Shown here piece by piece: positions 1 to 64,000 of a stretch of 64,000 nt of DNA (position 1 is the first letter of the stretch; each line of letters begins with the position of its first letter). Origin of the DNA: Methylocapsa sp. S129. Lineage in GTDB: Bacteria; Pseudomonadota; Alphaproteobacteria; Rhizobiales; Beijerinckiaceae. The stretch spans positions 258,039 to 322,038 of the forward strand of contig NZ_LMUI01000020.1 in assembly GCF_009765995.1 (NCBI RefSeq), written 5' to 3'. Both the position numbers and the translations under genes were made by a program. The notes under the pieces were generated by a model. The model was given only the letters and a program-made list of their open reading frames with translations, was not told the DNA's origin and searched no databases.

Positions 1-2446
1 CGGCATCGACATTGGCGAGGCCACGCACCATGCGCAGACCGAGTCTGACCGCGAAACGGTCATCCCCGTCGGTCGGCTCCAGCGTGCAGTCCCAGCGAGA
101 GGCATTGATGCAGACGGGGCGAACTTCAACACCGTGATCGCGCGCATCGCGCACGATCTGCGCGGGCGCATAGAAGCCCATCGGCTGCGCATTCAGCAGC
201 GCGGCACAGAAGACATCGGGATGATGGCATTTAAGCCATGACGACGCGTAGGCGATCAATGCGAATGAGGCAGCGTGGCTCTCCGGGAATCCATAACTGC
301 CGAACCCCTCTAACTGGCTGAAGGTCTTCTCAGCAAAGCCGCGCTCATAGCCCTTGGCGATCATGCCGTTGATGAGCTTATCGCGAAACTTCGAGACGCC
401 TCCCGTGTGCTTGAAGGTCGCCATGGAACGGCGTAGCTGGTCTGCCTCGCCGGGAGTAAAACCGGCGCAGACGATAGCAACGCGCATGGCCTGCTCCTGG
501 AAGAGCGGCACCCCGAGCGTCTTGCCAAGCACAGTCTCCAACTCGGGCGTCGGGTAATGGACCGGCTCAATACCGTCGCGCCGGCGCAGATAGGGATGCA
601 CCATATCGCCCTGGATCGGCCCTGGCCGGACGATCGCGACCTGGATGACCAGGTCATAGAAGGTGCGCGGTTTGAGCCTCGGGAGCATCGACATCTGCGC
701 CCGGCTCTCGATCTGAAACGTGCCGAGCGTATCCGCCTTGCGGATCATCGCGTAGGTGCGGGGATCCTCCGCGGGGATCGTCGCGAGATCGAGGGCAACG
801 CCCTTGTGCTCGGCCAGGAGGTCGAGGCCGCGCTTCATGCAGGACAGCATGCCGAGCGCCAGGCAATCCACTTTCATGAATTTCAAGGCATCGATATCGT
901 CCTTGTCCCATTCGATGACCTGACGGTCCTTCATCGCAGCGGGTTCGATCGGCACAAGTTCATCGAGTCGATCGCGGGTGAGGACGAAACCGCCTGGATG
1001 CTGGGACAGGTGGCGCGGCGCGCCCATCAATTCGTGGGCGAGATCGAGCGCAAGTCGAAGTCGGCGATCGCCAAGATTGAGATTCAATTCTTCCACGTGC
1101 TTGGGCTCGACACCCTCTTCCGACCAACCCCAGACCTGACCGGACAACATCTTGATGAGGTCCTCGGGCAGGCCGAGCGCCTTGCCGACGTCGCGGAGCG
1201 CTCCTTTGGCACGATAGCGGATGACGGTCGAGCAGAGCGCCGCATGATCGCGACCGTAGGTCTCGAACACCCATTGCATGACGATCTCGCGCCGTTCGTG
1301 CTCGAAATCCACATCGATGTCGGGTGGCTCCCGCCGCTCCTCGGAAACGAAGCGTTCAAACAGCAGATCATTGCGCTCGGGATCGATCGACGTGACGCCA
1401 AGGACGTAGCAGACCGCACTGTTTGCGGCTGACCCTCTGCCCTGGCAGAGAATGTCCCGGCTTCGGGCAAAACGAACGATCGAATTCACAGTCAAGAAAT
1501 ACGGCGCATATTGCAGCGTCTCTATCAGGCGCAGTTCGTGCTTGAGGATGGCGATTGTCTTGTCAGGCACGCCCTCGGGATAACGTTGCTCAGCGCCCTC
1601 CCAGGTCAACTTCTCCAGCGCCTGCTGCGGCGTGAAGCCGGGGATCGCAGCCTCCTCGGGATATTGATAGGCGAGTTCGTCGAGCGAAAACCGGCAACGC
1701 TCGGCGATCGCTCGTGTTTGCGCCAGCGCTTCGGGATAGCGGCCAAACAATCGCGCCATTTCCTCCGGCGCCTTGAGATAGCGATCGGCATGACGCTCCC
1801 GACGGAAGCCCGCTTCGTCGATCGTGCAATTGTGCCGGATGCAGGTGACGACGTCTTGCAGAATGCGCCGCGCCGGAACGTGAAACAGCGCGTCGTTGGT
1901 GACGACGGTCGGCACGCGCGCCCTAGCCGCCAGGTTCGACAATTCATGAAGTCGCATTGCGTCGTTCGGCCGTCGCCGCAGCGTCAGCGCCATGAATGCT
2001 CGATCGCCAAAGGCCTTGGCGAGGCGCCGCAGGTTTACGGCGCAGAGGTCGTCGGCTTGGTCCGGAACGAGGATCGCAATGAGTCCCTCGCCGTAGGCAA
2101 CAAGGTCCGACCAGTCGAGACGGCACTTCGCCTTGCCTGCGCGCTTCTTGCCGAGAGACAGCAGCCGGCAAAGCCGCGCATAGGCTGGCCGGTCCGTCGG
2201 ATAGACGAGAACGGACATGCCGTCGGTGAGATCGACGCGGCATCCGACGATCAGCCGCACACCGGTCGCCTTGGCGGCCTCGTGGGCGCGAACGATGCCC
2301 GCGAGGCTGTTGCGGTCGACGATCGCCAGACCTTCGATGCCCAACACCGCAGCCTGTGCGAAGAGCTCGTCGCATGAGCTCGCCCCGCGAAGGAAGCTGA
2401 AATGCGAAGTGCATTGCAGCTCGACGTATCGGGTCCCGCTGTTCAT
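1..2446 (-). CDS. dnaE2: Error-prone DNA polymerase DnaE2 (3' end beyond window)
   Basis: This is an alternative C-family DNA polymerase III alpha subunit that performs damage-induced translesion synthesis with ImuA and ImuB. I translated the frame from the ATG at 2446 and found it open to the left edge, giving 815 codons of an expected roughly 1,080. The N-terminus is a PHP domain ([11 protein letters not shown] near residues 13-23). The polymerase core has [10 protein letters not shown] near residue 335 and the catalytic PDIDVDF motif near residue 374. [11 protein letters not shown] follows near residue 480. The start codon overlaps the imuB stop in an ATGA, so the two are translationally coupled as the last genes of the imuA-imuB-dnaE2 operon. 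Transcription should come from the LexA-controlled promoter before imuA. The C-terminal quarter is not visible. Confidence 0.96.
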
Positions 2447-3963
2447 CCGAAGATTCCATGCAGGAACCAGCGATGCGAGCCGGTGTCGGGGTCCTCGCCG
2501 TCACCGGCGCGATAAATCCAGAAGCGCTCGCCCGCCTCGTCTTCGACCTGGAAATAATCCCTGACGGCGATCAACTCGGCATCGCGCTTCCACCATTCGC
2601 CGAAGACGCGCTCGGGGCCATCGGCTCGTTTCACGCGGCGGCGCACGCCGCGCCAGGTAAAGGTGACGGGCGGATGGTCGGGTAGCAGGGCGACCGTCTC
2701 GATCGATTCCGGGTTTGGCAACAGGCGCGCGGGACGCGGCCAATGGTCCGGCCATGTTTCGCCGGTGATCGGAGCGGTTGGCGCGACCCGTTGAACGGAG
2801 CGCTCCGGCACGTCGCTGGCGAATGGAGCGAAGCGATAGAGCCGGCTTTCGCCAACGCGATTGGCGAGCGTGTCGATCAGGCCGGAGACGTCGGTCTCGG
2901 GTTCTTCGATCAGCGAAGAAATGGTCTGCCTCGGCGACAACGGCTCGGCGAGCGTGACGGCGAGGCTCATCAATTCGATGCCGAAGCCCGGATCGACCGT
3001 TTCGATCTTGTCGCAGAGGAGCCGGGTTAGACGCTTTGCGTCGCGCACCGGCAGCGCCGTTCCGATCCGGATCGCCTCAATGCGATTGTCGACGCAATGA
3101 AAGAGAAGGTCGAGCCGCCGCGCGCCGAGGCCTTTGGCTTCAAGCGCCTCGCAGAGTTGCGTCACGAGCTTGCTGGTATAGCGGGCGATCGTTTCCGCGG
3201 CCCCAATCGGCTCAGCGAAACCTCGGCGGACCTCTACGAGGTCGGCAGGGCGCACAGGAACGATCGGCTCGTTGAGCCGTCCCAGGGCTTGGTCAAGACG
3301 GCGGCCGAGTTCCGGACCGAAGCGATGCGTCAGCGGCGCCCGGGGTTTTGACGCCAGTTCGCCAATGCGCTCAAAGCCGAGGACGCGAAGAGCGTCGATC
3401 ATATCTTTGGGCAGACGAAGGACCGCGATCGGCAGATCGAGAACGGCTTTTGCGCTTTCTCCCGGCGGAACGACGAATACCGGCCGCGCGGCACAGCGGG
3501 CAAAGGCATATGCGGACCCCCAGCTATCGGCAATCGCTGCCCGCGCGGCGATGCCGGATGCGGCGAGCCGCTCCACCATCGTTTTCACCATGGCGCCTTC
3601 TCCGCCATGGAGGTGAGCGGCGCCCGTCGTGTCGATCACCAGACCATCAGGCGGATCGGCCGCGACGATCGGCGCGTAGCGCAGCGCCCAGAGCGCCAAC
3701 CGCTCGAGCGCTTGCGTATCGCCAGCCGGCTCCGCGTCCTTGACGATGAGGCCTTTCACAAGTGCCTGCGCTTTGGTCGCCGGCATTCCGACGTGCAACC
3801 CAGCGCGTAGCGCCGCCCTATCCGCCGCCAGCACCACCCGCCGCCTCCCCTCCCGGCCGATCAACAGGAGCGGCGCCTCAGCCGGCGGCGCGGCGGCGCC
3901 TAAATTCCTTCTCACCCGATCCGTCGGCCAGGTCGGAAGGAATAGCGAGACGACCCTTGGCAT
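2443..3963 (-). CDS. imuB: ImuB, catalytically inactive Y-family polymerase homologue
   Basis: ImuB is the adaptor of the SOS mutasome. It resembles DinB-type polymerases and, in known systems, links DnaE2 to the beta clamp. The 506-residue product begins [18 protein letters not shown], the usual ImuB opening, where DinB would carry the metal-binding DMDAFYASVE. The second acidic motif is also altered: DTTGAAHL replaces SLDEAYLD. It is therefore expected to be non-catalytic. The start lies 86 bp inside the end of imuA, and the stop overlaps the dnaE2 start as ATGA. It is the middle gene of a three-gene operon. Confidence 0.95.
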
Positions 3964-4636
3964 CGCAGGCCTCCACTTCGAAATCGGCGCTTTCGCCGGC
4001 CCGACACCGGATCAATTCGACCTGCCATCGGGCGCGTCCAACGCCGGGAACGGGCAGCGGGGTTGAGGGGAGCGCGGTGACGCGCCAGCGGGTGACGGAG
4101 GCCGTTGGCTGCCCGAAGTCGGCGGCTTCGGTTTGCCGCCGCCAGCGGCGCACAGCGATGCCGATGGCGCCGGAGCTTTCGGCGGCGAGTTGAAGGCGGC
4201 GGGAGGCCATCATCGACAGGCGAGCGACCTCGGCGACGACCGCGCCGAGCCCACCGTGTCGCAGCCCCTCTTCGAAGCAGGCGAGGAGCGATTTCTCGTC
4301 CCCCGCCTCAACATAGATCACGCGGTCGGGCCCAAGGCCGGCCTGCGCAATGGCGGGAGCGAACAGGTCCTGGCGGGTGACGCACCACAGGACTTTGCCG
4401 CGCGTCCGAGCCGCGATCCCCGCGGCGAACAGGGCGGCCGCCGCACCGTCGATCACGCCGTCGCCGCCGCCGGCGACCTCATGAAGCGCGCCGAGCGCGA
4501 GGCCGCCTCCCGGTAGACGCCGGTCGATCTCCTTGACGCCGAAGGGAAGCGTCGTGCGACGGCGCGCTGGGCCGCTTTCGAGGCGCTGAATGCGCTCTCG
4601 AAGCTCCGCGACGACAGGATGGGCGGGCGCATTCAT
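3878..4636 (-). CDS. imuA: ImuA, RecA-like mutasome accessory protein
   Basis: This 252-residue protein is of the ImuA (SulA/RecA-like) family, the first gene of the damage-inducible mutasome operon. The start MNAPAHPVVAELRERIQRLES at 4636 was chosen because family members begin here. A longer reading frame to 4921 would run through the LexA box and into the divergent SRAP gene. The RecA-like fold is visible in LPFGVKEIDRRLPGGGL near residues 28-44 and GALHEVAG after it. No clear GKT Walker A is present, which is normal for the family. An AAGGAG lies directly against the ATG, an unusually short spacing. Its 3' end overlaps imuB by 86 bp. Confidence 0.9.
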   Translation of the reverse strand: MNAPAHPVVAELRERIQRLESGPARRRTTLPFGVKEIDRRLPGGGLALGALHEVAGGGDGVIDGAAAALFAAGIAARTRGKVLWCVTRQDLFAPAIAQAGLGPDRVIYVEAGDEKSLLACFEEGLRHGGLGAVVAEVARLSMMASRRLQLAAESSGAIGIAVRRWRRQTEAADFGQPTASVTRWRVTALPSTPLPVPGVGRARWQVELIRCRAGESADFEVEACDAKGRLAIPSDLADGSGEKEFRRRRAAG

Positions 4637-4666
4637 CTCCTTCGCAACTCGTTTCGCTGATGGTAT

Positions 4667-4681
4667 GTTCTCTATTTGTTC
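4667..4681. promoter_or_regulatory. LexA box between imuA and the SRAP gene
   Basis: A perfect GTTC-N7-GTTC, the alphaproteobacterial SOS box, lies in the 96-bp divergent intergenic region. It is 31 bp from the imuA ATG and 52 bp from the SRAP ATG, so one LexA site could repress both directions. Confidence 0.88.
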
Positions 4682-4732
4682 CCAACTCGGCGAATGAGTC
4701 AAATCGCGGGAAGTGGTGCTAAGCTCGGAGCC

Positions 4733-5410
4733 ATGTGCGGACGTTTCACACAGACGACAGGAGACCTGCCGGGCCTCGAGACCGTCGCGACGGGCGAGAC
4801 GGGCGTCGCCTATCCGCCGCGCTTCAACGGAGCGCCCTCTCAAGAGTTCTGGGTCATCCGACGCCACCCCGAAACGGGGGAATACCGCAAGGATCGCTTG
4901 ATCTGGGGCCTGATCCCGCATTGGACGAAGGATCTCGATGGCGGCCGCAAGTCAATCAACGCAAGGGCGGAGACGATCGCGAGCCTTCCGTCTTTCAAGG
5001 GGGCCTACGCCAAGCGCCGCTGCCTGATCGCGATCGACAACTTCTTCGAGTGGAGGGCGATCCAGGGACAGAAGGCCAAGCAACCCTTCGCGATCGCCAT
5101 GAAAGACGGATCGCCCTTCGCCGTCGCCGGCATCTGGGAGAGCTGGGAGCATCCAGAGACCAAGAAAATCATCCGCACCTTCCTGATCATCACGACCGAG
5201 GCCAACGAACTCGTCGCCACGATCCACAACCGGATGCCCGTCATCATCGCACCGGCGGACTATCATCGCTGGCTGAGCCCGCTCGAGCCCGATCCGAATG
5301 ATCTGATGAAGCCATACCCCTCGGAGCCGATGACGATCTGGCCGATTTCGACGCGCGTCAATTCGCCTGGGAACGACAGTACGGACATTCGCGATCCGGT
5401 CGATCCGTGA
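4733..5410 (+). CDS. SRAP-domain (YedK/HMCES-type) abasic-site protein
   Basis: SRAP proteins form a covalent thiazolidine link with abasic sites in single-stranded DNA and protect them during replication. The 225-residue product starts MCGRFTQT, so removal of Met exposes the catalytic Cys2. The start was set at 4733 for this reason, although the frame is open upstream to 4676. Other family motifs are RFNGAPSQ near residue 28, LIWGLIPHW near 52, NARAET near 70, DNFFEWR near 97 and the conserved HNRMPVI near 165. It diverges from imuA across a shared LexA box and is convergent with dinB at a 3-bp gap. This neighbourhood supports a role in the SOS response. Confidence 0.93.
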   Translation: MCGRFTQTTGDLPGLETVATGETGVAYPPRFNGAPSQEFWVIRRHPETGEYRKDRLIWGLIPHWTKDLDGGRKSINARAETIASLPSFKGAYAKRRCLIAIDNFFEWRAIQGQKAKQPFAIAMKDGSPFAVAGIWESWEHPETKKIIRTFLIITTEANELVATIHNRMPVIIAPADYHRWLSPLEPDPNDLMKPYPSEPMTIWPISTRVNSPGNDSTDIRDPVDP

Positions 5411-5413
5411 CGC

Positions 5414-6484
5414 TCACGCGGTCAGCGCGAGATCGAGCTGCTCGGGAGCGGCGACCTGATTGTCGCCGAAGTTTGAAACTGCCACGCCGACGAGGCGCAC
5501 GCCTTGCGCGGGCGGAAATACCGTCCGCACAAGGTCGAGGCTGACTTGGCGCAGAACGGCCGCAGATGTGATTCGACCCGGCAGAGATTGGCTGCGCGTG
5601 GCCTGCCTGAAATCGGCGTATTTGATCTTCACCGTCACGGTGCGGCCAAACGCAGTGGTTTTCTCGCACCACGCCCAGACCTGATCCGCCATCGCGGCCA
5701 CGCCGGCCTCGATGTCGGCTGGATTCAGGAGATCATTTGAGAAGGTCGTCTCCGATCCAGACGACTTCCGGGGACGGTTCGGCACGACGGGACGGTCATC
5801 TTCGCCATTGGCGATCGCGTGATACCAGGGTCCGGACTTTCCAAAGTGCTGCTGCAGAAAAGCCAACGACTGCTTCCGCAGGTCCGCGCCCGTAAAGATG
5901 CCGAGTCGATTCATCCTGTCGGCCGTCACCGGCCCAACACCATGAAACTTGCCGATAGGCAAGGCTTCGACGAAGGCGGCGCCCATCACAGGGGTCACGA
6001 CAAACTGGCCATTGGGTTTGCGATGATCGGACGCGAGCTTGGCGAGGAATTTGTTGTAGGAAATGCCGGCCGACGCGGTAAGCCTCGTCTTCTCGAAAAT
6101 GCGGGCCCGAATCTCCGACGCCGTCGATGACGCTGTTGGGATGCCCCGAAGATTCTCCGTCACATCGAGATAGGCTTCGTCGAGCGAAAGCGGTTCGATC
6201 AACGGCGTATAGTCCGCAAAGATCGCGTGAATTTCGCGCGACACTGCGCGATAGACGTCGAACCTCGGCGGCACGAACACGAGGTCTGGGCATTTGCGTG
6301 TCGCCATGCTCGAAGGCATTGCCGAACGCACGCCGAATTTGCGCGCCTCGTAGCTGGCAGCCGCAACCACACCGCGCTTTGCGGCATAGCCGACAGCAAC
6401 AGGGCGACCTCGTAGCGAGGGATCGTCGTGCTGCTCAACTGACGCGTAGAATGCGTCCATGTCGATGTGGATGATTTTGCGCAT
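5414..6484 (-). CDS. dinB: DNA polymerase IV (DinB)
   Basis: This is an active Y-family translesion polymerase of 356 residues, typical for the family. The first catalytic motif, HIDMDAFYASVEQHD, is at residues 6-20, and SLDEAYLD near residue 100 carries the second acidic pair. AGISYNKFLAKLASDHRKP in the palm and the little-finger region follow. A C-terminal EQLDLALT resembles a beta-clamp binding motif. Unlike ImuB nearby, all catalytic residues are present. It is transcribed from its own promoter, which carries a LexA box 40 bp before the start codon. Confidence 0.96.
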   Translation of the reverse strand: MRKIIHIDMDAFYASVEQHDDPSLRGRPVAVGYAAKRGVVAAASYEARKFGVRSAMPSSMATRKCPDLVFVPPRFDVYRAVSREIHAIFADYTPLIEPLSLDEAYLDVTENLRGIPTASSTASEIRARIFEKTRLTASAGISYNKFLAKLASDHRKPNGQFVVTPVMGAAFVEALPIGKFHGVGPVTADRMNRLGIFTGADLRKQSLAFLQQHFGKSGPWYHAIANGEDDRPVVPNRPRKSSGSETTFSNDLLNPADIEAGVAAMADQVWAWCEKTTAFGRTVTVKIKYADFRQATRSQSLPGRITSAAVLRQVSLDLVRTVFPPAQGVRLVGVAVSNFGDNQVAAPEQLDLALTA

Positions 6485-6523
6485 GGTTCAACAAAATGGT
6501 CGGCGCCGAACTTATCAGAATAA

Positions 6524-6538
6524 GAACATAAAGGGAAC
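6524..6538. promoter_or_regulatory. LexA box upstream of dinB
   Basis: A perfect GAAC-N7-GAAC (spacer ATAAAGG) lies 40 bp upstream of the dinB ATG. A further GAAC lies 12 nt to its left, at 6508-6511. Confidence 0.87.
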
Positions 6539-6663
6539 CGTTCGCGCCATTCGGTGGTGTCTCAGTTTGAATTCCCGGGTACGACGTTTGGAAGCTCCGC
6601 CTTCGGATAGCCCAACTCAGGTGAAACCCAATTTTGCGCGCTGCCTGCGTGTCACATGCGACT

Positions 6664-9600
6664 CTATGAAGGGACGATCGACGGCTCGACGTCAGAGTCC
6701 GCAAAATGCTCATCGACCTTCTGGCCGAGGCAGCATCGTTCGACGTCATCGAGGCCCACGTCCCGTGACGATTTTACGGTGAGGTTTCGCTTCAGGATCG
6801 CGATGTCGGAACGGAGCTGCGGCTTCCCACCCTCTATGACCGCCGGCATAAGGAGATACACACCCGCCTTCTCGTAGTCGGCAAGGAAGCGGCGGAGATT
6901 CGTGTCGGTGTCGGGTTGCATGCGGTTGAACCGCGAAAGAACCATAGCCCCGCCAGGCTTGCGGAGTTCAGAAGGATCAGGACTTGAGGTGATCAACACG
7001 TTGTAGTGGGCCGGGTTCGCGGCCGACACGTCCCGAACGATTGACAGATAGATCTCGTCCTTGCGGTCGACCTCTCCGAAGCGCTCACGCCAGCGTTCGA
7101 AGATCGAGCGTGCCGCGTCGCGATCCGTGAACAGCAAACCGAGCACGGGCGGCACGTCCGGCCCATAGCTGGCATAGATAGTTCCCTTCCACGCAGCTTT
7201 GTTCCAGAGATTGTAGTCGATCACCGAGCGCGTCTGGATGTCGCGGTGGTTGCCGCTCTTCCACCAGGCTTTCATCTTCGCCCCGGTCTGCTCGTCCTTC
7301 TCGTCAGGATCATCGATCTTTTCGCGGACAATTTTCGGCCGGTCATCGCGGAGTGCGTAACTCGTCCGGACGAGTTCGCTCCGCTCATCGAGGGACGTCA
7401 GATCGCGCGAAAACAGGCGGTGATAGCTGTTCGCGGTGATCGAGATCATCGTCACTCGGTCAAACACAGCCTCGTCGCCGGCGAGGCGCTCGATCAGTTC
7501 CATGCCGCCATGCCACACACAGCTGGCAGTCATCGTGAGAAGGGACGCTTCGGTGAGGAAGCGGATCGTGTCAGCGGACCGTTCGAATGAAGTGATCGGG
7601 AGATCCTTGGGCCAAACGAGCTTCGCCGTCGGTTTGAGCGGATCGATCTCGAACGATGGCGCTGCCGCCTCTGCTGCTTCCACAAGGACGATTTCATAGC
7701 GCTCGGTGTGGGGGTGAGTCCGAAGCTCAAAGGCCGTAGCGAAGCAGGCCTCGATCGAAGCGAGGACAGCTTCGGCAACAAGGGTTGCAGTGATCGTTCC
7801 CTCGAACGCCACCTCGACCATCATTCCCATGACCGTCGATTGCAAGCGGCGGCGCCCTGGCCGGTTCGTGATGAGCGGGCCGCGAATGTCGTCAGTCACC
7901 GGTTGGCTGGCGAGCCTTTTGACCATGGCCTGCACGGCCTCGTCAGACTCCCCGGGCGGCAGCGATCCGTCGGTGCGGAGGTGATCCTCGTAGCCAAGGG
8001 CATAGAGCAGCGCGAAGCGCGCGGCGAAGAGCCCGACTGCTTCCAGGATGTCCGGAAGGCCCTCGACCTGGCGCAGTTCCTCCGGCTGGAAGTTGAGGAA
8101 GTAGCTCCCGAGCGCCCTGTCGAAGGTCAGAAGCCGGTCCTTGAGAAGTTCCTTTGACTCGTCGGCGAGCGGCAGGGCGTTTAGGCACCCGTTGAGGAGC
8201 TGGACGGCTTCGAGAAAGTCCGGTAGGTGGCGCAGCTCAAGCGCCGTCCAAGCCATGAATTCGATCGTCGGGACGATCGCAACATCGATCTCGCTATCCG
8301 CCTCGCCCTCGATGGCGATGGACGCCGCCGCAAAAATGGACGTTGCTCGAGACGCCCAGAGCAAGCCCGCGCTCCGGTAGGCCAGACTCAGCAGCTGCAA
8401 GGCCTCGATAAGCTTTTCGGCATACTCCTTCTTGGTGAGCTGGCGCGCCGCTTTGCCGAGCAGGCGGATCATCTCGAAGTGATTATTGAAGTCAAGCTTT
8501 TGGGCGCGCTTGAGGAGCACTAGCGCGCCCTCTGCCTCGCCGGTGCGCTCGCTCACGAAATCGGCGACTTCTTCGATCAGTGAATTGTAAGCGGGGTCAT
8601 TGCCGGCCGCGTTTCCAATCGCCTCGATTAGGTAGACGAGGCGTGTTGCTTCGAATTCACCAAGGCCGCGGGCTTGCGCCAGAATTTTGGAGAACTCCGG
8701 CAAGATCGGCGGGATTGCATCGCGGTCGCCGGCCAGCATAGCCGCGTTGAGGCGACCTAGGAGCAACAACGTCCGCGCCCAGAGCGCGTTCGTCGGGCGG
8801 TCCTTATTCGCCGCGACAGCTTCAAGCCGTGTTTTGAGCCGGCCCGCGCGTGCGTCGAGATCGCATCGCTCGCGCGTGAAGTCGCTGTGGATCACGGCGT
8901 TGTAGAGCATCTGAAGGAGGTTGGAGAGGAACTCCAGATTGGCCGCGTGATCGCTGTCGATAACTAACGCCTCGAAGGCGTCGTAGTTGGAATTCAGTTC
9001 GTTGTAGTCATCGAACCACCAGACAGCGGTCCAGAGCGCTTCGTAGCGCGCCTCAAGCTTCTGCCTGTAGGCACCGTGCGCATCACCAAGACGGATCGCC
9101 CGCTGGAAGCGCCCGTCCGTCTCCGGGCGCGGGCGCTCCAGCGAACGCGAAAGCTTTGCCGCCAGCAGGGCTTCGGTGACGCCTTGGCGTTCCATTCCCG
9201 AAAAGCTGTCGGGGTCCGAAAACGACTTCTCGATCGCTTCCAGTTGCCGGTTGCGGGAGTAGTCGGCGGGGCCAAGCCGGCTCGCGTCGGCGATCTCCTG
9301 TCCCACGTGGAGATAGTTATAGGCCAGGTCTTTGCGGTCGAATTCGATGACCTGCTGCACGATCCACGAACGATCGTGGATCGTGACTTGGATCCCGTAC
9401 TTTTGGGTCAGCTCGTCTTCAAGCGCGGCGCGAGCCTTCGCCTTCGCGTACCGGCTCGTGACAAAGATGATGCGCTTGTAGCCGCGCTCCGTCTTCGTGA
9501 TTCCCTCGACGTCGCTGCGGGCCTTGGCCAGCCATTTCTCTTTGGCGCTGAAAGCGAAAGCCCACTTCTCGTTGCCGGCGTTCGGCTCGCCGACATAGGT

Positions 9601-9888
9601 GAGGGCCATAATCTCATCCGAGACGGGAACGGTCTCAGAGTCGGCTTTGCTGTCGCCGCCGCCATCGGGGCCGGTCTGCGGCCGCAGGTTTCGGCAGATG
9701 GCCCGCTCGCAGAGCTTGCGGCAGAAAATTTCGAAGTCGTGGGTTTGGTTGCGCGAGGTGATCGTGTCGAGGTGGTGGCCGAAAACGGCCCCGTCGAGCA
9801 GGTAGGAGGTGAGCTCGGTCGTGTCCGAATAAATTTCGGGCCGAAGCTGGCGCATGAACGCAGAAGGAGTGAGCTTTTCGTTCGCCAT
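6664..9888 (-). CDS. Large SOS-linked protein with nuclease-like N-terminus and helical repeat body
   Basis: I do not recognise this 1,074-residue protein as a named family. The first 200 residues resemble a restriction-endonuclease-like (PD-(D/E)XK) fold. FEIFCRKLCE lies at residues 52-61, GPDGGGD at 73-79 (candidate metal-binding Asp75/Asp79), and a hydrophobic strand ending FSAK at 113-116 has Lys116 where the DXK/QXK lysine would be. KRIIFVTSRY and TIHDRSWIVQQVIEF follow, as in Mrr-like N-terminal domains. Residues of about 230-620 are strongly alpha-helical and look like a TPR-type solenoid, with no Walker A. The C-terminal third is mixed alpha/beta with no familiar motif. A perfect LexA box lies 26 bp before the start. 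It sits between dinB and an integrase, so a damage-induced DNA-targeting or defence role is an inference. Confidence 0.75.
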   Translation of the reverse strand: MANEKLTPSAFMRQLRPEIYSDTTELTSYLLDGAVFGHHLDTITSRNQTHDFEIFCRKLCERAICRNLRPQTGPDGGGDSKADSETVPVSDEIMALTYVGEPNAGNEKWAFAFSAKEKWLAKARSDVEGITKTERGYKRIIFVTSRYAKAKARAALEDELTQKYGIQVTIHDRSWIVQQVIEFDRKDLAYNYLHVGQEIADASRLGPADYSRNRQLEAIEKSFSDPDSFSGMERQGVTEALLAAKLSRSLERPRPETDGRFQRAIRLGDAHGAYRQKLEARYEALWTAVWWFDDYNELNSNYDAFEALVIDSDHAANLEFLSNLLQMLYNAVIHSDFTRERCDLDARAGRLKTRLEAVAANKDRPTNALWARTLLLLGRLNAAMLAGDRDAIPPILPEFSKILAQARGLGEFEATRLVYLIEAIGNAAGNDPAYNSLIEEVADFVSERTGEAEGALVLLKRAQKLDFNNHFEMIRLLGKAARQLTKKEYAEKLIEALQLLSLAYRSAGLLWASRATSIFAAASIAIEGEADSEIDVAIVPTIEFMAWTALELRHLPDFLEAVQLLNGCLNALPLADESKELLKDRLLTFDRALGSYFLNFQPEELRQVEGLPDILEAVGLFAARFALLYALGYEDHLRTDGSLPPGESDEAVQAMVKRLASQPVTDDIRGPLITNRPGRRRLQSTVMGMMVEVAFEGTITATLVAEAVLASIEACFATAFELRTHPHTERYEIVLVEAAEAAAPSFEIDPLKPTAKLVWPKDLPITSFERSADTIRFLTEASLLTMTASCVWHGGMELIERLAGDEAVFDRVTMISITANSYHRLFSRDLTSLDERSELVRTSYALRDDRPKIVREKIDDPDEKDEQTGAKMKAWWKSGNHRDIQTRSVIDYNLWNKAAWKGTIYASYGPDVPPVLGLLFTDRDAARSIFERWRERFGEVDRKDEIYLSIVRDVSAANPAHYNVLITSSPDPSELRKPGGAMVLSRFNRMQPDTDTNLRRFLADYEKAGVYLLMPAVIEGGKPQLRSDIAILKRNLTVKSSRDVGLDDVERCCLGQKVDEHFADSDVEPSIVPS

Positions 9889-9913
9889 ATCCCTTTCCGG
9901 CGTCCGAGGGCGC

Positions 9914-9928
9914 GAACATTAATAGAAC
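9914..9928. promoter_or_regulatory. LexA box upstream of the 1,074-residue gene
   Basis: A perfect GAAC-N7-GAAC (spacer ATTAATA) lies 26 bp upstream of the start codon at 9888, in a 155-bp gap that otherwise shows nothing. Confidence 0.83.
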
Positions 9929-10043
9929 ACGACTCACGCGAGCGCCAGCTTTCTGGAAGGATTGCAACGTCCGCTCTCCTCCCGTTTGCGGAACTCTGAA
10001 TTGAGACACTACCCGCCGTTCGTCGCCCTAGGACCCCCGCTCG

Positions 10044-11405
10044 CTAGGCGGCGCGCAGAATAGGAGGCCGCTCTCCGCCGGAAGCAGGGCGCTGGACCTC
10101 GGGATTGACAACCGCTCGCCGGGCCGCACCACGCCCCAGCCAACCTTGCAGGGCTCGATTTTCGGCAAGTGAGGCGCCCAATGCCTCAATGGTCGCGCTG
10201 CTGATCGCTTGCTGCTGGCGCCGCAGGTGGTCTTCAAGAAGCTTGTGCCGAGTGATGTAGCCGGCGTTCACGCCAGGAATGGAGTGGTTCATCAGGAGCT
10301 TGGCGTCGAATTCAGAAACACCTGCAATCGTCGCGATGGTTCTGAAGGTTTGGCGAAGATCGTTGCCCCACTTGGAGAGCTCATTTCGATCTTCTTTTGT
10401 CTCGGCGAGATGCCCTGATTCGCTATCGGCTGGGAATACCCATTCCCTCGCCTGCAATGGGTACATTTCCCTGCCGAACCGGATTGCCCGCGCGAGACAC
10501 AGAATCATCTCGCGCGATAACGGGATATCAAATGCGCGCTTGCTGCCGCCCTTCGGCTTGGTCACGCGCAATGTGCGCCTTCGAAAGTCTATGTGATTAG
10601 GCTTGATCGCCTGCAAAGCGGTCGGCCGCGAGCCAGACAGCAACATGAATAGATGGAATTCACGACGCACAGGGTTCTCGAGCGCCCCCAACTCCGAGAA
10701 CCATCCTCTCAGGTCACCCGCGCCCATCCCGGTGTCGCGGCGCTTCTCCTCGTTCCAATCGACAGCGTCTGCAGGATTGTCGGAGGGAAGCTTTTTGTTC
10801 GTCTTTCGCGCGTGATTGTAGATCGCCCGCAAGGTGCGCATCGCCCCGTTCGCGAGATAGGGCCCGTTTTCCTTCGTGACATCGTCGTGCTTTTTCGCCA
10901 CGCGAGCTGGATCTGCGCCAAGCTCACCCAAAGGGGCGTCAAGCCACTCCGCAAAAATGCGTTCCACATGATCGCGATAGCCGGCGATGGTCTTCTCGCT
11001 GCGGTTTTTCCGAACCAGATGGGCTTCCAGATACCGCTGCCACGCCTGCCTGAGTGTGACGTCCGTTGATGCCGTCTTGTTCTCAGCGCTCTCATTTGAG
11101 CCGCTGAGCCCGTCTTGCGAGGGCCTCGGGTGCTGCCCCCGACTGATCTGAGCCAAATATTCCTTTGCCGTCGCACGGGCGGTTCGCGTCGACATTTCAC
11201 TCGTGTCGCCGATCGAGACCCGGATCGACGACGCCCGCTTGCCACCTTTTCTGAGGTCGCCCTGGATGGTGAACGTCCGCTTACGTTTTCCAACGACGAC
11301 GAAGAAGCCCTTCAATTCGGTGTCGCGAGCCAAATACCAACCATCGTCTGGTGCGGGTAACTGAGCGATCGTTTTATCTGTCAGCAGAATTCGGAGGTCA
11401 GCCAT
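10044..11405 (-). CDS. Tyrosine recombinase / integrase
   Basis: This is a 453-residue site-specific recombinase of the phage/ICE integrase family. An N-terminal arm-binding-like domain (residues 1-90) is followed by a SAM-like core-binding domain (about 115-205) and the catalytic domain. Catalytic candidates are Arg260 in SGSRPTAL, Lys283 or Lys285 in TKPKGG, Arg351 in NDLRQTFRT, His374 in MNHSIPG and Tyr383. The first histidine of the HxxR box is Asn348 here. The gene points into the element and lies 180 bp from a tRNA-Lys 3' fragment, the usual arrangement for an integrase beside its attachment site. Confidence 0.92.
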   Translation of the reverse strand: MADLRILLTDKTIAQLPAPDDGWYLARDTELKGFFVVVGKRKRTFTIQGDLRKGGKRASSIRVSIGDTSEMSTRTARATAKEYLAQISRGQHPRPSQDGLSGSNESAENKTASTDVTLRQAWQRYLEAHLVRKNRSEKTIAGYRDHVERIFAEWLDAPLGELGADPARVAKKHDDVTKENGPYLANGAMRTLRAIYNHARKTNKKLPSDNPADAVDWNEEKRRDTGMGAGDLRGWFSELGALENPVRREFHLFMLLSGSRPTALQAIKPNHIDFRRRTLRVTKPKGGSKRAFDIPLSREMILCLARAIRFGREMYPLQAREWVFPADSESGHLAETKEDRNELSKWGNDLRQTFRTIATIAGVSEFDAKLLMNHSIPGVNAGYITRHKLLEDHLRRQQQAISSATIEALGASLAENRALQGWLGRGAARRAVVNPEVQRPASGGERPPILRAA

Positions 11406-11584
11406 ATTCGAAGCCCAGGCAAGCTAAAACGGTTTTCAAACGGTTTTGTCGAACTGAGAGGTTTGAGGGTTTCGGTTCGACGTGCCGCGACGCTATGCGA
11501 CAAGCTTCGACAAACAAAGGGCTTCTTGAGGGGCGTCGCGTTCTGGCGTGCATTCAGAAACGGCGGCGAAGAGCCCAATTCGAA

Positions 11585-11629
11585 CTCTTAATCAGCGGGT
11601 CCAAGGTTCGAGCCCTTGTGCGCCCACCA
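11585..11629 (+). other. tRNA-Lys(CUU) 3' fragment, probable attachment site (att)
   Basis: The 45 bp match the 3' half of a tRNA. They contain anticodon loop CTCTTAA with anticodon CTT at 11587-11589, the anticodon-stem 3' strand TCAGC, a T arm with stem CAAGG/CCTTG around TTCGAGC, acceptor strand TGCGCCC, discriminator A and CCA. No matching 5' half (GGGCGCA, D arm) precedes it, so this is not a functional tRNA gene. Identity starts at the anticodon loop, the usual crossover point for tRNA-targeting integrases. The intact tRNA-Lys would be expected at the other end of the element, left of the window. Confidence 0.82.
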
Positions 11630-11656
11630 TCGAAATCAACGGGTTAGCAGTGTTTT

Positions 11657-11691
11657 GCCGTTTGGGCGGCCCGTTTTTCAAACGGCGTTTT
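11657..11691 (+). terminator. Possible terminator after the tRNA fragment
   Basis: GCCGTTTG (11657-11664) pairs with CAAACGGC (11679-11686) across a 14-nt loop and is followed by GTTTTT. It may be the original terminator of the tRNA-Lys transcript, carried with the chromosomal side of the junction. Confidence 0.4.
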
Positions 11692-11761
11692 TCGATGCAT
11701 TTGCTAACTTGGACAAAAAACGCCGCTGCGCCGGAGAGTGGAAGAGCGCCCAGCGCAGGTT

Positions 11762-13711
11762 TCATGAGCGCAACATGAATCTACCGAAAAATGTTTCAAG
11801 CTCGGCATAGCCGTCGAGCGGGAGAACATTCGCGACATATTGGTCCGGGCGCACGAGCACCATGCATCCCCGGCTGCGATCGATGGCTCTCAGGTCGAAA
11901 ATGTCGCGGCCGCTCTTCAAGTCGGGACAGAACATCTTTTCGTAGTCACGCAGCCCATAGCGACCTTTCGTGGGCAACAGGAAAGAGGGCATCGCCTCGA
12001 TCGCAAGCTCGCGATGAGCTTGCTGGAAAATAGCGCGTACGTCGATCACGGAGTCGATATCGGCCCCCTTCGGCGTGTACTGCCCGATGGGAGACTGGGG
12101 GGACCGGGCAAGAAACTCGCACAGGGCTCGAAGCCGCGAGGAGGCTCCGGCGGGGTCTTCCGTGGCGGCGAAAGCGAACAGCCGCCAGCGGCCGTCCGCC
12201 TTGACCGTATGCCCCAGGTGAACCGGCTTGGCGTCGGCCAATCGGATGACCGGCGCCGAATGAAAGCGCATGCCGATGGTGAGCCCTTTGGCGAGATGCT
12301 GGTAGGTCGGCTCGTCTGAGATGATCGACGGGGCGTAGCGGGTTTCCGTGCCCGCCGTGAAGCGACCTTGCTTGACGAAGTAGGTCTGGAACTCCGCAGG
12401 ATCGATGCCTTTGCCGTCGGCCTTCGCGGGGTCTCGCGGGGCGGCGCTGAACATCTTCGCGAATTTGCGGTCGAAGTCGATCAGCTCCTCAGCGATGCTC
12501 TGGCGCTCGTCGGAATAGGTACGCAGAATCCGCGGCGAGCTTTGGCCCCTGAGGACCGACGCTAGTTTCCATCCCAGGTTGAAGCCGTCCTGCATCGAGA
12601 CGTTCATGCCCTGCCCAGCTTTGGGGCTGTGCGTGTGACAGGCGTCTCCCGCGATGAACACGCGCGGGAGACAATCCTCGGCGCCATCGGGAGTGTCATC
12701 GAATTTTTCGCAAAGTCGCTGCCCGATCTCGTAGACCGACCACCACGCGATCTCCTTCACCTCCAATGTGTAGGGATGCAGGATCCGCTGCGCCGCGGCG
12801 ATCAAACGGTCGGTCGTGATGTTCAGGCTCGTGACCCGCTCGTTCTCGTTGAGCTTATCGAGTTCGATATAGAGGCGGACGAGATAGCCTCCTTCCCGCG
12901 GAATGATCAGGAGGCTACCTTCCTCAGCCGATTGAATTGCCGACTTGATGCGAATGTCGGGGAAGTCGGTGACGGCGAGAACGTCCATGACGCCCCAGGC
13001 CTGGTTGGCCGAATCCCCGCTGAGCAACCGTCCGAGCGACTTGCGCACGACGCTGCGGGCGCCGTCGCAGCCAACGACATAACGGGCCTTTACCGTTTCG
13101 ATTTGACCTTCGTGCGCCGGATCGAGCCGTTCGAGAGTAACGGTCACCGGATAAGCCGAATCGCCGTTCCCGGCCTCGCCAGAAGCCGGAGAGATTGTGA
13201 GGTCCTGCAGTCTACGCGAGTAGTCCGGCTCCAAACGGGTCGCGGCGTTGCGCATGACGTCGAGATAGAAATCGTGTATCCGCGCCTGGTTGAGGATCAC
13301 ATGCGGGAATTCCGACAACGCGTCCTCGGTGTCCTGGATTCGCCCGCTGCGCGCGATATGCGCGCGCTGCTGATCATCAGGCTTCCAGAACGTTGTCTCG
13401 TTGACCCAATAAGCCTCCTTCAACACGCGCTCGCAGAAGCCGAAGGCCTCGAACATCTCCACCGTGCGACAAGCCACGCCATCCGCCTGGCCGAGCGACA
13501 GTGGTCCGGATTTCTGTTCGACGATCCGGGTTCTAATGTCGGGAAAGGCGGCGAGTTGCGCCGCCAGGGTCAAACCCGCCGGTCCGCAGCCGACGATCAG
13601 CACATCCACGCCCTCCGGAAGCGCGCCAGCGGGCGCCGCCGCGGCGCGCGATCCTGCCGGCTCCGGGATTTCCGGGTTGCCGGTTCTGAACCCGTTGAGA
13701 TGGAACTGCAT
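11762..13711 (-). CDS. mobA: 3-hydroxybenzoate 4-monooxygenase (MobA-type FAD hydroxylase)
   Basis: This enzyme uses NADPH, O2 and FAD to hydroxylate 3-hydroxybenzoate to protocatechuate. The 649-residue length and N-terminus (MQFHLNGFRTGNPEI) agree closely with the Comamonas MobA family. FAD-binding motifs are VGCGPAGLTLAAQLAAF near residues 40-56, the DG motif GCDGARSVVRKSLG near 213, and the GD motif FIAGDACHTHSPKAGQGMN near 345. The C-terminal 190 residues form the thioredoxin-like domain of the phenol hydroxylase group. Its product would enter the pca operon at 54797-58444. It is the last gene of a minus-strand run after the amidohydrolase, immediately outside the integrative element. 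Confidence 0.9.
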   Translation of the reverse strand: MQFHLNGFRTGNPEIPEPAGSRAAAAPAGALPEGVDVLIVGCGPAGLTLAAQLAAFPDIRTRIVEQKSGPLSLGQADGVACRTVEMFEAFGFCERVLKEAYWVNETTFWKPDDQQRAHIARSGRIQDTEDALSEFPHVILNQARIHDFYLDVMRNAATRLEPDYSRRLQDLTISPASGEAGNGDSAYPVTVTLERLDPAHEGQIETVKARYVVGCDGARSVVRKSLGRLLSGDSANQAWGVMDVLAVTDFPDIRIKSAIQSAEEGSLLIIPREGGYLVRLYIELDKLNENERVTSLNITTDRLIAAAQRILHPYTLEVKEIAWWSVYEIGQRLCEKFDDTPDGAEDCLPRVFIAGDACHTHSPKAGQGMNVSMQDGFNLGWKLASVLRGQSSPRILRTYSDERQSIAEELIDFDRKFAKMFSAAPRDPAKADGKGIDPAEFQTYFVKQGRFTAGTETRYAPSIISDEPTYQHLAKGLTIGMRFHSAPVIRLADAKPVHLGHTVKADGRWRLFAFAATEDPAGASSRLRALCEFLARSPQSPIGQYTPKGADIDSVIDVRAIFQQAHRELAIEAMPSFLLPTKGRYGLRDYEKMFCPDLKSGRDIFDLRAIDRSRGCMVLVRPDQYVANVLPLDGYAELETFFGRFMLRS

Positions 13712-13898
13712 CGCGGCTCACTCCTTGTGATTTGTCAGGCCATGGTCACGGGCCGGCTTCAGAAGGCTCCGACCATTACGATTGCCGTCAAATCACTCAA
13801 CCAGAGGAACGCAATCGGGCGAGCGCATTCGTCCGAGCGGCATGATTGAAGCCGCACCAACGCCCAATCGCGCCTTGAAACGTCTCCTTGCAACAAGG

Positions 13899-14822
13899 TC
13901 ACTCCGCGAAGCGTGGAAACAAACGCTCGGCATTGCCCCGATCGATGGCGGCGTGGTCCACGGCGGCCGAGCCGTCGAGCTGGCTCGCATAAAAGCCGCT
14001 AACCGCAACCGGCGCAAAGGGGAAATCGGACCCGAAGACAATGCGGACCGGATCCGCGAAAGCGAGCAGAGACGGCAGCGCGAATTTGGAAGTAGCCAGC
14101 GCCGAGTCGAGATAGAAACGTCGCAACAGATTCATGCCCTCCCTCGGCTCCCTATTGGGCGAGGCCTGTGCCGCTACTCGAAACGCCGCGTAAGGTAGGA
14201 ATCCGCCGCCGTGGGAAAGGATGAACTTGATGTCCGGATAGCGGCTCATGGCTCCCGTTGCACAGAGATGGACAGCGGCTCGCACCGTATCGAGCAGGAA
14301 GTCCGCGACATAGGCCGGCAATCCAGGGACCGCGCCGCCCGGTAGCTCGGACGGATGAATGAACGCCACGGCTCCGCGTCGATTCAATGCGTCCATCAAG
14401 TCGGCAAATCTGGGATCGCCGAGGTAAGTCCCATCAACGTTCGCGTTGAGCACGACCCCGTCGGCGCCCAAGTGGTCGAAAGCATAATTGATGTCCTCTA
14501 TCGCGCCCTCCATGTTGATCAGCGATGGCGTCGCAAAGAAGCCGAAGCGCCCGGGATACTCCAAGCATACGTTGGCGGCATACTCGTTCAAGCGGCGCGC
14601 CATGGCGCGGGCGTCTTCTGGGTCGCCGCACTCCACCCCGGGAGTCGATACCGAGAGGATCGAAGTCGCTATTTCATGCCGTTCCATGAAATCGAGGGCG
14701 GCGTCCGCGCTCCAGGCGGGAATCGGAAATCCGCCCGACAAGACGTGCTTGTCCTCAAGCCATTTCGCGTAGAATTCAGGGACGATATGCGAGTGGGTGT
14801 CGATCCGGCGTCCGCGCGACAT
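13899..14822 (-). CDS. ACMSD-like amidohydrolase family protein
   Basis: This 307-residue metal-dependent TIM-barrel protein is of the amidohydrolase_2 (aminocarboxymuconate-semialdehyde decarboxylase/gamma-resorcylate decarboxylase) group. Many members decarboxylate or hydrolyse aromatic and ring-cleavage acids. Metal-binding DTHSHIVP lies near residues 8-15, and FIHPSELPG, LSHGGGFLPY and GSDFPFAP supply the later histidines and the catalytic Asp. The ATG at 14822 was chosen because GGAGTGAG lies 8 nt upstream. A GTG at 14831 would also be in frame but has no spaced ribosome site. The neighbours suggest an aromatic-acid substrate, which cannot be named from sequence. Confidence 0.85.
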   Translation of the reverse strand: MSRGRRIDTHSHIVPEFYAKWLEDKHVLSGGFPIPAWSADAALDFMERHEIATSILSVSTPGVECGDPEDARAMARRLNEYAANVCLEYPGRFGFFATPSLINMEGAIEDINYAFDHLGADGVVLNANVDGTYLGDPRFADLMDALNRRGAVAFIHPSELPGGAVPGLPAYVADFLLDTVRAAVHLCATGAMSRYPDIKFILSHGGGFLPYAAFRVAAQASPNREPREGMNLLRRFYLDSALATSKFALPSLLAFADPVRIVFGSDFPFAPVAVSGFYASQLDGSAAVDHAAIDRGNAERLFPRFAE

Positions 14823-14858
14823 GCAACTCACTCCGTTGTACTATGGGCTCTGTCCCGA

Positions 14859-15677
14859 TCAGCCGCGTCCGGGCGTGTCGAAGCCGGGCCTCATGCCGCC
14901 GACAATCAGCCTTGCCTCGATTTCGCGTGCGGCCGCGAGCAAGGACGGCAGGTGCTGGTCGAGGTCCGGTTTCGCGATCGGTTTGGGCGAAAACCAGTTG
15001 ATGTTGATGGCGGCGGCGACGCGCCCTTCACGATCTCGCACCGGAACAGCAATTCCGACGACACCCGAGATGAACTCGCCGTTGTTGATCGCATACCCTT
15101 GCTTGCGAACCTTCGCGACCTCTCTCTCGAGCGACTGAGCGCTGACGAGCGTCGTCGGGGTGCGTTGTGTCCGCTCCACACGCGTCAAAAACTCCTCGAA
15201 CGCTTCGGGCGAAAGACCCGAGAGAAGACACTTACCGAGCGATCCCGCGTAAGCGGGTCGGCGTGCGCCGACAGCGATGAAAAACCCGTGCATCTTTTCG
15301 TCGTAAATGCTCGCGACAAACAATGTACTGTCATCGTCGAGCACCGCGAAATGCGCCGATGTCCGCGTTTTGTCGGCGAGGTCCTTGAGGATCGGTTCGA
15401 CATGGACCTCGATGCGCGCGGCCGAGATGTATGCGTAGCCAAGATCCAGAACCCGTGGACGCAGAAAGAAATAGTCGCCTTCGGACGCAAGGTAGCCCAG
15501 TTCGCGCAATGTAAAGAGAAATCGCCGTGCTGCTGCCCGCGTAAGGCCGGTCCGCTCGGAGACCTCGGTTATGCGAAGTCGTGCGGCTTCGTGTCCGAAG
15601 GCCCGAATGACCGTCAATCCTCGTGCAAGCGATTCTGAGAACCAATTAGGCTGACTTGGCATGCCCTCAACGCTCAC
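14859..15677 (-). CDS. IclR-family transcriptional regulator
   Basis: The 272-residue product has an N-terminal winged helix (SLARGLTVIRAFG near residues 16-28, then ITEVSERTGLTRAAARRFL as the recognition helix region). The C-terminal GAF-like effector domain of the IclR family follows (GSLGKCLLSGLSPEAFEEF). Relatives such as PcaR and PobR control aromatic catabolism, which fits the surrounding genes. The listed start is a GTG, with an in-frame ATG at 15662 as alternative. It overlaps the end of the frameshifted MaoC gene by 11 bp. A candidate operator of the cluster is the palindrome at 19015-19033, but no direct link is shown. Confidence 0.9.
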   Translation of the reverse strand: MSVEGMPSQPNWFSESLARGLTVIRAFGHEAARLRITEVSERTGLTRAAARRFLFTLRELGYLASEGDYFFLRPRVLDLGYAYISAARIEVHVEPILKDLADKTRTSAHFAVLDDDSTLFVASIYDEKMHGFFIAVGARRPAYAGSLGKCLLSGLSPEAFEEFLTRVERTQRTPTTLVSAQSLEREVAKVRKQGYAINNGEFISGVVGIAVPVRDREGRVAAAININWFSPKPIAKPDLDQHLPSLLAAAREIEARLIVGGMRPGFDTPGRG

Positions 15678-16132
15678 TGATAGTAGGATGGAAAAGCTGC
15701 AGCATTACGTCCGCGCGCCCATGTTGAAGGAGCGCGTCAATTTGGTTCAACAGGCTGAGTTTTCGCTGCACGATGCCCCGATCGCCCCGACTGGTGATCC
15801 GTTTGCCAACGATCTCGACCTCGACATGTACGGTCTCGCCGATGAAGAGCGGCGCCGCGAACGTCCAATCCTGGAGTCCCAAGGCTCCAACGATCGGCTC
15901 GACAAAATGAATAATTCGATCCTGCGATGCCCATCGCCAGGGCGATTCCGAAGGTTCCATGCGTCACGCGTTTGCCCATCGAAGATTGACTTGCATATAC
16001 CTCGTCCGAATGAATCGGATGCCAGTCGCCTACCAGCATCATGAAGAGACCGTGATCGGTTTCCGTGAGCGTCCGCCCCGGTCCTATAAAGCGTTGTCCG
16101 ATCTCTAGGTCGGCAAATTTGATAACATTCAC
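15667..16132 (-). pseudogene. MaoC-like dehydratase, frameshifted
   Basis: Two overlapping frames together encode one MaoC/hotdog-fold dehydratase. The first frame (from 16132) gives MNVIKFADLEIGQRF, TLTETDHGLFMMLVGDWHPIHSDEVYA and the HGTFGIALAMGIA segment. The second frame resumes at DRIIHFVEP and continues through WTFAAPLFIGETVHVEVEI to a stop at 15667. The switch needs one surplus base, most simply in the CC at 15921-15922. The active-site Asp/His segment (GDWHPIH) lies before the break. As written, the protein would be truncated and the second half lost. It sits between the CoA ligase and the IclR regulator on the same strand. A sequencing error is possible. Confidence 0.82.
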
Positions 16133-16159
16133 GGGAATGCGTCCAAGTCCGTTGGGCCT

Positions 16160-17722
16160 TCAGGAGACCTGATGGTCGCGCCCGCTCCAATACGGAGCAC
16201 GCAGCGTTTTTTTGTCGATCTTGCCGTTGAAAAGGCGCGGAAGCTCACTGAAAAAGTCCACGCTGCGCGGCTTCTTGTAGCTCGCCAAATTCGCCCGGCA
16301 GTATTCAATCACGGCGTCGCCCTCGAGCGAGCGACCGTGACGCAACACTACGCACGCCTTCACCGCTTCGCCCCACTCCGCGTCGGGAACGGCGATGACC
16401 GCGGCTTCAGCAATTGAGGGATGGGCGCGGAGCACCTCTTCAACTTCCCAGGAATGAATGTTCTCGCCGCCGGATATGATCATATCCTTCTTGCGGTCCA
16501 CAACGTAGAGATATCCCTCATCGTCAAGTTTCCCGAGATCCTGAGTCGCATACCATCCGTCCTGTAAGGCGTCGACGGTCGCGGAGGTTTTGTTCCAGTA
16601 CCCGAGCATCAAAGTGGGTGAGCGGATCAATATCTCCCCCACCTCGTCGCGGCCGCACGAGGTTCCATCCTCGCGAACGATCCGCACTTCATTTCCGAAG
16701 CATGGCTGCCCCGCCGAACTGAGGCGCCGTTGGTCGGATTCGCTGCCATCGGGGCGATGCTGGTGCGCCTTGAGCGTGCTCCCCATGATACACTCGGTCA
16801 TGCCGTAAACCTGAACGAAGATAGGTCCAAATCGGTCGAGCGCCCGCCGCAGCACAGGAGCGGGCATCGGAGCTGACGCGTAGTGCACCAGCCTGAGAGA
16901 GCTGAGATCATAGGAGCGTCTCGACGTCTCCAGGGCGTCCAACAGGCGTTGGATCATAATAGGAGCGAAATGGGCAGCGGAAATTCGCTCGCGTTCGATT
17001 GTTTCCAATATCTCTATCGGATCGAACGTGGATCTGAGAATGATGGCGCCGCCGAGAAAACTGAAGCCCATTTGCTCGAGCTTGCCGCCGAGATGGAAGA
17101 ACGGCATGACGATCAATGCCCGCTCCGTGGGTTGGACGCCTCCTTCGTGCGAGGAAATGCGGACGGCCTCGACAAAGGCTCTATGGGTGAGCATGACTCC
17201 CTTGGGGCCGCCGGTTGTTCCGCTCGTGTACATGAGATGAGCGATGTGATGAGGTTTCGAGTACAGCGTAGGCGACTCCGGTGAAGCCGCCTGGACCAAT
17301 GCTTCGTAGGAATCCTCGCCTGACTGCGCCTCGTCTATCCGCACTAGTACGCGCAGATCGGAAACGGCTGCCTGAACGGCCTTCGCGATTCCCGCAAACT
17401 CTTCGGCGAAGATGAGACAACTCGGCTGACAATCCAAGCAGATGCGAACCAATTCGGGCTCGGATAGACGAACATTCAAATTGACAAGAATGAATCCGAC
17501 GACCTCCGCGGCGCCGAACGCCTCCATGTACTCGGCGCAGTTTCGGGCGAGCACCGCCACACGGTCCTGCTGCCGGAGGCCCTTGTCCGACAGCGCATTG
17601 GCCAGACGATAGATGCGCACGGTGTGTTCGGCGTATGTGTATGATCGACGCCCGTAAACCAAGGCTGGGCGGGGGCCGTGGATAATGCCGGCGCGCCTGA
17701 TGAGATCGCCAAGTGTCTGCAT
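16160..17722 (-). CDS. AMP-forming acyl/aryl-CoA ligase
   Basis: The 520-residue protein belongs to the ANL superfamily and would activate a carboxylic acid to its CoA thioester through an acyl-adenylate. Visible motifs are the P-loop YTSGTTGGPKGVMLTH near residues 167-182, YGMTE near 305, the hinge region DLGKLDDEGYLYVVDRKKDMII near 398-419, SGGENI, and the catalytic lysine in NGKIDKKTLR near the C-terminus. It lies upstream of the MaoC dehydratase gene on the same strand and next to an ABC substrate-binding protein, consistent with activation of an imported aromatic or fatty acid. The substrate cannot be told from sequence. Confidence 0.9.
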   Translation of the reverse strand: MQTLGDLIRRAGIIHGPRPALVYGRRSYTYAEHTVRIYRLANALSDKGLRQQDRVAVLARNCAEYMEAFGAAEVVGFILVNLNVRLSEPELVRICLDCQPSCLIFAEEFAGIAKAVQAAVSDLRVLVRIDEAQSGEDSYEALVQAASPESPTLYSKPHHIAHLMYTSGTTGGPKGVMLTHRAFVEAVRISSHEGGVQPTERALIVMPFFHLGGKLEQMGFSFLGGAIILRSTFDPIEILETIERERISAAHFAPIMIQRLLDALETSRRSYDLSSLRLVHYASAPMPAPVLRRALDRFGPIFVQVYGMTECIMGSTLKAHQHRPDGSESDQRRLSSAGQPCFGNEVRIVREDGTSCGRDEVGEILIRSPTLMLGYWNKTSATVDALQDGWYATQDLGKLDDEGYLYVVDRKKDMIISGGENIHSWEVEEVLRAHPSIAEAAVIAVPDAEWGEAVKACVVLRHGRSLEGDAVIEYCRANLASYKKPRSVDFFSELPRLFNGKIDKKTLRAPYWSGRDHQVS

Positions 17723-17788
17723 TTGTCTGTCTCCGTCGCGATCGATGGCGGGATTGTTCGAGGCCGGCGCGATTTTGCGCAGAGCCGC

Positions 17789-19000
17789 TTATTTGTTGGA
17801 GACGAGGGGGCAGCCCCCCTCTTGCATCGTCAGGAACGCCTTTTCTCCGGGAACGGTCTCATAGAGTTTGAGATAGTCCCAGGGGTATTTCGACTCTTCG
17901 GGTGATTTGACTTCGAATACGTAGACATTGTGAATCGTGCGGCCATCGGCGCGTACGTAACCCTTGCCAAACAGTGGGTCGTCTGTCGGCAATTCCTTCA
18001 TCTTATCGACGACCTTCTTCCCGTCATCAGCGCCGCCGAGCGCGTCGACGGCCTTGAGGTAATGCAGCACCGCCCCGTAATTCCCCGCCTGGATCATCGT
18101 AGGCATTCTGCCGTTGTTTTGTGCCGCCCACCTCTTGCTGAAGGCTCGCGTCCCCTCGTTGATATCCCAGTAGAACGGCAGGCTGAGGAGAAGACCGTGC
18201 GTCGCCTGCAATCCGACGGCATTCACGTCGGTGATAAGCGCCGCAAGTCCGACGATCACCATCGTGTTGGTCAAACCGAATTCGTTGGCCTGCTTGATCG
18301 ACACCGTCGTATCCGCGCCTCCGTTCGCGAGCGCGAGCACGTTTGCGGACGACGCCTGCGCCTCCAGCAGAAAGGACGAGAAATCCATCGTGTTGAGCGG
18401 GTGCCGGACCGAGCCGACCACCTCGCCGCCGTTAGCGAGCACGGCATTCGTCGCCTCTTTTTGCAGGCTGGCGCCGAATGTGTAACTGGCGGTCAGAAAG
18501 AACCATTTGTTATGTCCGCGCTTCACCAAGGCAATGGCCAGAGGCGCGGACTGGGAGTGGGTATCGTAGGTCCACTGCACCGTGTTTGGCGAACATTGCG
18601 CGCCCGTTAGGGCGATATCGCCGCCGGCAGACACGAGAATTGCCTTGTTACGATCGCGAGCGATCTGACTGACCGCTAGCGCAACTGACGAATTCCCAAG
18701 ATCGGCGATCGCGTCTACGCCCTCTGTGTCGAACCATTTGCGAGCGATGCCGGCGCCGATGTCCGCTTTGTTCTGATGGTCCGCAAAGATCACTTCGATC
18801 TTTTTGCCGGCGGCCTTTCCCCCGAAATCGTCCACGGCCATCTGAGCAGCCGTCACCGACCCGTGGCCACTCGAGTCAGCGAAAACGCCGGTCTCGTCGT
18901 TGAGGACGCCGATCTTGATCGTGTCGCCCGACGCTAGAGCCACGCTCGGGATGACGAAGGACGCAATTATGCAAAGCATCGACAAGATTCGCGCCGCCAT
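17789..19000 (-). CDS. Branched-chain-type ABC substrate-binding protein (second copy)
   Basis: This 403-residue periplasmic protein of the Leu/Ile/Val-binding (peripla_BP_6) family has a Sec signal peptide MAARILSMLCIIASFVIPSVALA ending near residue 23. The mature part begins SGDTIKIGVLNDETGVFADSSG. The ATG at 19000 was chosen because GGAGG lies about 8 nt upstream. The frame is open to 19033, but that extension would run into the operator-like palindrome. Relatives encoded beside aromatic genes bind aromatic acids rather than amino acids. Its nearest partner genes are the permeases at 19600-21482, 600 bp upstream. Confidence 0.9.
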   Translation of the reverse strand: MAARILSMLCIIASFVIPSVALASGDTIKIGVLNDETGVFADSSGHGSVTAAQMAVDDFGGKAAGKKIEVIFADHQNKADIGAGIARKWFDTEGVDAIADLGNSSVALAVSQIARDRNKAILVSAGGDIALTGAQCSPNTVQWTYDTHSQSAPLAIALVKRGHNKWFFLTASYTFGASLQKEATNAVLANGGEVVGSVRHPLNTMDFSSFLLEAQASSANVLALANGGADTTVSIKQANEFGLTNTMVIVGLAALITDVNAVGLQATHGLLLSLPFYWDINEGTRAFSKRWAAQNNGRMPTMIQAGNYGAVLHYLKAVDALGGADDGKKVVDKMKELPTDDPLFGKGYVRADGRTIHNVYVFEVKSPEESKYPWDYLKLYETVPGEKAFLTMQEGGCPLVSNK

Positions 19001-19014
19001 ACCTCGTTCCTCCC

Positions 19015-19033
19015 ATGTGCGATAATCGCACAT
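19015..19033. promoter_or_regulatory. Perfect palindrome, probable operator
   Basis: ATGTGCGAT, a central A, then ATCGCACAT form a perfect 9-bp inverted repeat, 15 bp before the start codon of the substrate-binding protein gene. The size and position suit a dimeric repressor. The IclR or GntR regulators nearby are candidates. Confidence 0.6.
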
Positions 19034-19599
19034 ATGTTCAGAAATAAAGTGTGCGCCTTGTTTCCAACAGCGTCAAGGAGACCGATCTTGCCAGGAGCGC
19101 TCGGCCTTGAGTGTGAAGCGGCTCCACGTGTTGACCACATTCAACCCAATTTCGTCGGAAGCTTCGCGCGCCGATTTACACAAAGGCCTTCAGCCCCGTC
19201 CCCGTAGTCCGTGTCCTTGGCGACGCGGCTTTCGCAGATGAGAGTCGGATGGTCTATCCGGCGTCAATATCGATTCGGAATTCGCGATATAACGGGATTG
19301 AGCAGCGCTATTGGGTATCCACTATGTGCAACTGATCTCATCGCAAACAAGCAGGACGAAGATGCCCCCGATACAGGCGCCGGTTAGATTCTTCGTTTTT
19401 GCAAATCATCGTTCCTGAACAACATTTATTCGTTGAGTATATTGATCCACAACAACCCGTCTCGGCATCCTTCTTCACGCTCAATCACGGACCATCGTTC
19501 TAACGCAGCGATTGAACGTGATCGGGCTTCGCTAGCAAGCGCGCTGCCCCACTTCGTGGCCGGCCCGCTGTCGGCGCAACCTTGCGGTCAATACCGACA
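19034..19599. other. 566-bp non-coding region
   Basis: This lies between the livM stop and the second substrate-binding gene, both on the minus strand. It should contain the promoter of the latter. No coding frame with family resemblance or other clear structure was seen. Confidence 0.5.
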
Positions 19600-20619
19600 T
19601 CAGTGCTTTGTCAGTGGAATCACGCGCAATTGCAGCGGCAGGAGTTGGATTTGCCATCGCGATCGCACCAATCCCCAAAGCCCTCTTGGCGCTAGTAGCA
19701 TGACAAGAATCGCGACCGCTCCAAGAACCATCAAGTATGTCGGCCCAAGATTGGCGAGGGTTTCGCGCAGCAAGAAGTATATCAGAGCGCCGAGGATCGG
19801 ACCTTCGAAGGAGCCGAGGCCGCCGATCACGACCATGAAGATTACGAGCGCCGTCCAGTCGTTGACGCTAAACGCTGCGTCGGGAGAAATGCGCAGACGC
19901 TGCAGGAAAATCAGGGCGCCAATCATCGCCGTGCCGAACGCCGTCGCCACATAGACGATGAGCTTGGTGCGGCCGACATTGACGCCGTTGCTGCGGGCCG
20001 CGAGTTCGTTGTCCCGGATGGCCGTCAAGGCAAGGCCCGTCCGCGAGCGCAGCGCCAGGAAGATGATGACGAGAATCCCAAGGAGCAGCGCCAGGGCCGT
20101 CCAATAGACGGCGACGAATCGATCGTGCGGGGCGCGCCCGACCGATTGGGCGATGCGTGCAGGCAGGCTCATCCCGGAACCGCCGCCGAGTGGGGTGAGC
20201 AGGATCGCCGACAGGCGAAAAACTTCCGCAACCACCCAGGAGCCAATCGCAAAATACGCGCCGCGCAATCGGAACAGCAGGCCGGCGATCGGGATGGACA
20301 AAAGCGCCGCCGCCAGACCCACGATCGGCACGCAAAGCAGGGGGGGAATGCCGGCCTTTGCTGACAGGGCGAAGAGACCATACCCGCCCAAGCCGACAAA
20401 TGCCTGCTGGCCGACGGATACGAGGCCGGCATAGCCGGCGAGAAAATTCCACAAGCAAGCTAGCGCGACATAAAGAAAGATGTCGATGAGGAGGCGCAGC
20501 GCGTCGGTCGTCGCCCAAAGAGGCGCCGACAAGAGTCCGGCGACCAGGCTTGCGATGAAGACGAGACCCAGGCGGGTCGACGGCGTGGCGCGCACGATCG
20601 TCAGCGCGGCGACGGTCAT
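19600..20619 (-). CDS. livM: Branched-chain-type ABC permease LivM
   Basis: This 339-residue inner-membrane permease of the LivM class has about nine to ten hydrophobic segments. The typical LivM stretch WNFLAGYAGLVSVGQQAFVG lies near residues 57-76, followed by GAYFAIGSWVVAEVFR. The cytoplasmic coupling region near residue 215 reads ALTAIRDNELAARSNGVN. It overlaps the end of livH as ATGA and is the last gene of the operon that starts with the flavin monooxygenase or the first substrate-binding protein. The substrate is likely the aromatic acid metabolised by the cluster. Confidence 0.93.
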   Translation of the reverse strand: MTVAALTIVRATPSTRLGLVFIASLVAGLLSAPLWATTDALRLLIDIFLYVALACLWNFLAGYAGLVSVGQQAFVGLGGYGLFALSAKAGIPPLLCVPIVGLAAALLSIPIAGLLFRLRGAYFAIGSWVVAEVFRLSAILLTPLGGGSGMSLPARIAQSVGRAPHDRFVAVYWTALALLLGILVIIFLALRSRTGLALTAIRDNELAARSNGVNVGRTKLIVYVATAFGTAMIGALIFLQRLRISPDAAFSVNDWTALVIFMVVIGGLGSFEGPILGALIYFLLRETLANLGPTYLMVLGAVAILVMLLAPRGLWGLVRSRWQIQLLPLQLRVIPLTKH

Positions 20620-21482
20620 GCGACCCTCCCGAACAGGCCCTGCGGGCGAAAGGCCAACACCAGCAAGAAGGCGAGATGGCCGGCCAGAATCTGTAGGCCC
20701 GGATCAATCGTTGCGGCGATGGCCTGCACGACGCCGAGAATGACGCCGCCGACAAGCGTGCCCCAAAAACTGCTGAGGCCGCCGATAATGACCGCCTCAA
20801 AGCCGAAGATGAGCCGGGTTGGTCCAGTTGCCGGATCGAAATTGGCGCGAATGGCGAGGAGGACGCCGGCCAGGGCGACGACCGCCAGAGACAGCGCCAT
20901 CGCGAGACCAAAGATATGTCGGTTGTTGAGGCCCATCAGTTGCGCGATCCGTGGGTCGTCTGAGACGGCGCGAAAGCTACGTCCAATCGCGGTACGAAAC
21001 ATCAAAGCCTGAAGGCCGCCTATGACCAGAACGGCGAGGACGAACTGAAGCAGCGGCAGCACGCCGACGTTGATCGCGTCGCTGAATTTGATGGTGGCGA
21101 CCTCGATCGGTCCGGCGAGTAACCGACGATTGTCGGCGGAGAAGAGTTCCAGCAACCCGTTCTGGATAATGACCGACAGCCCGAAGGAGACCAGCAGCGG
21201 CGGCAGCAGATCATTGCCAATCGTGCGGTTGAACAGGCCGCGCTGCAGGATGTATCCGATCAACCCCATGATCGGAACAACGAACACAAGCGATACGAGA
21301 GGATTGAGCCCGAGCGACTGCGTGACGATCAGCGCGACATAGGCAGAAAGCACAATCAGATCGCCGTGCGCGATGTTGACGAGTTTCATCACGCCGAAGA
21401 TCAGCGCAAGCCCGACCGCGAACATCGCATAGAGACCGCCGATCAAGATTCCCTGAATGATCGTGTTGATCCAATCGGCCAT
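20616..21482 (-). CDS. livH: Branched-chain-type ABC permease LivH
   Basis: The 288-residue inner-membrane permease is of the LivH class. It starts MADWINTIIQGILIGGLYAM at 21482, two bases after the livF stop. The in-frame extension to 21854 is an overlap with livF and was discarded. Typical features are FGVMKLVNIAHGDLIVLSAY near residues 28-47, the coupling helix FRAVSDDPRIAQLMGLN near 165 and FGFEAVIIGGLSSFWGTLVG near 225. It forms the channel with LivM. Confidence 0.94.
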   Translation of the reverse strand: MADWINTIIQGILIGGLYAMFAVGLALIFGVMKLVNIAHGDLIVLSAYVALIVTQSLGLNPLVSLVFVVPIMGLIGYILQRGLFNRTIGNDLLPPLLVSFGLSVIIQNGLLELFSADNRRLLAGPIEVATIKFSDAINVGVLPLLQFVLAVLVIGGLQALMFRTAIGRSFRAVSDDPRIAQLMGLNNRHIFGLAMALSLAVVALAGVLLAIRANFDPATGPTRLIFGFEAVIIGGLSSFWGTLVGGVILGVVQAIAATIDPGLQILAGHLAFLLVLAFRPQGLFGRVA

Positions 21483-21484
21483 CC

Positions 21485-22192
21485 TCAGACTCCGAAATAA
21501 GCGGCGGCGATCGATTCGCGCGTCAGCGATCTGGCTGCGCCGTGCAGAACGATGCGGCCCTCGAGCATGCAGTAAAGGTGGCCGGCGATCTTCAACGCCT
21601 GCTGGATATCCTGCTCGACGATGATCGCCGCCACGCCGTCGGCGATGATGGCGCGCAGATGCGCATAGATGTCGCGCACCACGATTGGAGCGAGCCCGAG
21701 GCTGAGTTCGTCGCATAACAGGACGCGAGGGTTCGACATCAACGCTCTTCCGATCGCGACCATCTGCTGCTGGCCGCCCGATAGCGCGGTCGCCGGATGA
21801 TGGCGGCGTTCGGCAAGCGTGGGAAACAGTTCGTAGATTCGCGCCAGCTTCCACGGGCCCGGCCGTTTCATGTGACCGCCGATGACCAGGTTTTCCTCGA
21901 CGCTGAGCGAGGGAAAGAGGCGCCGCCCTTCCGGCACGAGCGCAATCCCCTGGGCGACGATCTGATACGGCGCCTTGCCGCCGATGCGTTCGCCGGCGAG
22001 CTCAATCGCCTCCGGTCTCGTCGCCATCAACCCCGCGATGGAGTTCAGAAGCGTGCTCTTGCCGGCGCCGTTGGCGCCGACGATCGCGACGACTTGACCC
22101 GTCTTGAGCTCCAGATCGAGGCCATAGAGAGCCTGAAAGTCGCCGTAGAACGCCTCGAGCTGGCGAACCTTGAGCAGCGGGGCGTCAAGCAT
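21485..22192 (-). CDS. livF: Branched-chain-type ABC ATP-binding protein LivF
   Basis: This 235-residue ATPase has Walker A GANGAGKST near residues 39-47, Q-loop region VPEGRRLFPSLSVEEN, signature LSGGQQQM near 138 and Walker B VLLCDELSLGLAP near 156. PEGRRLFP and DELSLGLAP are characteristic of LivF. It overlaps livG by 8 bp and is followed by livH after 2 bp, so it is in the same operon. Confidence 0.95.
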   Translation of the reverse strand: MLDAPLLKVRQLEAFYGDFQALYGLDLELKTGQVVAIVGANGAGKSTLLNSIAGLMATRPEAIELAGERIGGKAPYQIVAQGIALVPEGRRLFPSLSVEENLVIGGHMKRPGPWKLARIYELFPTLAERRHHPATALSGGQQQMVAIGRALMSNPRVLLCDELSLGLAPIVVRDIYAHLRAIIADGVAAIIVEQDIQQALKIAGHLYCMLEGRIVLHGAARSLTRESIAAAYFGV

Positions 22193-22913
22193 CCGCTTCG
22201 ATCCCCATATAGATCTCGGCGACTTTTGGGCTTTTGATCACGTCATGGGGATCGCCGTCGGCGATGAATCGTCCCTGATAGAGGACGACCGCCCGCGCGA
22301 CGACCGACAGCAGCGCGTGAAGCACGTGCTCGATCCAGACGATGGTGACGCCGGCCGCATGCACCTGTTTGATCAGAGCGACGAGATCCCGGCATTCATG
22401 CTCGGTCAGGCCCCCGGCGATTTCGTCGAGCAGCAACAGGCGCGGATCGGTCGCCAGAGCTCTGGCGAGTTCGAGCCGCTTGCGGTTGAGCAACGTGAGC
22501 CGGCCCGCCGCCTCGTTGGCCTGATCGGCAAGGCCGCACTGCTCGAGGATATTCAGGCTGCGCCGATGCGCCTCCCGTTGCGAAACATTGGCGCCAAAGC
22601 ACGCGGCGACCGCGAGGTTTTCGAAAACCGTCATGTCGCCAAACGGCTGAGGCACCTGGAAAGCCCGAGCAATGCCCAGCTGACAGCGGCGCTCCGGCGT
22701 CAGACCGGCGATGTCCCGGCCTTCGTATTCGATCCGGCCGCCGCCAGGCGTCAGCGTGCCGGTGATCAGGCCGAGCAGCGTCGTTTTGCCGGCGCCGTTC
22801 GGGCCGAGGATGCCGACCGCCTCGCCTTGTTCGACGACGAGGTCGAGTTCATTGGCGATGACGATCGCGCCGAACGATTTCGATACTTTACGAAGGGCGA
22901 GAACGACGGGCAT
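22185..22913 (-). CDS. livG: Branched-chain-type ABC ATP-binding protein LivG
   Basis: This is the second ATPase of the importer, with 242 residues from the ATG at 22913 (MPVVLALRKVSKSFGA). Walker A is GPNGAGKTT, followed by the LivG-type Q-loop stretch GIARAFQVPQPFGDMTVFEN and Walker B LLLLDEIAGGL. The signature region is atypical: LTLLNRKRLELARAL stands where LSxGxxR is usual, as in many LivG proteins. Upstream in-frame starts are an ATG at 22973 and a TTG at 23000 that overlaps the stop of the preceding gene. None has a convincing ribosome site, so the start is uncertain. Confidence 0.9.
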   Translation of the reverse strand: MPVVLALRKVSKSFGAIVIANELDLVVEQGEAVGILGPNGAGKTTLLGLITGTLTPGGGRIEYEGRDIAGLTPERRCQLGIARAFQVPQPFGDMTVFENLAVAACFGANVSQREAHRRSLNILEQCGLADQANEAAGRLTLLNRKRLELARALATDPRLLLLDEIAGGLTEHECRDLVALIKQVHAAGVTIVWIEHVLHALLSVVARAVVLYQGRFIADGDPHDVIKSPKVAEIYMGIEADA

Positions 22914-22996
22914 TCGGCGATGATGTCCCCGTATTCGCGCGTGGGATGCAGCGGGCTCTGGCCCGCCGCGCATTTCAACAGCAGGCCTTGCCGTCC

Positions 22997-24313
22997 TCAA
23001 GAGCCGTAGGCGATCGGCTGGAACTTGCCCACCGTCGCGATGCCAGGATAGGCGGCGTTGTTGACGATCTGAATATCATACTTAGAGGTCTTGCCCTTAA
23101 CCCACTGGCCGCCGACCAACGGCGTCGTCGTGCAATTCTTCACTGGCCCCTTCTTCCAAGACACCGGCCCGACGATCGACTGATAGTCGGTCGCCGCGAT
23201 TGATTCCATGATCGAACCGGGATCGTCGACGTTCTTAGTGCGCTTGAGCACATCCAATGCGACCTCCAGCAGAGCGTGCTTGAAGCCGATCGGCTGCACC
23301 CATTGCTTGCCGGTCGCCTTGGTGAAGTCGGCGCAAAGCTCGGCCGCCGACTGGCCGGTCAATCCCGATTTGAACGGGTGGTCGGGCGACCACCACTCCT
23401 CCGACGACAGGCCGACGCCGCGATCGCCGAGCGCTTCGACAGAGGCCGGAAAGAGCAACGCCTTGGCGACGGTGACGGCCTTCGGTTTGAATCCCTGCTG
23501 CGCGCATTGCGCCCAGAACGTGGCGAAGTCCGGAGGCAGGAACACGCCGGTGACGATGTCGCACTTCTCAGCCTTCAGTTTGGTGATCTGCGCGGTGAAA
23601 TCGTTGGACAATGGCGTGAACAGGCCGGCGTCAATCAGCTTGAAGCCGGCCTTGATGAAGCCGGGAGGCAGGCCATGCACCGGATTGGACACCGCCACGC
23701 CGTCAGAATCGTTGGACCAAAGCGCGCCGACGGTTTTGTTGGTTTCGATCGCGTTCCACAAGCCGGTGAAGGTTTCGACGATCTGGCCGACCCCCCAGAA
23801 GAAATGATAGGTCCAGTCGAAACCTTTGGCGGGGTCTCCGCCGCGCCCGAAGAAAAAGGCGTCCCATGGCGTATCTGTCGTGATGCAGGGCACGCCGTTC
23901 ACCTCGCATTGATCAGCCACCGGGTTGACCGTGTCGGCGGTGCTCGAGGCGAGCATCAAGTCGATTTTTTCCTTCGTGATCAGTTCGGCCGCGACTTCGG
24001 CGGCGCGGCTCGGATTGGACTGGCTGTCGCGCACCAGGATTTCCACCGGATATTTGACGCCGCCGACTATGATTCCGTCGCCGATCGCCTTGCGCACGCC
24101 CGCTAGAATGAACTCGTCGGCGGAGCCGAACGATGCGATCGGTCCGGATTCAGGACTGACAAAACCGAGCTTGATCGTCCGGCTGGCGGCAAGCGCGCGG
24201 CCGATCAGCGCGGGCGCCGCGATCGCGCCGGCGCCGGCGAGAGCCAAACCTTGAACCGCACGACGGCGGCTGATGGCTGTTGGCGAAGATAGGCTCCATT
24301 TTCCCTGTGCCAT
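22997..24313 (-). CDS. Branched-chain-type ABC substrate-binding protein, Tat-exported
   Basis: The 438-residue peripla_BP_6 family protein carries a twin-arginine signal, SRRRAVQGLALAGAGAIAAP at residues 15-34, with likely cleavage after GRALA near residue 43. The mature protein starts SRTIKLGFVSPESGPIASFG. It is the dedicated binding protein of the livGFHM genes directly downstream, whose first start overlaps or nearly abuts its stop. A Tat signal on this family suggests cytoplasmic folding before export, unlike the Sec-exported paralogue at 17789-19000. The two proteins are only distantly similar. Confidence 0.92.
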   Translation of the reverse strand: MAQGKWSLSSPTAISRRRAVQGLALAGAGAIAAPALIGRALAASRTIKLGFVSPESGPIASFGSADEFILAGVRKAIGDGIIVGGVKYPVEILVRDSQSNPSRAAEVAAELITKEKIDLMLASSTADTVNPVADQCEVNGVPCITTDTPWDAFFFGRGGDPAKGFDWTYHFFWGVGQIVETFTGLWNAIETNKTVGALWSNDSDGVAVSNPVHGLPPGFIKAGFKLIDAGLFTPLSNDFTAQITKLKAEKCDIVTGVFLPPDFATFWAQCAQQGFKPKAVTVAKALLFPASVEALGDRGVGLSSEEWWSPDHPFKSGLTGQSAAELCADFTKATGKQWVQPIGFKHALLEVALDVLKRTKNVDDPGSIMESIAATDYQSIVGPVSWKKGPVKNCTTTPLVGGQWVKGKTSKYDIQIVNNAAYPGIATVGKFQPIAYGS

Positions 24314-24366
24314 GATTTGTCCCTCCCAGGATTCGCTGTTTGTTATGGGGCTTGCGGCGTCTGAGG

Positions 24367-25575
24367 TCAGACGAGCGCCGTGACGTTGTTTTCGACGCCG
24401 AGTAGAGCCTTGCCGTAGACCTCATAGCCGACCGTCGGAAGGACGACCGCGTGGCGCGCCGCCACCGCTGAATCCCGCCAGATGCGTTGAAGGGGGCTTG
24501 AATCGGCGAAGCTGCCCGCGCCATGCGCAAACAACAAGAGATCGATCGCTTGCGTGATCTTCTCGACGACGTATCCAGTATCGGCGCGCACCCGGGTGCG
24601 GACGATCATATCGGGGTAAACGCCGCTGACCGCGGCTTGATCGATGTCGTCAGCGGCCCGATAGGCATGAAGATGGGCCGTGTCGATCAGCATTGCCGCC
24701 TGGGCGATCTGCAGCTGAAAAGCGACGGAAGCGTTCTGCTTTTCGAAGAAAGTATACGAGATCGGCCGCGTTCCAGCTTTCTGCCGGACGTATTGCAGCG
24801 CAGCGCGACCGAGGCCGAGTTGGGGACCGACCAGGATCAACGCAAGGATCGCGACGAAAGCCGATCGGTAGAAAGATTCCTGGCCTCTCATCTCTGTCGG
24901 ATAGTCTCCCTCGATAGCGCTGGGGACCGACAGGATTCGGTGGCTAGGTATGAATACGTCCTTGGCGATCAAACCGATGCTGCCACTGGATTTCATGCCG
25001 GCGACGAACCAGGTGTCCTCGCGTTCAAGATCAGCCATCGGGATTAGCGCCAGGCCTTGATCTATCGTCTCGCCGACGTCGTTGACGATGGGAACGCCGA
25101 GCACCGCCCATTGAGCGTGCCAGCCGCCGGAATTGTAGTACCATTTGCCAGTGACGCGGAGCCCGCCGGCGACCTTGGTCGACGCCGCGCTGGGGGCGAG
25201 CACGCCGGACACTATCGCATCCGGGTTCGCGCCGAACACCTCGTCCTGCGCCTTGACGGGAAACAGGCTGGCGAGCCAACAGCAGATATTGTTGAGGTTC
25301 GCCACCCAGGCGGCGCCGCCATCCGCCTCGGCGATCGCGGCGCTCACGTCCAGCATTGCGCGCGTGTTCATCTCCCAACCGCCGTATCGCCTCGGCGTGC
25401 ACACTTTGAGGAGACCCGCTTTCGTCAGGGCCAGTAGCGATTCTTCCTCGACGCGCCGATTGGCTTCCCCTTTCGGCGCGTTCCTTTGCAGCAGCGGCGC
25501 AAGCTCGCGCGCCCTAGCGACGAGTTCTCCCGACGTAGGCGCAACAAAAGTATGAACGCTGGCAACACTGGTCAT
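24367..25575 (-). CDS. Flavin-dependent monooxygenase, oxygenase component (acyl-CoA dehydrogenase fold)
   Basis: The 402-residue protein belongs to the acyl-CoA dehydrogenase-like group D flavin monooxygenases (HsaA, HpaH/C2-HpaH, DszC relatives). These use reduced flavin supplied by a reductase to hydroxylate phenols. Visible pieces are LLKVCTPRRYGGWEM near residues 55-69, ADGGAAWVANLNNICCWLASLF near 84-105 and GKWYYNSGGWHAQWAVLGVP near 142-161. The overlapping upstream gene (ATGA) is a flavin reductase, which decides between a monooxygenase and a true dehydrogenase. The phenolic substrate is unknown. It would deliver a catechol-type diol to the extradiol dioxygenase at 28007. Confidence 0.88.
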   Translation of the reverse strand: MTSVASVHTFVAPTSGELVARARELAPLLQRNAPKGEANRRVEEESLLALTKAGLLKVCTPRRYGGWEMNTRAMLDVSAAIAEADGGAAWVANLNNICCWLASLFPVKAQDEVFGANPDAIVSGVLAPSAASTKVAGGLRVTGKWYYNSGGWHAQWAVLGVPIVNDVGETIDQGLALIPMADLEREDTWFVAGMKSSGSIGLIAKDVFIPSHRILSVPSAIEGDYPTEMRGQESFYRSAFVAILALILVGPQLGLGRAALQYVRQKAGTRPISYTFFEKQNASVAFQLQIAQAAMLIDTAHLHAYRAADDIDQAAVSGVYPDMIVRTRVRADTGYVVEKITQAIDLLLFAHGAGSFADSSPLQRIWRDSAVAARHAVVLPTVGYEVYGKALLGVENNVTALV

Positions 25576-26123
25576 TGCATATCTCCTCCCAATAAGGTCA
25601 GTCTTTTTGCCTTCTTTTTTCGCTCGGTTTCGCGTTCCAGCAGCACCGAATGCGTGCCAAAAAGTCGTTCGCTGTAGACGAGCGGCGGCGCGGCGGTTTT
25701 TTCGGCGTCCGTCACGACGCCCAGAAGAAGCATGTGATCGCCGCCTTCAACGGCTTGGGCGAGGGAGCAGACCAACCAACTCGCCGCGGCCGCCAGCCGC
25801 GGCATCCCGTGATCGAAGGCCCAGGTCGACTGGCCGAAGCGATCGGCGCCCCGCGCAGCGAACAATCGCGCCGTTTCCTCCTGGGACTTCTCCAGGACAT
25901 TGATCCCAAATCGCTCGGTCCGCAGAATGCGCGCGAGCAATTGCGAGCCTTGACCCAGCGCGACGCTGATCATGGGCGGGCTGAGGGAGAGCGAAGCGAA
26001 GGCGCTTACGGTCGCCCCGTAGGGAATTTCCGCCTCCGAAGTGGTGACCACGGTCACTGGCGCGCAAACGCCAGCCATCAGATCGCGAAATCTCTGGATG
26101 TCCAGCGTCACTCGTTCCTCCAA
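25572..26123 (-). CDS. Flavin reductase component
   Basis: This 183-residue NAD(P)H:flavin oxidoreductase of the HpaC/flavin_reduct family would supply FMNH2 or FADH2 to the adjacent monooxygenase. The family segments are FRDLMAGVCAPVTVVTT near residues 12-28, GATVSAFASLSLSPPMISVAL near 36-56 and RFGINVLEKSQEE near 72. GDHMLLLGVV near 127 is the usual conserved His region. Its stop overlaps the oxygenase start by four bases, so both are made together. It lies 59 bp downstream of the GntR gene on the same strand. Confidence 0.92.
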   Translation of the reverse strand: MEERVTLDIQRFRDLMAGVCAPVTVVTTSEAEIPYGATVSAFASLSLSPPMISVALGQGSQLLARILRTERFGINVLEKSQEETARLFAARGADRFGQSTWAFDHGMPRLAAAASWLVCSLAQAVEGGDHMLLLGVVTDAEKTAAPPLVYSERLFGTHSVLLERETERKKKAKRLTLLGGDMQ

Positions 26124-26182
26124 AAGTCCCTTGTTCCAGGGTCTCTTCTACGCTTCGGAAGCCGTTTCCCGATCTTGGTACG

Positions 26183-26902
26183 TCATCCCGGCTCGGCTGC
26201 GGGACGGTCAGGCGGCCGAGCTTGCAACAGAGGCGAGCCCAGAACGATATCCGAAGTGCGCGTCAGGTGACGCTCGATCAACTCGCATGCGAGGGCCGGC
26301 TCACGCGCAAGACACGCGTCGAGAATGCCCTTGTGCTCGCCGTCGATGTCCCGGCTTTCGCGCGCCAGCGTGTGCGAGAGAAGCCGATAGCGTTCCGATT
26401 GCGCATAGAGCATGGCGCGCAGGATGAGCATCCAGGAGCTGTCGCAGCCGGCGACAAGCGCCGCGTGGAACGTGGTATGCGCGGCGGCCCAGGCCTGATT
26501 CACGCGGGAAGGCTCCCCGGGCATCGCCAGGGGAATGCGATGCAGCCGATGGTAAGCCGCCACAATCGCCGTCTCCCATTCGACGTCGCCGCACTCGATC
26601 GCCGAACGCAGACAGATCTGTTCGATCGTAATTCGCGTCCGCGTCAGATCCTTCAGTTCCTCTACCGAGACTTCGGCGACGGAATAGCCCTTTTGAGCGA
26701 TGGCGACCGTCATTCTCTCCGCCGACAAACGCGACAGGGCTTCACGGACGGCTCCCGGGCTGAACCCGAACTTCAAAGCGACTTCGCTAATCGTGATCCT
26801 GGCGCCGGGCGCGAGCCTGCACGTGAGAATTTCATCCAGAAGGGCCGCATAGGCTGCATCTGTCTGGGTCACCGATTGATCGAGTTGAGCCCGCTTGTTC
26901 AT
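26183..26902 (-). CDS. GntR-family regulator (FCD subgroup)
   Basis: The 239-residue regulator has an N-terminal winged helix with ITISEVALKFGFSPGAVREALSRL near residues 37-60, followed by an all-helical FCD effector domain. The metal-binding type residues are seen in HTTFHAALVAGCDS and EHKGILDACLARE. It is divergent from the FAH-family gene and lies immediately upstream of the flavin reductase gene, so it probably controls both directions. Effectors of FCD regulators are usually small carboxylic acids. Confidence 0.9.
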   Translation of the reverse strand: MNKRAQLDQSVTQTDAAYAALLDEILTCRLAPGARITISEVALKFGFSPGAVREALSRLSAERMTVAIAQKGYSVAEVSVEELKDLTRTRITIEQICLRSAIECGDVEWETAIVAAYHRLHRIPLAMPGEPSRVNQAWAAAHTTFHAALVAGCDSSWMLILRAMLYAQSERYRLLSHTLARESRDIDGEHKGILDACLAREPALACELIERHLTRTSDIVLGSPLLQARPPDRPAAEPG

Positions 26903-26954
26903 TCATATTTTCTAGCGCGTCAAAACTATGACCGCAAGGAAAAAATATTTTATA

Positions 26955-26984
26955 TTGACAAAACTAATTTCAAGCAAATAGAAT
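26955..26984 (+). promoter_or_regulatory. Sigma-70-like promoter for the FAH-family gene
   Basis: TTGACA at 26955-26960 and TAGAAT at 26979-26984 are separated by 18 bp, in an AT-rich island within otherwise GC-rich DNA. It lies in the gntR/FAH divergent region, where the GntR regulator would act. Confidence 0.55.
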
Positions 26985-27029
26985 TTACCCTGCGATATGC
27001 CGCTAAGGCTTTCCCTGGGAGACTTCGAC

Positions 27030-27890
27030 GTGAGATTCGTCCGCTACCAAGCCGAACACGAAGAAGGTCTCGCGATCGAACAAGCAGGCGAAGCGCGCGG
27101 ATTGACGGCGAGTGAAGCTGGCTATCCCGGAGATTTCGATGCGCTCGTTCGCAAGGGTCTCCCAGCGCTCGAACAGGCTGCCAAGGCGCTTGGCGCGGGC
27201 CACTCTGTCGACCTTGCCGCCGTCTCCCGACTGCCGCCGATCCGCGCTCCGGAAAAGGTGATCTGCGTCGGGCTCAACTATCGCGATCATTCCACAGAAT
27301 CCGGCTTCAAACAGCCCGATTACCCAACGCTGTTCAGTCGTTTCAATTCGAGCCTGATCGGCGACGGCGCGCCGATCGTCAGACCGTTCGCCTCCGACAA
27401 ACTCGACTACGAGGGCGAACTCGTCGCCATCATTGGCACGGGCGGGCGCCACATTCCCTTGGCGAGCGCGCTCGATCACGTCATCGGCTATTCGATCTTC
27501 AACGACGGATCCATTCGAGACTATCAATTCAAGTCGCCGCAATGGACGGTCGGCAAGAATTTTGACGGCACGGGCGCGTTCGGCCCTTGCTTTGTCACCG
27601 CCGACGAACTTCCCCCCGGCGGCAAGGGCCTGAGATTGCAGACGCGGCTCAACGGCGAGGTCGTGCAAAGCGCTTCGACCAGCGACATGGTGTTTGACGT
27701 CGCCACGCTCATCGCCATCATCAGCGAGGCCATTACGCTTCGAAGCGGCGACGTCATCGTGACAGGCACGCCGTCGGGCGTCGGCCAATCGCGCAAGCCG
27801 CCGCTCTTCATGAAACCCGGCGACACGGTCCAGGTGGAAATCGAGAAAATCGGCGTACTGTCGAATCCGATCGCCGACGAGACGCGATAG
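27030..27890 (+). CDS. Fumarylacetoacetate hydrolase (FAH) family protein
   Basis: This is a 286-residue metal-dependent hydrolase or isomerase of the FAH superfamily, which cleaves or rearranges ring-fission products such as acylpyruvates or 2-oxo-hept-3-ene-dioates. The GTG at 27030 was chosen because GGGAGA lies 7 nt upstream and the family opens with RFVRYQ. An ATG at 26997 is also in frame but has no ribosome site. Motifs include KVICVGLNYRDHSTESGF near residues 71-88, DYEGELVAIIG near 124 (metal-binding acids), DGSIRDYQFKSPQWTVGKNFDGTGAFGP near 155-182 and GTPSGVG near 249. It is followed by the extradiol dioxygenase gene on the same strand. Confidence 0.92.
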   Translation: MRFVRYQAEHEEGLAIEQAGEARGLTASEAGYPGDFDALVRKGLPALEQAAKALGAGHSVDLAAVSRLPPIRAPEKVICVGLNYRDHSTESGFKQPDYPTLFSRFNSSLIGDGAPIVRPFASDKLDYEGELVAIIGTGGRHIPLASALDHVIGYSIFNDGSIRDYQFKSPQWTVGKNFDGTGAFGPCFVTADELPPGGKGLRLQTRLNGEVVQSASTSDMVFDVATLIAIISEAITLRSGDVIVTGTPSGVGQSRKPPLFMKPGDTVQVEIEKIGVLSNPIADETR

Positions 27891-28006
27891 CGGCCGCGGG
27901 AGCAACGCGAGTAGATATTTCAATCGCGTATCGCCACATGCCTATAGGAATGCGATCCGGGCGCGCCAGACGCCAAATCGCGCAAGGCAAATCAGGAGGA
28001 AACGCG

Positions 28007-28960
28007 ATGACCGAGATTCATGGCTTCATCAAGCCGACCCGCCGGCCAGGAGAACTCGGGATCCATTCCCTGGATCAATTTCATTTCGTGGCTCCCGATC
28101 TCGCCGTCGCTCATAATTTCTATAGCGAATTCGGCCTGGACATTCAGGAAAAAGGCAATTTGCTCACGGTCGGCACGCACGGGCATCCCCATAAATGGGG
28201 GACAATCGGCGAGGGTCCCCGCAAGAGACACAGCCACATGTCTTTCGGCGCCTTCGAGGACGACATCGACCGATTCGCCGAGCGCCTGCAGAGCATGGGA
28301 ATCAAGAGGCTTGATCCGCCGCCGGGCGTCGACTCGAATGGGTTGTGGTTTCACGACCACGACGGCAATCTGGTCGAGATCAAGGTTGCCGCAAAGTCGT
28401 CGCCGGACGAAAAGACGCGGTTCTCCTTTCAGTCTGCCGCCCCTGGTCAACGCGGGGCGTTGTTCCGCAGCAAGATGAAGCGAACGCATCCGCGCCGCCT
28501 CGCCCATATTCTGATGTTCACGCGTGACGTGCGCAAGGCGGTCGAGTTCTACACGCGCGTGCTCGGTTTGCGTCTCTCCGACCATTCGAGCGACAATATC
28601 GCGTTCCTGCACGGCGTTCACGGCAGCGATCACCATATGATCGCCTTCGCTCGCTCGGACGCGCCCGGCCACCACCATTTCAGTTGGGACGTCGGAACCG
28701 TCGACGAAATTGGCGCGGGCGCCATGCACATGCTGGGCAAGGGTTTCGCCAAGGGATGGGGTCTCGGTCGCCATGTGCTGGGCTCGAACTTCTTTCACTA
28801 CGTTCAGGATCCTTGGGGCAGCTTCAGCGAATATTCCGCGGACATCGATTACATTCCAGCCGATTGCGACTGGCCGACGGGAGATTTTCCGTCAGACGAT
28901 TCGTTTTACGCTTGGGGACCAAACGTTCCGGAAGATTTCGTGCATAATTACGAGGCCTGA
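28007..28960 (+). CDS. Extradiol ring-cleavage dioxygenase (VOC superfamily)
   Basis: The 317-residue type I extradiol dioxygenase of the catechol 2,3-dioxygenase/BphC group has two vicinal-oxygen-chelate domains. The C-terminal domain carries the Fe(II) ligands: His in RRLAHILMFT, His in GHHHFSWDVG and Glu in SFSEYSADID, the 2-His-1-Glu triad. The N-terminal domain has LDQFHFVAPDL. The ATG at 28007 was chosen for GGAGGAAACGCG just upstream. The frame extends to 27938 without a better start. It should cleave the catecholic product of the two-component monooxygenase, and the FAH-family enzyme upstream would act on the ring-opened product. Confidence 0.9.
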   Translation: MTEIHGFIKPTRRPGELGIHSLDQFHFVAPDLAVAHNFYSEFGLDIQEKGNLLTVGTHGHPHKWGTIGEGPRKRHSHMSFGAFEDDIDRFAERLQSMGIKRLDPPPGVDSNGLWFHDHDGNLVEIKVAAKSSPDEKTRFSFQSAAPGQRGALFRSKMKRTHPRRLAHILMFTRDVRKAVEFYTRVLGLRLSDHSSDNIAFLHGVHGSDHHMIAFARSDAPGHHHFSWDVGTVDEIGAGAMHMLGKGFAKGWGLGRHVLGSNFFHYVQDPWGSFSEYSADIDYIPADCDWPTGDFPSDDSFYAWGPNVPEDFVHNYEA

Positions 28961-29150
28961 GCGGCGCGGCCGTCCCGGAAGATGTCTTGCCTCAGCTCCA
29001 CCCCGTTTTTTTCAGGCGAGATTTCCGAAAAGTCGGGCGCATAGCGCCGCCTGGGAGTGTGATCGCAACGTCTGCCGCGCCAAAACCAATAGGCAATCCA
29101 CAACTTCCTAAGCGCGGATCAAAACATCTATACCCTTCGTTCTGAAAGAA

Positions 29151-30056
29151 TCAGGCGATTAATCCGCTGCCCGCCCGTAAGCGCGACGGCGGCCAGGGGC
29201 GCGCATCGCCCACCGCGACCCTGATCCTCGCAGCGACGACTTCGATCGCCTTTCTAGGACCGTCGGGTGAAAGCCAAAGCGAAAAGGTAGCGTTCGGCAG
29301 ATCGGGCAGCGAGGCTTCCCGGCTCACGTCGCGCAGGCCGAGCGACAATTCGCTCTCCAAAAGCGCGACAACGCCAAAGCCGCTGCGCGCCGCGGTCAGG
29401 CAGCTTTGGAAACTTGGGCTAACGCAAGCGAGGCGCCAAGCGATCTGCCGACGCGCCAAGGCGGCAATCGATGCCGCGCGATAGGGGCATGGTTCGGGTG
29501 CAAAGACCATGGGCATTGGTCGATCGACCGGAAGCGGGTTCGTCGTGGCGAAACCCCAAACCAGTCGCTCGGTCCATAAGGCTTCCGCCGACGGATGGGT
29601 GTCGCAATGTACACCCAACAGAATGTCGAGCAGGCCATCATTGAGCTGATCGAGCAATAGTTTCGTGAGATCGACGTGCAACTCGATCTGCAAGGTCGGA
29701 TGTTGCTCCATGACGCCGCGTATTGCAGCCGCCAGCGCGCCGCTGAAATAGCCTTCGGAAATGCCGATCCGCACCCGTCCCCGGATCGATTGCGTCATGC
29801 CGAGCTGCTCGCTGAGCGCGCTGTGCAGCGCGAGAATGTTGCGGGCGCCCTGCAACATCACCTCGCCATGTGGCGTCGGCGCCAATGCCCGCGTACTGCG
29901 CGTCAGGAGCGCACAGCCCGCCTGCGCTTCCAGCCGCTTGATCTGCGCCGTCACGGCCGATTGCGTGAGGCCAAGACGCCTACCGGCGGCGGTGAAGCTG
30001 CCCTCATCGACGACGGTCGCGAAGGTGCGCAGCAACTCGGTCGAGAAAGTCTGCAT
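29151..30056 (-). CDS. LysR-family regulator
   Basis: The 301-residue protein has the N-terminal LysR winged helix (LLRTFATVVDEGSFTAAGRRLGLTQSAVTAQIKRLE at residues 9-44 in two parts) and a C-terminal periplasmic-binding-like effector domain (GRVRIGISEGYFSG near 92). It diverges from the azoreductase gene across 99 bp, the classical LysR arrangement, and probably controls it. The intergenic region holds an ATTAGTGTAAT motif compatible with a T-N11-A site, but this is not decisive. Confidence 0.92.
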   Translation of the reverse strand: MQTFSTELLRTFATVVDEGSFTAAGRRLGLTQSAVTAQIKRLEAQAGCALLTRSTRALAPTPHGEVMLQGARNILALHSALSEQLGMTQSIRGRVRIGISEGYFSGALAAAIRGVMEQHPTLQIELHVDLTKLLLDQLNDGLLDILLGVHCDTHPSAEALWTERLVWGFATTNPLPVDRPMPMVFAPEPCPYRAASIAALARRQIAWRLACVSPSFQSCLTAARSGFGVVALLESELSLGLRDVSREASLPDLPNATFSLWLSPDGPRKAIEVVAARIRVAVGDARPWPPSRLRAGSGLIA

Positions 30057-30155
30057 TCATCAATTAGTGTAATAACTGCGACAATGATAATCAATTTAAT
30101 TTTCGAATGCGCGCCCGCTAGGTTTTCGTCCGCCGAACAAGCCAGGAGACGAATC

Positions 30156-30788
30156 ATGAAGGTGCTCTATATCGAAGCGTCCCCGCGTAAAGAGCGGTCG
30201 GCCTCCATCGAGGTTGCGAATGCATTTCTGGATGCGCTGAGGGCGGAAAATCCGGACACGCAGATCGATGTTCTGGACCTTTGGGCGCATCAACTGCCAG
30301 AATTCGACGGGCCGACGCTGCAAGCCAAATACGCCGGGCTCGAGGGCGTGGAGCGAACCCCGGCGCAGCAGGCGGCTTGGGAAGCGATCAATGTTATGGG
30401 CGACCGCATCAAGGCCGTCGATCTCCTGCTCTTTGCGATCCCGATGTGGAATTGGGGCATTCCTTACAAACTAAAGCACCTGATCGATTTCGTGTCGCAA
30501 AAGGACGTACTCTTCACCTTCGACGAACGCGGCTTGAACGGGCTGCTCACCAATCACCGCGCCGTCTGCATCTATGCGCGCGGCATCGCTTATGGGGCTG
30601 ACAGCGAGCTTGCGAGCTGGGATCAGCAACGTCCTTTCATGAACACTTGGCTCACCTCTGTCGGCGTCCCGACGATCGACACCTTACTGGTGGAGAAGAC
30701 CTTGCTCGGCCCCGACGTCGACGTGCAGGCCCGCGACGCCGCCAAAAAGGCCGCGCAGGCGCTGGCGAAGACGATCGCGCGCTGCTAG
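30156..30788 (+). CDS. azoR: FMN-dependent NADH azoreductase / NAD(P)H quinone reductase
   Basis: This is a 210-residue flavodoxin-like enzyme of the AzoR group that reduces quinones and azo compounds with two electrons. It starts MKVLYIEASPRKERSAS, where SPRxxxS binds the FMN phosphate. PMWNWGIPYKLKHLIDFV near residues 95-112 is the FMN-binding PMYNF/W region. The ATG at 30156 has GGAGA 7 nt upstream. It is divergent from the LysR gene. It may protect against quinones formed in aromatic catabolism, which is an inference from location. Confidence 0.92.
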   Translation: MKVLYIEASPRKERSASIEVANAFLDALRAENPDTQIDVLDLWAHQLPEFDGPTLQAKYAGLEGVERTPAQQAAWEAINVMGDRIKAVDLLLFAIPMWNWGIPYKLKHLIDFVSQKDVLFTFDERGLNGLLTNHRAVCIYARGIAYGADSELASWDQQRPFMNTWLTSVGVPTIDTLLVEKTLLGPDVDVQARDAAKKAAQALAKTIARC

Positions 30789-31861
30789 CGGCGATATCCC
30801 GCCTCCACCCTAAGTCGCTTGGCGACGATTTCGTGAGGCGCCGTCATGCGGCGCTATGCATAATCACGATAGCTCTTCGTATTAACGCCATTCGAGAGCC
30901 GCGGCGCCGCCGGCGCACCTAAATCTTGCTGTCGCTCGGAAGAAACGCCGCGAAGTTGCGCCGCCCGTCGACAACGCGGACGCTCTCGACCGATAAGTCT
31001 CCAACATTATTGTTGGCGATCGCGGAGCGCTCGCCGCTCAGGGTCGGTTCGGGGACAAGGCCGCGCCGCAAAGCGGGATGGCGGAAACCAAGGGCGCGTT
31101 ACGTAGCCGCCGTCGGAAAGTTTCATCAGGCGGCCCGAAAACACATAACATTTTTTTGACGTGTATACGGCGCTTGCACATATAATCTGGTAATTAAGAG
31201 TTAATTGAATTTTGCTGCGCGGCGGCGTCAAAGAAGGGGGCAGTTTGATGGATCGCTTGGTCCGAGGTTTTCCTCAGCGCCTCGATAATTCGCAACGCAT
31301 TCGCCGCAGCCCCTGCCATCGTCGTCATCGCCGAGCGCTCCTCGCATTTCCGACCGGTGTTCTTCGGCGCAATCTAGGCCGCGTGCTCCTATGAAGCGCC
31401 CTCTATCATGAGGGCCTTGCATGGATAGCGAGCCTACTTGTCTTGTCGAGATAAGCGGAAGGGGCATCGCCCGTCTCGGTGACGCCACCTATTGGCGAAT
31501 TGCTCCGGGCCACTTGCCGCGTGTCACGGGATGGAAATTGGGCGTAGGGATTGTCGTCGAGGAAAACGATCATCTCTTCTGGAAGCACAGACTGCTTAAT
31601 CTTGAGACCGGGGAACAGGCGTTCGCGGTTATTAGTCACAGAAGAGGCTCCCCATTGCCCCGCGCGCCTAACGTGTTCGGACTGGCTCCGATCGGCCATC
31701 GAGCGCGCGGCGACGTTGGCGGTCTCGCCGATCGACTTGCTCAGCCCTTGCAAAACGAAGTCGGCGCGTATTTGAGCGCGGAGGATGTCCATCTCGCGCT
31801 CGCCGTGCTCAGGGTTCATGTTGGGATGGCGGGAAGTTCCGAAAGCAGCCCCGCAGCCCCG
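30789..31861. other. About 1.07 kb without a supported gene
   Basis: Translations in this stretch look like chance or decayed sequence. TTGACG (31156-31161) and TATAAT (31181-31186) are 19 bp apart and may be a promoter. A strong ribosome site AAGGGGG precedes an ATG at 31248 that opens only a 48-codon arginine-rich frame. A frame from 31421 on the plus strand shows a piece, NDHLFWKHRLLNLETGEQA, reminiscent of acyl-CoA thioesterases. This may be the remnant of one, but it is not continuous enough to call. Confidence 0.45.
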
Positions 31862-32029
31862 ATGTATGAGATTGAGATCATCAATGGTCAGGGACGTTCG
31901 GAAGAGGTGCTGGCTACGGCCCGCGATGAACCCATCGCCCGCGCCGCATTTGACGAGGCCGTCGGGATCCATCCCGGTCGCAAATTGCGAATGATACGCG
32001 GGTCGCAAGTGGTGGCGGAGTTGGAATAA
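31862..32029 (+). CDS. Small hypothetical protein (55 residues)
   Basis: A short, well-composed protein begins MYEIEIINGQGRSEEVLATA, continues with ARAAFDEAVGIHPGRKLRMI and ends in RGSQVVAELE. The pattern (two beta strands, a helix of the ARAAF type, PGRxxRxxxGxxV) resembles small uncharacterised proteins frequent in Rhizobiales. The frame is open further upstream to 31421, but that part reads poorly. An in-frame ATG also lies at 31826. No good ribosome site is visible, so the start and even the reality of the gene are uncertain. Confidence 0.45.
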   Translation: MYEIEIINGQGRSEEVLATARDEPIARAAFDEAVGIHPGRKLRMIRGSQVVAELE

Positions 32030-32227
32030 AAGGTTCCGGCAAAGATATTTGGAGGCCGCTTCCCGGGGGCGACAAGACATTGGTCGCAACCAGCATTCGG
32101 CCGCGCGCTCTCCCCACGGCGTTCGCAGCCTATCGAGTGCGGCTCCTCTCCTTGCTGCAGGCGATGAACGGATCGGCGGCGACAGGAAAGTCGATCGTCT
32201 CGACGCCGCCAATTCGCCCGTCCTTTT

Positions 32228-33433
32228 TCACGCCTCAGGATCGAGCGTGAAGAGTTCTTGGGGCCGCCCGACGCCGCGCAAGGCGTAGCGTCCGACCGAG
32301 ACGAAGCGATGCCGTTGGTCGGCGAGAGAGGCGGCGAATGCGGCCGAAAGCAGCAACGGCTGGTCGGCGGACCGGCACATCGCCGCGATCCGGCTGACCT
32401 CGTTGACCGCCGGGCCGATGATAGTGAAATCGAGGCGTTCCTTGCTGCCGATATTGCCGTAAAACACCTCGCCGATATGGAGCCCCAGATACATGTCCGT
32501 CGTCGGCAAGCCTTCGCCGGCGCGACGCGCATTGAGCTCTTCGACAGCCCGCTGCGCCTGGATCGCGGCGTCCAGCGCGGCCGTGGCGGCGCGTTCGCGC
32601 TCCTGCGCCGGGAAGATCGCCAGTACGCCATCGCCGATAAATTTCAGAACGTCGCCGGCGTTCAGGTGAATGACGGAGATGATGGCGTCCGCATAGTCGT
32701 TGAGCAAGGGGATGATCTGCTCTGGCGGCGACGTGTCGGCGATGCGCGTGTAATTGCGTAGATCGCTGAACCACAGCACGGCCTCGATCCGGTCCACCAC
32801 GCCGCGCGCGATCCTGCCGCTGAGAACCCGTCGGCCGGCGTCGCGGCCAAGATAAGTTTCGACCAAGGTCGCGGCGATTCGGCCGAGCGAGGCTGATTTC
32901 ACGGCCAGCCCGAGGAACGGCATGAGCCGCTGCAATATCGCGATCTCGCGATCCTCGAAACCGCTGGCGCGATCGGTTGTCCACGCGGAATAGACGCAAT
33001 CCATCTCGCCGATTGCCCCATCGGCGCCGAAGCGATTGACGATCGCCACGAAGTCGGTGATGCCGGCCGCGCGGTGCTCGCGAAACATCGGAAATTCGTT
33101 TTCGCCCTCCGCGTCGATGCGGCGGCGCAGCATGGATTCGCCGCTGGTCACCAGCCGATAGAACGGGCTGCTGAGCCAGCGCTCGGCAGCCTCGCCTTCC
33201 GTGCTTCGTCCATATTCGGCGAGCGTCGCCTCCGCCTTCTCCCGATCCCAACGAAACGCGCGCCCCTCATAAACGGGGTGCAGCGTATCGTTGAAAACGG
33301 TGACGCGGACGAGCGGCAAGCCGAGGGCGGCGAGGCGGTCGCAGAAGCCCGCGACCATATCGGTTTCCGCCCGCCCCGCGAGTCCCGCCTCGGCGATCCA
33401 GGCCGCCAGCGCGGCAATCTCAGCTTCTCTCAT
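32228..33433 (-). CDS. Class III adenylate/guanylate cyclase
   Basis: The 401-residue protein has an N-terminal sensor-like domain of about 190 residues and a C-terminal class III cyclase domain. Catalytic motifs are AVLWFSDLRNYTRIAD near residues 217-232 (first metal Asp), GDVLKFIGDGVLAIFP near 260-275 (second metal Asp) and DFTIIGPAVNEVSRI near 338-352 (transition-state residues). It would make cAMP or cGMP from the triphosphate. No membrane segment is obvious, so it is probably cytoplasmic. It is divergent from the TIM-barrel gene at 33578. Confidence 0.92.
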   Translation of the reverse strand: MREAEIAALAAWIAEAGLAGRAETDMVAGFCDRLAALGLPLVRVTVFNDTLHPVYEGRAFRWDREKAEATLAEYGRSTEGEAAERWLSSPFYRLVTSGESMLRRRIDAEGENEFPMFREHRAAGITDFVAIVNRFGADGAIGEMDCVYSAWTTDRASGFEDREIAILQRLMPFLGLAVKSASLGRIAATLVETYLGRDAGRRVLSGRIARGVVDRIEAVLWFSDLRNYTRIADTSPPEQIIPLLNDYADAIISVIHLNAGDVLKFIGDGVLAIFPAQERERAATAALDAAIQAQRAVEELNARRAGEGLPTTDMYLGLHIGEVFYGNIGSKERLDFTIIGPAVNEVSRIAAMCRSADQPLLLSAAFAASLADQRHRFVSVGRYALRGVGRPQELFTLDPEA

Positions 33434-33577
33434 GGCCGGCGATCATAGCGCCTGTTGAGGCTATGGCCAGTGGCGTCGAGCTCTTGGTTCCCAAACTTGA
33501 CAAGGCTAAGGTGGCGGATGGAGACAAGGGAGGCGACTTTTCCCCGCGCCCGATAGTCTCTCTCCAAAGGCCATGCG

Positions 33578-34414
33578 ATGCAGAATTTGCTGTTTCTCCA
33601 ATCGCTGTGGGCGATGGAGCGCCGGCACACCGACGGGGCCGAACGCACGCTCGAGCAGAATATCGAGATGATCGTCGACGCCGGCTATGACGGCGTCAGC
33701 ATGAGTTTCACCGACGCGGACCTGGCGCACCGCGCGTCGGCGTTGCTCAAGCCGCATGGCAAGGTCATCGAAGCGCAATGTTTCCCGCGGACGGTCGACG
33801 ATCTCGCGCCCGCGCTGGAGCTCGCGAGCGCGGCGGGCGTCCATCACCTCGATATCCAGGCCGACGTGCGTCCGCGCCGTTTAGACGATTGCATCCCGCT
33901 CATCGAGGGTTGGCGGCGTCTCGCCGAGCAGGTCGATTTTCCCGTCTATTTCGAGACGCATCGCGACCGCATGACGACTGACCTCTATTTCACGCTCGAT
34001 CTCCTCGATCGCTTTCCCGATCTCAAGCTCTTGGGCGACCTCTCGCATTTCCTGGTGGGTCGCGAATTCGCGACGCCGATCTCGGCCGAGAACCACGCCT
34101 ATATCAACCGCATTCTCGACCATTGCTGGGCGTTCCATGGCCGCGTCGCCAGTCGCGAACAAGTGCAGATCGAGATCGCCTTTGCCCATCACCGGATATG
34201 GCTCGACATCTTCCTGGGATGGTGGAAATACGGTTTTGAAAGCTGGCGGCGGCGCGCGGGGCCCGACGATTCGCTCGCCTTCGTTTGCGAACTCGGCCCC
34301 CAGCCCTATGCGATCACCGGGCCGGACGGCAATGACACGACGGATCGCTGGCAAGAGGCGTTGCTGCTCCGCGAGCATGTGCGCGGCCTCTGGAATTCGC
34401 CGCCTGCCGGTTAG
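33578..34414 (+). CDS. Sugar-phosphate isomerase-like TIM-barrel protein
   Basis: The 278-residue protein matches the xylose-isomerase-like TIM-barrel (AP endonuclease 2 superfamily) pattern: QNIEMIVDAGYDGVSMSFTDAD near residues 27-48, ASAAGVHHLDIQADVRP near 84-100 and PVYFETHRDRMTTDLYFTLDL near 120-140. LKLLGDLSHFLVGRE near 150-164 carries the usual D-SH metal site. Members act as isomerases or epimerases, or are of unknown role. Its stop overlaps the SDR gene stop by four bases in convergent orientation. Confidence 0.8.
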   Translation: MQNLLFLQSLWAMERRHTDGAERTLEQNIEMIVDAGYDGVSMSFTDADLAHRASALLKPHGKVIEAQCFPRTVDDLAPALELASAAGVHHLDIQADVRPRRLDDCIPLIEGWRRLAEQVDFPVYFETHRDRMTTDLYFTLDLLDRFPDLKLLGDLSHFLVGREFATPISAENHAYINRILDHCWAFHGRVASREQVQIEIAFAHHRIWLDIFLGWWKYGFESWRRRAGPDDSLAFVCELGPQPYAITGPDGNDTTDRWQEALLLREHVRGLWNSPPAG

Positions 34415-35187
34415 CCGCGCGAACCCGCCACCCATTGCTCCTGGTCGATCAGCGACCCGGTGATCGGGCCTCCCGCGTCGCTCAGCAGGAACAGAACGAG
34501 ACGCGCCACATCGTCCGTTTGAATGAGCTTGCCGAACGGTTGCCCGGCTTCCGCCTTGGCGAGCCAGCCCTCGCCCTTGCCGAGCGTGACGCCCTGCATC
34601 CGCCGCTCGCCCGGCGTGTCGGCCCAGCCCAGATTGATTCCATTGACGCGGATGCGATCGAAGCGATGGGCGTTGGCGGCGTTCTTGGTCAGCGTCGCCA
34701 GCGCTCCCTTGGTCGCCGAATAGATCGCCAGATCCGGCGCGCCGCAATGGATGTTTGTCGACAGGATATTGACGATGCCGCCCGGCGCGCCGCGCCGGCG
34801 CATGTCGGCGATCGCGCCCTGCATCAGGAAGAACGGCGCGCGCGCATTGACGGCGAACAGCCGCTCCCACACTTCCGGCGCGCCGTCGACGAAGGAGGCG
34901 CGGTCGGTCAGCGCGGCGACATTGACCAGCGCATCGACGCGGCCGAATTTCGCGATGCAGGCGGCGATGAGCGCGGCGGGCGCATCAGGGTCGGCGAGGT
35001 CGGCGATTTCAGCGGCGGCGGCCGCGCCCAGCGCCTCGACTTCCGCCACGACGGACGGGGCGGCGTCGGCCTCGCGCCCGGTGATCAGCACGCCCGCCGC
35101 CCCCTGCCGCGCCGCCTCCAGCGCAACCGCGCGCCCGACGCCCTGGGTGGAGCCGGTGACAAGGACGATACGGCCGGGGATGCTCAT
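34411..35187 (-). CDS. Short-chain dehydrogenase/reductase (SDR)
   Basis: This is a 258-residue classical SDR. The nucleotide-binding motif TGSTQGVGRAVA lies near residues 11-22, VNVAALTD near 88 replaces NNAG, and the catalytic SATK segment is IYSATKGALATLTKNAA near 155-171, with Ser-Tyr-Lys present (NILSTNIH upstream). The substrate is unknown. It is convergent with the TIM-barrel gene, which may act in the same sugar or polyol pathway. Confidence 0.9.
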   Translation of the reverse strand: MSIPGRIVLVTGSTQGVGRAVALEAARQGAAGVLITGREADAAPSVVAEVEALGAAAAAEIADLADPDAPAALIAACIAKFGRVDALVNVAALTDRASFVDGAPEVWERLFAVNARAPFFLMQGAIADMRRRGAPGGIVNILSTNIHCGAPDLAIYSATKGALATLTKNAANAHRFDRIRVNGINLGWADTPGERRMQGVTLGKGEGWLAKAEAGQPFGKLIQTDDVARLVLFLLSDAGGPITGSLIDQEQWVAGSRG

Positions 35188-35899
35188 GGGGCTCTCATAG
35201 CGTTTGGGACTGCGAACTTATCCAAAGGCGTTTCAGGAGAATCCGAGGAATCTCCAAATTTACCCCCATTGATATCATTGAGACTCGCCAGAAATTTGCA
35301 AATTTTTATCGAGGCGGATTGATTGATATCAAGGGCTTGCAAGCGAAAAATCAAAAAAAACGCGCCTCTCTCTAATCTCGGCTCCCGGCAAGCGCGCTCA
35401 GCGGGAAGGCTTACATCGACCTTAGCACGCCTAGTGATTTTCAGAAATAAATTGTTGCGAACCCGAACTTTTATTATGTATCGGCCAACGCAACATCCCG
35501 CCCAGAGCCCGGCCGCATGATAGCTAGCGCATGATGATTTATGATCGAAACGGTCGAGGGTGATCCATTGTTTCGCATGGCGGAGCGTGAAAAAAATGCC
35601 TCCATGCGAACAATGGCTCCATATCGAAGTCGCCGCCGATAGCTTTTCGATTCAATGAATTCTCATCCCGCTCTGGGCGCATCAAGGCGACGATCGTCGA
35701 GGCAACCGGCGGCTGCGTCGCCTTCATCGCTCCCCCCACCTTGCTGATCGCACAGGCGACGTCAGAGCTCCGACGCGGGCGCCTTTTCGCCCGTGTTGGT
35801 CGCGCGGGGCGCGCTGAAAAGCGCGCCGATGTCGCGTTCGGACGCGAAAAACGAGGTCGCGCGACGATTTCACTCCATGTGCCGTTGCGCATTAGCGCC
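35188..35899. other. About 710 bp without a supported gene
   Basis: This region contains a long hairpin at 35565-35616 and a GGCGCGCT-GAAA-AGCGCGCC hairpin at 35808-35827. A 126-codon minus-strand frame at 35539-35919 has poor composition and was not accepted. Confidence 0.45.
35565..35616. repeat. Long inverted repeat (hairpin)
   Basis: CCATTGTTTCGCATGG at 35565-35580 and CCATGCGAACAATGG at 35602-35616 are inverted copies differing by one extra T, with a 21-nt loop. It could be a terminator, a small-RNA structure or a palindromic repeat. No T-run follows. Confidence 0.7.
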
Positions 35900-36421
35900 T
35901 CACCCCGCCCGCTCCCCATGCCCGAGCGACCTCCGCCCCAGCCTCCTGCGGATCGGCCAGGCGCAGAGATGGGTCGCGCTCCAGCCGATGACGAGCGCGA
36001 TGCCGGCGATGACGAAAGCCTCGAAAGTGATGGGGACGGCGGGTTCGTAGTCGCGGATCGCCTTCGAGGCGGTGGCGGGGTCGAAATTCTCGATCAGGCT
36101 GGCGAGGCGGGTCAGCGGGCCGCCGATCTGGAAAGCCTCCTGCTGGCGGGTGAGCCGGGCGGCGCGATCGACATCGCTTTCGATGGCGGCGCCGCGTTCC
36201 TGCGCCAGATTATCAGGATTGGTCTTCAGCCGGTCGACGCCTTGGGCGCGCGTCAGCGATTGGGCGGCGACTTCGCTGTCGAATTGCGCGATCATGCGGT
36301 CGAGCTCGTCGATCGCGCCGCCGAGGCGCTGGCGGTATTGCTGAGCGAATTCAGGTAGTTGCGAACCGGCAAGGGCGAACAGCAGGCCGATCGCCACGGC
36401 CAATCGTCGAATCAGCAGCAT
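35900..36421 (-). CDS. DUF2937 family membrane protein
   Basis: The 173-residue protein matches the DUF2937 pattern. An N-terminal membrane segment (RRLAVAIGLLFALAGSQLPE) leads into EFAQQYRQRLGGAIDELDRM near residues 24-43, a coiled-coil central region, and a second membrane segment (FEAFVIAGIALVIGWSATHL) near 135. The function of the family is unknown. It stands alone, with its promoter presumably near the palindromic repeat at 36479. Confidence 0.85.
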   Translation of the reverse strand: MLLIRRLAVAIGLLFALAGSQLPEFAQQYRQRLGGAIDELDRMIAQFDSEVAAQSLTRAQGVDRLKTNPDNLAQERGAAIESDVDRAARLTRQQEAFQIGGPLTRLASLIENFDPATASKAIRDYEPAVPITFEAFVIAGIALVIGWSATHLCAWPIRRRLGRRSLGHGERAG

Positions 36422-36478
36422 GCGGTCCTCGTTGCGCCGAACTGGCGGCGGGCATTATCGGCTCTAGGCAAGGCGCTG

Positions 36479-36720
36479 TCTTCCCCCTTGGGGGAAGATG
36501 GCCGGCGGAGCCGGTCAGATGAGGGGAGTCGCGAAGCGACGGCTTTGAACCTGTCAGCTCGGCGCCGCGCATATGCAAGACAACAGGCTTGATTGCTCCG
36601 ATGACCCGCCCGTCGGCACAAGCACGCGCGCGAATCTCGGCAACGTTCAAAGCCGTCTCGCTTCGCTCGACTCCCCTCTTCTGTCGTGCTTCGCATGACA
36701 TCTTCCCCCAAGGGGGAAGA
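36479..36720. repeat. 242-bp palindromic REP/MITE-like element
   Basis: The element starts TCTTCCCCCTTGGGGGAAGA and ends with its near-inverted copy. Internally, GAGGGGAGTCGCGAAGCGAC with GGCTTTGAAC on the left answers GTTCAAAGCC with CTTCGCTCGACTCCCCTC on the right. The arms of about 70 bp flank roughly 90 bp of unrelated sequence. No transposase is encoded. Such elements are dispersed intergenic repeats in many Rhizobiales. It fills most of the gap between the DUF2937 gene and the SulP gene. Confidence 0.8.
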
Positions 36721-36787
36721 GGCGTTCGCCTGTTGACGCCGTCAATCGAATGGGCCTCATATCGGCCATTGGCTGGGCGATCCAAAG

Positions 36788-38482
36788 ATGAACGAAACGC
36801 ATAGTCCTGTCGCCGCGCGGCCTTGGCCCGTCTTGCGCTCCTTCGCCGGCTGGCGCTTCGCCGATCTTGGACCCGACGTCATCGCCGGCCTGACCTTGGC
36901 GGCGATCGCGATTCCCGAACAGATGGCGACGGCGCGGCTCGGCGGTTTTGCGCCGCAGATCGGCTTTCTCGCGATCATCGCGGGCGCGGTCGGCTTTGCG
37001 ATTTTCGGTTCCAATCGCGCGATGTCGGTCGGCGCGGATTCGACGATCACGCCGATTTTCGCCGGCGGTCTGGCGTTGATCGCGGCAAGCGGGTCGCCCC
37101 ATTACGCCGCCCTGGCCGCGATGCTCGCCCTGATGGTCGGCGCGATGTTGATCGTCGGCGGCCTGCTCCGTCTCGGCTGGATCGCCGATCTCCTGTCGAT
37201 CCCGGTCACGACAGGCTTTCTGGCTGGCATCGCCGGACATATCATCCTCTCTCAGGCTCCCGCCTTGCTCGGCGTCGCCGGTCCCGAGGGCTCGTTCATC
37301 GATAAGATCACGGCGCTCGCCGGCGCGCTTGGCTCCGCCAATATCCTCACATTGGCCATCGGTCTTGGCGTTCTCGCGATCATGCTGATCGGCGAGCGCA
37401 TCAGTCCGCGCGTTCCCGGCGCCTTGATCGGCCTTGGCGGCGCCACCGCGCTGGTCGCCGCCCTTGGGCTGGAGAATCATGGCGTCGCCGCTTTGGGCGC
37501 TGTCGCTGGCGCCATTCCGACGTTGAAAATGCCTGAAGTCTCGCTCGACGACCTGACCAAAGTCGTCCCGCTCGCCTTTATCGTCGCTGTCGTCGTGATG
37601 GTGCAGACCGCGGCGACGACGCGCTCTTTTCCCGCCGGCCGCGAGCCCGACGTCAATCGCGATTTCGTCGGCGTCGGCGCGGCCAGTGTGCTGGCCGGGC
37701 TCACCGGCGCCTTTCCCGTCAACGCCAGCCCGCCGCGTACGGCGGTGGTCGTCGAGACTGGCGGCGCCTCGCAATTGGGCGCGCTTGTCTGCGCCGCTTT
37801 GGTGCTGGCGCTGTCGGCCTTCGGCGCCGATCTCCTGACCCATGTTCCCTATGCCGCGCTGGCCGGCGTCCTGCTGTTCGTCGCGCAAAGGATCATTCGC
37901 GTTTCGACCTTCGTCGATGTCTGGCGCCAGAGCCTCGCGGAATTCGCTTTGATCGTCGCCACGATGGCGGCGATCCTGTTTCTGCCGATCCAGCAAGGCG
38001 TCGGCATCGGCATCATCCTGTCGCTGCTGCATGGCGTCTGGACGACGACGCGCGCCAAGACCGTCGAATTTGCCAGAATTCCGGGGTCGACGATCTGGTG
38101 GCCCAAAACGAACGCGGCCCAGCCAGGCGAAACCATTCCCGGCGTGCTGGTCGTCGCCTTGCAGGCGCCGCTATCTTTCCTCAACGCCTATGATTTTCAG
38201 CATGCGATTCAGCGATTCGTCGCCGCGCGCGCGCCCGTGCGGCTGGTAGTGATCGAAGCCGACAGCATCGTCGAGATCGACTATACCGCCGCGCAGGTCT
38301 TGAGCGCGGGCATCCGCCAGTTGCACGAGCAGGGGATCGCCATCGCCGTCGCCCGGTTGGAATCGGTGCGCGCGCAGGAAGCCTTCGCGCGCCTCGGGCT
38401 CGAAAAGCTGATCGGCGCGGATCATCTGTTTCATAGCGTCGAGGAAGCGGTGCAAGCGCTGAAGCCTCAAAGCGCGGCCTAA
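36788..38482 (+). CDS. SulP/SLC26 family anion transporter with STAS domain
   Basis: The 564-residue inner-membrane transporter begins near GWRFADLGPDVIAGLTLAAIAIPEQMA (residues 18-44), the SulP signature. About ten to twelve hydrophobic segments follow to residue 425. The C-terminal STAS domain (residues of about 440-560, VVALQAPLSFLNAYDF and VIEADSIVEIDYTAAQVL) is the usual cytoplasmic regulator. Family members carry sulfate, bicarbonate or dicarboxylates. The substrate here is unknown. It is followed 76 bp later by the phosphatase/phospholipase gene. Confidence 0.92.
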   Translation: MNETHSPVAARPWPVLRSFAGWRFADLGPDVIAGLTLAAIAIPEQMATARLGGFAPQIGFLAIIAGAVGFAIFGSNRAMSVGADSTITPIFAGGLALIAASGSPHYAALAAMLALMVGAMLIVGGLLRLGWIADLLSIPVTTGFLAGIAGHIILSQAPALLGVAGPEGSFIDKITALAGALGSANILTLAIGLGVLAIMLIGERISPRVPGALIGLGGATALVAALGLENHGVAALGAVAGAIPTLKMPEVSLDDLTKVVPLAFIVAVVVMVQTAATTRSFPAGREPDVNRDFVGVGAASVLAGLTGAFPVNASPPRTAVVVETGGASQLGALVCAALVLALSAFGADLLTHVPYAALAGVLLFVAQRIIRVSTFVDVWRQSLAEFALIVATMAAILFLPIQQGVGIGIILSLLHGVWTTTRAKTVEFARIPGSTIWWPKTNAAQPGETIPGVLVVALQAPLSFLNAYDFQHAIQRFVAARAPVRLVVIEADSIVEIDYTAAQVLSAGIRQLHEQGIAIAVARLESVRAQEAFARLGLEKLIGADHLFHSVEEAVQALKPQSAA

Positions 38483-38558
38483 TGGCGCGCCCGGTCACGC
38501 CGCCGTCACTTTCGGATGTGACTTTGGCGGGGGCGCCGACAGGGCGGGATCGAAGCAA

Positions 38559-39923
38559 ATGCAGTGGAATGTGTTGAAATTCGCGGCGATCGCCGCCGCC
38601 GTGGCGTTCGCCGCGCCCGTGCTGGCGCAAGAAGCGCCAAAGCCCGTCGCCGGGCTTGAGCGCATCAATCATATCATCGTCATCTACCTCGAGAATCGCA
38701 GTTTCGATCAGCTCTATGGGCTGTTCCCCGGCGCCGACGGCGTCGCCAATTCCGGCGCGGCCGCCACCCAGGTCGATCGCGACGGCAAGCCCTATGACAA
38801 ATTGCCGCCGGTGCTGAACACCAATTTCAGGCCGGCGCAGATTGATTCGCGCTTTCCCGCCGATCTGCCCAACAAGCCCTACCGCGCCGAGCCCTATGTG
38901 ACGCTGTCGCAAATCACCGGCGACGCCTGGCATCGCTATTATCAGGAGCAATTGCAGATCGACGGCGGCAAGATGGACAAGTTTGTCGCCTGGACCGACG
39001 CGGGCGCGCTGCCGATGAGCTATTTCGACGGTTCGCCAACCCCGCTCTGGGCCTATGCGAAGGATTATGTGCTGATGGATCATTTCCATCATGCGGCGTT
39101 TGGCGGCTCGTTCCTCAACCACCTTCTGTTCGTCTGCGCCTGCGCGCCGCGCTTCGACAATGCGCCGGCCGATCTCGTCGCCCAGCTCGACGACAAGGGC
39201 ATGCTGGTCAAGGACGGTTCGGTGACGCCGGACGGCTATGCCGTCAACACCTTGCTGCCGCGTCTCGGACCGCTTCCAGCCAAGATCGATCTTGCCAAAA
39301 CGCTGCCCGTCCAGAGCGCCCCGACGATCGGCGACCGGCTTGACGAAAAGGGGATCGACTGGGCCTGGTATTCGGGGGGCTGGGACGCAGCGGCGGCCGG
39401 CAAGCCCGGCCCTCTGTTCCAGTTCCATCATCAGCCCTTCGCTTATTTCGCCAATTTCGCTTTGGGCACGCCGGGGGCCAAGGCCCATCTCAAGGACGAG
39501 GTCGATTTCGTCGACGGCATCGAGAAGGGGATGCTGCCCCCCGTCGTCTTTTTCAAGCCGAGCGGCGAGGATAACGAGCATCCGGGCTACGCCAGTGTGC
39601 TGGCGGGCGAATACCATACCGCGCTTCTGCTGCGCCTCATCGAGCGCAGCCCCCTCTGGAAGGACAGCGTCGTCATCGTCACTTACGACGAGAACGGCGG
39701 CCTTTGGGACCATGTGGCGCCGCCCGTCATCGACCGCTGGGGACCTGGCACGCGCGTGCCGACGCTTGTCGTCTCGCCATTCGCCAAGCGCGGCTTTATC
39801 GATCATACGGTCTATGACACGACCGCCATTCTGAAATTGATCGAGACGCGCTTCGCCTTAAAACCCTTGGGAGCGCGGGATGCGGGCAGCGCCGATATGA
39901 CGGCGGCGTTCGACTTACCCTGA
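38559..39923 (+). CDS. Phospholipase C / acid phosphatase (AcpA-type) family enzyme
   Basis: The 454-residue secreted phosphoesterase has a signal peptide ending VLAQ near residue 24. Metal-binding and catalytic motifs of the alkaline-phosphatase-like phosphoesterase (phospholipase C/AcpA) family are visible. They are YLENRSFDQLYGLFPG near residues 43-58, MDHFHHAAFGGSFLNHL near 173-189, NEHPGYASVLAGE near 335 and TYDENGGLWDHVAPP near 375-389. Substrate could be phospholipid or phosphomonoester. It precedes mogA by 11 bp, so the two may be co-transcribed although they have no evident functional link. Confidence 0.9.
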   Translation: MQWNVLKFAAIAAAVAFAAPVLAQEAPKPVAGLERINHIIVIYLENRSFDQLYGLFPGADGVANSGAAATQVDRDGKPYDKLPPVLNTNFRPAQIDSRFPADLPNKPYRAEPYVTLSQITGDAWHRYYQEQLQIDGGKMDKFVAWTDAGALPMSYFDGSPTPLWAYAKDYVLMDHFHHAAFGGSFLNHLLFVCACAPRFDNAPADLVAQLDDKGMLVKDGSVTPDGYAVNTLLPRLGPLPAKIDLAKTLPVQSAPTIGDRLDEKGIDWAWYSGGWDAAAAGKPGPLFQFHHQPFAYFANFALGTPGAKAHLKDEVDFVDGIEKGMLPPVVFFKPSGEDNEHPGYASVLAGEYHTALLLRLIERSPLWKDSVVIVTYDENGGLWDHVAPPVIDRWGPGTRVPTLVVSPFAKRGFIDHTVYDTTAILKLIETRFALKPLGARDAGSADMTAAFDLP

Positions 39924-39934
39924 CGGGAGCTTTT

Positions 39935-40465
39935 GTGACAGAAATTCTCATTGGGATCGTCACCGTTTCGGATCGCGCCAGCGCCGGCATTTACGAAGAC
40001 AAGGGCGGTCCGGGCATCGAGGCGGCGCTGGCGGCGATTCTGGCGACGCCCTGGCGCGCCGTACGCCGGCTTGTGCCTGACGAACGCTTGGCCATCGAGG
40101 CTGCTTTGCGCGAGCTTGCCGATGTCGCGAATTGTTCGCTGATCCTCACCACGGGGGGCACCGGCCCATCGCCGCGCGACGTGACGCCCGAGGCGACGGA
40201 AGCCGTTTGCGAGCGCATCCTGCCCGGCTTTGGCGAATTGATGCGCGCCAGGAGCCTGCTCGAAGTCCCCACCGCGATTCTCTCGCGCCAACTCGCTGGC
40301 ACCCGCGGCCACACATTGATCGTCAACCTGCCGGGCAAACCCTTAGCGATCCGCACCTGCCTCGACGCGGTCTTTCCCGCGATCCCCTATTGCCTCGACC
40401 TGATCGGCGGCGACCGCCTCGACACCAACCCCACAGTCTGCAAGGCGTTTCGCCCCCAGCAATGA
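39935..40465 (+). CDS. mogA: Molybdopterin adenylyltransferase MogA
   Basis: This 176-residue enzyme adenylylates molybdopterin before molybdenum insertion. Family motifs are GIVTVSDRASAGIYEDKGGP at residues 7-26, ILTTGGTGPSPRDVTPEAT near 69-87 and LPGKPLAIRTCLDAVFPAIP near 131-150. The start is a GTG at 39935 with GGGAGC 7 nt upstream. Confidence 0.93.
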   Translation: MTEILIGIVTVSDRASAGIYEDKGGPGIEAALAAILATPWRAVRRLVPDERLAIEAALRELADVANCSLILTTGGTGPSPRDVTPEATEAVCERILPGFGELMRARSLLEVPTAILSRQLAGTRGHTLIVNLPGKPLAIRTCLDAVFPAIPYCLDLIGGDRLDTNPTVCKAFRPQQ

Positions 40466-40489
40466 TTGCGGAGAGCGCTCGGACGGGCC

Positions 40490-41185
40490 TCAATTGTCGT
40501 CGCTGGCCTTGGGCGGCCCGGACGACGCATCGGCGTCTTTCTTCTTGCCAATGGTCTTGGCGCTGATCGGATGCGGCGCGCACCAACCGGGAAGGTAACT
40601 CGCTTCGTCGGTCTTGGCGTATTGGAGCGCGAGCGCGAGGGAGCCTTTGAAATCCTTTTCGGCGGCTTTGTCCTTGATTCTCCGGCGCAGGAAATCGGCC
40701 CATAGGAATTCGGAAAAGGGTGTGGAATCCTTGGCGAAGCCGCCGAGGCGCCGCAATTCGCCCGCCAGCGAGCGGAACGGGTCGTCCTTCATATGAGCGA
40801 CGGTCTTGGGCAGATCCGAATAGTCGCGCCGCCGCCCCTTGCCGTCATAGGGATGGGTCCAGGCGCGAAAATCGAGAACGGTCCAGAAAGCGTCCTTGTC
40901 GAGCTGATGGAGGTCGGCGATCACCGTCGTGAAGACGCTTTTGACCCCGTTGTCGTGCAGCGCCCGCGCCAGATGATGATGGTCGGTGAGATAGGGCTCC
41001 TTGCCGGGGCCAATGATCACGGGGACCATGTGCGAGCCCAGGAAACGCTCAAGTTTCTTGGGGTCGAAGGCGCCCCATGCCTTTCGCTTTTCCTCGACTT
41101 CCCGCATTCCGAGCGTCATCTGCGTCGGGCGCAGCTTAAGGATCGGCGTGGGCGTGAGGACCGGTTCCCGAATATGGACAGCCAT
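40490..41185 (-). CDS. ParB-like nuclease family protein
   Basis: The 231-residue protein resembles the 'putative ParB-like nuclease' family (ParBc_2). It has LKLRPTQMTLGMREVEEKRK near residues 17-36, IIGPGKEPYLTDHHHLARAL near 57-76 and a long helical C-terminus. The TDHHHLARAL segment is the signature with clustered histidines. The ATG at 41185 was chosen for GGGGGA just upstream. An open extension to 41251 lacks support. Its function is not established. It is convergent with mogA. Confidence 0.82.
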   Translation of the reverse strand: MAVHIREPVLTPTPILKLRPTQMTLGMREVEEKRKAWGAFDPKKLERFLGSHMVPVIIGPGKEPYLTDHHHLARALHDNGVKSVFTTVIADLHQLDKDAFWTVLDFRAWTHPYDGKGRRRDYSDLPKTVAHMKDDPFRSLAGELRRLGGFAKDSTPFSEFLWADFLRRRIKDKAAEKDFKGSLALALQYAKTDEASYLPGWCAPHPISAKTIGKKKDADASSGPPKASDDN

Positions 41186-41382
41186 GGATTCCCCCTGCGA
41201 ACAATCGATGAAACGCCCGCGCAAACTGCCGCAGGCGCGGCCCTGGGTCAATGAAGGGTCGCTCGCGCGGCCGCTCGACCGGCTGCAATTTGACCGGCCG
41301 GATCAATTCATGCTCTGTCCCGCCCAATGACGGAGCGCCTTCACGCGCGCCGAATTTTGGACAAACTCCTTAAAGAACAGAC

Positions 41383-44028
41383 ATGCGGCCTGAGCGTTAT
41401 AACGCCCGCGAGGCGGAACAAAAGTGGCAAAAGATCTGGGCTGAACGCGCGACGTTCCAGACGCATAGCGACGATCCGCGCGCCAAATATTACGTCCTTG
41501 AGATGTTCCCCTACCCCTCGGGGCGCATCCATATGGGCCATGTCCGCAATTACGCGATGGGCGATGTTGTGGCCCGCTACAAGCGGGCGCGCGGCTTCAA
41601 CGTGCTGCATCCGATGGGCTGGGACGCCTTTGGCATGCCGGCCGAAAACGCCGCCATGCAGAACAAGTCGCACCCGGCGGCCTGGACCTATTCCAACATC
41701 GATACGATGCGCGGCCAGCTCAAATCCATGGGGCTGTCGCTCGACTGGTCGCGCGAGATCGCGACCTGCGATCCCAGCTATTACAAGCACCAGCAGAAGC
41801 TGTTCCTCGATTTTCTCGCCGCCGGTCTCGTCACGCGCAAGAAATCCAAGGTCAATTGGGATCCGGTCGACCATACCGTGCTCGCCAACGAGCAGGTGGT
41901 CGAGGGGCGCGGCTGGCGATCGGGCGCGATCGTCGAACAGCGCGAACTGACGCAATGGTTCTTCAAAATCACCGATTACGCCGAGGATCTGCTCAAGGCG
42001 CTCGATGGACTCGACCGCTGGCCGGAAAAAGTGCGCCTGATGCAGCGCAATTGGATCGGCCGTTCGGAAGGCATGCTGGTGCGCTTTGCGATCGATCCGG
42101 CCTCGGCGCCGCAGATCGCGACGGAAGCGGGCGCGCAGGAGCTGGAAATCTATACGACGCGGCCGGACACTTTGTTCGGCGCCAAATTCATGGCCCTCGC
42201 GCCCGACCATCCGCTCGCGGCCGCGGCGGCGCGGCATGATCCCAAGCTGCAAGCCTTCATCGAGGAGTGCAAGCGCGTCGGAACCTCGCTCGCCGCGATC
42301 GAAACGGCGGAAAAGAAGGGCTATGACACGGGGCTCCGCGTCATCCATCCCTTTGATCCGACCTGGCGCCTGCCGGTCTATGTCGCCAATTTCGTGCTGA
42401 TGGATTACGGCACGGGCGCGATTTTCGGCTGCCCGGCGCATGACCAGCGCGATCTCGACTTCGTCAACGCCTATGGCTTGGGCGTGACGCCGGTCGTCTG
42501 CCCGCCCGGCGTCGATCCCGGGTCATTCGTCATCGAAAAAGAGGCCTATGACGGCGACGGAACGATGATCAATTCGCGCTTCCTCGACGGCATGACGATC
42601 GAGGACGCAAAAAAGGAAATCGCGCGGCGTCTTGAGGCGCAAAGCCTGGGCAATCGTCCGCAGGGCAAGCGGCAGGTCAATTTCAAGCTGCGCGACTGGG
42701 GCATTTCGCGGCAGCGCTATTGGGGTTGCCCGATTCCGATCATTCATTGCGAGGCCTGCGGCGTTGTGCCCGTTCCCGCCGCCGACCTGCCGGTCGTGCT
42801 GCCAGAGGACGTTTCCTTCGACCTGCCTGGCAATCCGCTGGATCGGCATCCCACGTGGAAACATGTCGCGTGTCCGCAATGCGGCGGTAAGGCCCGCCGC
42901 GAGACCGATACGATGGACACGTTCGTCGATTCTTCCTGGTATTTCGCGCGCTTCACCGATCCGTGGAACGAGACTGCGCCGACGACGCCCGCGATCGCTA
43001 ACCATTGGCTGCCGGTCGACCAATATATCGGCGGCGTCGAACATGCGATTCTGCACCTGCTCTATTCCAGATTCTTCACTCGCGCGATGCGCCGCTGCGG
43101 CCATCTGGCGCTCGACGAGCCTTTCGCCGGCCTGTTCACGCAAGGCATGGTCGTCCACGAGACCTATCGCCACCCTGAAGGGCAGTGGATTGCGCCGGCC
43201 GAAGTGCGGGTGGAAGCGGGTACGGATGGGCGTCGCGCCATTTTGATCGAGGGCGGCGTCGAAATCGAAATCGGCCCGATCGAGAAAATGTCGAAGTCCA
43301 AGCGCAACATCGTCGATCCCGACGATATTATCGCGACCTATGGCGCCGATACCGCGCGCTGGTTCATGCTCTCGGATTCGCCCCCCGAACGCGATGTGAT
43401 CTGGACGGAGGCGGGCATTCAGGGCGCGACCCGGCAGACGCAACGGTTGTGGAGGCTCGTTTGCGAAATCGAGCGCATCGTCGGCGCCGGGCGTCCCACC
43501 ATGCCGACGGCTTTTTCCGCCGAAGCGCATGAGATCCGACAGGCGGCGCATCGCGCGCTCGCGAAAGTCGAGGACGAAGTCGAGCAATTGCGTTTCAACG
43601 TCTGCATCGCGACGATCTATGAACTCTCCAATATTCTCGGCGCCGCCGTCGGCGCGATCGAAAAGTCCGAGATTGCTGACGATCTGCGTTTCGCTTTCGC
43701 TGAGGCCGGCGATATCCTGGTGCATCTCTTTGCGCCGATGATGCCGCACCTCGCGGAGGAATGCTGGTCTGTGCTCGGCCATGAAACGCTGGTCGCGGAA
43801 AGCGCCTGGCCCATCGCCGACCGTGCCCTCATCGTGCAATCGCAGATTACGATTCCTGTGCAGGTCAACGGACGCAAGCGCGCCGATTTGACGATCGACC
43901 GCGACGCCGACGTCAAAACGGTTGAGGCCGCCGCTTTAGCCCTCGACGCCGTGCGCCGGGCGTTGGATAATCGGCCGCCCAAAAAGGTGATTGTCGTGCC
44001 TCAGAGGATCGTCAATGTCGTTATCTGA
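41383..44028 (+). CDS. leuS: Leucyl-tRNA synthetase
   Basis: This is an 881-residue class I aminoacyl-tRNA synthetase that charges tRNA-Leu. The HIGH-type motif is [15 protein letters not shown] near residues 43-57 and the KMSKS loop is [13 protein letters not shown] near 630-642. The connective editing domain contains [13 protein letters not shown] near 255-267. The anticodon-binding domain and C-terminal extension are complete. Its end overlaps lptE by 14 bp. Confidence 0.98.
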
Positions 44029-44620
44029 GACTTCGCCACTCGAGAGGGGCCGGTCTTTCTGGAAGGACGGGCGGCGTTTCGCCATTCTGTTGCTCGCTCT
44101 TCCCGCCGCGGGATGCTTCCAGCCGCTTTACGGCGAGGCCGCCCATCCCGGCCTCGTCGCCGAAATGCAAGCGATCAAGGTTGAACCACTCAGGCAAGTC
44201 GACCCGGTCACCCTGCAGACGACCACCGGCGCCTTGCAGCAAAGCATCGACCTTGACCGCATCGACCATTATCTCGAAAACGATTTGATCGCGAACCTCA
44301 ATGGCACAGGAACAACTCCGGAGCCAAAATATCGTCTGGTCGTCACCCCCACATTCGGGGCTATGACCCCAACCGTCTCCTCGCAGATCGGTGTTGCGAA
44401 CGCTGCTACAGTGCTCGTGACGGCTGCTTATACCCTGACGCCGATCGGCGGGCGCGAGGCGGTCCTGAAAGGTACGGCGAGCAACGCGGCGGTCTATGAC
44501 CGTACGGAAGATCGCTTCGCCAATCTTCGTGCGCAACGGGACACCGAAATAAGACTGTCCAAATCATTGGCTGAAGAAATCGAACTGCGCATCGCCGCCT
44601 ATCTCGGAGAGAAAAAATAG
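44015..44620 (+). CDS. lptE: LPS-assembly lipoprotein LptE
   Basis: The 201-residue outer-membrane lipoprotein forms a complex with LptD for LPS insertion. The lipobox is [10 protein letters not shown] with the lipidated Cys near residue 34, followed by FQPLYG, the usual LptE opening in alphaproteobacteria. The ATG at 44015 lies inside the end of leuS. Alphaproteobacteria usually have leuS, lptE and holA in a row, but here a porin gene follows instead of holA. Confidence 0.88.
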
Positions 44621-44772
44621 GCCTCGGGTGCGATGCTGTGGCGCCCTGCGAAAGCGCAGCCGCGCCGCGGCTTATCTTGGCGGTTTGGAAACGGATCGAT
44701 GAGAGAACGGCCGATCCGGCTCATGGGCTCTGCTGGAAAAATTGAAATCTAGGTTGAGGCGTTGGTCGTTTG

Positions 44773-46035
44773 ATGCGTATGAATCATAGAAATATCGCCC
44801 TATTTGTCGCGATTTTCTTGTCTGGCCGCGCGTTTGCCGCCGATCTTCCTGCGCCGGCTGTCATTTCGCCCGAGCCGGTCGTCAATTGGGCTGGCCTCTA
44901 TGCCGGCTCATTCGTCGGCGGGGCGATCGGTTCTTTCGCCACGCGCCAAAACGTGGCGGAGAGCAGGGTCGCCTTGGGCGCCGCGACGGGCGCCCTGGTA
45001 GGTTACAACTGGCAGAACGGCGCTCTTGTCTATGGGCTCGATGGCGACATCGGCTCAAACTACCTCACCCGGAAATTCGGCGCCGCCGCCGGCGTCGTCG
45101 CCAACGAGGCCGAGAGCATCTATGCGATGCACGCCAGAGCCCGCGTCGGCTATGACGTCGGCGGCTTCATGCCCTTCGTCGCGGGCGGGCTGGCCTATGA
45201 CAAAACCGATCAGTTTCAGCGTGCGCCGCTCGATTTTGACGGCGAGGCGCGCAACCGCGCCGGTTGGACGCTTGGCGCCGGAGTCGACGCCAAAGTGAAT
45301 CTGCCGCTCCTTGGCCCATCAGTTGTGCGAGCCGAATATCTCTATGAAGGCCTGCCGGCGACCAGCTATGACCTCAAGGGGCCATCGCTGCGCACGGATA
45401 TGTCGATTCATTACGCCCGCGTCGCGTTGATTTCCACGATGAGCGAAGTCCGGCATGGTTCGCCGGAGACGGATACGACCGATTGGGCGGGCAATTATGT
45501 CGGCGCCATCGGCGGCGGCGCTCGCCAGGCGGTTTCGACGCATGGCCTTGGCGTCGCCGACACGTTTTCCGCTGGCGGTCCGATCGGCGGCGTCTATTCC
45601 GGATATAACTGGATGCATGGCGATTCCATGCTGGGCGTCGACGGCGCAACAATGCTCGCCGATGTCGTCGGCCATGGCGCGCAGCCTGGCGCCGCCTCGA
45701 CCGATTACTGGAACTTTCTCGAAAGCGATTTCCGCGGACGCGCCGGCTACGCCGTCGGCCGCTTTCTGCCTTTCGTGGCCGCCGGCCTGGACTTTGGTTC
45801 GAGCCAACAGGTCGACAATGCAACGCAAAATACGAAAGCCAATCTTCCCGTTCTCGCCGGGACGTTTGGCGCCGGCGTCGATTATATGGCGACCGATCTC
45901 ATTGCGATCCGCGCCGAATATCTTCATGCCCGGTCGCTGATCGGCGAAAGCACCCATCTCGACAGCGATGTCTGTTGCGGCCAAACGCGAACCGGCAATA
46001 GCGTGCGCCTCGGCGCCGCCTATTTTTTCCACTAA
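44773..46035 (+). CDS. Outer-membrane beta-barrel protein with two tandem Omp25/31-like domains
   Basis: The 420-residue outer-membrane protein has a signal peptide ending GRAFA near residue 22. Two porin-like repeats follow. The first starts NWAGLYAGSFVGGAIGSF near residue 38 and the second DWAGNYVGAIGGGARQAV near residue 236. Each is followed by GYNW and a GRAGYAVG or RARVGYDVG strand, and both end in an RAEYLY/RAEYLH strand. The last residue is Phe-His. The duplication is unusual, since family members normally have a single eight-stranded barrel. The stop codon is the first TAA of the tandem repeat at 46033. Confidence 0.88.
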   Translation: MRMNHRNIALFVAIFLSGRAFAADLPAPAVISPEPVVNWAGLYAGSFVGGAIGSFATRQNVAESRVALGAATGALVGYNWQNGALVYGLDGDIGSNYLTRKFGAAAGVVANEAESIYAMHARARVGYDVGGFMPFVAGGLAYDKTDQFQRAPLDFDGEARNRAGWTLGAGVDAKVNLPLLGPSVVRAEYLYEGLPATSYDLKGPSLRTDMSIHYARVALISTMSEVRHGSPETDTTDWAGNYVGAIGGGARQAVSTHGLGVADTFSAGGPIGGVYSGYNWMHGDSMLGVDGATMLADVVGHGAQPGAASTDYWNFLESDFRGRAGYAVGRFLPFVAAGLDFGSSQQVDNATQNTKANLPVLAGTFGAGVDYMATDLIAIRAEYLHARSLIGESTHLDSDVCCGQTRTGNSVRLGAAYFFH

Positions 46036-46122
46036 CGGGGAAGTCACTAACGGGGAAGTCACTAACGGGGAAGTCACTAACGGGGAAGTCACTAACGGGG
46101 AAGTCACTAACGGGGAAGTCAT
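46033..46122. repeat. Six copies of a 15-bp tandem repeat
   Basis: TAACGGGGAAGTCAC is repeated five times exactly, with a sixth copy ending CAT. The first TAA is the stop codon of the porin gene. Because 15 is a multiple of three, every copy puts another TAA in the same frame, giving six in-frame stops. It lies 81 bp before the probable thpR start. Confidence 0.97.
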
Positions 46123-46203
46123 GGCGCCCGCGCCCTGTTTGCTCCGGCGCGATCTCGAACCGCCAGCGTCGTGGTCCCCTGCGATCAATGCGAGGATTTG
46201 GAC

Positions 46204-46740
46204 TTGCCCCGACTTTTCACGGGTCTTGAACTGCCTTCGGAAATAGGGACGGAGCTTGCGATGTTGCGCGGCGGGATTTCCGGGGCGCGCTGGATCGATG
46301 CGGAAAACTATCACATCACATTACGCTTCATCGGCGATATTGACGAGCGGATGGCAAGCGAAATTGTCGAGGTTCTCAGCGAAATCCGCCGTCCTTCCTT
46401 CCCCGTGACCCTTGAAGGGCTGAGCTGGTTCGGCGCCGACAAGCCGCGCGCCATCGTCGCCAAGATCAAACCGACGGCGCCGCTCGTCGAATTGCAGGCC
46501 GATCAAGAGCGCCGACTGCGGCGCATCGGTCTGCAGCCCGAGCCGCGTAAATATACGCCTCACGTCACGCTGGCGCGATTGCGATCCGCCTCCACCCTCG
46601 CGGTCGCTGATTATTTGAGCGTGCGCGGCTATTTTCGCATTCCGCAATTCGAGGCGACACGGTTCGTGCTATTTTCAGCGCGCGAGTCGACGGGCGGCGG
46701 TCCCTATCTTGTCGAAGCGGCCTATGGATTGCAGGGATAG
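46204..46740 (+). CDS. thpR: RNA 2',3'-cyclic phosphodiesterase ThpR
   Basis: This is a 178-residue 2H phosphoesterase of the LigT/ThpR family. The two HxTx motifs are HITLRF (near residue 38) and HVTLARL (near residue 120). The start PRLFTGLELP is the family opening. I favour the TTG at 46204 with GAGGA 7 nt upstream over the GTG at 46171. It is followed 8 bp later by the P450 gene. Confidence 0.9.
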   Translation: MPRLFTGLELPSEIGTELAMLRGGISGARWIDAENYHITLRFIGDIDERMASEIVEVLSEIRRPSFPVTLEGLSWFGADKPRAIVAKIKPTAPLVELQADQERRLRRIGLQPEPRKYTPHVTLARLRSASTLAVADYLSVRGYFRIPQFEATRFVLFSARESTGGGPYLVEAAYGLQG

Positions 46741-46748
46741 GATGCGCA

Positions 46749-47981
46749 ATGGGAATGAGCATCGACGTTGAACGGCGCTCGGTGTCGCTCGATCCGCGCG
46801 ATCCAGCTTTTTTCAACGATCCTTACCCCGCTTACCACGCCATTCGCGCTACGACGCCGGTATTTTTCTGGGAGCAATATGGGTTCTGGTGCTTCGCCCG
46901 CCACGCGCAAGTATCGGCGCTGCTGCGCGACCGGCGTTTCGGGCGCCAGATTCTTCATCTGACGAGCCGTCAGAAGCTCGGCTGGAGCGAGCCGCCCGCG
47001 CATCTGCGCTCCTTCCTCGATGTGGAGCGCCATTCGCTGCTTGAACTCGAGCCGCCCGAGCACACCCGCTTACGCAATCTCATCAATCGCGCGTTTGTGT
47101 CGCGGCAGGTCGAGCGTCTCGCGCCGCGCATCGAGAGCCTGGCGAATGAGTTGATCGATCGGTTCGAGGCGCGAGGCGCGGTCGATCTGCTCGAACATTT
47201 CGCGACGCCAATCCCGGTGATCGTCATCGCCGAATTGCTGGGCGTGCCCGGCGAGATGTGGGCGCGTCTGCTCGACTGGTCGCATCGGATGGTCGCGATG
47301 TATCAATTTGGCGTGACGCGCGCTGTTGAGGACAGCGCGGTGGCCGCGACGCAGGAGTTCGTCGCGTTTCTGCGCGATTATGTCGAGGCGCGACGCGGCG
47401 CGCGGACCGATGATCTCATCAGCCAGCTCATTTCAGCCGAATCGGAGGCGGGTCGCCTCAGCGAGGAAGAACTGATCGCGACGTGCATTCTCGTGCTGAA
47501 TGCGGGTCATGAGGCGACGGTGCATGGCGTCGGCAATGGCGTGAAGGCGCTATTGGAGGCGCATATCGATCCAAGTCGGGCTTTTGCGACGCCCGCTGCG
47601 AGCGCGGCGATGGTTGAGGAGCTGCTGCGTTTCGATGCGCCGCTTCACTTGTTTACGCGCTACGCGCTGGAGGATATCGACCTTGACGGCGTCGCTCTCA
47701 GGCAGGGCGACAGGATCGGCTTACTGCTGGGGGCCGCCAATCGCGATCCCGAGCGCTTCTCCAATCCAGACCTTATCGACGTTTCCCGGTCGCCCAATCC
47801 GCATGTCGCTTTTGGCGGCGGCATTCATTTTTGCATCGGCGCGCCGCTCGCGCGGCTGGAAATGGAAATTGCGCTGCCCATTTTGTTTCGGCGCCTGCCC
47901 GGGCTCAGGCTGGCGGAGCCTCCGCGCTATCGCGACAGCTATCATTTCCACGGCCTCGCAGCCTTGCCCGTCGCATGGTGA
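46749..47981 (+). CDS. Cytochrome P450
   Basis: The 410-residue bacterial class I P450 has I-helix LNAGHEATVHG near residues 250-260 (AGHEAT in place of AGxDT), the EELLR ExxR motif near 290 and the heme-binding loop FGGGIHFCIGAPLARLE near 357-373 with the Cys ligand. No ferredoxin or reductase gene is beside it, so redox partners must come from elsewhere. The substrate is unknown. It lies 8 bp after thpR. Confidence 0.95.
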   Translation: MGMSIDVERRSVSLDPRDPAFFNDPYPAYHAIRATTPVFFWEQYGFWCFARHAQVSALLRDRRFGRQILHLTSRQKLGWSEPPAHLRSFLDVERHSLLELEPPEHTRLRNLINRAFVSRQVERLAPRIESLANELIDRFEARGAVDLLEHFATPIPVIVIAELLGVPGEMWARLLDWSHRMVAMYQFGVTRAVEDSAVAATQEFVAFLRDYVEARRGARTDDLISQLISAESEAGRLSEEELIATCILVLNAGHEATVHGVGNGVKALLEAHIDPSRAFATPAASAAMVEELLRFDAPLHLFTRYALEDIDLDGVALRQGDRIGLLLGAANRDPERFSNPDLIDVSRSPNPHVAFGGGIHFCIGAPLARLEMEIALPILFRRLPGLRLAEPPRYRDSYHFHGLAALPVAW

Positions 47982-48129
47982 AGGCTGGCTATATCGGGCG
48001 CCCGGAGACGATGGCGCCGCGGTGAGAACCCTAGCGCCTAGCCAAGCTACTCAAGGGAAACGTTGTTCAACGCCTCCGCGGGATGCTATGAACCATGCCA
48101 AAATGTCGCAATCGCTTGGGGGGTCGAGG

Positions 48130-48633
48130 ATGTCCGACGGCGCAGAAAATGAAATATTGGGCAATGGTTCTTCGGTCCCGGCGGGGCTTCCGAAAGTCGG
48201 GGTCTTGGTGAAAACGCCCGACGAAGCTGAAATTGACGGGACCGACGCGGAGCGCAACACCATTTTCGATAGTCTCGTCAAGGTCGAAGGCGAAGTCGCC
48301 GGCCTCGTCGCCTATTCGATCTACAAGCAGAACAAGCGCGCCTGGCTGCAGGATTTCCTTAAGGCGACCGGGCGTCCGCCGAGCGAGGCGGAATCGCGGT
48401 CCTATATCATCGGGGAGAGCACGGAGCGGCGCCTGGCGACTTATCGTCATCTTGCCGCCGCCACGCTCGCGGGGCAGGGACCGGACGCGCCCGCATCGGC
48501 GGGGGGGCGGCGCGCGATGCGCCAGGGGCCCGGTCGGCCGACGTCGTTCTATGTGGTTTGGGCAATCGTTCTGGTCGGGGCGATTGCTTTGCTCGCCTTC
48601 GCCCTGCATGCGGGTCTGGGCGTCGGCAAATAA
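48130..48633 (+). CDS. Hypothetical protein with C-terminal membrane anchor
   Basis: The 167-residue protein has no recognised family. The N-terminal 50 residues are polar, and a soluble helical part follows (GEVAGLVAYSIYKQNKRAWL near residues 54-73). RPPSEAESRSYIIGESTERR and a hydrophobic tail segment (YVVWAIVLVGAIALLAFAL near 140-158) complete it, so it is predicted to be tail-anchored. The ATG at 48130 has GGGGGGTCGAGG before it. It is convergent, with a 6-bp gap, with the ATPase pair at 48640-50208, which may act with it. Confidence 0.75.
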   Translation: MSDGAENEILGNGSSVPAGLPKVGVLVKTPDEAEIDGTDAERNTIFDSLVKVEGEVAGLVAYSIYKQNKRAWLQDFLKATGRPPSEAESRSYIIGESTERRLATYRHLAAATLAGQGPDAPASAGGRRAMRQGPGRPTSFYVVWAIVLVGAIALLAFALHAGLGVGK

Positions 48634-48639
48634 TTTCCG

Positions 48640-49350
48640 TCAAAGGAATTGCGCCGCCTGCATGGACATCTGCAATTCGAACGTTTGAAATTGCGTGAAA
48701 ATTGGCGCGACCCAGGCCCTCAGGCCGGTGCGTGTCACAATCGACATATCGGGCGGCGGCGCCTGCAGGAAACGCGACAGCGAGAAATCGGGCGCGTCGA
48801 AACACGCCCGGCTTGACGCATCGAGCGCGCCGATCGCGAAACGCCGCGACGATGGGAACTGGGCGAGAATATCGGACGCATCGGGGCCGAGCGGCGCGGC
48901 GCCCTTGTTGGTCACGACGACCATGCCCAGTTCCGGCCATTGCGCGGCCAGGGCATGGGAGGCGGCAAGCGAGGCCGAGGTCGCATCCGCGTGGAACAGC
49001 ACAATCGGTTGAACCATCGCTCGCCGCGCTTCATCCATGAAGCCGATCTGGCCCATCGTCTCGATAAACCGGCTGTAGGAGCGGTGCCAGACATCGACAA
49101 TTTTTGGTGTCTCGTCGTGCACGAGCAGCCTGTCGAACATCGCGACCTGGCCTTCGACTTTCGCGGCGTCGACGATCGTCACCGCCTGCGGGAAACGCGC
49201 GCCATAATCGGGCTCGTGCGGATCGGTGTCGAACCCGGCAAAACCTCTGCCGTTGAAGAGGAGATATTCGGTCAGCAGGCGCGCGGTCGTGGTCGCGCCT
49301 GTCCGCTTATGGGGTGAGCAGCAAATATAGACCCTGGTCCTTTGCTCCAT
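48640..49350 (-). CDS. ParA/MinD-like ATPase homologue with degenerate P-loop
   Basis: The 236-residue protein has the layout of a ParA/MinD/CobQ-type NTPase. The Walker A position reads SPHKRTGATTTARLL (residues 12-26): the signature lysine (KRTG) and the serine/threonine run remain, but the GKT lysine is replaced by Ala. Switch I reads GFDTDPHEPDYGARF near residues 39-53. It is therefore unlikely to hydrolyse ATP normally. It lies 18 bp downstream of a canonical ParA-like gene, suggesting the two proteins form a heteromer. Confidence 0.7.
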   Translation of the reverse strand: MEQRTRVYICCSPHKRTGATTTARLLTEYLLFNGRGFAGFDTDPHEPDYGARFPQAVTIVDAAKVEGQVAMFDRLLVHDETPKIVDVWHRSYSRFIETMGQIGFMDEARRAMVQPIVLFHADATSASLAASHALAAQWPELGMVVVTNKGAAPLGPDASDILAQFPSSRRFAIGALDASSRACFDAPDFSLSRFLQAPPPDMSIVTRTGLRAWVAPIFTQFQTFELQMSMQAAQFL

Positions 49351-49368
49351 CGCCGGGTCGCCGCATGT

Positions 49369-50208
49369 TTATTTCTTCGGCGAAGCGCCCGCGATGAGAT
49401 CGAGCAACCCGATCTCTTCGAATTCCTCGGCGATCTTGCCCTGCCATGTCCGGACGTAGCCGCGCAGGACGAAGGAATGCGCCGCTTGCCGGCCATCGCC
49501 CGTCTTATTGGCGACAAATTGCGAAAAGGGCGACCCCGCGATCTCGACCTGCTCATAGGCCATCTCGCTCAGTTTGGGGATCGTCAATTCGCCGGCGCTG
49601 CGCGTCTTGGAAAAATAATTCTGATAGGTCGCGGGATCCCATTCAAAAAACGTCGAGTCGTTGACGTGATTCTTGACGAGGAAATAATGCGCATTCGAGA
49701 CGAACGGCGCGGTTTCGGCGATCTCGTCCAGCGAAGCGATCGAAGGGCCGAGCACGTGAAACAGAATGAAGGTGAATTGCCCCTCGCGCACCGCATCGAA
49801 GAAGCCGACGTCGCGTAGGGCTCTCAATGTTCGGGCCAGGGAGCCGGCGCGCGTGTCGATGATCGAGACTTTGACCTGCGCCGTGTTCAATGTGTCGATG
49901 ATTCTCATTTGGTCGGACGTTGAATCAATGTCGACGACTTCAGTCATGTCGCCATGGAAGCGCTTCAACGTGCCGCGCGGACTTTCCGTGTCGAAAGCGC
50001 GCGTCATAATGTTCTTTCCCGTGAGATAGTCGGCAAGAGCGCGCGCGACGGTCGTCTTTCCGACCCCGCCCTTATCCGCGCCGACGAGAATGACCGCTGG
50101 CTTCATAGCTTTGCTTGCTCCCACACGAGTTTCGGCAATCGGTTGCTTTGCGGTCGATGACTGGACGCTTCGCACCGCTGATTTTGAATCGCTTGGACGA
50201 CGGGCCAT
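49369..50208 (-). CDS. ParA/MinD-like ATPase
   Basis: This is a 279-residue deviant Walker A ATPase. GADKGGVGKTTVARALADYL lies near residues 43-62, the DTE switch I segment is RAFDTESPRGTLKRFHGD, and SIIDTRAGS near 115 stands for Walker B. An N-terminal tail of 34 residues precedes MKPAVILVG, and that methionine (50106) is an alternative start. No ParB or MinE partner is adjacent, and it is upstream of a degenerate paralogue. A positioning or regulatory role is likely but not specified. Confidence 0.82.
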   Translation of the reverse strand: MARRPSDSKSAVRSVQSSTAKQPIAETRVGASKAMKPAVILVGADKGGVGKTTVARALADYLTGKNIMTRAFDTESPRGTLKRFHGDMTEVVDIDSTSDQMRIIDTLNTAQVKVSIIDTRAGSLARTLRALRDVGFFDAVREGQFTFILFHVLGPSIASLDEIAETAPFVSNAHYFLVKNHVNDSTFFEWDPATYQNYFSKTRSAGELTIPKLSEMAYEQVEIAGSPFSQFVANKTGDGRQAAHSFVLRGYVRTWQGKIAEEFEEIGLLDLIAGASPKK

Positions 50209-50398
50209 TTCATATCCCTACCACCGAAATCCACGAGATGGGGATCGGTAAACTATGTGAGAATGAGAAGACGAGGTTAAGGCGCCAAAAATCTGAATCG
50301 AGGATCCATTGAGAACTCAATCTCAAGGGGCGACATTGACATGACTTTTGTTCTTTGGCCACCCTCGCCTGGCGGCGCCTTCATGCGTCGGCGGACGA

Positions 50399-51490
50399 TC
50401 ATCGCACGATCGTCAGACGCTTGGCGGCGCGGGTCAGGCCCGTATAGAGCCAGCGATTGCGATGCTCGCCAAATGCATAACTTTCGTCGAACAGCATCAC
50501 ATCGTCCCATTGCGACCCCTGCGCCTTATGGACGGTGAGCGCGTAGCCGAAATCGAACTCGTCGGATTCGCGACGCTGAGGAAAGGGAATTTCCGCCTCG
50601 CCGCCCTCGAAGAATTGCCGGAGCACGGCGACCTTGGCGCTTGCGCGGCCCGTATCGTCCTCCGGCTTCAGATTCATCCGCACAAAGTCCTTACGCATCG
50701 CCTGCAATGTGTCGACTCGCCACAGACCGCCGTTGATCAGCCCCTTGGTCCGGTCGTTGCGCAGGCAGACCAGCCGGTCGCCGGCGACGGGCAGCGGTTC
50801 CTTGATCCCCAGGAGATCGCGAATGCGGCCGTTATAGAGGCGCCGCGTCCGGTTCAGGCCGACCAGAACCTGATCGACGCCAAGGACGGCGCCGGGTTCA
50901 ATCTCGTTGCGCCGGATCACGCGGCTCTCGCCATATTGGCCATAGGCGAGGTTGCCGCCGCCGCGCACCTCAGCCGAAAGGCGAATGATCGGATCGTCCT
51001 GCGCCTGCCGATGGATTTCGGTGAGCATGATGTCGGGCTCGACCTCGGTGAAGAAGCCGCCGCCCTTGACCGGGGGCAATTGCGCGGGATCGCCAAGCAC
51101 CAGAATCGGTTTGCCAAAAGACAGGAGGTCGCGGCCAAGCTCCGCATCGACCATCGAGCATTCGTCGATGACGATCAGGCCGGCGCGCGAGGCCGGCCCG
51201 TCGTGGTTGAGCTTGAATTTCGGCGCGCCGTCGTCGTCTTCGCTGGCGCGATAGATCAGCGCGTGGATGGTGGTGGCGCCGACGCAGCCCTTCGAGCGCA
51301 TCACCAAGGCCGCCTTGCCGGTGAAGGCCGCGAACACCGCCTCGCCTTGGGCGCCTTGCGCGATGTGGCGCGCCAGCGTCGTCTTGCCGACGCCGGCATA
51401 ACCGAACAGCCGGAACACCTGCGGCTCGCCGGCGCGTAGCCATTGGCCGACACGGTCGAGGGCCGATTGCTGCTCGCGCGACCAGTCCAT
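50399..51490 (-). CDS. RecD-like (SF1B) ATP-dependent DNA helicase
   Basis: The 363-residue helicase of the RecD/Dda type has Walker A FGYAGVGKTTLARHI near residues 29-43, Walker B IVIDECSMVDAELG near 104-117 and motif III VLGDPAQLPPV near 130-140. The C-terminal UvrD_C_2 segment is YALTVHKAQGSQWDDVMLFDE near 315-335, and motif VI is WLYTGLTRAAKRL. It is much shorter than RecD2 and lacks its N-terminal domain. It stands alone and faces away from the hsp20 gene. Confidence 0.92.
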   Translation of the reverse strand: MDWSREQQSALDRVGQWLRAGEPQVFRLFGYAGVGKTTLARHIAQGAQGEAVFAAFTGKAALVMRSKGCVGATTIHALIYRASEDDDGAPKFKLNHDGPASRAGLIVIDECSMVDAELGRDLLSFGKPILVLGDPAQLPPVKGGGFFTEVEPDIMLTEIHRQAQDDPIIRLSAEVRGGGNLAYGQYGESRVIRRNEIEPGAVLGVDQVLVGLNRTRRLYNGRIRDLLGIKEPLPVAGDRLVCLRNDRTKGLINGGLWRVDTLQAMRKDFVRMNLKPEDDTGRASAKVAVLRQFFEGGEAEIPFPQRRESDEFDFGYALTVHKAQGSQWDDVMLFDESYAFGEHRNRWLYTGLTRAAKRLTIVR

Positions 51491-51630
51491 GAGTTTCCTT
51501 GCGTGAGAATCGATCTGGCCGCCGATCCGGGGCCTTGGTCGGTAAAGAATTGGTTTATGTTTTTCGTGTAATTTAGCAACCTGAACGATTGCATCGAAGC
51601 TTGTCTCGCCTGGACCCGGTCGAACCAGGG

Positions 51631-51661
51631 CTTGAACCCTCTGGCGGCATGGCCATATTAG
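51631..51661 (+). promoter_or_regulatory. Candidate RpoH (heat-shock sigma) promoter for hsp20
   Basis: CTTG at 51631-51634, a 17-bp spacer and GCCATATTAG at 51652-51661 fit the alphaproteobacterial RpoH pattern CTTG-N17-CYTATNTNNG at most conserved positions. It lies about 100 bp before the hsp20 start. Confidence 0.5.
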
Positions 51662-51762
51662 CCTCGTCCGGAGCGCTCCTGGAGCGAAGGCCGGGGACTA
51701 AAGCGGGCGAGGCGCTTCAAATACGAAGGCTTTGCCGGTGAAGCGCCGAAAGGGCTTCGAAC

Positions 51763-52191
51763 ATGGTGCGCGTGGCTGCATTGAGCTCTCCGTTTCTGCT
51801 CGGCTTCGACGAGATCGAGCGTGCGCTCGATAAAGTGTCGAAGGCGGCGTCCGACGGCTATCCTCCTTATAATATTGAGAGAATCGCGCGTTCGGGGCCA
51901 GCGCCGGAGATGCTGCGCATTACCTTGGCTGTGGCCGGCTTCGGTCAGGATCAGATCGAGGTGACCCAAGAGGAGAACCAACTTCTCATCCGCGGGCGCC
52001 AGCAGGAAGACAAGACGCGCTGTTATCTGCATCGGGGCATCGCCGCGCGGCAGTTTCAGCGAAGCTTTCTGCTTGCCGAGGGTATGGAAGTGCTTGGCGC
52101 CGAACTTGCCAACGGGCTGTTGTCAATCGATTTGGCGCGACCGCAGCCCGATAGAGTTGTGAAGAGAATCAATGTGTTAGCGCGAGACTAA
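51763..52191 (+). CDS. Small heat-shock protein Hsp20 (IbpA-like)
   Basis: The 142-residue alpha-crystallin-domain chaperone has YPPYNIER near residues 33-40, the crystallin strands LRITLAVAGFGQDQIEV near 51-67, NQLLIRGRQQEDK near 72 and the FQRSFLLAEGMEV segment near 98-110. ANGLLSIDLAR is the A-x-x-x-G-x-L motif. The C-terminal part ends VVKRINV, an I-x-V type element. It is followed by a DUF1150 gene, a pairing common in alphaproteobacteria. Confidence 0.94.
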   Translation: MVRVAALSSPFLLGFDEIERALDKVSKAASDGYPPYNIERIARSGPAPEMLRITLAVAGFGQDQIEVTQEENQLLIRGRQQEDKTRCYLHRGIAARQFQRSFLLAEGMEVLGAELANGLLSIDLARPQPDRVVKRINVLARD

Positions 52192-52246
52192 TCGTTCGCG
52201 CGGGTTGGCGGGTCCTGTTTGGACCGCTTGATGAGGAGTAAGAACA

Positions 52247-52507
52247 ATGAACAACCAGACCAATGATCGTCCGGCTTTGACGCCCCAGGAATTCGCCCAT
52301 CTGGGCGGCGGCGCGTTGGCCTATGTCAAGACGATTCGCTCGGAAGACGCGCAGCGTCTGTTTCCGCAGGCGCCCGCTATTCGCCCCGGCCTGGAGCTTT
52401 ACGCGCTGCTCGGCGCGGATGGAACGCCGATCATGCTGACCGATTCCAAGGACGCGGCGATCGCCAACGCGTGGGAAAACCAGTTGCAGACGGTGAGCCT
52501 GCACTGA
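52247..52507 (+). CDS. DUF1150 family protein
   Basis: The 86-residue protein matches DUF1150: PQEFAHLGGGALAYVKTIRS near residues 14-33, PGLELYALLGADGTPIMLTD near 48-67 and AWENQLQTVSLH at the end. Its function is unknown, but it regularly follows hsp20 genes in this class. It lies 55 bp after hsp20 with GAGGAGTAAGAAC before the ATG. Confidence 0.92.
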   Translation: MNNQTNDRPALTPQEFAHLGGGALAYVKTIRSEDAQRLFPQAPAIRPGLELYALLGADGTPIMLTDSKDAAIANAWENQLQTVSLH

Positions 52508-52518
52508 TCGGCCTCTTG

Positions 52519-52570
52519 CCCTTCTCCCGAGAATCGGGAGAAGGTGGCCCGACAAAGTCGGGTGGGATGA
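52519..52570. repeat. REP-like element with two hairpins
   Basis: CCTTCTCCCGA and TCGGGAGAAGG form an 11-bp stem with loop GAA (52520-52544). CCCGAC-AAA-GTCGGG follows (52548-52562), then GGGATGAAGG. The arrangement of two hairpins followed by GATGAgG is the same as in the element at 36479. It may also stop transcription before thyA. Confidence 0.75.
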
Positions 52571-52723
52571 AGGCGGTCCGTCACGGCGCGGATTTGCCCG
52601 ATTTGCGCGTTTCCCGAAAATTGCCAGCTCTGGACGTCGATCCGGCTTTCCGCGCCGCCTTCGCCTGTTTCTTGGCGGAGGGCCGGCGCGGCGTCGTTTC
52701 GCCGCCCTGACGGGACTTGCCAT

Positions 52724-53515
52724 ATGCGCGCCTATCTCGATCTTCTGGATGAAGCGCTCAATACCGGCGCCGCGAAGGGCGACCGGACGGGCACGGGCGT
52801 CAAATCCTTGTTTGGTCGGCAAATCCGCTTCGACCTCAACGAAGGCTTTCCGCTTGTCACCACCAAGCGGCTGCATCTCAAATCGATCGTCCACGAACTG
52901 ATCTGGTTCCTGAAGGGCGACACCAATGTCGCCTATCTCCAGGCCAATGGCGTGCGTATCTGGGACGAATGGGCGGACGAAAAGGGCGAGCTTGGCCCGA
53001 TCTATGGCCAGCAATGGCGCGCCTGGGAGGGTGCGGACGGCCGCGTTCATGATCAGATCGCCTGGCTCCTTAAAGAGATCAAGCGCAATCCCAATTCGCG
53101 CCGCCTCATAGTCTCGGCCTGGAACGTGGGCGACATCGACCGGATGAAGCTGGCGCCCTGCCATTGCCTGTTCCAGTTTTACGTCGCTAATGGTCGGCTT
53201 TCCTGCCAGCTCTATCAGCGCTCGGCCGATCTCTTTCTCGGCGTGCCGTTCAATATTGCGAGTTATGCGCTGCTGACCCATCTGATCGCGCAAGAGACCG
53301 GCCTCGGCGTCGGCGATTTCGTGCATACGCTCGGCGACGCGCATCTCTATCTCAACCATATCGATCAGGCGCGCGAGCAATTGACGCGAACGCCGAAGGC
53401 GCTGCCGCGGCTGAAGCTCAACCCTTCAGCGTCCCTGTTCGATGTGAAATACGAGGACATCGCCTTTGAAGGCTATGATGCGTGGCCGGCGATCAAGGCG
53501 CCGATAGCGGTATGA
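52724..53515 (+). CDS. thyA: Thymidylate synthase ThyA
   Basis: This 263-residue enzyme methylates dUMP using methylenetetrahydrofolate. Motifs are [12 protein letters not shown] near residues 20-31, [10 protein letters not shown] near 60, the catalytic-Cys segment [12 protein letters not shown] near 143-154, [20 protein letters not shown] near 165-184 and DAHLYLNH near 205. It overlaps folA by four bases (ATGA), so the dihydrofolate it makes is recycled by the next gene product. Confidence 0.98.
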
Positions 53516-54030
53516 GCCGGGCCGCGATCGCCCTTGTCGCTGCCGTTGCGCGCAATGGCGTGATCGGCGCCGACAATCGATTGATCTGGAAACTCTCGAC
53601 CGACATGAAGCGGTTCCGCGCGCTCACCTGGGGCAAGCCGTTCGTCACAGGCCGCAAGAATTTCGAGTCCATCGGGCGGCTGTTGCCGGGGCGGGAGACG
53701 ATCATCGTGACGCGCGACGGCGGCTTTGACCTGCCTGGCGCGCGCGTGGCGCATGATATCGAAGCGGCGTTGTCGCTGGCCGAAGAGATCGCTCGCGAGA
53801 TGAGCGTGGATGAAATTATCATAGCGGGCGGCGGCGAAATTTATCGCCAGACGATCGATCGCGCCGATCGGCTCTTCATCACCGAAGTCGACCTCGCCCC
53901 GCAAGGCGACGTGCATTTCCCCACGATTGATCCGGCGCGTTGGCGCGAAGTCAAACGGGAGCGTGGCGCGCGAGGGGAGCGTGATGAGGCTGAGTTCACG
54001 TATGTTGATTATGTGAGACGCGAGCCATAG
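53512..54030 (+). CDS. folA: Dihydrofolate reductase
   Basis: The 172-residue NADPH-dependent reductase starts [22 protein letters not shown], with the catalytic acid in [16 protein letters not shown] near residues 24-39 (Asp of the STD segment). [21 protein letters not shown] near 41-61 and the NADPH-binding [11 protein letters not shown] near 103-113 follow. The ATGA overlap with thyA fixes the start at 53512. Confidence 0.97.
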
Positions 54031-54136
54031 TGCTGGCAACCGCTGCGACGGCGGGGTCGAGGCGGTCCCGCTCTTCTTCACAGGACTTGCCCACAAAGAG
54101 GCTTGTTTCTATGTAGCTTATGGACTACAGATTCGT

Positions 54137-54431
54137 GTGATCGAAATCCGCGAAACAGCGACGTTCTCTGATTGGATGCGCAAGTTGCGCGACTCTGACC
54201 CGCGCTCGGATCGCAGCCCGTGTCCGCAGGCTTGCCTTTGGCAATGCAGGCGACTCAAGGCCAGTGGGTGAAGGCGTGTCGGAATTGCGCATTCATCACG
54301 GCCCAGGATACCGAGTCTATTTCGTAAGGCGCGGCGAGATGCTGATCATTCTGCTATGCGGCGGCGACAAGAACTCGCAGGTCCGAGATATCGCCGCGGC
54401 GAAGCGGTTGGCGACAGAGTTGAAGGAATGA
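54137..54431 (+). pseudogene. RelE/HigB-type toxin, frameshifted
   Basis: A GTG at 54137 opens IEIRETATFSDWMRKLRDSD. After a one-base shift near 54199-54206 the frame continues as ARIAARVRRLAFGN, then VSELRIHHGPGYRVYFVRRG, then MLIILLCGGDKNSQVRDI and ends KRLATELKE. Joined, this is a complete toxin of the 'addiction module killer protein' (RelE/ParE superfamily) class. As written, the first frame stops soon after the break. The stop overlaps the antitoxin start as ATGA. It is either a real inactivation or a sequencing error. Confidence 0.82.
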
Positions 54432-54733
54432 AGATGGTTGTCCGCACCCGCCCTTTTGATCCCGCAGAATACCTCGATGATGACAAGGCCATCGCCGCCT
54501 ATATGAGCGAAGCTTTGGCGACAGGCGACGTTTCCTTCATCGCCGATGCGCTGGGCATTGTCGCGCGGGCGAAGGGGATGAGCCAGATCGCCAGCGAAAC
54601 CAATCTTTCGCGCGAGAGTCTCTATCGCGCATTGAGTTCCGAGGGGAATCCGGAATTCGCCACGGTCATCGGCGTTATGAAAGCGCTGGGGCTGCGGTTG
54701 ACGGCAAGCCCTATAGGCAACGCGAATCCGTGA
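54428..54733 (+). CDS. HigA-type antitoxin (addiction module antidote)
   Basis: The 101-residue DNA-binding antitoxin of the HTH type has FDPAEYLDDDKAIAAYMSEA near residues 10-29, LGIVARAKGMSQIASETNLS near 45-64 and RESLYRALSSEGNPEF near 65-80 as the helix-turn-helix. The start at 54428 overlaps the toxin stop. The antitoxin frame is intact although its toxin is broken. Confidence 0.88.
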   Translation: MKMVVRTRPFDPAEYLDDDKAIAAYMSEALATGDVSFIADALGIVARAKGMSQIASETNLSRESLYRALSSEGNPEFATVIGVMKALGLRLTASPIGNANP

Positions 54734-54796
54734 TCGACTCGACGCCGTCACTGAACACTCCGCTCCTAATGACGATCGGACGATTGTAAGTGGCCC

Positions 54797-55855
54797 TTAT
54801 TCTTTCTCAACAAACCTCAGTCCCCCGCACAGCGCCGTCGCATGACGCAGCGCCGCCGCGGTCGCGACGATCATCTGCGGCAGCACGAGCCATTCGAGGG
54901 TCCAGGCCGCGCCCGAGCGTTCGTTCTCATGCACCAGCGTCTGGTGCTGCGCGCCGAGCAAAGCGGCGTTGAAACGCGCGAGCGTGACGAGGACTTCCGC
55001 GCGCACCGGGTTTGATTTATGCGGCATTGCCGAAGAGCCGCCGCCTTCCGCCAGTTTGACCTCGCCGATTTCGTTCTGGGCCATCAACGCGACATCCGCG
55101 CCGATCTTGCCGAGCGAACCTGTAACCAGCGACGACCAGGACGCCAATTCGGCGAGCGCGTCGCGCTCGACATGCCAGCACGGCCCCGCGCCAAGCTGCA
55201 ACAGCCGCGCCAGCTCGGCGGCGATCGCCTCGCCTTTGCCGTCCAGATCGCCGCGCAGGCCCACGGCCCCGCCAAACTGGACGCGCAGCAGCCGCGGCCG
55301 CAATTCGCCGAGGCGCGCAATGTGCCGCTCGAGCGGATCGCGCCAGCCGCGCAGCTTGTCGTCGACATGGATCGGCAGCGCGCGTTGCATGCGCGTGCGG
55401 CCCATCAGTTTGATCGCACCCTGACTCGTCTCCAGGGCGCGCAACGACGCGACCAGCAAGAGCAACCGCGCTTCCAGCAGCGCCAGCACGGGCTTCAGCC
55501 GCAAGATAAGGCTGGTGTCGATGATGTCCTGGCTGGTCGCGCCGCGATGAACATGGGCTTCATGCGGCGCGCCGACTTTGGCGCGCAGCAGTTTGACCAG
55601 CATCGGGGCGACCACCCCATCCTGCGCCGCGCCTTTGGCGAGGCTCGCGACATCCGGCGCGAAGGTGTCGCAGACGGCGGCGATATGCGCAGCGGCTTCC
55701 ATCGGAATGAGGTCGACCGACGCCTGCGCCTTGGCGAGCGCGCCCTCGAAAGCGAGCATCGCGCGAATATCGGCCTCGACGGAAAAATAGCCCGCGACTT
55801 CTTCATCGCCGAGCAGGGCCGAAAGCGCCGGGCTATCGAAAGCTGAAACTGTCAT
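54797..55855 (-). CDS. pcaB: 3-carboxy-cis,cis-muconate cycloisomerase PcaB
   Basis: This 352-residue enzyme of the fumarase/aspartase superfamily converts 3-carboxy-cis,cis-muconate to 4-carboxymuconolactone. The superfamily signature is GGGSSAMPHKSNPVR near residues 266-280. VHRGATSQDIIDTSLILRLK near 98-117 is also typical. The ATG at 55855 gives the usual N-terminus (FDSPALSALLGDEEVAGYFS). The frame is open to 56008 but overlaps pcaG. It is the last gene of the pcaDCHGB operon. Confidence 0.95.
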   Translation of the reverse strand: MTVSAFDSPALSALLGDEEVAGYFSVEADIRAMLAFEGALAKAQASVDLIPMEAAAHIAAVCDTFAPDVASLAKGAAQDGVVAPMLVKLLRAKVGAPHEAHVHRGATSQDIIDTSLILRLKPVLALLEARLLLLVASLRALETSQGAIKLMGRTRMQRALPIHVDDKLRGWRDPLERHIARLGELRPRLLRVQFGGAVGLRGDLDGKGEAIAAELARLLQLGAGPCWHVERDALAELASWSSLVTGSLGKIGADVALMAQNEIGEVKLAEGGGSSAMPHKSNPVRAEVLVTLARFNAALLGAQHQTLVHENERSGAAWTLEWLVLPQMIVATAAALRHATALCGGLRFVEKE

Positions 55856-55866
55856 GAGGCCTGACG

Positions 55867-56496
55867 TTAAATGTCGAAGAAAATCGTCTCTTGCTCGCCC
55901 TGCAGGTGAATGTCGAAGATGTAGACTGCCCGGCCTCCCTCTTCGCCACGCGCGGCAATCAAGGTTGCGACACGATCGCGATGTTCGACGCGGGCGAGCA
56001 CTGGACATTCCGTATTGGCCGCCGCCTCGTCGGAAAAATACATCCGCGTATGCAGCCCGACATTGATGCCGCGCGCGACGATCCAGAAGGTGACGTGCGG
56101 CGCCATCAGGCGGCCGTCGACAAAGGGAACCCGGCCAGGCTTGATCGTCTCGAAGCGGTATTCGCCGGTGACGCCGTCAGTCGGCTGGCGTCCCCAGCCC
56201 GCGAAGGCCGGATCGGCCTTGCCGCGCTTTTCCTGCGGGCTGTTGTGGAGGCCGGCGGAATCGGCCTGCCAGATTTCGACCAGCGCGTCTTTCAGCGGCG
56301 CGCCGCCGCCGTCGATGACATGGCCCTTGATGACGATGCGCTCGCCCTTGGCGTCAGGGCCGACAAGCGTTCTACCGAGGTCGCCGCCGTTGCCGTAGAT
56401 CTCGATGCCGGAATGATTAGGGGTCGCGCCGATATGGATGTAGGGCCCGGCGGTTTGCGAGGGCGATTCCTTCAGGCGGTTGAGGCTTTGGACCAT
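55867..56496 (-). CDS. pcaG: Protocatechuate 3,4-dioxygenase alpha subunit PcaG
   Basis: This 209-residue non-catalytic subunit partners PcaH. It begins with ESPSQTAGPYIHIG near residues 11-24 and has GHVIDGGGAPLKDALVEIWQ near 58-77, as in intradiol dioxygenases. The iron ligands of the beta subunit are absent, as expected for the alpha chain. It overlaps pcaH by one base (TGATG). Confidence 0.95.
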   Translation of the reverse strand: MVQSLNRLKESPSQTAGPYIHIGATPNHSGIEIYGNGGDLGRTLVGPDAKGERIVIKGHVIDGGGAPLKDALVEIWQADSAGLHNSPQEKRGKADPAFAGWGRQPTDGVTGEYRFETIKPGRVPFVDGRLMAPHVTFWIVARGINVGLHTRMYFSDEAAANTECPVLARVEHRDRVATLIAARGEEGGRAVYIFDIHLQGEQETIFFDI

Positions 56497-57221
56497 CAGT
56501 TCCCCTCCGTCCGGTTCTCGAACAAAGTGGAGCGGCGCCCGCGCAGCACAATGTCGAACTTATAGGCGAGCGCATCCATATGGATCGAATTTTCGCGGTC
56601 GAGCGCGGCGACCAAAGTCTCTATCGCGTTCCTGTCGGGAATTCCCATGACGATCGGGCATTGCCAGATCATCGGATCGCCCTCGAAATACATCTGTGTG
56701 ATCAACCTTTGTGCGAAGGCGTGGCCAAAGATCGAGAAGTGGATATGGGCGGGGCGCCAATCATTGACGCGGTTGGGCCAGGGATAGGGGCCCGGCTTGA
56801 TGGTGCGCAGGCAATAGCGTCCTTGATCGTCGGTGATCGTGCGCCCGCAGCCGCCAAAATTGGGATCGAGCGCCGCGACGTAAAGCTCCTTCTTGTGACG
56901 GTAACGGCCGCCCGCATTGGCCTGCCAGAATTCGAGCAGCGCGCCGGAAACGCCGTGGCCGTTTTCGTCGAGCACGCGGCCATAGACGATGATGCGCGGG
57001 CCGACGGGATCGCCCGTCTTGGCCCAATTGCGGATAAGGTCGTTGTCATATTCGCCGAGCACGCCATGCCCAAAAACGGGGCCCGTCATTTCGGAAATCG
57101 TGTTTTCGAGCGAGAGCAAAGCGCGTTGGGGCGAACGCAGCACCGAAGTCTTGTAATGCGGCGTGAAGGGCGGCGGATGCCAGCCGCGGTCGCGCTGATA
57201 GAATGAACCTTGATCGGTCAT
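56496..57221 (-). CDS. pcaH: Protocatechuate 3,4-dioxygenase beta subunit PcaH
   Basis: This 241-residue catalytic subunit cleaves protocatechuate between the hydroxyls using Fe(III). The iron ligands are visible as Tyr in NAGGRYRHKKELY near residue 107, Tyr in GPYPWPNRVNDW near 147 and the two His of RPAHIHFSIFG near 157-159. The intradiol signature ALLEFWQANAGGRY is intact. It is followed immediately by pcaG. Confidence 0.96.
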   Translation of the reverse strand: MTDQGSFYQRDRGWHPPPFTPHYKTSVLRSPQRALLSLENTISEMTGPVFGHGVLGEYDNDLIRNWAKTGDPVGPRIIVYGRVLDENGHGVSGALLEFWQANAGGRYRHKKELYVAALDPNFGGCGRTITDDQGRYCLRTIKPGPYPWPNRVNDWRPAHIHFSIFGHAFAQRLITQMYFEGDPMIWQCPIVMGIPDRNAIETLVAALDRENSIHMDALAYKFDIVLRGRRSTLFENRTEGN

Positions 57222-57254
57222 TTTCGCTTCGTCTCCGCCTTGCGAGCGCGCCCG

Positions 57255-57656
57255 CTATTTCTTCGCTTCCCCTGCCATTTCGGCATAGGTCTTCTTGACG
57301 ATCTTGAACGCTTGGTTGGCGGCCGGCACGCCGGCATAGACCGCGACATGCAGCAGCGCCTCACGGACATCTTCTGGCGTCGCGCCGGTATTGACGGTAG
57401 CGCGGGTATGCATCGCCACTTCCTCGTCATGGCCGAGCGCGGCGAGCAGCGCCAGCGTGACGATGGAGCGCTCGCGCTTGGTCAAATGAGGGCGCGACCA
57501 GACCGAGCCCCAGGCGCCTTCGGTGATGAACGTCTGGAACGGCTCGTCGAACGGCGTCATCGCCGCGCTGGCGCGGTCCACATGCGCATCGCCCAGCACG
57601 GAACGGCGCGTCGCCATTCCCGCTTCGAAGCGCGCATTCTTTTCAGAATCCTTCAC
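57255..57656 (-). CDS. pcaC: 4-carboxymuconolactone decarboxylase PcaC
   Basis: This 133-residue enzyme of the AhpD-like/CMD family decarboxylates 4-carboxymuconolactone to beta-ketoadipate enol-lactone. It has WGSVWSRPHLTKRERSIVTL near residues 49-68, LLAALGHDEEVAMHTRATVN near 70-89 and TGATPEDVREALLHVAVYAG near 90-109. The start is the GTG at 57656, which overlaps the pcaD stop as GTGA. Longer frames to 57962 lie inside pcaD. Confidence 0.94.
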   Translation of the reverse strand: MKDSEKNARFEAGMATRRSVLGDAHVDRASAAMTPFDEPFQTFITEGAWGSVWSRPHLTKRERSIVTLALLAALGHDEEVAMHTRATVNTGATPEDVREALLHVAVYAGVPAANQAFKIVKKTYAEMAGEAKK

Positions 57657-58444
57657 GGCGAAACTTCCTTCAAATGCGCCTCGATCAGGCTGCGCAGGAC
57701 ATCCGGCTTTTCGACGCAAGGAATATGGCCCGAGCCGGCGATGATCTCTAATCTCGCCGCGGGGATGAGGCTGGCCAATTCGCGCACCAGTTCGACAGGC
57801 GTCGATCCATCCTGGTCGCCGACGACGCAGAGCGTCCGCGCGCGGATCGCTTTGGCGCCCTGCGTCAAATCCGCATCGCGTATCGCGCCGCAAGCGGCCA
57901 GGTAACCCTGTTGCGGCGTTCGCGTGAGCATCATCCGCCAGCCCGCCAAGGCATCGGCGCAATTGAGGTGATAATCCTTAGTGAACCAGCGCTGCATCAC
58001 GCCGTCGGCGATCGATTCAAGGCCGCCTGCCTCGACCGCGGCGATCCGCGTCGCCCACATTTCCAACGTACCAATGCGATGGCCGGTGTCGCAGAGAACC
58101 AGCGACGCCACGAGATCAGGGCGCAAACGATAGAGTTCTTGCGCGATCATGCCGCCGATCGACAGGCCGACGATCGTCGCCTGGCGCACATGCAGGCCGT
58201 CGAGCAACGCGGCGAGGTCGGTCGCGAAATCGGCGATTGAGGCCTTGCCGGCATGATGTTCGGACAGGCCATGGCCGCGCTTGTCGTGACGAATGATCCG
58301 CGCATCTTGCGCCAGCGGTTTGACCACTTCGTCCCAGATGCGAAAATCCGTGCCCAGCGAATTGATGAAAACAATCGGTCGGGCAGCCTTCGGCCCTTCG
58401 TCGGAATAGTGAATCACGCCGCCATTCGCGCGCACAAAGGCCAT
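57653..58444 (-). CDS. pcaD: 3-oxoadipate enol-lactonase PcaD
   Basis: This 263-residue alpha/beta hydrolase has the oxyanion region VFINSLGTDFRIWDEV near residues 26-41, nucleophile Ser in GLSIGGMIAQE near 93, acid Asp in VVGDQDGSTPVE near 216 and the His in IAGSGHIPCVEKP near 242. The ATG at 58444 has GGAGGAGC upstream. It is the first gene of the pcaDCHGB operon. No pcaQ or pcaR gene is adjacent, and the CoA-transferase and thiolase steps are not in the window. Confidence 0.94.
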   Translation of the reverse strand: MAFVRANGGVIHYSDEGPKAARPIVFINSLGTDFRIWDEVVKPLAQDARIIRHDKRGHGLSEHHAGKASIADFATDLAALLDGLHVRQATIVGLSIGGMIAQELYRLRPDLVASLVLCDTGHRIGTLEMWATRIAAVEAGGLESIADGVMQRWFTKDYHLNCADALAGWRMMLTRTPQQGYLAACGAIRDADLTQGAKAIRARTLCVVGDQDGSTPVELVRELASLIPAARLEIIAGSGHIPCVEKPDVLRSLIEAHLKEVSP

Positions 58445-58619
58445 AGCCGCTCCTCCTGGATCGACGCTAATCTCTAGCGAGACGTCGCGATCCATGACAA
58501 ATAGCCGCAGAAAGGATCAATATCGAAGGTCGTCGGTGGAGATCAAGCCGTAACTGGCGCGTCGGAACGGGCCGGTCTGCCTGTGCCCAGGCCGTGCGGC
58601 CGCAGCGTCTCAACTTTCT

Positions 58620-59816
58620 TCAGTTTTGGCCAATGCGCAATCTGTAGAAGATGTGATGGCCGATGCGGTCGACGCGCTGGAGGGTGTGCGCCCAATAGGG
58701 CATCACGTAATTGGCGTGGTAGTTCACCGCGTCTGCGACCTGAGGATTATAAGCAGCGCCGCTGGCGACATCGTTGGCGATGCGGACCGCGACAGCCCAG
58801 GGACCCGGCTCTTCGATGCGCAGGGATTTGCCTTCGCAAGCGAAAGAGAACTGGCAGGCGAAGGGGCGGTTGCGATCCTGATAGACGACGCCGCAGATAT
58901 TGGCGGGAAAAATACCGCTGCGCACGCGGTTGAGCACCACCTGGGCGACCGCTGCCTGCCCGTCCTCGGGTTCGCTGCGCGCCTCGAAATAGATCGCCTC
59001 GGCGAGACATTGCATCTGACGCGTCGAATCTTTGGGATCGATGAGCGAGGCGTAATCGGGCTTTCCGCCAGCGGCAGTCTTGGGGGCCACCGTCGTCTCA
59101 GGCGCGCCTTTGGCGGCGACGACGATTCGCACGCCGTCGTTTGGCGTCGGGGTCGAGGAGTTCAGCGCGACGTCGAGCGGCAGGCTTGGCGTCGCGCCGT
59201 CGTCAAAGCTTTTGCCGACATCGGTCGCATTCGCCGCGGCTTGCGGGACCGCCGCGGCGCTAACCCCCTCATTGGCGGGGGTCGACGGCGGATCTGCGAG
59301 CGCATCGTCAGCCGGAATATCGAAATCGGCGCCTTCGGCGCCGGCGGCTCGTCTTATGCCGGGCGTATTGTGATGGTTGAGGCGGGCGTCAAATCCGGGG
59401 CGCAATCCGATAAACGGGTCGCCCTTTTGCGAGCGGTCGATTTCGGGAGGATTGCTCCTGGCTTGCTTGAGATCGGTTTTGGGATCGATTTCGTCATCGA
59501 TCGCGTCCAGATCCTCCGGAGAGCCGAGCGTCAGTCGCGCTTCACGGCCAAGGTTTTCCGCGGCGGTTCTGTCGAAAAGATCGCCAGGCAGGCGGACGGT
59601 TGACGAAAGCAGGGCTTCGCGCACTGGCGAAGGGGGAGCGTCCGAGTGGGCCTGCGATGCGGTGCTCACCCCGAGCGATGGGTCCTGACCGGCCTCCGCC
59701 GTTATCGAGACCACCAGCCCCAGCGCAAGGCACCAGGGAGCGATCGCCGTGCATGCCCAGCCTAACCGCGAGCGACCCATACTCAACTCACGCGAGATTT
59801 GATTGCCATTGCGCAT
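58620..59816 (-). CDS. SleB-type cell wall hydrolase
   Basis: The 398-residue protein has an N-terminal membrane or signal segment (AIAPWCLALGLVVSITAEAG near residues 24-43). A long low-complexity Ala/Pro/Asp-rich linker of about 220 residues follows, then a C-terminal Hydrolase_2 (SleB) domain. That domain begins CLAEAIYFEARSEPEDGQAA near residue 273, where the Glu of AEAIYFEAR is the catalytic candidate. AQVVLNRVRSGIFPANICGV and ACQFSFACEG follow. It is expected to cut peptidoglycan in the periplasm. An alternative start is the ATG at 59780. Confidence 0.9.
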   Translation of the reverse strand: MRNGNQISRELSMGRSRLGWACTAIAPWCLALGLVVSITAEAGQDPSLGVSTASQAHSDAPPSPVREALLSSTVRLPGDLFDRTAAENLGREARLTLGSPEDLDAIDDEIDPKTDLKQARSNPPEIDRSQKGDPFIGLRPGFDARLNHHNTPGIRRAAGAEGADFDIPADDALADPPSTPANEGVSAAAVPQAAANATDVGKSFDDGATPSLPLDVALNSSTPTPNDGVRIVVAAKGAPETTVAPKTAAGGKPDYASLIDPKDSTRQMQCLAEAIYFEARSEPEDGQAAVAQVVLNRVRSGIFPANICGVVYQDRNRPFACQFSFACEGKSLRIEEPGPWAVAVRIANDVASGAAYNPQVADAVNYHANYVMPYWAHTLQRVDRIGHHIFYRLRIGQN

Positions 59817-59994
59817 TCACTGTCGGGCCGTCCTGCGACGCGCCTTTTGTCCAGTCCGACAGCCAACGACCGAAACGCCACGACCAATTCGAACGTTTTT
59901 ATTTATCGTGGCTTAACGTTGCGCCCGGGTTACCGGAGGAGGGCGCGACATGTCCCGGAATGGTTCAAGCCATCGAGGGGCTAATCCCGGACCG

Positions 59995-60558
59995 CTAGAA
60001 GCTGGGCGGGGTGCAGGCCGACACCACCACGAGCTCCGTGTCGCCGATATTGTGGAAGGAATGGGGTTTGCGGCTGTCGAAGGAATAGGCGTCGCCCGGG
60101 CCAAGCTGATAACGCCGGCCATCGACTTCCAGCGCGAGAAGTCCTTTGATGACAAGGCCTGCCTCTTCCCCTTGGTGCGAGAGCATTTTCTTGCCCGATT
60201 GCGCCCCCGGCCTGTAGCGCTCGTGGAGCATCTGCAACGCATGACCCTGTAAATTCGCGCCGACCTGGCGATAGGAGATCGCGCCGCCGGCGATTTCGGT
60301 GAGTTCTCCGGCGCGAAACATCACACGCTCCCGTTCGTCTTCGGCGGAGGCGAAAAAATCGGCGAGACCGGCCCCCAGGGCCGACAAAATCTGTTTGAGG
60401 GCGGAAACCGATGGGCTGACGCGATTAGCCTCGATCATCGAGATCGTCGCATTGGACACGTTGGCGCGCCGTCCGACTTCGCGTTGGGACAGGCCCAGCC
60501 GCAGCCGCAGTTGACGAAGCCGCTGGCCAATTTCAGAATCGCGATCGGATGTGTTCAT
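59995..60558 (-). CDS. HTH-cupin regulator (PuuR-like)
   Basis: The 187-residue regulator has an N-terminal XRE helix-turn-helix (QLRLRLGLSQREVGRRANVS near residues 16-35, NATISMIEANRVSPSVSALK near 36-55) and a C-terminal cupin domain (SHQGEEAGLVIKGLLALEVD near 127-146, GPGDAYSFDSRKPHSFHNIG near 153-172). PuuR-like members control polyamine or amino-acid breakdown. It is divergent from the aminotransferase gene across an inverted repeat that covers its own start codon. Confidence 0.92.
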   Translation of the reverse strand: MNTSDRDSEIGQRLRQLRLRLGLSQREVGRRANVSNATISMIEANRVSPSVSALKQILSALGAGLADFFASAEDERERVMFRAGELTEIAGGAISYRQVGANLQGHALQMLHERYRPGAQSGKKMLSHQGEEAGLVIKGLLALEVDGRRYQLGPGDAYSFDSRKPHSFHNIGDTELVVVSACTPPSF

Positions 60559-60580
60559 GTGTTAAATATTTAGAACACAT
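60557..60580. promoter_or_regulatory. Inverted repeat, probable operator of the HTH-cupin regulator
   Basis: ATGTGTT at 60557-60563 and AACACAT at 60574-60580 are perfect inverted copies with a 10-bp AT-rich spacer. Another ATGTGTT half-site lies just to the left at 60549-60555. The left arm includes the regulator's start codon, consistent with autorepression. Confidence 0.55.
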
Positions 60581-60671
60581 TGAACAGACGCGCAATTGGA
60601 CAAACGGCGCCGTCGCTGGCACTGTTCAGAAAACCGATCATTCCTTTGAATTATTGAAACTGGAGACGATC

Positions 60672-62009
60672 ATGTCCAAAGCCGCGGCGCGGGTCGAAGT
60701 TCCCAATGATCTCGAAGCCTTCTGGCTGCCCTTCACGCCCAATCGGGCGTTTAAAAAGGCGCCGCGATTGATCTCTCGCTCGAAGGACATGCATTATTAT
60801 ACGCCCGAAGGGCGTGAGATTCTCGACGCCACGGCGGCGCTGTGGTGCTGCAACGCCGGCCATAATCGCCCCCCGATCGTTGAGGCCATTCAGCGGCAGG
60901 CTGCAGAACTCGACTTTTCGCCGACGTTCCAGTTCGCCCATCCCAAGGTTTTCGCGCTCGCCGCCCGCCTGACGGCGATGGCGCCGGGCGATCTCGATCA
61001 CGCGTTTTTCACCAATTCCGGCTCCGAGGCCTGCGACACCGCGCTGAAGATCGCAATCGCCTACCATAATGTGCTCGGCCAGGGGTCGCGCCAGCGGTTG
61101 ATCGGTCGCGAGCGCGGCTATCACGGCGTCGGCTTTGGCGGTATTTCGGTTGGCGGTATGGTCAACAACCGCAAATTCTTTGGTTCGCTGCTGGCCGGCG
61201 TCGATCATCTGCCCGCCACCTACAATCGCGAGCAGCAGGCTTTCACCAAGGGCGAACCGGAATGGGGCGGGCATCTCGCCGACGATCTCGAAAGGATCGT
61301 GGCTCTGCATGACGCATCGACCATCGCTTGTGTGATTGTCGAGCCGATGGCGGGCTCGACGGGCGTTCTGCCGCCGCCCAAGGGCTATTTGCAGAAGCTG
61401 CGCGCCATCTGCGACAAATACGGCATTCTTCTCGTTTTCGACGAAGTCATCACCGGCTTTGGACGCCTGGGCGCCGCCTTCGCCGCCGAACGATACGGCG
61501 TCATTCCCGATATGATCACATTCGCCAAGGGCGTGACTTCGGGAACGGTGCCGATGGGCGGCGTGCTTGTTCGCAAGCACATCTACGACGCGTTCATGAA
61601 GGGGCCCGAGCACGCGATCGAGCTGTTCCATGGCTACACCTATTCGGGCCATCCTCTCGCCTGCGCGGCCGCTCTGGCCTCGCTCGACGTCTACCGCGAC
61701 GAGAAATTGTTCGAGCGCGCCAAGACGCTTGAGCCCAAATGGTATGATGGGCTGATGAGCCTGAAGGGCCTGCCCAATGTGCTCGACATCCGCTGCCTTG
61801 GCCTGACCGGAGCGATCGATCTTGCGCCCTCAAGCGGCGGCGCGGGCGCGCGCGGCTATAAGGCGGTTGAGCATTCGTTTCACGAAGCGGGCATCATGAT
61901 CCGCATTTCGGGCGATACGATCGAACTGACGCCGCCCTTGATCATCAGCGAGGAGCAGATCGGCGAGATCGTCGATAAGGTCGGGCAGACGATCAAGGCT
62001 GTCGCGTAA
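60672..62009 (+). CDS. Omega-amino acid:pyruvate aminotransferase (class III)
   Basis: This is a 445-residue PLP-dependent aminotransferase closely matching the beta-alanine:pyruvate aminotransferase group. It has LEAFWLPFTPNRAFKKAPRL near residues 15-34, TNSGSEACDTALKIA near 115 and GYHGVGFGGISVGGM near 150-164. The PLP lysine segment is PDMITFAKGVTSGTVPMGGV near 278-297, and ELFHGYTYSGHPLACAAALA near 317-336 follows. The ATG at 60672 has GGAGACGATC before it. It uses pyruvate to deaminate beta-alanine or other omega-amines. It is divergent from its probable regulator. Confidence 0.93.
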   Translation: MSKAAARVEVPNDLEAFWLPFTPNRAFKKAPRLISRSKDMHYYTPEGREILDATAALWCCNAGHNRPPIVEAIQRQAAELDFSPTFQFAHPKVFALAARLTAMAPGDLDHAFFTNSGSEACDTALKIAIAYHNVLGQGSRQRLIGRERGYHGVGFGGISVGGMVNNRKFFGSLLAGVDHLPATYNREQQAFTKGEPEWGGHLADDLERIVALHDASTIACVIVEPMAGSTGVLPPPKGYLQKLRAICDKYGILLVFDEVITGFGRLGAAFAAERYGVIPDMITFAKGVTSGTVPMGGVLVRKHIYDAFMKGPEHAIELFHGYTYSGHPLACAAALASLDVYRDEKLFERAKTLEPKWYDGLMSLKGLPNVLDIRCLGLTGAIDLAPSSGGAGARGYKAVEHSFHEAGIMIRISGDTIELTPPLIISEEQIGEIVDKVGQTIKAVA

Positions 62010-62100
62010 ACGACGCGATCGCGACGCCCGTGCGCGCTCTAAACGTGTTGCGCGCGGCAAGCTGACGGCGTGCGGACGAATGCTCTTCATTCGCCTTGAG

Positions 62101-62123
62101 ATGGCCGGGGCAAGCCCGGCCAT
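62101..62123. repeat. Palindromic intergenic repeat
   Basis: ATGGCCGGG-GCAAG-CCCGGCCAT is a perfect 9-bp stem with a 5-nt loop between the aminotransferase and the permease gene. This motif is a common dispersed intergenic palindrome in Rhizobiales and may also act as a transcriptional stop. Confidence 0.65.
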
Positions 62124-62157
62124 GACGATGGATTTGAATTGGACGCCGACGGACGAG

Positions 62158-63108
62158 ATGGGTCTTTATCTTTTTCAGCGGTTCATTCTGTTGCTGGCGA
62201 CCCTGGCCTTCGCCTCGATCGTCGTCTTCGGCGTGCTTGAGATTCTTCCCGGCAACGCCGCGCAGGTGATGCTCGGGGCGAGCGCGACGCCTGAGACCGT
62301 GGCCGCGCTCGCGCATAAACTCGGACTCGATCAGGGCGTCATCGTGCGCTACGCCGCCTGGATCGGCGGCGTCTTGCGCGGCGACTTCGGCCTCTCCTAC
62401 GCCTATGATTCGCCGATAGGGCCGTTGATCGCGGAGCGGCTGGCGGTCAGCGCGCCATTGGCGCTCCTCGCCATGCTGATCACGACCGCCGTCGCCCTCG
62501 CCGCCGGCGTCTTCGCCGCGCAGCGGCGCGGCAAAAGCGGCGATGTCGCGGTGATGGCCGCCAGTCAGATCGGTTTGGCTGTGCCTAATTTCTGGTTCGC
62601 CATTCTGCTTGTTCTCGTCTTCGCCGTGCATTGGCGTCTCGCGCCTTCGGGCGGCTTTCCCGGCTGGGAAGCGGGGCTTGGCCGCGCGCTCGGCGCGTTG
62701 ATCTTGCCCGCGCTCGCTTTAGGTCTGGTGCAGGCGGCGGTCCTCACGCGCGTGACGCGCTCAGCGCTGCTTGACGTGCTGAATGAGGATTTCATCCGCA
62801 CCGCGCGCGCCAAAGGTCTCTCAAGGCGCGCAACTCTCTGGCGCCACGCTTTGCCCAATGCGTTGACGCCGATCCTGACGATTATGGGGCTGCAATTCGC
62901 CAATCTCATCGCGGGCGCGATTGTCGTCGAATATGTCTTCACTTTGCCAGGGCTCGGGCGGCTGGTGTTTCAGTCGATCGCCAATCGCGATCTGCTGGTG
63001 GTGGAAGATTGCGTGATGCTGCTGGTGGCCATTGTCATCGGCGTGAATTTCTTCGTCGACATCGCCTGCGCGGCGATCGATCCGCGGTTGCGCAGGCGCG
63101 CGGCATGA
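62158..63108 (+). CDS. Peptide/nickel-type ABC permease (DppB-like)
   Basis: This 316-residue inner-membrane permease begins MGLYLFQRFILLLATLAFAS and has about six membrane segments. The DppB/OppB pattern is visible: VVFGVLEILPGNAAQVMLG near residues 23-41, ALAHKLGLDQGVIVRYAAWI near 52-71, and the EAA-type coupling loop DFIRTARAKGLSRRATLWRHALPNAL split across 213-238. An extension to 62080 runs into the palindromic repeat and was discarded. It overlaps the next gene by ATGA. Confidence 0.92.
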   Translation: MGLYLFQRFILLLATLAFASIVVFGVLEILPGNAAQVMLGASATPETVAALAHKLGLDQGVIVRYAAWIGGVLRGDFGLSYAYDSPIGPLIAERLAVSAPLALLAMLITTAVALAAGVFAAQRRGKSGDVAVMAASQIGLAVPNFWFAILLVLVFAVHWRLAPSGGFPGWEAGLGRALGALILPALALGLVQAAVLTRVTRSALLDVLNEDFIRTARAKGLSRRATLWRHALPNALTPILTIMGLQFANLIAGAIVVEYVFTLPGLGRLVFQSIANRDLLVVEDCVMLLVAIVIGVNFFVDIACAAIDPRLRRRAA

Positions 63109-63947
63109 GCGACGATCGCTTTTTCGCGCGCGCGCGGCGTAATGGCGGGTTTGTGCTGGGCGCCATTCTTGTCGCGGCGCTTATCGCCGCCGCCGCTTTG
63201 TCGCTCGTCTGGACGCCCTATCCGCCGGCCGCCATCGACGTGCCGCATAAGCTGCTGGAGCCCTCGTTCGCCCATTGGCTCGGCACCGATTCGCTGGGGC
63301 ACGATGTCGTTTCGCAACTCCTGGCCGGCGCGCGCATATCGATTCTTGTGGGAATCATCGCGGTTGGCATCGGCCTTGTTTTCGGCGTCGCGCTCGGTCT
63401 CGTCGCAGCTTCCGTGGGGGGCGTCGTCGAAGACGTCATCATGAATCTTTGCGATTTCACTTTCGCGTTTCCCGCTCTGTTGCTCGCGATCATGCTCACC
63501 GCAGTGCTGGGGGCTGGCGTCGTCAACGCCATCCTGGCGATTGGCGTCGCCAACGTTCCGATCTTCGCCAAAGTGACGCGCGCGCTGGGCAATGGCGTCC
63601 TAGCTCGCGACTATGCCATGGCCGCCCGGGCGGCCGGAAAAGGTCCGGTCGCCATCGCGCTCGAACATGTGTTGCCCAATGTCGCCCCCGCTCTGATCGT
63701 GCAGGCGACCATCCAATTCGCCATCGCTATTCTCGCCGAGGCGGCTTTGTCTTATCTCGGCCTTGGCGCGCAACCGCCGCAGGCCTCCTGGGGACGCATG
63801 TTGAGCGACGCGCAGCAGTTCATGTTTTTGGCGCCGCGCCTCGCGGTTTTTCCCGGCGTCGCCATCGCCATGGCGGTGCTGGGTCTCAATCTTTTAGGCG
63901 ACGGTCTGCGCGATCTGCTTGATCCACGCCTGCGGGCGAGGCGCTGA
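63105..63947 (+). CDS. Peptide/nickel-type ABC permease (DppC-like)
   Basis: The 280-residue second permease of the importer has LGTDSLGHDVVSQLLAGARI near residues 58-77, a DppC hallmark. The coupling loop DYAMAARAAGKGPVAIALEH near 167-186 and EAALSYLGLGAQPPQASWGR near 210-229 follow. The ATGA overlap fixes its start at 63105. The substrate class (peptide, nickel or other) cannot be decided, and no binding protein is visible before the window ends. Confidence 0.93.
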   Translation: MSDDRFFARARRNGGFVLGAILVAALIAAAALSLVWTPYPPAAIDVPHKLLEPSFAHWLGTDSLGHDVVSQLLAGARISILVGIIAVGIGLVFGVALGLVAASVGGVVEDVIMNLCDFTFAFPALLLAIMLTAVLGAGVVNAILAIGVANVPIFAKVTRALGNGVLARDYAMAARAAGKGPVAIALEHVLPNVAPALIVQATIQFAIAILAEAALSYLGLGAQPPQASWGRMLSDAQQFMFLAPRLAVFPGVAIAMAVLGLNLLGDGLRDLLDPRLRARR

Positions 63948-63949
63948 AA

Positions 63950-64000
63950 ATGCTGCTCGAAGTCGCCGAACTCAGTGTCGACCTGCCGACTTCCGGCGGC
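63950..64000 (+). CDS. ABC transporter ATP-binding protein, start only (cut by window edge)
   Basis: Seventeen codons from the ATG at 63950 read MLLEVAELSVDLPTSGG, the standard opening of DppD/OppD ATP-binding proteins, two bases after the stop of the DppC-like gene. The rest lies beyond the window. Confidence 0.75.
   Translation, partial: MLLEVAELSVDLPTSGG

Follow-up and report, generated by a model that had tools for sequence, protein, structure and literature searches.

The left part of the 64,000-nucleotide stretch of Methylocapsa sp. S129 DNA analyzed here (the window; contig NZ_LMUI01000020.1, positions 258,039 to 322,038) probably carries, judged from its sequence, a horizontally acquired SOS locus in which LexA would gate two arms, an error-prone mutasome and a large nuclease-TPR protein. 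SOS control of the locus is very likely given the boxes and their recurrence in relatives, the 1,074-residue protein is likely a nuclease on the basis of its modelled fold, and a defence role for it is plausible. The mutasome arm is known biology, a mobile cassette type of textbook character, and the new part is the nuclease arm.

Results

Three LexA-type boxes precede four start codons

The window cassette sits on a 366-kb contig of the 6.9-Mb assembly. On the reverse strand, an operon of overlapping genes comprises dnaE2 (imuC; 2..2446), an error-prone polymerase III alpha (Pfam DNA_pol3_alpha, DNA_pol3_finger, and PHP) that runs past the left window edge and whose C-terminal part was read in locus L191, the Y-family polymerase-like imuB (2443..3963; Pfam IMS, IMS_C, and DUF6504), which overlaps both of its neighbors and shares 80% identity with a copy on a Methylocapsa plasmid, and imuA (3878..4636), identified by cassette context and by an NCBIfam ImuA match (E = 3e-18) whose 66 bits do not reach the curated cut-off of 150. 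The three stand in cassette order, with a LexA-type box before imuA. An SRAP (YedK/HMCES-type) protein with the N-terminus MCGRF is encoded divergently on the forward strand (4733..5410; Pfam SRAP, E = 6e-64), and dinB, encoding DNA polymerase IV with the motifs IDMDAF and SLDEAYLD, lies on the reverse strand (5414..6484; NCBIfam Pol IV, E = 3e-137, above the cut-off). The gene for the 1,074-residue nuclease-TPR protein, a member of an undescribed family, follows on the reverse strand (6664..9888, its predicted N-terminal nuclease-like domain, approximately residues 1 to 200, at 9289..9888), adjoined by a reverse-strand gene for a tyrosine integrase with an Arm DNA-binding domain (10044..11405; Pfam Arm-DNA-bind_3; PHROG integrase, E = 2e-28).

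The direct repeat GAAC-N7-GAAC or GTTC-N7-GTTC is given for alphaproteobacterial LexA in PMC3091678 and PMC12700426, and this feature of such regulons, a repeat near start codons, is present here. The box at 4667..4681 (reverse-strand match, GAACAAATAGAGAAC) is common to the imuA-imuB-dnaE2 operon and SRAP, its edges lying 30 bp from the imuA ATG at 4636 and 51 bp from the SRAP ATG at 4733. A second, at 6524..6538 (forward strand, GAACATAAAGGGAAC), is 39 bp from the dinB start at 6484, and a third, at 9914..9928 (forward strand, GAACATTAATAGAAC; GTTCTATTAATGTTC on the strand of the gene), is 25 bp from the start of the 1,074-residue gene at 9888. The earlier note had reported three such boxes, each within about 55 bp of a start codon, and this is exact, with gaps of 25 to 51 bp. 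A promoter scan found no consensus sigma-70 promoter at the boxes.

It had further been argued that three such sites could not be chance, and here the bare motif alone is insufficient, since it occurs five times in the window rather than three (2.2 expected; 9 of 100 shuffles reach five). Across the whole genome, the bare motif is not enriched (182 versus 204 for the reversed control), whereas a refined form with an A/T-rich core, GAACAWN5GAAC, is (39 versus 7, again gauged against the reversed motif). Being enriched neither in the window nor in the genome, the bare motif was rejected as evidence. The refined core fits all three boxes and neither of the two additional bare matches (6928-6942 and 30525-30539), although this fit is partly post hoc because the core was picked after the boxes, including the three in the window, had been inspected. 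A scoring matrix built from 11 SOS-gene boxes, six from this genome and five from plasmid cassettes, gives the three boxes 27.2, 22.7, and 21.5, the first of these not being independent because the 11 include an exact copy of the window imuA box, and the other two matches 7.9 and 0.8. The forward-strand match at 6928..6942 was considered as a fourth box and rejected as a chance, non-LexA match with the wrong core and score, lying within the 1,074-residue gene. At genome density, 0.03 refined sites would be expected in 5.3 kb, and for a comparable triple at any place in the genome the chance figure is approximately 0.02.

The host genome encodes lexA and recA, and refined boxes with the same core as those of the window lie 5' of recA, uvrA, and comM; lexA itself is preceded by a bare-form box, GAACACAGAGTGAAC, outside the refined core.

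The boxes recur in relatives

Of 16 other cassette loci in relatives, 14 have a box before imuA, as do all seven plasmid loci read, and imuB relatives are present in 735 plasmid records. Two plasmid loci (L202 and L203) carry boxes 10 and 21 bp before their annotated dinB starts. SRAP genes do not generally have such a box at their start: it is present in 1 of 29 further SRAP loci that were retrieved.

Before the nuclease gene, the box is found at the same position and orientation in separate alphaproteobacterial lineages. The exact box occurs in 4 of 27 dereplicated alphaproteobacterial upstream regions versus 1 of 297 permuted-motif tests, and no other permutation or spacing (4 to 10) reaches 2 in the 27; boxes with one mismatch occur in 7 of 27 loci versus 0 to 4 for 11 permuted motifs. 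Between the box-bearing lineages, blastn aligns the coding start and two matches of 15 to 18 bp (E = 0.09 to 0.31) and nothing else of the upstream DNA, and the box label requires at least three changes on the tree. The refined motif is enriched in five box-bearing genomes (40 versus 4, 24 versus 9, 22 versus 0, 28 versus 4, and 36 versus 4). As an out-of-sample check, both of two later-found full-length members carry the box; a broken member with a nearby box and a non-homologous 5' part (L226) and two matches to the C-terminal part alone (L227 and L228) were dropped from this count. The newly found member L225 has the bare motif, outside the refined core. Degenerate boxes at -52 in Stakelama (L066) and -49 in Brevundimonas (L081) are at most suggestive.

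Most of the family is without the exact box. It is absent within 120 bp in 23 of the 27 alphaproteobacterial upstream regions, and outside the Alphaproteobacteria it occurs in 1 of 55 rows, a Dechloromonas entry (L086) whose protein is identical to a Sphingomonadales copy. No exact CTGTN8ACAG precedes the beta- and gammaproteobacterial copies, with a one-mismatch form in 2 of 42. The 90-row box count leaves out the plasmid hits H6 and H8, which nearly duplicate H5 and H7, as well as H12 to H16 (partial or distant; L048, the sole one of these inspected, is without a box). Also excluded are L035 and L036, whose contigs are those of L055 and L062, the fragments L032 to L034, and, as too distant, L037 and L038. 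With lexA and recA present, SOS boxes elsewhere in the host genome, and both the imuA and the nuclease-gene boxes recurring in relatives, the idea that the block forms a LexA-controlled regulon is supported.

The 1,074-residue protein has a predicted nuclease fold

The 1,074-residue protein has no match in Pfam, NCBIfam, PADLOC, or PHROG, and across 10 family members PADLOC gave a single weak hit, to a TPR model in one of them (E = 0.05). Searches of viral contigs and of PDB sequences were unproductive, the latter giving one designed protein against the helical middle (E = 0.0035). In named genomes, 215 stretches are related to it, 80 of which were kept for analysis, and the family occurs in Pseudomonadota, Cyanobacteriota, Bacillota, and Acidobacteriota, among other groups. 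In Foldseek searches with the AlphaFold model (mean pLDDT 87.8), the N-terminal domain best matched Avs4 (8dgf; E = 1.2e-4, probability 1.00), the only match below E = 0.001, followed by EcoT38I and FokI (E = 0.007 to 0.008), with unrelated folds between FokI and Can2/BamHI. E53, D79, D83, and S114 are present in 50 of 50 rows, and K116 in 48 of 50. The predicted structure combines the restriction-endonuclease fold and conserved acidic residues of PD-(D/E)XK nucleases with S114-x-K116, an SxK form of their (D/E/S/Q)xK motif, and the earlier description of the protein as nuclease-like is strengthened; the candidate catalytic aspartate is our inference from among the conserved ones. The TPR-like middle is a weak match (E = 0.004), all whole-protein Foldseek matches lying above E = 0.001. 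Walker A (GxxxxGK[ST]) is missing in all 85 family members searched, which argues that the protein is no STAND NTPase, and filing it as an Avs protein was rejected for this reason.

Discussion

LexA binding, induction, nuclease activity, and a defence purpose, which we infer from the genes, boxes, box conservation, predicted nuclease fold, P-loop absence, and defence neighbors read directly from the sequence, could be joined as follows. LexA would occupy the three promoter boxes and silence three units: imuA-imuB-dnaE2 together with the divergent SRAP gene from one common box, dinB, and the large nuclease-TPR protein beside the integrase. A build-up of single-stranded DNA, whether from a genotoxin, stalled forks, or incoming phage or plasmid DNA, would give rise to RecA filaments, LexA would cleave itself, and all three units would be turned on. 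One arm would then supply translesion polymerases and an abasic-site protector, and the other a nuclease of the PD-(D/E)XK type joined to a TPR-like scaffold for recognition, most likely an effector for defence or DNA clearing, with LexA repression limiting its cost. That the nuclease is probably a damage-induced enzyme of this kind is suggested by the presence of the same SOS box before its gene in several unrelated bacteria. For the family as a whole, we tentatively put at nearly even the case that it is a widespread undescribed antiphage family, consisting of a nuclease and a TPR scaffold with no NTPase, that has on several occasions passed under direct host LexA control; if this is true, one alarm turns on both immunity and mutagenesis. 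Among the publications listed in searches largely confined to literature outside subscription, one listing giving 15 of 2,214 records, none concerned an antiphage family controlled by LexA.

The designation of the locus as an island fits the adjoining integrase and the 10 same-genus genomes, none of which has a match to the 1,074-residue gene or, with a threshold of E <= 1e-100, to the imuB of the window; a search for direct repeats as attachment sites was unproductive. It is quite possible, if somewhat short of an even prospect, that the known SRAP/dinB/imuAB-dnaE2 module of plasmid type lies by accident next to an integrase-nuclease element, the two cargoes having each inherited a LexA box of their own and having no joint function. 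In plasmid modules, imuA-imuB-dnaE2 is accompanied by dinB, SRAP, or a helicase, and no annotated gene resembling that of the nuclease was noticed there. Sphingopyxis copies combine the nuclease gene with an Arm-type integrase in the absence of imu genes, and in six Sphingopyxis loci a related integrase lies beside the family gene. However, locus L076, which had been scored as without a box, again joins the two: imuA-imuB-dnaE2 diverges from a box at 3619, and the other side of this box holds a putative operon in which a small ORF is followed by an ATPase-like gene that overlaps the nuclease gene. This also helps the earlier suggestion that mutasome and nuclease belong together, and a common box type would give joint induction irrespective of history.

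SOS-induced toxins occur in other bacteria, and the nuclease might be released after heavy damage to kill the cell or degrade its own chromosome, in an abortive or competition role. Other LexA-type boxes in the host genome do precede genes for Tox-REase-5, AHH-nuclease, and TIR-domain proteins, but a casual look around the 1,074-residue gene showed neither a secretion nor an immunity gene, and we regard this role as unlikely.

It is similarly unlikely that the protein is a repair or replication-fork nuclease, rather than a defence protein, that partners the mutasome and the rest of the regulon in processing damaged ends or blocked forks. The locus and the box type are common to imuAB-dnaE2, SRAP, dinB, and the nuclease, such boxes usually govern repair genes according to PMC3765255 and PMC12700426, and a relative of the imu genes, dinB, or SRAP lies within ~6 kb in 4 of 89 other loci of the family (imuA, imuB, and dnaE2 in L076, the pair imuB and dnaE2 next to a gene of the LexA family in L070, dinB in L071, and SRAP in L082). 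In the other 85, however, some of which end at contig ends, no such neighbor was found at E <= 1e-5, and integrases, transposases, and defence genes are frequent neighbors of the family. The defence neighbors, scanned in chosen loci where 3 of 10 scanned proteins were without a match, include Hachiman HamAB beside a box-bearing Sphingobium copy, IetAS, type IIG, and an Argonaute-associated-REase/Avs2-like protein. The spread of the gene is also too sparse for a core repair gene, 199 genomes of relatives holding one whole copy, that of the window itself, and fragments in two more.

That the boxes are chance matches, as the lack of enrichment of the bare motif would allow, is highly improbable given the excess of the refined motif, their placement within 51 bp of four starts, and their conservation, including in both out-of-sample members.

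Comparison with known systems

The imuA-imuB-dnaE2 SOS mutagenesis cassette was reportedly described by Erill et al. in 2006. Plasmid cassettes resemble the window in having a box in front of imuA, as well as in gene order and overlapping frames. In Remigi et al. 2014 (PMC4151985), expression of a plasmid cassette is LexA dependent and leads to hypermutagenesis in a new host; that cassette carries the beta/gamma box CTGTN8ACAG, unlike the GAAC-N7-GAAC of the window, whose cassette, again unlike it, adjoins a nuclease-integrase unit. SRAP neighborhoods with ImuA-ImuB-DnaE2 and with DinB are both described in Aravind et al. 2013 (PMC3765255). In plasmid loci L196 to L199, a box separates SRAP and dinB from imuA, with L200 a variant, whereas dinB of the window is reversed and has its own box. 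For anoxic growth of Sphingopyxis granuli, PMC6472365 reports induction of lexA and recA as well as of SRAP genes and two imuAB-dnaE2 operons.

The nuclease arm resembles an Avs-type effector minus the NTPase, with an SOS box at the same spot in several alphaproteobacterial lineages. Avs4 (8dgf), an antiviral STAND NTPase and the nearest solved fold of the N-terminal domain, has the nuclease first and a helical repeat later, an order putatively followed here, but it has 1,534 to 1,541 residues in PDB chains versus ~1,070 here, and Walker A is missing in the 85 members of the present family. Immune operons under DNA-damage control, CapW/BrxR, CapH-CapP, and CapK-CapS, are described in PMC13373217, the main text of which mentions neither "LexA" nor "SOS". 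The likeness to these operons is that immune genes would stay silent until DNA damage; the difference is that they use dedicated local regulators, as the source presents them, whereas the window, where no local regulator was seen, would use a host LexA box. The family thus permits a direct question, whether host LexA gates an immune nuclease alongside the known dedicated damage-sensing regulators.

Results

LexA-type boxes in the window and the genome

The three LexA-type boxes were found again at exactly the positions claimed in the earlier note, namely 4667-4681 (imuA and SRAP), 6524-6538 (dinB), and 9914-9928 (the 1,074-residue gene, at 6664..9888 on the minus strand), and their claimed closeness to start codons, within about 55 bp, holds as well, with gaps of 30 bp for imuA, 51 for SRAP, 39 for dinB, and 25 for the 1,074-residue gene. 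The conclusion that they are not chance matches survives stronger tests, although the bare-motif statistics originally offered for it were weak: GAAC-N7-GAAC occurs five times in the window against 2.2 expected, and at least five matches arose in 9 of 100 shuffles. Genome-wide, this bare pattern is weak evidence for LexA sites, with no enrichment across 6.87 Mb (182 matches versus 204 for the reversed control), whereas the refined motif GAACAWN5GAAC has 39 matches versus 7 in the control, including those upstream of recA, uvrA, and comM (SOS gene names follow Pfam or NCBIfam matches, and comM is our label for a Mg-chelatase/ChlI protein). The lexA box, GAACACAGAGTGAAC, fits the bare motif and falls outside the refined one. 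The refined motif is fitted by all three window boxes and by neither of the other two window matches (6928-6942 and 30525-30539), a fit that is partly post hoc, as the A/T core was selected after the boxes were known. Against a matrix of 11 SOS boxes, one of them identical to the window imuA box, the three score 27.2, 22.7, and 21.5, and the other two 7.9 and 0.8.

LexA-type boxes also precede genes for TIR/ThsB-like (L005, C5), Tox-REase-5 (L139, C26), and AHH-nuclease (L003, C5) proteins, so in Methylocapsa sp. S129 several proteins that kill or defend may belong to the SOS regulon. A box identical to that of dinB, GAACATAAAGGGAAC, lies 71 bp upstream of a DUF5677 gene (L131, C17:90588), and two refined boxes overlap in tandem, GAACATAAAAAGAACATAGAGAGAAC, at C24:11493-11518 (L137/L138).

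The mutasome arm

In the window, the genes dnaE2, imuB, and imuA overlap as one operon, SRAP diverges from it with one box common to both sides, and dinB has a separate box of its own; a second imuB-dnaE2 set in the genome is preceded by its own box. This arm is known biology. Published work describes SRAP neighbourhoods with this cassette (PMC3765255) and plasmid cassettes under LexA control (PMC4151985), and in Sphingopyxis granuli anoxia induced lexA and recA along with SRAP genes and two imuAB-dnaE2 operons (PMC6472365). The closest imuB in the plasmid collection is a Methylocapsa copy, 80% identical. Divergent from imuA in such plasmid loci are dinB, SRAP and/or a helicase, and a box precedes imuA in all seven that were read (L196-L202, with imuA unannotated in L196 and alone visible in L202); plasmid dinB boxes lie 10 bp (L202) and 21 bp (L203) before the annotated start. 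Among 16 other imuB loci of relatives, picked from 15 genomes at E <= 1e-100 out of 120, the box is upstream of imuA in 14 and absent from L219 and L221; the L216 imuA box is in reversed orientation. SRAP relatives depart from this pattern, with a box at the SRAP start in one of the 29 other SRAP loci fetched (L155).

About 80 kb to the left of the cluster on the same contig, L188 (G000:C27:175500-183500) carries a broken imuA piece, in parts 73% identical to the window imuA, behind its own LexA-type box. The same locus has a second, box-bearing SRAP gene and a patatin phospholipase adjoining a protein that resembles a CD-NTase by eye (no Pfam match). On Rhizobium rhizogenes plasmid pC6.5b (L198), a reverse transcriptase gene and an adjacent HTH regulator lie near the dinB-SRAP/imuA module.

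A predicted nuclease family

Searches of Pfam, NCBIfam, PADLOC, and PHROGs returned nothing for the 1,074-residue protein, and ten family members scanned against profile databases gave weak matches only, in one member each. In the model of the whole protein (mean pLDDT 87.8), an extended helical middle separates an alpha/beta domain at the N-terminus from an alpha/beta part at the C-terminus. Modelled alone (pLDDT 80.9), the N-terminal domain best matches Avs4 (8dgf, E 1.2e-4, prob 1.00), followed by the other Avs4 chain (1.3e-3) and by EcoT38I and FokI (0.007-0.008), with Can2 and BamHI interspersed among unrelated hits. All 50 rows carry E53, D79, K81, D83, E85, and S114, and 48 carry K116; the helical middle is similar to TPR superhelices, with a best E of 0.004, and a Walker A motif occurs in none of 85 members. 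Because of this fold, these residues, the TPR-like middle, and the missing Walker A, the protein is likely a PD-(D/E)XK nuclease joined to a repeat scaffold without an NTPase.

Relatives were found in 16 plasmid records and in 215 stretches of named genomes (80 kept), spanning Pseudomonadota, Cyanobacteriota, Bacillota, Acidobacteriota, Chloroflexota, and Thermodesulfobacteriota. The gene is rare among related genomes, being whole in one of 199 (its own) and fragmentary in two more. Across the class, 5 of 385 genomes, its own among them, gave a match. One contig, L086, is filed under a Dechloromonas MAG and may be misbinned or recently transferred, since a Sphingomonadales copy encodes an identical family protein.

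An exact box lies within 200 bp upstream in 12 of 90 family rows, namely L086 and 11 of the 35 from Alphaproteobacteria, always as GTTCTA-N5-GTTC in gene direction. After dereplication (36 to 27 rows, 120 bp upstream), it is found in 4 of 27, versus 1 of 297 tests with the 11 alternative permutations of the repeat, spacing unchanged, and neither any of these permutations nor any other spacing from 4 to 10 gives two or more among the 27. Upstream DNA of the four box lineages shows no alignment beyond the start of the coding region and two short matches of 15-18 bp (E 0.09-0.31), and on the tree the box requires at least three changes. As an out-of-sample check, 396 genomes from the order that includes Novosphingobium L080 were searched, giving two new full-length members (three partial matches excluded). 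Neither exceeds 57% identity to known members, and both bear a box, GTTCTACCCTTGTTC and GTTCTAGCTTCGTTC, the latter outside the refined core. Enrichment of the refined motif was seen in each of the five box-bearing genomes tested. Exact CTGTN8ACAG is absent before beta/gamma copies, with one-mismatch forms in 2 of 42. Judged by these sites, SOS control would be a trait recurring in a minority of the family and not family-wide, since 23 of 27 dereplicated rows have no exact box.

Neighbours of the family genes

Among hand-picked loci, PADLOC identified Hachiman HamA and HamB in box-bearing Sphingobium (L042), IetA and IetS in Burkholderia plantarii (L040), a type IIG methyltransferase/endonuclease in Stakelama (L066), and an Argonaute-associated-REase/Avs2-like protein in Agrobacterium (L045); three of ten neighbour proteins scanned, two of L080 and one of L083, were unmatched. 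AbiEii precedes the family gene in L071, and an integrase adjoins it in the window and six Sphingopyxis loci. Window SOS genes lie near 4 of 89 other family loci (tblastn, E <= 1e-5): imuA, imuB, and dnaE2 in L076, imuB and dnaE2 beside a LexA-family gene in L070, dinB in L071, and SRAP in L082.

L076 (1-10863), from a Sphingomonadales MAG, is the most important of these, a second case of a mutasome adjoining the nuclease. Its minus-strand imuA begins at 3603 and the box occupies 3619-3633; past the box, the plus strand carries a small ORF, then a gene with weak likeness to HATPase (4098-5936), then the nuclease gene, which overlaps the latter. An Mrr_cat protein comes after the nuclease. To judge from spacing, the small ORF, the HATPase-like gene, and the nuclease gene would form a single operon, and the nuclease would share the box of imuA, the arrangement that SRAP has in the window.

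Discussion

The locus is a known cassette plus an undescribed predicted nuclease family that is probably under SOS control. LexA bound at the boxes would block transcription and RecA filaments would relieve the block, as is established elsewhere for the mutasome; for the nuclease, the parsimonious reading would be that a potentially self-harmful enzyme is kept silent and freed once single-stranded DNA signals damage or invasion. It is conceivable, and a serious contender, that the mutasome module and a nuclease-integrase unit are two cargoes that merely adjoin, a reading that L076 and L070 make less probable. Those same loci raise the standing of a role in repair, given the nuclease's mutasome company there and in the window, yet such a role seems unlikely; the neighbours, sparse spread, and Avs-like domains favour defence.

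In its predicted nuclease and TPR-like scaffold, the family would be comparable to an Avs effector and sensor that lack the NTPase. In the literature searched, of limited coverage, we found no report of host LexA directly controlling an immune operon. Immune operons under dedicated damage-sensing regulators are known (PMC13373217), and with host LexA acting directly the arrangement would be simpler than theirs.
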